From Nitrospinota bacterium (GTDB taxonomy: Bacteria > Nitrospinota > Nitrospinia > JACRGO01): DNA of 27,264 nt. Position numbers and translations under genes: made by a program. This document shows, piece by piece, positions 1-27,264 of this stretch. Under the pieces are notes generated by a model, which saw nothing but the letters and a program-made list of their open reading frames with translations, did not search any database and was not told where the DNA came from. Location of the stretch: positions 1 to 27,264 of the forward strand of contig JACRGO010000039.1 in NCBI GenBank assembly GCA_016212295.1, written 5' to 3'. Position 1 is the first letter of the stretch. Every line of letters starts with the position of its first letter.

Positions 1-545
1 TCGGCTTCGACGGGAATTTCCTCTAATGGAGCGAGCAGCGCTTCCGTGGCCATGCCAACCTCGCTTTCCAGAATATCGCCTTCCAGAATTCCTTCCTCTT
101 GCGGAAATTCTTCCGCCTCTTCCACTATTTCACCTTCCGCTTCCAGTATTTCAGCCTCAACGTGGATTTCCTCTAATGGAGCGAGCAGTGTTTCCGTGGC
201 CATGCCAACCTCGTTTTCCAGAATATCGCCTTCCAGAATTCCCTCCTCTTGCGGAAATTCTTCCGCCTCTTCCACTATTTCGCCTTCCGCTTCCAGCATC
301 TCGGCTTCGACGGGAATTTCCTCTAATGGAGCGAGCAGCGCTTCCGTGGCCATGCCAACCTCGCTTTCCAGAATATCGCTTTCCAGAATATCGCCTTCCA
401 GAATTCCCTCCTCTTGCGGAAATTCTTCCGCCTCTTCCGCTATTTCGCCTTCCGCTTCCAGTATTTCCGCTTCAGCGGGAATTTCCTCTAATGGAGCAAG
501 CAGCGCTTCCGTAGCCATGCCAGTTTCGCCTTCAATAATGTCCAC
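1..545 (-). repeat. In-frame 150-bp tandem repeats encoding a Glu-rich 50-residue unit
   Basis: The landmark CTCTAATGGA recurs at 21, 171, 321 and (with one change) 486. The copies are therefore 150, 150 and 165 bp long, followed by a degenerate partial copy. On the minus strand the unit encodes an acidic segment containing MATEALLAPLEEIP, EEAEEFPQEEGILEG and DILES. The 165-bp copy has an extra 15 bp, a duplicated DILES pentapeptide. Copies are nearly identical in DNA, so the array is recent or being homogenised. It extends off the left edge, so the total copy number is unknown. Confidence 0.95.
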
Positions 546-3500
546 TTCGAAAATTTCTTCACGCGCCGGGATTTCCTCAATCGGCAATGCCTGGTCCTCA
601 AGGATGCCTTCTTCAGCCACTACGCCGAAATCACCTTGAGGGAACTCCTCTTTGGACGGCTTATCAATGGAGAACTCTTCCGACAGGAATGACATTTCTT
701 CCAGGGAAGGCGCTTCCTCAAAAGGTTGGGCGCCCCAATCTTCCGATGGGGCAAGGTCTTCTCCTTTCCCGGAAAATTCAAAAGGCGGGCTTTCCTCCAC
801 CGGTTCTCCTGCCTCCTCGGAAAAAGATGAAAGCCCATTCATGGGCGTGTCAACGGCCCTGAGTGGAGTGGTGTCCCAGGTTATGGCCCTGGGGGCCGGG
901 ATGCTTTCAACTGCCTCTGTTGGAATTTCAAGGGCCGGCTCAGGGAGCGATGGGGCCTCCTCCACCGAAGGCGCTCCGGTTCTTTCTTCTGGAAAACTTT
1001 CCAATGCGCCGCCTTCGGGATGTGGAACAGCCTTGATCTCCTCAACTATGTATTTTTCTTCCTTCGATTCATCCTCGAAGTCTATTTTTCCGAATTCTGA
1101 AAAATCAGGAAGCTCCTCTCCATCCAACTCACCGAAGCGTTCCGGTTTAGCGAAACCTTTAAAGGAGGAATCTATAACGGTCTCTTCCGTATATCCAGCG
1201 AAGCTCTGTGCCGGCGGAGCGGGAGTGGCTGGAGGGGGGATTTCTTCCTCCATTCCAGGGAAGCTGAACTTGAAATCAGGCAATCCACCCTCCGCGCCAA
1301 AAGCGCCAGCGCCCTCCATTCCCGGAATTTCCCCTTGCGGGGCATTTAGATCCGGCAGACTGAAACTAAAGTCAGGAACGGCGCCTTGCCCGGCCGCGCC
1401 CGCGGCCCCGAAATCAGCGATTCCTATGGAAGCCGCCGGTATTTCAAAGACCGGGGAGCCGGAGGCTGAAATTCCTTCCTGCGCGGCGCCTTCGGAAAGG
1501 TCGAGAGAAAGATCAACATGTTTCACGCCTGCGCGCGCGTCTTTTTCCTCACCTTCGGAATCGTCCTTGTCCCCTTCGCCCGCTTCTTCATCCTCTTCAT
1601 CCCCCTCTTCCTCCTTCTTGGAAAGGAGATACCATCGGACGGCATATCCTATGCCGCCTAGAAGAAGTAGCACAATCAGGACGGTCAAAAAGGAAAAACC
1701 TCCGCCGGCGTCACTACCATCCAGGGACTCGCCTGGCCGCGGGCCTTCTCCCGGCTTTCCTTCATCCTGGGTTTGGGTTGGCCCCATGCCGGGGGCCCCG
1801 GCTACCATCGGGGACTCCTGATCGCCTTCCTTTTCCGCGGTTACATATTTTGGAATGAAACCGGTGCGTTGGGATTCTCCAATTAAAACGCCGCTGAACA
1901 TCAAGGCCAGGCAGACCCCTAATATTGCCCTCCTCACGTTCTTGCCCGCCGTATATTGTTCAAATTTTTCGTAAGTCGTCCGGAAAAAAACCTCGAGTTT
2001 TTCCCGGACGGTTTCCGGCTCCTCAAGGTGCTCGGCGCCATAAGAATAATACGTGTCGTACCTGTAATCCTGAAAATCCGAGCTGACCTCGGATTTAAGG
2101 GCGTTCAAGACGACCCCCAGGATTTTCGCGTTCACGTTGTCCATCTGGACCTTGGCGCGTTTCAGGGCGCCCCTGGCGATCTGTCCCGCCTTATAAACCA
2201 AAATTACGGAATCCACCTTTGAGCCGAGGACCGCCGCATCGGTTGCCGGCAACACCGGCGTAGTGTCGAAAATGACGACGTCGTACATCTCCCGGACGGT
2301 CGCGATGAACTCCGTCATCCGCGGTGAATTCAACAATTCGGAAGGGTTGGGGGGGATGACGCCGGAGGTAATGATGTTGAGGTTGTCGATGCCCGGGGTT
2401 TTCATGATGTCCTCCATGCCCATTTTGCCCATCATGATGTCCGTTACGGTTTTGATGGATTCCTCAATTTCGCAATTTCCAATAAGAATATCGCTCAGGC
2501 CGGGTTCGCGCTCAAGGCCGAATATCTTATTGACCATGGGCTTCCTCATGTCGGCGTCGATCAGCAAGGTGCGAAGTCCTACCTGGGCCATTGTCATGGC
2601 GACGTTGGAAGTGGTGGTGGATTTCCCCTCCTTGGGGGATGAGCTTGTGAACAGAAGCACCTTGGCGTTTTTTTCCAGGGACGCGAACTGGATATTGGTC
2701 CGCAGGGTCCGGTAGCTCTCGGCGAGGGTTGAGTGCGGGGCGAAGTGCGAGACGAGGCGCGCGTTTCTTCCAAGCACTTCTTCGTCCTGGACCTGGGTGG
2801 TGTCGGCTTTCTTCAGGAGTATCTCTCTCACTTCCTCCTCGGAAACAAAGGGGATGATCCCTATCACCGGGACCCCGATGAACTCCTCAACGTCCTCTAT
2901 GGTCCCGATGGAGGTGTCCAGGGTCTCGGAGATAAAGGAGAAGACCAGGCCCAGGGTCATTCCAAGAATTATGCCGATAAAGGCGGTGCTTGCGGTATTG
3001 GGAGGGTTAATGGGTTCGTAGGGTTCGAGCGCCGGCTTGACTATTGTCACTTCTTCCACTTTCTCCGCTTGGCGTATCAATGCCTCCTGGTACTTTTGCT
3101 CCAGCAAGGCATAGACTTCATACTGAAGCTTCACGTCCCTTTCCAGCCTTGCCAGGTTCAGGCCGCTCTGCGGAAGGTTTTGAAATTGCTCGCGCGCGAC
3201 ATTAAGATCGCTTAGAAGTTCGCCCTTCCTTTTTTCCATGGTCCTTAGCTGCGCGGTCAATTCCTTGAGCATGTTTCCGCAGATCTTCTCAATTTGCGAC
3301 TTTACCTCTATCACCTCCGGATGATTTTCCGTATACACGAGCTGAAGGGTGTCCATGCTGACCCTAAGGTTGCTCAACTGGTCGTTGAGGCGGAGGAAGG
3401 AGGGGCTGGTCTGGTCGGCGAAAATCCCGCCCTCCACTGATTTGGTGGAAAGCGCGTCCTTGTTTTCCAGGGAATGGACCATGGACTGGATTTCCTTGAT

Positions 3501-4199
3501 TCCGGATTCCAGCTTGCTCAGCAAGGTTTCCTTTTGCGTGACGGATTCCAAGGTGATCCTGGATTGAGTGTCCAGGGAGATCAACTTGTTATTCTCGCGG
3601 TATTCCTTGAGTTTCTCCTCAGCCTCGGTCATTCTTCCCTTTACCACCTTCAACTGGTTTCCTATGAAGCTAACGGCATCGTCGGCGCGCTTGTTTTTTT
3701 CCTTTATGTTTTGTTCCTTGTACGCCTCGGCGACGGTATTGGCCAATTTTTGCGAGAATTTCGGCTCGAAAGAGGTGACGGTTATGTTGATCAGGTTGGT
3801 GAACCCCTCCCTTTCGGTTTCCACCTGGGTTTTCAGCTCAAGCACCTGGTTCAAGAGGTCATTGTTCTGCCGAATTTCGTCAGTGGTCAGATTGGGGTCC
3901 AATTTCCCGATTTTTTTGGCCACGATTTCCATAATGGGGTAGCTCTTGATGATCTGGGCCTGCGTCTCGAGGTTGTCGCCTTCGCCGACCGCCATGGACT
4001 CCATATAGAGCCCCGCCATGCTGGTGCTTTTTTCGATTTTCACTCCGGCGGATGCCTGGTAGATGGGGGTAGGTTCCTGCATTCGAGCGAAAACGAAACT
4101 GAAGATCCCCATTACCACCGCGGAAAAGAGGATGGTGTACTTCCTCTTTTTCAGTATCCGGATGTAGTCTCTTAGATCGAGTTCGTATTTAGCGGCCAT
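1..4199 (-). CDS. Wzz/Wzc-type chain-length determinant fused to BY-kinase, with long acidic C-terminal extension (partial, runs off window)
   Basis: This is a polysaccharide co-polymerase and tyrosine autokinase of the Wzc/EpsB family, an inner-membrane protein controlling capsule or exopolysaccharide polymerisation and export. The start is ATG at 4199 with AGGA about 8 nt upstream. The frame stays open for 1399 codons and has no stop before the window edge. A Wzz domain has membrane segments near residues 12-36 and 403-421 with a coiled-coil region between them. The kinase has Walker A (SPKEGKST, K526), Walker A' (IDAD, D548/D550) and Walker B (VIFDTTP, D645). A tyrosine cluster follows (Y712, 714, 717, 718, 720), where Wzc proteins normally end. 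Here the frame continues through membrane segments near 756-774 and 834-857 into a Pro/Glu-rich tail with 50-residue repeats. A GTG at 1937 (codon 755) followed by a signal-like stretch could be an internal start for a separate protein. Confidence 0.9.
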   Translation of the reverse strand, partial: MAAKYELDLRDYIRILKKRKYTILFSAVVMGIFSFVFARMQEPTPIYQASAGVKIEKSTSMAGLYMESMAVGEGDNLETQAQIIKSYPIMEIVAKKIGKLDPNLTTDEIRQNNDLLNQVLELKTQVETEREGFTNLINITVTSFEPKFSQKLANTVAEAYKEQNIKEKNKRADDAVSFIGNQLKVVKGRMTEAEEKLKEYRENNKLISLDTQSRITLESVTQKETLLSKLESGIKEIQSMVHSLENKDALSTKSVEGGIFADQTSPSFLRLNDQLSNLRVSMDTLQLVYTENHPEVIEVKSQIEKICGNMLKELTAQLRTMEKRKGELLSDLNVAREQFQNLPQSGLNLARLERDVKLQYEVYALLEQKYQEALIRQAEKVEEVTIVKPALEPYEPINPPNTASTAFIGIILGMTLGLVFSFISETLDTSIGTIEDVEEFIGVPVIGIIPFVSEEEVREILLKKADTTQVQDEEVLGRNARLVSHFAPHSTLAESYRTLRTNIQFASLEKNAKVLLFTSSSPKEGKSTTTSNVAMTMAQVGLRTLLIDADMRKPMVNKIFGLEREPGLSDILIGNCEIEESIKTVTDIMMGKMGMEDIMKTPGIDNLNIITSGVIPPNPSELLNSPRMTEFIATVREMYDVVIFDTTPVLPATDAAVLGSKVDSVILVYKAGQIARGALKRAKVQMDNVNAKILGVVLNALKSEVSSDFQDYRYDTYYSYGAEHLEEPETVREKLEVFFRTTYEKFEQYTAGKNVRRAILGVCLALMFSGVLIGESQRTGFIPKYVTAEKEGDQESPMVAGAPGMGPTQTQDEGKPGEGPRPGESLDGSDAGGGFSFLTVLIVLLLLGGIGYAVRWYLLSKKEEEGDEEDEEAGEGDKDDSEGEEKDARAGVKHVDLSLDLSEGAAQEGISASGSPVFEIPAASIGIADFGAAGAAGQGAVPDFSFSLPDLNAPQGEIPGMEGAGAFGAEGGLPDFKFSFPGMEEEIPPPATPAPPAQSFAGYTEETVIDSSFKGFAKPERFGELDGEELPDFSEFGKIDFEDESKEEKYIVEEIKAVPHPEGGALESFPEERTGAPSVEEAPSLPEPALEIPTEAVESIPAPRAITWDTTPLRAVDTPMNGLSSFSEEAGEPVEESPPFEFSGKGEDLAPSEDWGAQPFEEAPSLEEMSFLSEEFSIDKPSKEEFPQGDFGVVAEEGILEDQALPIEEIPAREEIFEVDIIEGETGMATEALLAPLEEIPAEAEILEAEGEIAEEAEEFPQEEGILEGDILESDILESEVGMATEALLAPLEEIPVEAEMLEAEGEIVEEAEEFPQEEGILEGDILENEVGMATETLLAPLEEIHVEAEILEAEGEIVEEAEEFPQEEGILEGDILESEVGMATEALLAPLEEIPVEA

Positions 4200-4284
4200 T
4201 GTTTAATCCTGCTTCAATGCGTCAAAAAACCATTTTCCATAGACAAAAAGCGCCAAATTTTTTACTGATTTGGCCTGTTTCCCT

Positions 4285-4290
4285 ATTATA
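4285..4290 (-). promoter_or_regulatory. Possible -10 element for the Wzc-like gene
   Basis: A TATAAT hexamer lies on the minus strand about 85 nt upstream of the ATG at 4199. No good TTGACA-like partner is seen at 16-18 nt, so this is a weak call based on the -10 alone. The remainder of 4200-4467 holds no convincing gene. Confidence 0.25.
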
Positions 4291-4467
4291 GGTCCTGTTT
4301 GAAGAGCCCAACTAGTGAAAGCAATAGCCATGCCTGCGATAAAAAATCAACGGTTTTTCGGCGCGTTGCGCGGTTAAAACACGACTCCGTCCCCTCAATT
4401 TATTATACCATTTCAGTCCGTGGGTTAGGACCGTATTATGGTGTCGCTCCACACGATGATGAGGACT

Positions 4468-4508
4468 TTGACAAACCATGTAAATACACTCATAATGCTA
4501 TGAGTATA
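4468..4508 (+). promoter_or_regulatory. Sigma-70 promoter with overlapping palindromic operator-like site, upstream of the YbhB-like gene
   Basis: TTGACA (4468-4473), a 17-nt spacer and CATAAT (4491-4496) make a near-consensus sigma-70 promoter. An almost perfect palindrome with 10-nt arms and a 4-nt centre (4485-4508, core ACTCATA-ATGC-TATGAGT) covers the -10 and the predicted start point. That is the usual position for a repressor site. The predicted leader runs about 100 nt to the ATG at 4602. Confidence 0.65.
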
Positions 4509-4601
4509 AATATAGCGCGGCAGGCCGCAACCAAAATATATTACTGGAAGGACATCAAAACAAAGTTTCCTGCATTCCTTGGCTAAATAAGGAGTTTTCC
4601 C

Positions 4602-5171
4602 ATGGCTATTTTCAGGTTCATGAGTTTGATTTGTATAAGCGCGGGGGCCTTGGCGTTCCTGCAATTATCAACTTTTATCCAAGAGAGCTTCTCGGGAGGA
4701 AATATGGAAATAAAATCGTCAGCCTTCGTGGAAGGAGGAAAGGTACCTGGCCGCTATGTGATGAAGGCCATCGGCGGGATGAACGTTTCCCTTCCATTCA
4801 AATGGGAAAATGCGCCAGCGGGGACAAAGTCCTTTGCCTTTTCCATCGTTGACCCTCATCCGGTGGCGAAAAATTGGGTCCACTGGCTTGCCATTGATAT
4901 CCCGGCCCTCGCCAAGGAGTTGAAGGAAGGGGCGTCTGGAAGGGCGATGCCTCCTGGAGCAAAGGAGTTGGAGAACTCCTATGGGGATGCAGGCTACGGC
5001 GGCCCCCAGCCTCCCAAGGGAACCGGGGACCATCCATATGTTTGCACTGTTTACGCGCTTAATGTGGAAAAGCTGGGTCTTCCAGCCGAGACATCCCTGG
5101 CCGCCTTCAAAAAAGCCTTGGAAGGAAAGGTCCTTTCCCAGGCTTCCATCACTGGAAAATATGGCAGGTGA
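4602..5171 (+). CDS. YbhB/YbcL family Raf-kinase-inhibitor-like (PEBP) protein, exported
   Basis: This 189-residue protein belongs to the bacterial phosphatidylethanolamine-binding-protein-like family. The molecular role of the family is poorly defined, though many members bind small anionic ligands. Family hallmarks are visible: FSIVDPHPVAKNWVHWLAID (about residues 82-101) holding the ligand-pocket Asp and His residues, and the Tyr/Gly/Pro-rich loop YGDAGYGGPQPPKGTGDHPY (about residues 127-146). The first 25-30 residues are hydrophobic and look like a signal peptide or membrane anchor, so the protein is probably periplasmic. The ATG at 4602 is supported by AAGGAG about 7 nt upstream. It sits behind its own promoter, is followed by a convergent gene after 38 nt, and is probably monocistronic. 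Confidence 0.88.
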   Translation: MAIFRFMSLICISAGALAFLQLSTFIQESFSGGNMEIKSSAFVEGGKVPGRYVMKAIGGMNVSLPFKWENAPAGTKSFAFSIVDPHPVAKNWVHWLAIDIPALAKELKEGASGRAMPPGAKELENSYGDAGYGGPQPPKGTGDHPYVCTVYALNVEKLGLPAETSLAAFKKALEGKVLSQASITGKYGR

Positions 5172-5209
5172 GTAATAATCGGTTTTAATAAAAGCAAAGG
5201 AGAAGTTTT

Positions 5210-5581
5210 TTAAAGAACATAATAGGAGGCGGTATAAAAATCGGTTTCCTTGATATCGACCCTATGCACCAGCACTGGTTGGCCTTTATATTTCAATGAC
5301 AACTCCTCGAATAACCATTTAGCTATATTTTCGGAAGAGGGGTTGATCCGGTCAAAAGGCCCAATGGTATTGATGTCCCGGTGATCCAATCGACCTATAA
5401 TATCATCGGCGGCTTTTTTAAGTGATTTAAAATCGATTCCGATTCCGATATCGTCCAATTTTTCCGTCCTGACAATGACCTTCACCTTCCAATTGTGGCC
5501 GTGAATATTTTCACATACCCCCTCGTATCCACGCAACCTATGGGCAGAGGCAAAAGAGGTCTGGATGCTTATTTCAAACAT
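5210..5581 (-). CDS. queD: 6-carboxy-tetrahydropterin synthase / 6-pyruvoyl-tetrahydropterin synthase family (QueD-like)
   Basis: This 123-residue protein is of the QueD/PTPS family, which converts dihydroneopterin triphosphate to 6-carboxytetrahydropterin in queuosine (preQ0) synthesis. The zinc-binding histidines are seen in FASAHRL and IHGHNW. The catalytic cysteine is in the CENIHGH arrangement typical of QueD. LDHRDIN, the [10 protein letters not shown] segment and the late KET motif with its Glu are also present. I chose ATG 5581 because family proteins begin at this point ([14 protein letters not shown]) and GGAGA lies 7 nt upstream. A longer frame to 5650 only reads through the upstream gene. 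The start overlaps the end of the YggS gene by 8 nt, so the two are translationally coupled. No other queuosine genes are in the window, so a related pterin role cannot be excluded. Confidence 0.88.
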
Positions 5582-6263
5582 GGATTCTTTCTCCAAAAAT
5601 AGCTGATCCGACCCGCACCAGGGTCGCCCCTTCTTCCACGGCCGCCTCAAAATCGTGGGACATCCCCATGGAAAGCTCTGGAAGGTCGAATCCTTGCGTT
5701 GTTAACCAGTCCCGCAATTCTCTCAATGCCGTGTAGTGGGGCCTGGATTCTTCAGGGTCTTCGTAGTATGGCGGAATGGCCATGAGGCCCTTTATGGAAA
5801 GATTTTTAAGTCGTGAAATTTTTTTCACCAGATACAGGGCCTTTTCCGGATCTGTCCCGAACTTGGCTTGGTCATGGCCGATATTGACCTGAACCAGGAT
5901 GTCCATGCGCCGGTTCATCAAAGCCCCCCGGTGGTTGATCTCTTCCGCCAGTTCCAGGGAATCCACCGAGTGGACAAGATCGAAAAGGCCATATATATAT
6001 TTTACCTTGTTCTTTTGAAGATGGCCAATTAGATGCCACTGAATGCCTTCCCTTCCAAGGACTTGGATTTTATCCCTTGCCTCCTGGATCCGGCTTTCTC
6101 CAAGTATTATTGCCCCGCCCTCCACAGCCTCACGAATTCTGTCTATCTCCACTGTTTTGGATACGGCAACCAAGCGGACTCCTTCCGGCGGACGATTTTT
6201 CTTTTGAGCCGCAAGACGGATTTTTTCTTTTACTTCGGCAATTCTGTTCTGAATATCCGACAT
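5574..6263 (-). CDS. yggS: YggS/PLPBP family pyridoxal-phosphate homeostasis protein
   Basis: This 229-residue protein is full length for the family. It is a cytosolic single-domain PLP-binding TIM barrel (alanine-racemase fold, no known catalytic activity) that buffers pyridoxal phosphate and affects amino-acid metabolism. The PLP lysine is in LVAVSKTV near residue 36. Family motifs ILGESRIQE (usually GENRVQE), [31 protein letters not shown] and the C-terminal [28 protein letters not shown] region (phosphate-binding Ser/Gly) are present. In many genomes yggS sits near cell-division or proC genes. Here it is coupled to a QueD-like gene, with no obvious metabolic link. Confidence 0.93.
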
Positions 6264-6334
6264 TTTCTTCGCTATGTAATTGTACCGGAATTACAAAGAT
6301 TAACCTTGATTACACCGATTTTAAAAAATAATTC

Positions 6335-6645
6335 AGAAGTTGTCTTGAAATAAGCATTATAGTCTGCCGCCTTGCAAGCAGCCACTGAAATCCTTAACAC
6401 ACCCCGGCCTTTGGCCACCCCTCTCGAGAGGGGAATTTTGCAAAGGAAAAAATTTTAATCGCGGCAGTATAATTTACATGGGCTTGCCGCGACGCCTTAT
6501 TCATTAATACCCCATTGAAAGGACGCCATCACCTATAAATTCCCCTCTTGAGAGGGGTGGCCGAAGGCCGGGGTGTGTCAGCGGGTTTTTTATGCCAATC
6601 GTATGTTTGCCCTTCAGGACAAATTTTTTTTTCAAGACAGCTTCT
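6335..6645. repeat. Nested inverted-repeat (MITE-like) element A
   Basis: An inner element at 6398-6577 (180 bp) is bounded by 41-bp inverted arms (6398-6438 and 6537-6577) with 39 matches. Each arm contains its own small palindrome around CCCCTCTCGAGAGGGG or its variant. Outer 16-bp arms (6335-6350 and 6630-6645) match at 15 of 16 positions. No open frame is seen inside. The stretch 6264-6738 otherwise contains no supportable gene. Similar nested structures occur elsewhere in the window. Confidence 0.85.
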
Positions 6646-6738
6646 TAATCCGTGCCATCTGTGGTTTAAAGCTTTAGCTGCGGCGAAGCCATTTTCTTAA
6701 AGAATAGCAAAAAATAAGTAAAAAAAGAACTTTTCCAC

Positions 6739-6765
6739 TAAAGTCTAATGGAAATAGACCGTTAA
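6739..6765 (+). promoter_or_regulatory. Candidate flagellar sigma-28 (FliA) promoter
   Basis: TAAAGTCT (6739-6746), exactly 11 nt, then ACCGTTAA (6758-6765). The enterobacterial sigma-28 consensus is TAAAGTTT-N11-GCCGATAA, so the boxes match 7 of 8 and 6 of 8 with ideal spacing. It lies about 70 nt upstream of the first gene of a cluster containing FliD, a class of gene commonly transcribed by sigma-28. Confidence 0.6.
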
Positions 6766-6834
6766 AAAGGTTAAGGCGATCTTTAAGGTCTGGAGGAAAA
6801 TTCAAAAACGCAAAAATTTTTTGGAGGGAAAAAA

Positions 6835-7110
6835 ATGGTAGACCAGGTAAATTCAAAAGGGGGACAGGGGGAAGGCCCTTTGAGCCAGTTGAAGAACCAG
6901 AGTTTTCAGCAGGCGCCAGAGAAAAAGGAAGCAGTAAAACTCAAAAAGGCGTCCGAAAGATTTGAAGATATAAAGACCGGCACCCAAAAAACCAAGGAGA
7001 AGGGAAAACCGGATATAACCAGGAAGGGGTTAAGCGCCTCAACCGGCGCCGTTCAAACCGCGGCAGCCAGTGAAACCGGGAAGGGTGGGAATTTAAAAAT
7101 TTCGGCATAG
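6835..7110 (+). CDS. Small basic hypothetical protein at the head of the flagellar cluster
   Basis: This 91-residue protein is Lys-, Gln- and Gly-rich, lacks hydrophobic segments and looks largely disordered. I do not recognise a family. The start is strong: GGAGGG at 6823-6828 sits 6 nt before the ATG. The stop is only 7 nt upstream of the FliD-like start, which lacks its own Shine-Dalgarno sequence, so the two genes are probably translationally coupled. Position behind the candidate sigma-28 promoter suggests a flagellar accessory role such as an export partner or chaperone, but that is inference from context only. Confidence 0.7.
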   Translation: MVDQVNSKGGQGEGPLSQLKNQSFQQAPEKKEAVKLKKASERFEDIKTGTQKTKEKGKPDITRKGLSASTGAVQTAAASETGKGGNLKISA

Positions 7111-7117
7111 ATAAATC

Positions 7118-9559
7118 ATGCAAATTAATCCTGTTTCTCAAAATATATTAAACATCAGCGGGAATTCCGGGAAAAGTTCCGATACCGGGGACGAACCCTT
7201 GAGGCCGATGAGAACATACAAAGGCCACGGGATGTTGGAGCAATACCCGGCCAACCTGACCGTCGCTTTCGTCAGCGCCCACGAAAGCAGACACGCCAAC
7301 AAAAACAGGTCGGAGGCCGGAAAAGAAGGAGAAATCCCCAATCAAAATATTTCCTACAAGGTCCAAATAAGCCCTGATGGACAATTGATGGCCACTGGAG
7401 GCGTTACCGAGTCCAGGAATGACGGCCAAGCAAAAAACAGTGAAAAATCCTTGGAAAACTCCAACCCTTCCGACGACGCCGAAGCGCGGACCGCATTATC
7501 TTCAGGGTCCTATGAAAAAATAATGAAAGAATTCCACCTGGCAAGGAAGAAAGAATCGCTGGAAAGGAATCTGCGGGAAAACAGCAATGCCTCTCTGCAA
7601 GGAAATAGCTTGAATAAACCCCTGGTTTCAGAAGAGGCAAATAATGCCTCATCTGATTTTACGGGAAAAAAATCAAACGGCTTGAGCGAAAAAATTGATA
7701 AAATAAACATCCGGAGGGAAATTTTACAACTGGAAGAAGAAAAAAAAGATATTTCCAGGCCGGACCAATTAAAGAAGGACGTGGAAAGCCAGGCCGCTGA
7801 TCAACAAGGGGATATAAACACTAATATACAAGCGCCTCCCACGGCCCTTCCGGAAGAGGAGCACACGGACCTATCAAACGTGGCCCCTTCTTCCTACCAC
7901 GCGGTGAAGAGGGATATACCCAACGCGGTCTTGATCAACGGATTCGGCTCGGCCTTCGAGCTCAACAGGGTCCTTAACTCGTCGGAAAGGTTCGACCCGC
8001 AATGGCCAACCCCCAAGAGCGCCGGCCTGGAGGTAAAATCCCTGCAGCAGCAGTTCGAGGCCTTGAACACCATCGGCAATCGTTTAAATAACCTGAAAAT
8101 CGTTTCCAATGAACTAGGGTCGGTTGCTTCCTTCAATACGCGGCCGGCGGTTTCCTCCTTCCCTGAGGCGGTAAACGCCCAAACCAGCGCTGGGAGTCCG
8201 GTGGGAAGCTATCGAATATCCGTTTCCAACCTTGCCCTGCCACACAAGATTGTTTCCAACCAGCATTCCGACCCCTTTGCCTCGCTTGGCCTTTCCGGCT
8301 CCTTCAAAATCAATGGATACCAGGTGGATGTGGCGAGTTCCGATTCGCTTAATTCCCTGAAGGACAAAATAAATTACGGGGAGGACGTGAACAAGAACGG
8401 GCAATTGGATTATGCCGAGGATTTGAATGGAAACGGGGGGTTGGATGTTTACCAGATAAAACCCAGCGTGGGCTCAAACCATATCAATATATATGAAGAT
8501 GTTGATTTTAGCGGGACCCTGAACGGGACCGAGGATGTTAATGGCAATCGCGCGCTGGATGGGGGCTCGGCTAGCTTAGGGGTAAAGGCGGACATTAAAT
8601 TCAGCCGGTTGATGGTGGAGACCGCTAAAACCGGCAATAACATTATTTCCGCGGACGATACGGACGGAATACTTCTGAGCCTGGGATTTTATTTTGAAAA
8701 TAACAAAGGCGTTATAAGGGAGGCGGCCCAGTTCAACTCCACCTACAGCGAGCAATACAATAGCTCCCCCACGCCGGCCCGGTTTTCCATAAACGGCGCA
8801 AACATGGAAAGGCCCTCCAATGAAGTAAGCGATGTTTTGCCGGACACCAACTTGCAATTGAAACAGGCCACCACTGATCCGGTCACTTTGAACGTTAATA
8901 ACGCGATTGATTCGACCAAGGGAAAGATCGAGCAATTCGCGGAAGAGTACAATTCCTCGGTCTCCACCATCAACAAATTTCTGGAGTTTGAAAGGACCTT
9001 GCAAGGCAACGCCATAGTCCAGAACCTTCGCGCGCAGTTGGTGGACCATGTGAATAAGCCTGTGGAATCCTTGCCCCGGACAATGAATTCATTGCAATCA
9101 GCCGGCCTGGAAATGCAAAACACGGAGAAACACGCCATCTCCTCGTTCGCCGCGGCAATGGCCTCGGACGCGGTTATGAGCAACAGCAAGGCCGTCAGCA
9201 GCTATAGGGCACAGGGAGAATCCACCATTTTTTCTGATTTGAGGGAGGTGGGAATCAAGACACAGCAGGACGACACCTTGAAGGTCAGCAGCAAAAAACT
9301 TTCCGCGGCCCTACAGGATTCGCCGATTGACGTGGCAATGGTCCATGCATCGCGTGGAAAGGGCGTTTCCGACAGGCTGGATAGCTTCCTCGGGGAAGCC
9401 TTGGGCAAAGAAGGCTCGCTGGACATGGAAAAGCAACGCATCCGGGCTTATGTCACCGGCTTTTCAAGCACCAATGAAACATATATTAATGTATCAAGGG
9501 AAAAACGCATTGCCTCAACGGCAGCCGCCACGGCAAGCGCTTTAAGCCTTAGAGTGTAA
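7118..9559 (+). CDS. fliD: Flagellar hook-associated protein 2 (FliD, filament cap) with HExxH N-terminal extension and EF-hand-type insert
   Basis: This is an 813-residue FliD-type filament cap, about 1.7 times the E. coli length. FliD homology starts near residue 272 (INGFGSAFELNRVL). It continues through the N-terminal coiled coil, the GSYRISVSNLA segment (364 on) and the usual SLNSLKDKIN piece. FliD_C spans roughly 530-800 with IDSTKGKIEQFAEEYN. Two features are unusual. Residues 1-270 resemble the SprA-related putative metalloprotease family, with HESRH (55-59, an HExxH motif) followed by SYKVQISPDGQLMATGG. Also, two pairs of adjoining 12-residue calcium-loop motifs (423-446 and 461-484; for example DVNKNGQLDYAE) interrupt the domain. 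The start has no clear Shine-Dalgarno sequence and probably uses coupling to the preceding gene. It is likely exported through the flagellar type III system and acts at the filament tip. Confidence 0.85.
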   Translation: MQINPVSQNILNISGNSGKSSDTGDEPLRPMRTYKGHGMLEQYPANLTVAFVSAHESRHANKNRSEAGKEGEIPNQNISYKVQISPDGQLMATGGVTESRNDGQAKNSEKSLENSNPSDDAEARTALSSGSYEKIMKEFHLARKKESLERNLRENSNASLQGNSLNKPLVSEEANNASSDFTGKKSNGLSEKIDKINIRREILQLEEEKKDISRPDQLKKDVESQAADQQGDINTNIQAPPTALPEEEHTDLSNVAPSSYHAVKRDIPNAVLINGFGSAFELNRVLNSSERFDPQWPTPKSAGLEVKSLQQQFEALNTIGNRLNNLKIVSNELGSVASFNTRPAVSSFPEAVNAQTSAGSPVGSYRISVSNLALPHKIVSNQHSDPFASLGLSGSFKINGYQVDVASSDSLNSLKDKINYGEDVNKNGQLDYAEDLNGNGGLDVYQIKPSVGSNHINIYEDVDFSGTLNGTEDVNGNRALDGGSASLGVKADIKFSRLMVETAKTGNNIISADDTDGILLSLGFYFENNKGVIREAAQFNSTYSEQYNSSPTPARFSINGANMERPSNEVSDVLPDTNLQLKQATTDPVTLNVNNAIDSTKGKIEQFAEEYNSSVSTINKFLEFERTLQGNAIVQNLRAQLVDHVNKPVESLPRTMNSLQSAGLEMQNTEKHAISSFAAAMASDAVMSNSKAVSSYRAQGESTIFSDLREVGIKTQQDDTLKVSSKKLSAALQDSPIDVAMVHASRGKGVSDRLDSFLGEALGKEGSLDMEKQRIRAYVTGFSSTNETYINVSREKRIASTAAATASALSLRV

Positions 9560-9662
9560 ATTCCGCCGTGGCGTGATTTTTATTAATGAAATTGCAAAAG
9601 GGCGGTGTTATATTAGCTATAAGAGGGGAAATCAATATTTAACTATATAATTGGAACAAAAA

Positions 9663-10100
9663 ATGCCTGCACGGGAAATGGAACAGTATTTAAATGAAAA
9701 GCTGGGGTGTTTTTTAAAAATACTGGCGATTGTCCAGGAACAGCAGAATTTCATACAGGATAAGAATTTAGACAGATTCAAGATTTATATCGTGGAGACA
9801 TCAAAGCTTATTGAAAAAATCAAGGAATTGGATAATAGGCATAAGGACGCCCTGGAGGAGTGGAACTCCGGAAAACTCGAAATATCCAAAAAGGCTTCCG
9901 CCATAGTGGATGGGTTAGTGGCGCGGATCAGGGAAACCATTGAAAAAATATCGAAAATTCAGCCGGAACAGATAAAACACTTCCTGGAAGAGAAGAGGCT
10001 TTTGGAAGAGGAAGTGGTGAAAATCCGCCAGGATCGGAAGTTGTTTGCCGGTTATAAAGACGCAAAAAAATCCACGGGACTTTTGGATATAAAAAAATAA
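9663..10100 (+). CDS. FlgN-like flagellar export chaperone
   Basis: This is a 145-residue, highly charged and almost entirely helical protein with long coiled-coil potential. Length, composition and the early segment with QEQQNFIQDKNLDRF followed by a Leu/Ile-rich helix match the FlgN type of chaperone, which holds hook-associated proteins (FlgK, FlgL) in the cytoplasm before export. The assignment leans on shape and on the neighbouring FliD gene. FliT-like or other coiled-coil export proteins are alternatives. I chose ATG 9663 (GGAA 6 nt upstream). An in-frame TTG at 9651 would add four residues and has no ribosome site. It probably belongs to the same operon as the preceding gene, after a gap of about 100 nt. 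Confidence 0.65.
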   Translation: MPAREMEQYLNEKLGCFLKILAIVQEQQNFIQDKNLDRFKIYIVETSKLIEKIKELDNRHKDALEEWNSGKLEISKKASAIVDGLVARIRETIEKISKIQPEQIKHFLEEKRLLEEEVVKIRQDRKLFAGYKDAKKSTGLLDIKK

Positions 10101-10116
10101 TTAAGACGGTGAAAAG

Positions 10117-10638
10117 ATGGACATCACAGCGGTTGCGTTAAATGACGTCATAAGCGTTTACAATCGCCAGGAAAAATTGGCCCAGGCCAGAAAAAGCGCC
10201 GAGGGCAGGCTGATCAAGACGGCGGTCGCGGAACGGATAACCTTGTCCAAGGATGCCATGTCCTTATTCAGCGTCGAGCTTTCTAAGGGAACCCGCCCGG
10301 CGCCGGAGACGGTCCAAAACCTGCCCGGTGGGAGGGAATTTTATTCCGCGGCCAGGGAATATTCGAGAAATAAGCCTATTGATGATCAGCCCACCGGGCC
10401 GGCGCGGGAGACCGAGGCCGCCTCCCCGGTTTTCAGGACTCAGCCGGAAAGCGGTAGACCGGAAAGCCTCCCCACTGAAATGCGCCAAACTCCGGCTTCC
10501 TCAGCCCAATTTTCCGCTCAGTATCCACAATATTCCTTCCCTGTTCCAAGGGAGCTCCAGGCATATATCTCTAATATTCCCAAGGAAAAACGGGTCCCGC
10601 CCTGCGTCGAGGATAACCGGAGGGCGGCGGGCCAGTAG
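10117..10638 (+). CDS. Hypothetical flagellar-cluster protein, possibly FlgM-like
   Basis: This is a 173-residue soluble protein. Its first 55 residues contain INDVYNRQ-like text (ALNDVISVYNRQEK) and a following ERITLSKDA motif. These resemble the pattern seen in FlgM-type anti-sigma-28 proteins and related small flagellar proteins, where an N-terminal VYNKQ-type segment precedes ISPEA. The rest is Pro-, Glu- and Gln-rich and probably disordered, making it about twice the usual FlgM length. The gene follows the FlgN-like gene by 16 nt with GGTGA before the ATG; flgM and flgN are adjacent in many bacteria. If it is FlgM, it would antagonise the sigma factor proposed for the promoter at 6739. 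This is a tentative reading. Confidence 0.6.
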   Translation: MDITAVALNDVISVYNRQEKLAQARKSAEGRLIKTAVAERITLSKDAMSLFSVELSKGTRPAPETVQNLPGGREFYSAAREYSRNKPIDDQPTGPARETEAASPVFRTQPESGRPESLPTEMRQTPASSAQFSAQYPQYSFPVPRELQAYISNIPKEKRVPPCVEDNRRAAGQ

Positions 10639-10708
10639 ATCCTTGCGCTTACATTTCACGATACACTTCGAATATGCCCCCTGAATGGCAAAACAAATGC
10701 GCAACACT

Positions 10709-10792
10709 AATTACACGAATCAACAAATAAAGCAAATAGAAAATTTTTTGAATTAATTCGTATTATTCGTCTATTCGTGACATTCGTGTTCT
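10709..10792. repeat. Dispersed-type AT-rich inverted repeat (ATTCGTG motifs)
   Basis: The short intergenic stretch after the flagellar cluster carries ACACGAATCAACAAA on one side and repeated ATTCGT motifs on the other (ATTCGTATTATTCGTCTATTCGTG), forming an imperfect inverted repeat. It lies between two convergent genes. No gene is seen here. Confidence 0.45.
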
Positions 10793-10825
10793 TGATTTTG
10801 GTTGCGGCCATGCAGCGCTATGTTA

Positions 10826-11581
10826 CTACGACTTCCCTCCATCAACGGCCAAACAGGTCCCGGTAATGAACTCCGAGAGGTCCGACGCAAAAAAAACCAC
10901 GGCCTTGCCGATGTCCTCCGGCGTGGCTAATTTGCCCAGCGGGGTTTCCTGGATGATCTTTTCGCGCACCCATTCCGGGGCGTGAGGAGTGTTTTCGCCC
11001 ATTGTGAATCCCGGGGCGACGGAATTCACGCGGACCCCTAAAGGCCCCGCCTCCAGCGCAAGATTTTTGGAAAAACCCGCCAGGGCCGAGAGGGCCGAGG
11101 CCAGGGCCGTGTATCCTTTAACCGGATCATTCAGTTGCGCGCTAAGGACCTGGATGATGGAGCCCTTCGCCCCCTTGTCCATGCGCCTGATGAATTGGGA
11201 GCAGGCCAGCCAGCTTCCCTTAAGCGTTACGTCTATCTGGCGCTGAAAATCATCCCACGTCGTCTCCAGGAAGGGCCTTCTCACGATTTCCGCATGGGCG
11301 TTATTAACGAGTATTTGCAAGGGACCCATGGCCGCCGCGACAGAGGAAAAAAGGTTTTCCACCTCTTCCGCTCTGGAGAGGTCCGCCTGGAACGAGGCGG
11401 CCCTTCCACCGGCGTCTTTAATTGCATCGCGGAGGCCCTCCGCCGTGGCCTTGTTTTTGTAATAGTGCAAGGCCACGGCGCAGCCTTCCCTGGAAAGGGC
11501 GGTGGCGATGGCCGCGCCCCTCTCGCCGGAAGCGGCTGTCACCAGGGCGGCCTTGCCTTTTAAAAGCTTGGAAAATTTCAT
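10826..11581 (-). CDS. Short-chain dehydrogenase/reductase family protein lacking the catalytic lysine
   Basis: This 251-residue Rossmann-fold SDR resembles FabG or pteridine-reductase-type enzymes. It has a nucleotide-binding loop (VTAASGERGAAIA), NNAHAEI in place of NNAG, a serine in QVLSAQ, PLGVRVNSVAPGF, and the C-terminal GTCLAVDGG. The active-site YxxxK reads YTALA: the tyrosine is kept but the lysine is alanine (DNA TAC ACG GCC CTG GCC). Dehydrogenase activity by the usual mechanism is therefore doubtful, and it may be a binding or regulatory pseudoenzyme. I prefer ATG 11581; an in-frame TTG at 11599 would add six residues. It lies downstream of recC on the same strand, separated by an inverted-repeat element. 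Substrate cannot be inferred. Confidence 0.85.
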   Translation of the reverse strand: MKFSKLLKGKAALVTAASGERGAAIATALSREGCAVALHYYKNKATAEGLRDAIKDAGGRAASFQADLSRAEEVENLFSSVAAAMGPLQILVNNAHAEIVRRPFLETTWDDFQRQIDVTLKGSWLACSQFIRRMDKGAKGSIIQVLSAQLNDPVKGYTALASALSALAGFSKNLALEAGPLGVRVNSVAPGFTMGENTPHAPEWVREKIIQETPLGKLATPEDIGKAVVFFASDLSEFITGTCLAVDGGKS

Positions 11582-11611
11582 TTTTTTTACATTCTTCAAT
11601 GTTCAAGGTTC

Positions 11612-11756
11612 GTAACTACTCAGGTGTTTAAGCTGAAGGCTGAAGTAAATAAACTAATAGCGCTAACTCGCCGGCTATAACTCAAAGACCCTAGGTTTTG
11701 TTTTATAACGCATTATTTTTTCCTATAGCCTTCGGCCTAAACACCTGAGTAGTTAC
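11612..11756. repeat. MITE-like inverted-repeat element D between recC and the SDR gene
   Basis: This 145-bp element has 30-bp terminal inverted arms (11612-11641 and 11727-11756) that match at 28 of 30 positions. The outer 19 nt, GTAACTACTCAGGTGTTTA, are perfect. It has no coding capacity. Its right end contains the TAA stop codon of recC (11753-11755). The terminal GTAACTAYTCAG sequence is shared with the outer ends of the element at 27015-27264. Confidence 0.85.
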
Positions 11757-14700
11757 ATCTTTTCTTCTTCCTCATGCTCAAGCAGCGGCCCGAAAATTTC
11801 CAACGCAAGCCTCCTGAATTCCTGGCCCAATGGATTCGTCCGCCTGAAACAGAGATCCAAATAAGGATCACAGCTTTCAGGTGACGCCTGGAATTCGCCG
11901 CCGAACCACTCCGCTTCCGCTTTTTCCAGGGCCTTCTCCTCGGACCAGCCTTTCCTTAAAATCGACTCGGCGTACGCAAAGGAGGATTTAGGAAAAAATG
12001 GCGCCGGCCCGCACAGCCCCTCCCAATAAACATGAAGCAGCTTTTCCAGAATTCCCTTGGGGTCTTCCACTGGAATGAATTTCAGGACCGAGTCCTCTCC
12101 AACAAAAACGCTCTTCTCCGGGCAGCCCTCCGGGGCCGCCAGATTTAACGCCAGGTGGCGGACCCAGGCAGTCAGGCGGTCGCGCGGCTTCGTCTTAGTG
12201 AAGCGATAGGACAGCAGCCCCTCGGTGGAAAGGTTGTCCAGCCTCCCCGTTATACGGAAGCCGGTGATCTCGTGATCCAGTAAGAGCGGTCCAAGGGGAC
12301 TGCCCTGGAATTGTAGTACGGCGGGAATGAATTCCTCAAGTTGTTCCCCCACCCTTTCCAATTCAAGGTCTCCAACTATTCCATGGGGCAGCGCGCCGGA
12401 CGCCTTGGCCAGGGGAAACAGGTCCCTGATCTCCCTGCCCGCAAGCCCCTTTGAGGCCAGCTCCGCCGTGACATGATACTTGTCCAGGCCGTTCAGGGAA
12501 AACGGCTCCTTCTCCCGGATATCGGAGGTTTCGTTTTCCAGCATGATTCCAAGCCGCTTTGTTAAAAGAAATTTGACGGGATTTTTAAAAAACTTTTCCA
12601 ACTGGCGTATGTCCACAGTCTTCCATGCTTCGGAAGGAGATGAAAGCCCATGCGAAATAAACGGGGCGTCCTTCTCGTGCTTTTTTCCCAGACAAAGGCA
12701 CGCCTGGAAGTTTTCCCTGGAATAGCTGAAAAGGGGGCCCGCTCCCTTGAAATATCCGGGATGAAATGCCTGCAATTTATGCATGGTCAACACATGCTCC
12801 CTGATGGACGCCTTGGAGGACAGCTCGAATTCCCGGTCCAGGTAATCCAGCAATTCGCCCACCAGGATGGAGGGCGGGGACTCGCTGTTGTCCTGGATGT
12901 TTTGTCCGGCATAGCTGATATGCAGACGGCTCCTGGCCGAAAGCAGGGCCTCAAGGAATATGTACCTGTCCTCCTTGCCCAGGGAGCGGTCGCCCCGTCG
13001 CGGATTCTTGGCCATGAGATCGAACCCGTGCGGCCTGGCCATCCTGGGAAAGGCGTTGTTGTCCATCCCTAGCAGGCAAATGGCCTTGAAGGGGATGCTC
13101 CTCATAGGGAGCATGGCCGCGAAGGTCACCTTGCCGGTGATGAATCCCGCGCCGGAGATATCCTTCCCGAACCGGCCATGAAACCATGCCTTGATGACCG
13201 GGAGTTCAACCGTCTCGTCAAAGCCGGAAATTTTTTGCTGGTCCTTTAATTCGCTCAGGGCCTTTGTAATGGAACTCAGGTCCCTTTCGCTGTCCTCTTC
13301 CTCCGCGAAAAAATCCTTTAAAAGATCCGCCAGGAACTCCGCCCACTTCTCCAGGGTCCGGCTCTCCTTTAGCCGTCCGGCGTAATGAATGAGTTTCTCC
13401 AGAAACTCCGCCAGATTTCCAAGCAGGGCAGCGTCGTCCCCTTCTATTTCGTCGAACGGCAGAATCCCCATGAAGGTCCTGTCGCCCTGTCCCTCCATGG
13501 CGTATCCAAGGAAAAGCCTGTCCAGTCCGGCCTTCCAGGTGTTTTCCCGGAACCCGGAGGTCCCCATCCCCTTCCTGTGGTCCCCGTCGATTCCCCATCT
13601 GATGCGCGTCTTCCCCACCCATCTCTTCACGGTTTCCATGCCCTTGGCGGTTATCCCGAATCTCCGCCGGAGAAAGGGATTTTCGAGCAGGGCCAGGATC
13701 TCTATAGCCCCGAACCGGCTCGTGGCCAGTTCCAGTATATCTGGCAAGGCGTCCACGATCCTGCTCTCCTTTCTTAAACTCCGGTCCGAGATGCTGAAGG
13801 GGATGGACGGCCCCTCGCCGTGCGACTCGAAGACCGCGTGGACAAAGGGCGCGTAAGCCTCGATATCGGGCGTCATCACCAGGATGTCCGCCGGGGTCAA
13901 CATGGCGTCTTCCTCCAGCATGGAGAGGATATGGTCGTGCAGGACCTCCGCTTCCCTCAATGGACTGTGACAGGAATGGATTTGGATGGAGCGGTCGTCC
14001 GCCTGCGCCGCGCGTTTTTCCGTCCCGCTTTCCCTCTCAGGGCGGAGGTTTAATATGTCGGACTGGACGAGTGAGAGCACGCTGTTTCCCTCAAGGCCCG
14101 CGCCGGAGTGGTAAAGCTCGAACTCCTCGGTGTCCAGTTCCTGGAGCATTGCAAGGAAGTCCCTGCCGTATCCTCCAAGAGAGGCAAGAAGAGAGTTTCC
14201 CTGTTCCAGATAAAGGTCCTGGGGCGGCAGGGCCTTGTCCGGGGCCTTCCCCTTTATTCTCTTCATCTCGCGATTTGAAACGATGTCGAACCAGAATTCC
14301 CTGCACGGGTTAAGGATGAAAAAATATACCTCCAGCCTGCGGGAAAGGGCGTCGAATAACTTCAGATGATAAGGGGGAAGGGAAGAGAGGCCGAATATCG
14401 ATATCCGCCCGGGAAGGTTTTCCAGGTCCGCGTCCGGGCCGCTTAGTTTACGGAGACACTCCTCCCAAAGGGCCGCCCGGTGCGACCTTTCCTTTCCACG
14501 CGCAAGCTCGCGCCAAAGCCGGGCCTGCCACTGGCGGTCCTTCCCCTGGTCCCACTCCAGGATCATGTCCGGCCGGAAGATGGAATACTGGTCAAAGGTA
14601 TCGGCTATGAGGGAGGAGAGCTGGAAGCGTTTTAGGCCGTCGCCTTCTCCCAGGTAATCGGACAGAATTTTAAACCCTTCCCCGCCAAGGCACGAGGGGA

Positions 14701-14998
14701 GGAGCTTCATTATTTGCCACCGCATGGCGGCAGGATCAAAGGCCGCGGCGTCCCTGGCGTTCCCCAGGGTCCTTTTAAATATCTCTTCAACGGTTTTTTG
14801 AGGAAACGAGAAGTCCGCATTCGCGCATACGCCCAGGAGCCGCGCCAGTTCAAGGCGTATCCAGCGTTCCATTCCCTTGCTCTGGACCACGATGGTTTCC
14901 TTTTCCAGAGGGGAGAGGGAGTGCCGTTGCGCGACCTTGGCCAGTTCCTCCACTAGGACTTCCATGCGGTTGCTGTAAAAGATTTTCAGTCCGGGCAT
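11753..14998 (-). CDS. recC: Exodeoxyribonuclease V gamma subunit (RecC)
   Basis: This 1081-residue protein has close to the usual RecC length (about 1120). RecC is the Chi-recognising scaffold of the RecBCD helicase-nuclease for double-strand-break repair. The N-terminus FYSNRMEVLVEELA and QSKGMERWIRLELA is characteristic of RecC. Further family segments include [84 protein letters not shown] and RFTKTKPRDRLTAWVRHLALN. The ATG at 14998 fits family alignment, although no Shine-Dalgarno sequence is visible. recB and recD are not adjacent: upstream is a 530-bp gap and an oppositely oriented pseudogene, and downstream is an SDR gene. The stop codon lies inside the end of an inverted-repeat element, so the last residues may be non-native. 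Confidence 0.95.
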   Translation of the reverse strand: MPGLKIFYSNRMEVLVEELAKVAQRHSLSPLEKETIVVQSKGMERWIRLELARLLGVCANADFSFPQKTVEEIFKRTLGNARDAAAFDPAAMRWQIMKLLPSCLGGEGFKILSDYLGEGDGLKRFQLSSLIADTFDQYSIFRPDMILEWDQGKDRQWQARLWRELARGKERSHRAALWEECLRKLSGPDADLENLPGRISIFGLSSLPPYHLKLFDALSRRLEVYFFILNPCREFWFDIVSNREMKRIKGKAPDKALPPQDLYLEQGNSLLASLGGYGRDFLAMLQELDTEEFELYHSGAGLEGNSVLSLVQSDILNLRPERESGTEKRAAQADDRSIQIHSCHSPLREAEVLHDHILSMLEEDAMLTPADILVMTPDIEAYAPFVHAVFESHGEGPSIPFSISDRSLRKESRIVDALPDILELATSRFGAIEILALLENPFLRRRFGITAKGMETVKRWVGKTRIRWGIDGDHRKGMGTSGFRENTWKAGLDRLFLGYAMEGQGDRTFMGILPFDEIEGDDAALLGNLAEFLEKLIHYAGRLKESRTLEKWAEFLADLLKDFFAEEEDSERDLSSITKALSELKDQQKISGFDETVELPVIKAWFHGRFGKDISGAGFITGKVTFAAMLPMRSIPFKAICLLGMDNNAFPRMARPHGFDLMAKNPRRGDRSLGKEDRYIFLEALLSARSRLHISYAGQNIQDNSESPPSILVGELLDYLDREFELSSKASIREHVLTMHKLQAFHPGYFKGAGPLFSYSRENFQACLCLGKKHEKDAPFISHGLSSPSEAWKTVDIRQLEKFFKNPVKFLLTKRLGIMLENETSDIREKEPFSLNGLDKYHVTAELASKGLAGREIRDLFPLAKASGALPHGIVGDLELERVGEQLEEFIPAVLQFQGSPLGPLLLDHEITGFRITGRLDNLSTEGLLSYRFTKTKPRDRLTAWVRHLALNLAAPEGCPEKSVFVGEDSVLKFIPVEDPKGILEKLLHVYWEGLCGPAPFFPKSSFAYAESILRKGWSEEKALEKAEAEWFGGEFQASPESCDPYLDLCFRRTNPLGQEFRRLALEIFGPLLEHEEEEKM

Positions 14999-15527
14999 AG
15001 TTATAAAATTAATTTTATCAGAGGATGTGGAATTCAGGAGCCAGAATATCTGAACATGGATTTACAGGATGGACAGGATACCGTCAAAGGAAATCCTGTC
15101 CATCCTGCCTATCCATGTTAAAACAGGAAGAATTTTTTCCATATTCTCCCCCCTGGCCCCTGATTTTTTTTGTCCACCCGCAGGGCGTTAAGTTTTTTTG
15201 AATTTCCAGTATTGTAGCATTTTTGGTTTTGGGCTCCATAGCGCGGCCAAGCGCGCTCCAGGAAGCGGTATCATATACAATCAAGCCCTGAAGGGGCGAA
15301 AGAAAATCGCCTAATTCAGGTTTTAAAGAATTCCTAATGAACGAGGGGAGTGGTTCGCTCTAAAATTTGACTTCCAATGATTTTTTTGCTACTTTTCATT
15401 AAATTTTTTTTGGGCGCTCATTTTCATTCCTATCAAGCTCAAGCAATTCCTAGTTCCTATAAAACCAAATAAAAATGTGGCAATAACCAGGCAAGCAAAT
15501 TCCCATCAAGCAATAGCCAAAAACCTC
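14999..15527. other. Gene-free stretch with a hairpin repeat
   Basis: The notable feature is an inverted repeat with 27-bp arms (15053-15079 and 15093-15119; 24 matches, 13-nt loop) built around CAGGATGGACAGGAT, able to form a strong hairpin just upstream of recC. The remaining sequence is AT-rich. A 66-codon minus-strand frame at 15084-15284 overlaps the hairpin and resembles no known protein. I see no other supportable gene. Confidence 0.7.
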
Positions 15528-16532
15528 ATGGCTTTGCTTTTTGGCATATTATTGTCCCTCGTCGTTTTGGAAATCTTTTTATCTGTTCATGATCCATTCC
15601 ACTAAAATTGATAAACAGATTATCCACAAAAAAAATATGTTAGGGTTCCGAGGTGAAAATCCTCCCAAGAACTTTGAAGAAAAATTAACCCTTATTACCG
15701 TCGGCGGCAGCACCACCGAATGCTTTTATCTGTCAGACGGAAAAACCTGGACGGATGTCCTTGGGAAAAAATTAAACGCCCGATTTAGCAATGGCACGTG
15801 GATAAATAACGCAGGGTTGGACGGGCATTCGACATTCGGCCATCTCGTGTTGATGGAGGATTATATCGTCCGCCTGAAGCCTAAAATAGCGCTCTTTCTG
15901 GTAGGGATCAACGACTTAGGACGAGAAGACCTTCGGAGTTATGACCAAGTCCAGTGGAAAAAGGGGATTTCCTTTTATTCATGTACGGATTTTTTAATTT
16001 CCATGTCTCATTACAGTGAAGTATTTTCCCTGGCGCTTAATATGCATAGATACATTATCTCAAACAAGATGAGATAAACTTATTGACAGCGGAGCAGACA
16101 GTGAAAAATTTTTCCGATGTAATGAAATCCGAAATTAAAACCGCGCACAAAGCCCGTTTTTTAGGTCCCTATAAAAAACGGTTAAGCGCCTTGGTTAAAA
16201 TTTCCAGGGACCACGGCATCGAACCCATTTTCATCACCCAGCCTGTCCTATTCGGGAACGCCATTGACGATGTTACCAATGTGGACCTTGGACGTTTAAA
16301 AATCAACGATTCAAACGGTCGCCTGGAGTGGGAGATACTGGAACTGTATAACGACGCAACGCGGGAGTTGGAAAAAGAGGCCGGCGTTTTGGTCATCGAT
16401 CTGGCCAAGGACCTCCCGAAAAGCTCAAGGTATTATTATGATTTTATTCATTACACTTATTTGGTCTCTTTTTTATTAAAAAATTTCAATGGCGCCTCAA
16501 AAACTCCTTCAATCAAACACTTGACAAAATGA
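15528..16532 (+). pseudogene. SGNH/GDSL-hydrolase family pseudogene (two frameshifts, truncated)
   Basis: Three pieces of one membrane-anchored SGNH hydrolase lie in alternating frames. From ATG 15528, frame 0 encodes a hydrophobic anchor (MALLFGILLSLVVLEIF) and stops after HDPFH. Frame 1 (about 15588-16077) carries LGFRGENPP, ITVGGSTTECFYLSDGKTW (GDSL-like block with the nucleophile Ser), NNAGLDGHSTFGH and FLVGINDLGRED. Frame 0 resumes before 16083 and carries VLVIDLAKDLP and DFIHYT, the block V Asp/His pair. After HYT the expected C-terminal helix is absent. Roughly 30 residues also seem missing between the anchor and IDKQIIHKKN. Members of this family act on acyl or acetyl groups of surface glycans, but this copy is very unlikely to make an active enzyme. 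Confidence 0.8.
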
Positions 16533-16542
16533 ACGGGCCACC

Positions 16543-16590
16543 CATTATTTGCCACCGCATTGCAGCCGGATCAAAGGCCGTGGCGTCCCT
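16543..16590 (-). pseudogene. 48-bp relic of a second recC copy
   Basis: Positions 16543-16590 match recC positions 14708-14755 at 44 of 48 bases in the same orientation. Read on the minus strand the relic encodes [16 protein letters not shown], against [16 protein letters not shown] in the intact RecC. Three of the four differences are synonymous, which points to descent from a once-functional diverged recC rather than chance. It lies between the truncated SGNH pseudogene and the hybrid kinase, and contains the kinase's stop codon. Confidence 0.8.
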
Positions 16591-19129
16591 TGATATCCTG
16601 ACCCTCAATTTCCTTCGCCAGGGTTTCCTCGGCCTTTGCGGTCTCTATTTCCAGGGCGGCAAGCAGGTCCTCCGCCTCTCCCAGTCCGCCGGCTTCTCCC
16701 AATTTCTCCAGTTCTCCGGCCAAGGCCCCGAGCCGTTCAAATCCAAAATTCAAACTTGTCCCCCGTAGGGAGTGCGCCGCCATGGCAAGGTCCTTGGGGA
16801 CCTTCCCCTCCAACGCTTTTCGAATGGAGAGCAATCTTTGCGGCAAACTGTTTCTGAAATTCCTGAGAATTGGAGTTGCCTCCTCCCCTAAATTATTTTT
16901 CAGCTCTTTTAACGTATTTTCCTGGTCCGGCATATTTTCCCAGGCGTCCAGCGCTGTTTTCACGGATTTTTCCTGTCCTGGCAAGCCGATCCAACGCAAT
17001 AGCTCAGCCTTGAGTTCCCTTATCCGTACCGGCTTTGCCAGGTAATGGTCCATGCCGGCGGCCAGGCACTTTTCCCTGTCCCCTTGCATGGCGTAGGCGG
17101 TGAAGGCAATTATTGGAGTATGCCGGCCCCGGCGGTTTGTCTTCTCCCACTCCCGGAAGGCGCTGCACGCTGAAAAACCGTCCATTTCGGGCATATTGCA
17201 GTCCATGAGCACTATATCGAAGTTTTTCTGTTTTAGTTTTTCCAAAGCCTCCATGCCGTTCCAGGCCAGTTCGGCGCTCAAACCAAGATGTTTAAGCATG
17301 CCCTGGAGCACCTGCTGGTTGGTGGGATCATCTTCCACTACCAGGAGCCGGGCCTCCTTGGAGAAAACCTCTTCGGATGCGGCGGATTCGGCCAGAGGCG
17401 CCGGTCTTTCCCCGGCCTCTTCAAACGGCAAGGCCACGATAAACGAAGATCCCCGGCCTGGGCTGCCGTGCGCCCGTATATCTCCTCCCATCAATTCCAC
17501 CAGCTTCCGCACGATTGAAAGTCCGAGGCCCGTGCCTCCGAATTTGCGGGTGGTGGACTGGTCCGCCTGGGTAAAGGGCTGAAACAGTTCCTCCAGTTTT
17601 TCAGGATCAAAGCCGATCCCGGTGTCCTTCACCTCAAAGCGGACAAGGAGCGGGGCGCCAGGCCCCGGCCCCGCGATAAGGGCCACTTCTCCCTTTTCCG
17701 TGAATTTCACCGCGTTGCTCAGAAGATTTATCAGGATCTGCCGCAGGCGGTAGGCGTCGCCCCTGACCATTCGAGGCACGCCGGGGAGAACCCTGATATG
17801 CAGAAGAAGCCCTTTTTCCTTGCTTATCTCTCCGTAGAAGAGGTCCAGTTCCGACAGTATCTGGTGGAGGTCAAAATCCGTTTTTTCCAGTTCCAGCTTT
17901 CCGGCCTCAATCTTGGAAAAATCAAGAATATCATTGAGAATGGCGAGAAGGTTTTCCCCTGACGTATGAATGGTTTCCACTTTCTTCAGTTGGTCCGGGG
18001 AAAGGTCCGCTTTCAGAAGAAGCTCGGCCATGCCAAGGACCCCGCTCATGGGGGTGCGTATCTCATGGCTCATGGAGGCAAGGAATTCCCCCTTGGCGCG
18101 GCTGGCCGATTCCGCCTCGGTTTTCGCCTTGAGCAAATCCTGATTGGCTTGATAAAGCTCCAGGCTGTTTTTTTCAATTCTGTTCTGGTAAATACGGATG
18201 GTGTACGTGACGGCAAGAAGAATAACGGCCATGATCGCCAGGCAGATCATGAAATTGAGAAGCAGCGTCTTGGGAAGTTCGGCGGCCGCGTCTTCAATCT
18301 GCTCCACGAAGACGTACCAATTCAGTTGAGGGATGAAACGGGTATTCAGAAGGACTGTTTTTCCGTTATTATTGTACTCAAAGGACCCGGAATCCGAACC
18401 GAGGATGTCTCTTGCTATGCCGCGAAGAAAGGGCTGGTCCAGGATATTCAGGCCTGGGGCCAGTGAACTGGCGCCGGAAATAATCACCGCGCCGTCGCGG
18501 CCCACGAAATATACCTGCCTGTTATACCGTTTCTGGTAGTTCTCGATCAGTTTGCCGGCGGTATTGACCGACAACCCGACCCCGGTGGCCCCTATGAAGT
18601 TTCCGCTGTAATCGAAGACCTTGTAGTTGATGAAGATCGTCATCAAGTCCTTGTTGGCAAGGTCCGGGTCGATATTCGTTTCATAATCCTCCTTCATGGA
18701 CCTTACGCGGAAATACCACTTGTCGCGCGGCTCTTCCTCGAGGACGTGCTTCAGGACCCCATTGCAGTGGTAGTAGGCGCGGGTCCGTTCGGACACGAAA
18801 AAGCTGGTAATGGCGTTGTATTTTTCCTTCATCCTCCTGAGGTAGTTGGTGATTTGTTCAACATCGTTTTCCCCGGCGAGGACCCAGTCCCTTAAAAAGG
18901 TATCGTTGGCCATGACGGAGGAAACAAGGACCGGGGTGAGCAGGTCGTTCTGGATTTCCGAATATATGTTGTCGCTTGTGAGAGGAAGCTGCTTGGAGAT
19001 GATGTCTTTTTTCACGGACGCCTTGAAAACAAAATAGCTGACAAGGCTGGTGGCTAGAAAACCTGACACCAGAAGCACGCCAATCAATAAGATCAGCCGG
19101 TTTTTTTGAAACAACGGGTGCGATTTCAT
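16571..19129 (-). CDS. Membrane hybrid sensor histidine kinase with dCache-like sensor, REC and HPt domains
   Basis: This 852-residue phosphorelay sensor has membrane segments near 13-36 and 288-312 flanking a roughly 250-residue periplasmic Cache-like domain (WYFRVRSMK and GATGVGLSV segments). These are followed by a linker, HisKA with H355 in SHEIRTP, and HATPase ([11 protein letters not shown]-box, DTGIGF G1, [11 protein letters not shown]2). REC follows with D643 in [11 protein letters not shown] and K699, and a C-terminal HPt has H786 in [13 protein letters not shown]. The full His-Asp-His chain is in one protein, and the output regulator is not identifiable. The start ATG 19129 has GGAG about 8-12 nt upstream. 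The last six codons and the stop fall inside the recC relic, so the native C-terminus may have been altered, though the HPt is complete. Confidence 0.93.
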
Positions 19130-19173
19130 TTCTGTTTTTCTCCGTTAAAACCAGCGGCCCTGGCCGCGATCAA

Positions 19174-19275
19174 AATAAAAACAAAATCCCAAATAGCAAA
19201 TTACAAATAAACTACAGATTACAATTGCTGAATGTCCGAAACGGTTCCATTTCCTTGTTTGTTACTTGTAATTTT
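19174..19275. repeat. AT-rich CAAATTACAAATA-type inverted repeat
   Basis: CCCAAATAGCAAATTACAAATA on one side and TTGTTTGTTACTTGTAATTTT on the other form a short imperfect inverted repeat with no gene inside. The motif is the same as that flanking the four-helix-bundle gene at 23747. This may be an empty or deleted copy of that element. Confidence 0.45.
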
Positions 19276-19308
19276 AGTTCGCCGGAGGCGTTAATTCACA
19301 AGGCGATT

Positions 19309-19890
19309 TCACCTATGAAATCCAGTTCCCGGCCCCTTGCCGCCTATATCCATGCCATAGCCGAAAAGCCAACGTTTTCTTGCTTTTTCAAGGGGGTAAT
19401 CAAGCTGGAAGGCAGGGTAATCCAGCCAGCCGTCCGTGTCGACGTCGGATTTCTTTACCACCACAACGGTTATGAGTTTTAAAGGGCCAAGGCGTCTGAT
19501 GGTTTCATGGGCCAGTTGCAAGGTCAGGCCCTCGTCCACCAGGTCGTCCACTATAACCACCGTTTTCCCGGAAAAATCCTCTCTCGTATAGTGAAAGTCC
19601 ACAAGGCGCGGCTTGATGAGCCTTGTCCCCATGCTCCTTTTGACATAAAGGGGCTTCTCGGAAATCGCGGGCCCCGCCTTGCCGGAAGCGCGCCTTTGAA
19701 GCTCCTCCTCGATAAACCGCCTGATACGTCCGCAGGCCAGTTCCGCGCCGGACATTATGGGGACCAGCAAAAGCTCGTTCGCCGCGGGCGGGAGTTTGTC
19801 CGCCACTATTTCCGCGGCGATTTCGCGCAGGCGGTCTTCTATCCGCTTGGCGGTCAGGAGGGTCTTGAAATTTTCCGGGATCTTTTTCAT
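19309..19890 (-). CDS. Hypoxanthine phosphoribosyltransferase-like protein with 3'-end frameshift
   Basis: This 193-residue purine phosphoribosyltransferase uses PRPP to convert hypoxanthine or guanine to the nucleotide. The PRPP-binding motif VVIVDDLVDEGLTL is clear, with VPIMSGAELA upstream and the late FGYGMD motif of HPRTs. I chose ATG 19890 (MKKIPENF). A longer frame to 20037 reads through a dispersed repeat and is not coding. After GYGMDIGGKG the frame ends abruptly in PGTGFHR. Removing one C from CCCGGCCCC (19328-19336) gives RELDFIGEIAL and a stop at 19296, which matches the family ending (YRNLPYIGVL-type). The gene therefore carries a one-base insertion or a sequencing error. The catalytic core is intact. 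It follows the Tsx-like gene, fitting nucleoside or base salvage. Confidence 0.82.
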   Translation of the reverse strand: MKKIPENFKTLLTAKRIEDRLREIAAEIVADKLPPAANELLLVPIMSGAELACGRIRRFIEEELQRRASGKAGPAISEKPLYVKRSMGTRLIKPRLVDFHYTREDFSGKTVVIVDDLVDEGLTLQLAHETIRRLGPLKLITVVVVKKSDVDTDGWLDYPAFQLDYPLEKARKRWLFGYGMDIGGKGPGTGFHR

Positions 19891-19917
19891 TTTACTTAAC
19901 TTTAACAAGCCGGAACC

Positions 19918-19990
19918 CAAATTAACCACAAAGGCGCAAAGGTCACAAGATTTTTTATTTGTGTCCTTTGTGTCTTTGTGGTGAAAAAGT
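19918..19990. repeat. Dispersed CACAAAGACACAAAGGACAC-type repeat
   Basis: Minus strand reads as repeated CACAAAG / GACACAAAGG / TTTGCGCCTTTGTGG units with an internal inverted relationship. It separates the Tsx-like and HPRT genes and generates the false N-terminal extension of the HPRT frame. A related GCGCCTTTGCGCC segment occurs at about 25883-25905. Confidence 0.55.
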
Positions 19991-20024
19991 TTGCCTGATA
20001 GACAAAATATAGGTAAACGGCCAA

Positions 20025-20831
20025 TCAAAACCGCCATGCCGCCAGCAATTGCGCGGCGTTTTCATCAGTCCTGGCGTCGCCAAGCTTGTTTATCCAGATT
20101 TGCCATTCAATGCCGATAAAGACATGCTCAGGATAACCGAACTCGCTTCCTATATCATACCTGAATTGCGGCTGGGCAAGGAACCAGCCGCTCACTTTGC
20201 CGCCGAATTCGTTTGTCCTTTCCCCTATATATTCCATGTGCCCTTCAATCGTGAAGCCGCGCGAAAAAATCCGGAAAGGATATGACCAGTTTGCGTCAAT
20301 ATAGAATGAATCGCCTTCCTTTGGCGCTCCGCCGGAACCGGCGCCCCGGCTGCCGTCAATATACGCCGTGAAATCAGTGTTTAAAAAAGTAAAGCCTGGT
20401 ATGTCCCATGAAAGCCGCATCCCTGGCAGGTATTTGAGAAGCTTGGCGTCCGCGCCCGCGTTGAGTCCTGCCAGCGCCCCCACATCCTTCACCGGCCCGA
20501 AGCACACTGGAGCGTCCAGGACTTTACTCAAGCTGAAATTAAAATACGCCTCGCCGTAGACGTCGTCGTCATTGAAGCCGTCCTGCCTGGAGTCATCGAT
20601 AAAATCGACGAAAATAAAATTGTCGCCATACTTCCAGCCGCCGGCGTGTTGAAAGGTCAAAATATTAGTCCCCGCTTTTCCGCCTCCCGCGAAAGATGGG
20701 GCGTCAAGGTTGCCGCGTTGATAATGCAATTCCGTGATGCTCCATTCAAGGGCGGAAACGGCGCCAGGCGCTCTCATGAGAAAGGCGCATATAAAGGCCA
20801 AGGCAAATATGGTTGAGGGGAAAAGTTTCAT
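20025..20831 (-). CDS. Tsx-like nucleoside-specific outer-membrane channel
   Basis: This 268-residue outer-membrane beta-barrel of the Tsx (channel_Tsx) family admits nucleosides in E. coli. A signal peptide covers about residues 1-27 (hydrophobic core then APGAVSA). The mature part shows HAGGWKYGDNFIFVDF, a Tsx hallmark, then DVYGEAYFNFSLSKV, alternating aromatic strands and the C-terminal aromatic residue (AAWRF) recognised by the Bam machinery. The start at 20831 has no good Shine-Dalgarno sequence but fits the signal peptide. A minus-strand TATAAT lies about 50 nt upstream. The HPRT-like gene follows on the same strand after about 130 nt, suggesting uptake coupled to purine salvage. Confidence 0.85.
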   Translation of the reverse strand: MKLFPSTIFALAFICAFLMRAPGAVSALEWSITELHYQRGNLDAPSFAGGGKAGTNILTFQHAGGWKYGDNFIFVDFIDDSRQDGFNDDDVYGEAYFNFSLSKVLDAPVCFGPVKDVGALAGLNAGADAKLLKYLPGMRLSWDIPGFTFLNTDFTAYIDGSRGAGSGGAPKEGDSFYIDANWSYPFRIFSRGFTIEGHMEYIGERTNEFGGKVSGWFLAQPQFRYDIGSEFGYPEHVFIGIEWQIWINKLGDARTDENAAQLLAAWRF

Positions 20832-20881
20832 TTATATATTGCTGCGTCCGGGAATTGCGCGGAAAACGCAAATTTCTGAAC

Positions 20882-20910
20882 ATTATAATATCGCGTAAAA
20901 AAATAAGTTG
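20882..20910 (-). promoter_or_regulatory. Possible promoter of the Tsx-like gene
   Basis: On the minus strand, CAACTT (20905-20910), 17 nt, TATAAT (20882-20887), about 50 nt from the ATG. The -10 is perfect and the -35 is poor. It overlaps the -35 of the divergent plus-strand promoter. Confidence 0.5.
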
Positions 20911-20936
20911 ACATCCCAAGGGCCTGATAATAGTAT
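20908..20936 (+). promoter_or_regulatory. Sigma-70 promoter reading toward the sensor kinase gene
   Basis: TTGACA (20908-20913), a 17-nt spacer, then TAGTAT (20931-20936). The -35 is perfect and the -10 is moderate. The next gene downstream is the kinase at 21205, giving a leader of about 260 nt that contains the whole inverted-repeat element B. Confidence 0.55.
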
Positions 20937-20961
20937 AGAAATTTTCATTAGCAGGGGGACC

Positions 20962-21122
20962 ACATCCCCCTTGGTCCCCCTTTCCAAGGGGGAATAAGGA
21001 AAACGCCCCTAAAATGAGATATGTTTTAATCAGGTAATTCCCCGTTTAATCAGATAATTCCCATTGGCTTGCCACGGGGTTTCCTTGTATTCCCCCTTGG
21101 AAAGGGGGACCAAGGGGGATGT
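20962..21122. repeat. MITE-like inverted-repeat element B in the kinase leader
   Basis: This 161-bp element has perfect 35-bp inverted ends (20962-20996 and 21088-21122). Each end itself contains near-palindromic runs of CCCCC/GGGGG (CATCCCCCTTGGTCCCCC and complement). It has no open frame. The arms are the same sequence family as those of element C at 27070-27186. Confidence 0.9.
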
Positions 21123-21204
21123 AAAAAATAGTCAATGAAGCTTTATCTGTAGATTATACAACCAAAACAAAAAAAACGTAACCTTCACGTGAGGCGGTGA
21201 TTGG

Positions 21205-23643
21205 ATGAAAAAAATTCTCGTGGTTGAAGACGACGAAAATTTCCGGTGCATCCTGGAAATTTCCCTTGGGGACCAAGGATACGAAGTCATCCATGCGGAA
21301 ACCGGGGAAGCCGGGCTTCAAAAGGTCCGCTCCGCCAGGCCGGATATCATACTGCTGGATATTTTGCTCCCGGATATGAACGGCTTCGAGGTATGCCGGC
21401 GCCTTAAGTCCGATCCGGAATGCCAATCGATCCCAATTCTCATAATGACAACCCTTGGGGACTCGGAGCATACCGTCAAGGGCCTTTCCAGCGGGGCGGA
21501 CGACTATGTGAATAAGCCGTTTGACATGCCGGTGCTCCTGGCGCGCGTGCGGACCCACATCCAGAAGAAAGAACTCCATGACTCCATAAAGGAGGAAGAA
21601 AAGGAAAAATCCAAACTACTCGAAATTTCCCAGGCCCTCTCCTCCACCCTGAACCCCCAGGAAATTCTCTTTGCCATAGTGTCGAAAATTTCCGAAACCA
21701 TCAATGTCGAACGCTGCTCCATCATCTATGCCGACCCTGAGAAAAAAGAAGGGCATGTCATGGCCTCCCACGACGCGGAAGACGTCAAGTACCTGGAAAT
21801 CGATATCCAAAAATATCCGGAAATCAAAAAGGCCCTGGTGGAAGGAGAAGCGGTGCTCATAAGTGACGCCTCAAGCGACCCTATTCTTCACGGGGTCCGC
21901 GAGGCATTGAGGCCCGCTGGCGTGAAATCCATCCTGGCATTGCCGGTTATTTTCGAGGACAAAATAATAGGTTCCCTGGTGCTTCGGGCCTCGCGGCGGG
22001 ACCTCCCCTTTAATGAGCGGGAGATGCGTTTCTGCCGTCTCATCTCACACCTCGCCGCCTCTCCACTGAAAAACGCCTTCCAGTTCCAAAGGCTTAAACG
22101 GCTGGGCGAGGATGAACAAAAATTCCGCCTGATGGCGGAGGGCGAGCTCAAGGAAAGCGAGGAGAAATTCAGGACCCTGGTGGAAAATTCACCGGACTGC
22201 ATTTCCCTTGTTGAATTGGACGGAAAACTTGCTTATATGAATTCCGAGGGCCTGAGACAAAACTGCTTGAGTGACGCGGCGGAAATAAGGGGATGCGATT
22301 TTTCCATGGGACTTGAAGGGGAATCCCTGTATTCTGTAAAAGAGGCTTTTGAAGAATCAAAAAAAGGCCGGACCACCCATTTTGAGTGCCTGACAAGGTC
22401 TCGTGATGGAAAGGAAAATTGGTGGGATTCTTTTTTTGTGCCCCTCCGGGATGGAAAAGGAAAAACAGCAAGAGTTATCCGGGTATGCAGAAATATTACA
22501 AAGCAGAAACAAACCACCGAGGAGCTGCGAAAACTTTACATGGCTGTGGAGCAAAGCCCGGTGAACGTTGTGATTACCGATTCGGACGGAAATATCGAAT
22601 ACATCAATCCCAATTTTACGCGGACCACAGGCTATGCCCTGGAGGAGGCCCTGGGGAAAAACCCGCGAATTTTAAAATCCGGGGAAATGCCTGCCGAGGG
22701 ATACAAAAAAATGTGGGAAACCTTGGTCACCGGAAATGAATGGCGAGGGGAATTTCATAATAAAAAGAAAAACGGGGAGCTCTACTGGGAATCGGCGATC
22801 ATATCCCCTGTAAAGGACGCGCTGGGAAAAATCACGCATTATCTGGGCGTCAAGGAAGACATAACCGTACGCAAGCGGATGGAAAAGGAACTGGAGAAAT
22901 CAAGGGAAGAGGCCATGATGCAGACCCTTTTCGCGCAGAGGCTCTCCGCCCTGGCGGCCATATCAGGTGGGATCTCCCATGAGCTGAGCCAGCCCCTGAG
23001 CGTTATCGGCCTCCAGGCGGAGACCATGAAGGCCATGATGCAAAAGGGCAGGTCCATTGAACCGGATTCGCTGTCGGAAAACATGGATAAGATCATTCAG
23101 CAGATCGATAGGGCCGTGAAAATAATAGAGCACATGAAGGAATTTTCTTCCGGGGCCGAGGGTTACGAGAAAAAGACCTTGCCGTTAAAGGACATGGCTG
23201 AAGGGCTCAGGAACCTGATAAGCGCCCAGTTGAAAGCCCACAGGATTGATCTCAGGATAAACGTCCCGGAGGAGCTGACGGTCCTTGCGAACCGGAACCG
23301 GATGGAACAGGTCCTGCTCAACCTGATCTCAAACGCCAGGGACAGCCTGGTTGAAAAACGCTCTTCCGGCCCGGAAGCGGCTGTCAGGGAAATATCCCTT
23401 CGAGGTTTTCTGGAAGGGCAGCGGATTATACTGGATGTGTCGGATACCGGGACCGGAATTCCGGAGGCCGTCAGGGCAAGGCTGTTCGATCCCTTTGTCA
23501 CGAGCAAAAAGGCCGGTAAGGGGAGCGGCCTGGGGCTTTCCATCTGCCAGAAGATCCTGCGGGACTACGGAGCGGAAATTGAACTTCTCTCCACCGGGAC
23601 GGCAGGAACCGCGTTTAGAATAAAGTTTCAAAAGGCGGAGTAA
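21205..23643 (+). CDS. REC-GAF-PAS-PAS histidine kinase
   Basis: This 812-residue soluble sensor kinase has no membrane segment. REC is at about 1-118 (D52 in LLDILLPDMNG, K104). GAF is at about 140-295, PAS at about 320-432 and a second PAS at about 445-558 (VNVVITDSDGNIEYINPNFTRTTGY). HisKA has H592 in SHELSQPLSV, and HATPase has N710 in NLISNARDS, DTGTGIP and GSGLGLSI. The HELxQPL form of the H-box belongs to the kinase group that usually pairs with NtrC-type regulators, and such a regulator is the next gene but one. ATG 21205 follows GAGGCGGTGA. The N-terminal REC suggests input from another phosphorelay. A promoter at 20908 and repeat element B precede it. Confidence 0.93.
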   Translation: MKKILVVEDDENFRCILEISLGDQGYEVIHAETGEAGLQKVRSARPDIILLDILLPDMNGFEVCRRLKSDPECQSIPILIMTTLGDSEHTVKGLSSGADDYVNKPFDMPVLLARVRTHIQKKELHDSIKEEEKEKSKLLEISQALSSTLNPQEILFAIVSKISETINVERCSIIYADPEKKEGHVMASHDAEDVKYLEIDIQKYPEIKKALVEGEAVLISDASSDPILHGVREALRPAGVKSILALPVIFEDKIIGSLVLRASRRDLPFNEREMRFCRLISHLAASPLKNAFQFQRLKRLGEDEQKFRLMAEGELKESEEKFRTLVENSPDCISLVELDGKLAYMNSEGLRQNCLSDAAEIRGCDFSMGLEGESLYSVKEAFEESKKGRTTHFECLTRSRDGKENWWDSFFVPLRDGKGKTARVIRVCRNITKQKQTTEELRKLYMAVEQSPVNVVITDSDGNIEYINPNFTRTTGYALEEALGKNPRILKSGEMPAEGYKKMWETLVTGNEWRGEFHNKKKNGELYWESAIISPVKDALGKITHYLGVKEDITVRKRMEKELEKSREEAMMQTLFAQRLSALAAISGGISHELSQPLSVIGLQAETMKAMMQKGRSIEPDSLSENMDKIIQQIDRAVKIIEHMKEFSSGAEGYEKKTLPLKDMAEGLRNLISAQLKAHRIDLRINVPEELTVLANRNRMEQVLLNLISNARDSLVEKRSSGPEAAVREISLRGFLEGQRIILDVSDTGTGIPEAVRARLFDPFVTSKKAGKGSGLGLSICQKILRDYGAEIELLSTGTAGTAFRIKFQKAE

Positions 23644-24228
23644 AAAGGCAAATCACAAAAATCAAATTACAAATTACAAATAAATTCCAAATAGCAAAAA
23701 ACAAATTACAAACAGAACCCAAAAAACAAATAAACGCCAAAACACAATGGTTAAGGATTCAAATCCCAAAACAGTCTATGATTTAGAGGAGCGCGCTTTT
23801 CAGTTTGCTAAAAATGTCGCGAAATTTTGCAAGAAATTACCGAAATCTTTTTCCAATATCGAATATGTGAAGCAACTAATTCGTTCTTCGGGCTCTGTCG
23901 GAGCGAATTATATTGAAGCCAATGAGGCCTTGGGCAAAAGAGATTTTTCCATGAGAATCAAAATAAGTCGAAAAGAAGCCAAGGAAAGCGCTTATTGGTT
24001 AAGGCTGATAATGGAGACCAATACCAGCGACCATGAAAAAGAAGCGGGACTTCTCCAAAACGAAGCCATTGAGCTGAAAAAAATATTTTCTTCAATCTTC
24101 GAAAAATCCAAATAACGCTTCTTAATGTCTGTTTGTAGTTTGGGTTTTATTTGCTATTTGTACTTTGTTATTTGGTTCTTATTTGTATTTTGTTTTTTGG
24201 GATTTATTTTGGTGTTTGGACTTTGAAA
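23644..24228 (+). mobile_element. Four-helix-bundle (IVP-type) gene flanked by long AT-rich inverted repeats
   Basis: The small gene at 23747 is flanked on the left (23650-23740) by CAAATTACAAATA / CAAATAGCAAAAAACAAATTAC text. On the right (24125-24225) is its approximate reverse complement (GTTTGTAGTTTGGGTTTTATTT, GCTATTTGTACTTTGTTATTT). The arms are about 90 bp and imperfect. The unit sits exactly between a histidine kinase and an NtrC-type regulator and ends at the regulator's start codons. The inverted flanks, different base composition and position suggest an inserted element. No transposase is present, so movement would need help in trans. Confidence 0.5.
23747..24115 (+). CDS. Four helix bundle protein, 23S rRNA intervening-sequence (IVP) / bAvd-like family
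   Basis: This 122-residue all-helical protein of the TIGR02436 type was first known from intervening sequences in 23S rRNA and is also related to the accessory protein of diversity-generating retroelements. The family pattern is plain: YDLEERAFQFAKNVAKFC, QLIRSSGSVGANYIEANEALGKRDF, then RISRKEAKESAYWLRL-type text. The first residues upstream of the ATG are AT-rich repeat with no Shine-Dalgarno sequence, which is usual for copies embedded in such repeats. Members are thought to form basic pentamers that bind nucleic acid. No reverse transcriptase or variable repeat is nearby, so a retroelement role is not supported here. Confidence 0.92.
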   Translation: MVKDSNPKTVYDLEERAFQFAKNVAKFCKKLPKSFSNIEYVKQLIRSSGSVGANYIEANEALGKRDFSMRIKISRKEAKESAYWLRLIMETNTSDHEKEAGLLQNEAIELKKIFSSIFEKSK

Positions 24229-25626
24229 ATGATGAACGAACAAAAGACCCCCCCCATGAATCTCCCCCGCGTCCTCATCGTGGATGACGAAGAAGTCATT
24301 CTGTCCAGCCTCTCCGACTTTCTCCGCCATGAGGAATGGGACGTGGTCTGCGCCAATTTAGGAGAGGAGGCCCTTAAAAAACTTGAACTGGAGGACATTG
24401 AGCTGGTCATAACCGATATCAACATGCCTGGCATGGACGGCCTGACCCTCCTTCAAAAGATAAAGGAAAAATTCCCTGACACCGAGGTGATAGTCGTGAC
24501 CGGTTTCAGCACAGAGGAGACGGCTGTCCAGGCATTGAAGAGCGGGGCCTTTGATTATTTCCGCAAGCCCTTCAAGGGGACCGAGATACTGAGGTCCCTC
24601 ATGCGCACGAAAAAAGTGGTGGAGCTGAAGGCCAGATGCAGAAGATTGGAGGCCCTGGCCTCCCGCCTGGCCGGGGATGAATCCAGGCACCGTTTTCTGG
24701 GAAATTCCCCGGCCGCCGTATCATTCATTAAGCAACTGGAAAAAATTTCCGCGAGCCCTGAAACCACGGTCCTGCTCATAGGCGAGACCGGGGCCGGAAA
24801 GGAGGTCGCGGCCAGGGCCGTTCATCAGATGGGCAAAGCCGCCGGGAAGCCTTTCATCGCCCTCAACTGCGGGGGCATAGGAGAGAGCATGCTGGAAAGG
24901 GAACTCTTCGGACATGAAAAGGGGGCCTTCACCGGCGCGGACAGGCGGATGCCGGGCGTTTTCGAAATGGCCCTGGATGGGACCATCCTCCTGGATGAAA
25001 TAACGGAAATGACTTTTTCCGGCCAGGGCCGCCTGCTTCGCGTGCTGGAGGAAAGGACTTTCAGAAGGCTGGGCGGTCACCAGGAGATTTCGCTGGGGGG
25101 GACGCGGATCATCGCGGCAGCCAATAAAAACATGGAGGACCTCGTCGCGGGCGGGAAATTCCGTGAAGACCTCTATTACAGGCTTAAGGTCATCCAGGTC
25201 CGTGTCCCGCCTCTGCGGGAAAGAAAAGAGGACATCCTGCTGCTGGCCCGGCATTTCCTGGGCGTCTCCGGCATAACGCCCCTTCCCTTCCTCTCGCCGG
25301 AAGCGGAGCAGGCCCTGTTGGAATATCATTACCCTGGAAACATCCGTGAGCTGCGGAATATCATCCAAGGCGCCGCCGTGTTCAAGGCTGGACAAACCAT
25401 CCAGCCTTCCGATCTTCCGTTCAGAAAAGGCCCATTCGCGGGGAAGCCTCCGGTCCTTGCGCCCCGGACGGAGGAAATGCCCGCGGACGGCCTCAATCTG
25501 GAGGAGCAGGAAAAGGCCATTCTTTGCAGGGCGCTGAAACTCCATCCCACCCACTCCGCCGCGGCCAGGGCCTTGGGCATCTCCTCCCAGGCCCTGTACC
25601 GGAAGAAAGAAAAGCACAATTTATAA
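24229..25626 (+). CDS. NtrC-family sigma-54-dependent response regulator
   Basis: This 465-residue activator of RNA polymerase-sigma-54 has a receiver at 13-125 (phospho-acceptor D63 in VITDINMPGMDG, K113). The AAA+ domain runs from about 155 to 385 with Walker A GETGAGKE (185-192), the sigma-54-contacting GAFTGA (232-237), Walker B GTILLDEI and the arginine-finger region. A C-terminal Fis-type HTH (about 423-465, HSAAARALGISSQALYRK) binds DNA. I start at the first of two consecutive ATGs (24229). The frame is open further upstream to 24151, but that part is translated AT repeat. It follows the IVP element and probably partners the kinase at 21205. A sigma-54 promoter occurs downstream at 26107. 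Confidence 0.93.
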   Translation: MMNEQKTPPMNLPRVLIVDDEEVILSSLSDFLRHEEWDVVCANLGEEALKKLELEDIELVITDINMPGMDGLTLLQKIKEKFPDTEVIVVTGFSTEETAVQALKSGAFDYFRKPFKGTEILRSLMRTKKVVELKARCRRLEALASRLAGDESRHRFLGNSPAAVSFIKQLEKISASPETTVLLIGETGAGKEVAARAVHQMGKAAGKPFIALNCGGIGESMLERELFGHEKGAFTGADRRMPGVFEMALDGTILLDEITEMTFSGQGRLLRVLEERTFRRLGGHQEISLGGTRIIAAANKNMEDLVAGGKFREDLYYRLKVIQVRVPPLRERKEDILLLARHFLGVSGITPLPFLSPEAEQALLEYHYPGNIRELRNIIQGAAVFKAGQTIQPSDLPFRKGPFAGKPPVLAPRTEEMPADGLNLEEQEKAILCRALKLHPTHSAAARALGISSQALYRKKEKHNL

Positions 25627-26106
25627 AGCAGGCGAAGGGCAAAAGGCCAAGAAGAAAATCTCAATAGTCAAAACCCAAATATCAAATAAATTTCAATAAC
25701 CCAAATTAAAAATAATTTAAGAGCATGGGAATTTTCATTTTTAATTTTTTAAAATCAATTTACGTTTTAAATCCTTTCTTCCTTTTTCGACGTTCGACGT
25801 TCAATGTTGGATGTTCGATGTTCAATTCTTTAAAGCCCGCCCGAAGGGCGATAAGTTCATTCCTTGTTTTTTTCTTTTCTCTGCGCCTTTGCGCCTCCGC
25901 GGTAAAAAATTTTTAATTTTCAAATATCATTGGTTAGCCTTTCGCCCTTAGCCCTTCTCCCTTTGCCCATTCCTTTCCCTCCGGAATCGTACAACCCATC
26001 CGCAATCGGATAAACAAACCCTCCGCTTCCGGAGCCTCTGAGTTTTTCCCATTCCAAAATTTTTCCCAACGCCTTGAAATCAAAGGCAATTCCTTGCAAG
26101 CGGGCC
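25627..26106. other. Gene-poor spacer with mixed dispersed repeats
   Basis: The spacer contains AT-rich CAAATA/TTTAATTTT text (25660-25760), a run of GTTCGACGTTCAATGTTGGATGTTCGATGTTCA-type short repeats (about 25790-25823), and a GCGCCTTTGCGCC repeat (about 25883). It ends in a region that, on the minus strand, may hold a gene remnant. No complete gene is supported. Confidence 0.6.
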
Positions 26107-26155
26107 TTGGCATCATAATTGCCAATATATAGCCAACACTGCTTGAGCGGAAAGA
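25920..26155 (-). other. Possible remnant of a coding region without a start codon
   Basis: One minus-strand frame is open for about 78 codons up to a TGA at 25920-25922 and reads like ordinary protein (WLYIGNYDAKARLQGIAF, then FVYPIADGLYDSGG). No ATG, GTG or other start with a ribosome site is visible, and I do not recognise the family. The last dozen codons fall in repetitive text. It overlaps the sigma-54 promoter sequence. It may be a truncated gene or chance. Confidence 0.2.
26107..26123 (+). promoter_or_regulatory. Sigma-54 (-24/-12) promoter
   Basis: TTGGCATCATAATTGCC has the invariant GG and GC exactly 10 nt apart, with the rest matching TTGGCAY-N5-TTGC. Transcription would begin near 26134, about 30 nt before the ATG at 26165. 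The sequence is also partly palindromic (TTGGCA...TTGCCAA). An NtrC-type activator gene lies 480 nt upstream. Confidence 0.7.
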
Positions 26156-26164
26156 AAAATATTG

Positions 26165-26977
26165 ATGAAAAAAATTGTGCCCTTTGGCGTTTTTTTGCTG
26201 GAAAACGCGTTGATCACTGAAAAAGACCTGCGGGAGGTCTTGGAATATCAGCGGAAAAACCGTGTCCCTGTGGGCGAAATAGCCATGGCCAGGGAAGATT
26301 TAACGCAAAAACAGGTCCTGGAAATCCTGGCGGTCCAGCAGGAATCCGACGAGCATCCGCGTTTTTGCGAGATCGGGATTACACAAGGCTGCCTCACCAG
26401 GGAAAACGTGGACGCCATTCTGGAGCATCAGGCGCTTTTCCGGATGCACCTTGGGGACGCCCTGCTGGAATTGGGGAAAATAGAATGCCGGGCGCTGAAG
26501 GACGCGCTGTTCGAATACGAAAAGCTCGTATTTGAAGAATGCCCGGAAGCGTTGGAAGGGATCGGCAAGAAGCCGGTGAAGGTCCTGGTCGTGGATGATG
26601 ACGAAATGATCCGTGAAGGGATAGCCGGATATCTGAAACTGAATGAGCATGAGGTGGAGATGGCCTCAGGGGCCTTTGAGGCCATAGACAAACTGGAGGC
26701 CGGGGAATTTCACGTTGTTATAACCGACATCATGATGCCGGACATGGATGGGGTTTCCCTGCTTACGGTGGCGCGCCGGAAATTCCTCCTGACCGAAATC
26801 ATAATGATCACCGGCCATTCCTCGGAAGAGATGGCAAGAAGGTGCTTCAAGAACGGGGCCTTTGGCTACCTATCCAAACCCTTCAAGACAGATGAGCTTT
26901 TTAAAATGACCCAGGAAGCGGCGAAACATTACCACAGAAAAAAAATGATGATTCTCAGGAGCGCGCCGAAGAGCTGA
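26165..26977 (+). CDS. GspE N-terminal-like domain repeats fused to a receiver domain
   Basis: This 270-residue protein starts at ATG 26165 (an in-frame TTG precedes it; GCGGAAAG lies 10-15 nt upstream). Residues 1-125 contain three imperfect copies of the helical motif found at the N-terminus of type II secretion and pilus ATPases (FGVFLLENALITEKDLREVLEYQ; ITQGCLTRENVDAILEHQ; LGDALLELGKIECRALKDAL). In GspE and MshE such segments bind partner proteins or cyclic di-GMP. Residues about 138-255 are a receiver with VVDDDE, a phospho-Asp in ITDIMMPDMDG and lysine in YLSKPFK. There is no DNA-binding or enzymatic output domain, so the protein probably acts by protein contact. The sigma-54 promoter immediately upstream makes it a likely target of the neighbouring NtrC-type regulator. 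Confidence 0.85.
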   Translation: MKKIVPFGVFLLENALITEKDLREVLEYQRKNRVPVGEIAMAREDLTQKQVLEILAVQQESDEHPRFCEIGITQGCLTRENVDAILEHQALFRMHLGDALLELGKIECRALKDALFEYEKLVFEECPEALEGIGKKPVKVLVVDDDEMIREGIAGYLKLNEHEVEMASGAFEAIDKLEAGEFHVVITDIMMPDMDGVSLLTVARRKFLLTEIIMITGHSSEEMARRCFKNGAFGYLSKPFKTDELFKMTQEAAKHYHRKKMMILRSAPKS

Positions 26978-27014
26978 AAAAAGTCTAATCAAGGATATCT
27001 GAAATTTAATTTTT

Positions 27015-27264
27015 TTGTAACTATTCAGCGAAATATTATATAACCCCGATAGTCGCCGTTAAATGCATCTTTACATCCCCCTTAATCCCCCTTTGTTAAG
27101 GGGGAATGGGTTGTGCCGTCCATCGTGGTATGTTCCCAGACATCGCCTGATTCCCCCTTGGAAAAGGGGGCCAGGGGGATGTAAAAAGACCGCAGGCTCC
27201 CTTATTAACTATAAAAATTCAGTTTTAAGGAGAACAAAAATAAAAACACACTGAATAGTTACAA
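27015..27264. repeat. Nested MITE-like inverted-repeat element C
   Basis: Perfect 14-nt outer ends (TTGTAACTATTCAG at 27015-27028 and its complement at 27251-27264) reach the window edge, so the element may extend further. Inside, 27070-27186 is a second inverted-repeat unit with arms of about 36 bp. These contain TTTACATCCCCC and GGGGGATGTAAA, the same arm family as element B. No gene is present. Confidence 0.85.

Follow-up and report, generated by a model that had tools for sequence, protein, structure and literature searches.

An open reading frame (ORF) at 7118–9559 (+ strand, ATG start) encodes an 813-residue protein in which a small N-terminal module carrying an HExxH motif is joined through a linker to a FliD-like part. 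This architecture was defined by ORF translation, Pfam, and relatives. The ORF lies in a 27,264-nucleotide stretch of Nitrospinota DNA, referred to here as the window. The host protein belongs to a second family of FliD-type proteins, FliD2, described here and present beside the normal flagellar cap. The evidence is evenly balanced on whether the module is, as proposed, an exported, flagellum-associated zinc-site module mounted on a FliD paralogue rather than on the cap and remotely resembling SprA-related proteins. What the sequences themselves establish is the fusion, the family to which the module belongs, FliD2 as a clade, the FlgN-like gene next to it, and the joint occurrence of module and flagella. 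Gene position, gene fusion, and co-occurrence tie flagella to a putative metalloprotease family that is widespread and has no known role.

The conserved module spans residues 30–101 (7205–7420, +) and was delimited by alignments and genome searches; it is the most conserved segment of the protein. It contains a GHG motif at residues 36–38 (7223–7231, +), the HExxH sequence HESRH at residues 55–59 (7280–7294, +; translation and alignments), and a predicted β-hairpin, NISYKVQISPDGQLMATGG, at residues 77–95 (7346–7402, +). The initial annotation had pointed out HESRH followed about 20 residues later by a second segment and both are present in the translated ORF, the latter as SYKVQISPDGQLMATGG at residues 79–95. 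Residues 1–131 have no significant match in Pfam or NCBIfam, and profile scans of related modules likewise assigned no family at significance. A variable charged linker follows at residues 102–250 (7421–7867, +). FliD homology had been placed from about residue 272. Pfam recognises FliD_N later, at residues 307–373 (8036–8236, +), and similarity specific to FliD2 begins near residue 252. FliD_C is matched by Pfam at residues 554–788 (8777–9481, +).

When GTDB contigs were scanned with the complete window protein, they yielded one relative over the full length, from a Nitrospinia MAG of a sister species (L001, 4878–7379), and two Zixibacteria loci that match only its N-terminal segment. The sister protein has the same fusion at 53% identity. 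Identity between the two is 69.9% in the module, 38% in the linker, and 54–56% in the FliD parts, making the module the best-conserved part of the protein in this comparison. The two Zixibacteria proteins match residues 33–95 (E 9e-9) and 29–131 (E 3e-5) and both retain HExxH, as HENRH and HERHH. They are separate proteins of ~250 residues encoded directly 3' of flgN-flgK-csrA-flgL-fliW, with gene names assigned by eye from translations. A third Zixibacteria copy is likewise standalone and follows fliW, while flgN-flgK-csrA-flgL were seen upstream in the two Zixibacteria loci with long flanks. The Leptospira interrogans plasmid pLiSL25 encodes a further standalone copy (L033, 7950–8618), which has YIGHGQLE and HELGH; on this plasmid record its gene adjoins one for a PilZ-domain protein. 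Beyond the sister species, the fusion recurs in a genome of an independent lineage, G443, where a FliD-like protein (L044, 8863–10785) carries QGHGQIE and HEQRH. No relative of the module was found in viral contigs.

Across a six-sequence alignment the invariant positions are Y, GHG, E, V, HE..H, A, and G. The SPDG motif of the hairpin region varies, being SSGG in the sister species, and in the first four sequences only G88 and G95 are invariant there. The fusion is regarded as real because the module is one of a widespread family, most of it without names, that is nearly confined to flagellated bacteria. The tree of the short module is compatible with either a single origin or several origins of its fusion to FliD2.

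The claim that the module is fused to the cap protein stands as far as a FliD-type host is concerned but not for the canonical cap, as the host is a second paralogue in a separate clade. The canonical FliD of the same genome is a 574-residue protein starting STFSVSGLSSGVDF, encoded on another contig and adjoining a FliS-like gene. In phylogenetic analysis, a branch supported at 100/100 separates the 11 FliD2 rows from the others; this clade comprises the window protein, those Nitrospinota paralogues that were tested, and members from G443, G497/G359, and G412. The window protein shares partial FliD_N and FliD_C homology with canonical FliD. However, it lacks the canonical GLxSGLD-type start, with FliD_N matching only from profile position 28, and it carries EF-hand-like inserts. 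Its own clade and the presence of canonical FliD elsewhere in the genome rule out the window protein as the canonical cap. No paper on a FliD paralogue of the FliD2 kind was found in the open-access literature searched.

Most FliD2 members bear inserts of the form D.N.NG.LD..ED in the alignment. In the window protein these EF-hand-like acidic repeats lie at residues ~422–482 (8381–8563, +; limits approximate) and include the EF-hand/dockerin-like loop DVNKNGQLDYAEDLNGNGGLD among others. The loops, common to most FliD2 proteins, suggest calcium binding. The state of the module differs between FliD2 proteins. The genus of the window and G443 have it intact, G497 and G359 have a degenerate form, and G015 has a GHG remnant, whereas G412 and most Nitrospinota FliD2 proteins have no module.

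Directly downstream of fliD2 in the window is a 149-residue FlgN-like protein (9651–10100, +), a candidate export chaperone whose match to PF05130 in Pfam is weak (E 1.9e-4, 22.3 bits, under the 30.5 cut-off). A short gene of similar size, either FlgN-like or in the corresponding position, comes after fliD2 in L001, G443, G412, and other Nitrospinota as well. Next in the window is a 173-residue protein (10117–10638, +) with a FlgM-like start by eye and no Pfam family, and a similar gene is found at the same place in L001, G412, and G010. Immediately upstream of fliD2 is a 91-residue ORF (6835–7110, +), also without a Pfam family, which has a 90-residue counterpart in the sister species (L001, 4541–4813). 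Flagellin genes lie close to fliD2 in G010, G043, G005, G359, and G497, with two of these flagellins checked by Pfam and the others read by eye. A separate observation concerns an unnamed protein of ~206–210 residues near fliD2, encoded directly upstream in G443 (L044, 8221–8844) and also found in G010 and G043 (L163, 3888–4508 and L164, 12275–12907). These proteins are similar by eye and the two scanned have no clear Pfam family.

Profile searches across several hundred genomes uncovered a wider family around the module. One group of seven sequences, from Nitrospinota, Zixibacteria, Leptospira, and G443, keeps both GHG and HExxH, with the two histidines and the glutamate of HExxH invariant. 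GHG occurs only together with HExxH (7/7) and was never seen without it. In a larger group the motifs are Y..DPGE together with either HExxN or QExxN, and most of its members are standalone proteins with a charged tail, probably a coiled coil by eye. More distant members retain HExxH with other upstream motifs, in the forms HEGEH, HELQH, and CxxC...HEKRH...CPECG, and are likely further branches of the same superfamily. These distant members, at L125 6966–7598, L126 2127–2726, L127 6870–7547, and L129 6465–6911, have no clear Pfam or NCBIfam name. HExxH is missing from many members of the family, among them the G359 and G497 fusions to FliD2, and these degenerate members still keep the V, E, A, and hairpin glycine region. 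As many flagellum-linked relatives have lost HExxH, the role shared by the family is probably other than proteolysis, while members with an intact site may be enzymatic.

Module-positive genomes nearly all have flagella. The module profile matched 35/386 genomes, of which 34 encode FlhA compared to 181/386 overall. The single module-positive genome lacking FlhA is an 81%-complete MAG, and other module-positive members of its genus have FlhA. Fisher's test by genome gives p 2e-11, although the genomes are related and represent 14 families, so this value overstates independence. Counted by genus, FlhA accompanies the module in 21/21 (p 1.5e-7), a value that likewise ignores kinship among related genomes. 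SprA-related proteins show a comparable pattern. FlhA is present in 10/10 of the non-Nitrospinota genomes in which PF12118 was found, and within Nitrospinota PF12118 occurs in 27/43 genomes with FliD2 versus 1/17 without.

The initial annotation had likened the module to the SprA-related family (PF12118). A profile search of residues 1–131 gave no PF12118 match at E≤1, nor did the full-length window protein at the same threshold. The genome of the window has no PF12118 match at E≤10, and the sister genome has one elsewhere in its sequence. Profile–profile comparison gave a different picture. A 15-sequence module set aligned to PF12118 members drawn from the surveyed genomes scored 27.9 in hhalign (probability 48%), against a best of 10.6 among 60 nulls in which HExxH was left in place and the other columns were shuffled. 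With only the seven HExxH sequences of the set the score was 17.8 and the null maximum 12.2. The hhalign register places both HExxH and the GPDG..YAVGGEV segment of PF12118 against their counterparts in the module set. With scores above the nulls and no direct match, the comparison is correct as remote homology but not as membership.

The two kinds of protein share HExxH followed by a Y..GPDG..YAVGGEV-type segment and both co-occur with flagella. Conversely, the SprA-related sequences read are without GHG and have their own conserved downstream segment. SprA-related proteins are predicted to be zincin-like (PMC3650047). In Campylobacter jejuni, the SprA-related CJM1_0395 requires an intact flagellum to appear in the supernatant (PMC5223770). 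In the open-access literature searched, this secretome study was the single experiment connecting a SprA-related protein with flagella. Among curated families, the best weak match was to DUF6782 (PF20573), a putative metallopeptidase family. This was limited to one Zixibacteria relative (E 0.002, 17.8 bits, cut-off 27) and the window protein itself has no DUF6782 match in Pfam.

AlphaFold2 models of the module, built with four sequences, and of a Zixibacteria standalone protein have mean pLDDT values of 53 and 59. Their low-confidence core (about 60–78 in the Zixibacteria protein) comprises a short strand at YKGHG, a helix carrying HExxH, and the β-hairpin, which is in register with the SprA-related GPDG..YAVGGEV segment. 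The predicted strands come after the helix, at low confidence, and the usual zincin order differs. Foldseek against the PDB returned nothing at E≤0.001, which is not evidence for a new fold, and VIA-align gave a best Z of 3.6 to unrelated folds only. As GHG is seen only with HExxH, H37 is the best candidate for a third metal ligand; the GHG sequences may share ancestry, so this co-occurrence is supportive rather than proof. The module probably binds zinc, while its being an active peptidase is a possibility that we consider somewhat doubtful.

It is hypothesised that the module forms a compact metal site built from the YKGHGMLE strand, the HExxH helix, and the β-hairpin. Zinc would be held by H55, H59, and probably H37, and E56 would be the glutamate of catalytic type. 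Export of the protein by the flagellar apparatus is rather probable; it would use the type III machinery, and the FlgN-like protein would be its chaperone. The exported protein would then sit on or near the filament, perhaps at the tip as the initial annotation suggested, and the module would act outside the cell. Members keeping the site would most likely have a peptidase-like or zinc-dependent binding activity. Given the many relatives that have lost HExxH, the ancestral common role is more likely to have been flagellar binding or targeting than proteolysis. More tentatively, the large, mostly unnamed family, with SprA-related proteins as one branch, could be a general flagellar accessory exported by the flagellar apparatus, which in some lineages would be mounted with its zinc site intact on FliD2, so that a structure borne by the flagellum gains a specialised head for catalysis or metal binding.

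It is extremely improbable that HESRH arose by chance in an ordinary cap protein whose N-terminal extension is disordered. Curated profiles do miss the region and the structure models are poor, but homologues across phyla keep the motif, and some of these are independent proteins encoded next to flagellar genes. Conservation is also highest in the module, and the host differs from the canonical cap. The cross-phylum conservation rules this explanation out. Another explanation has the module as an active secreted metalloprotease on flagellum-borne FliD2 that cuts extracellular targets. The invariance of HExxH throughout the GHG group and the zincin-like prediction for SprA-related proteins both favour it, as does the proven precedent of proteolytic flagellins. 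In flagellinolysin, an M9 gluzincin domain with proven activity lies inside the central hypervariable region of flagellin (PMC5595980). Both systems have a metallopeptidase-type HExxH borne by a flagellar protein. Here, however, the module is small, N-terminal, carried on a FliD paralogue, without a match to a known peptidase family, and known from sequence; in Pfam the window protein matches FliD domains and no flagellin domain. The module is also only ~75 residues long, its third ligand is just a candidate, the models are poor, and many flagellum-linked relatives have dispensed with HExxH. An extracellular protease of this kind is considered unlikely.

The same losses of HExxH support a structural or targeting function for the module, such as in export or in docking onto part of the flagellum, with any bound metal playing a structural role or none. 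Many members from flagellated genomes have a degenerate HExxH with the remaining pattern kept, and the FliD2 proteins of G359 and G497 carry the module in this degenerate form. Against this, one group drawn from several phyla keeps GHG and HExxH without exception, and no part of the protein is better conserved than the module; both points suggest that a chemical role is under selection in the GHG group. A structural or targeting domain is a conceivable but less than convincing account of the window protein.

The rest of the window is ordinary. It encodes RecC (11753–14998), a hybrid histidine kinase with Cache and Hpt domains (16571–19129), a GAF/PAS histidine kinase (21205–23643), and a sigma-54 response regulator (24151–25626).
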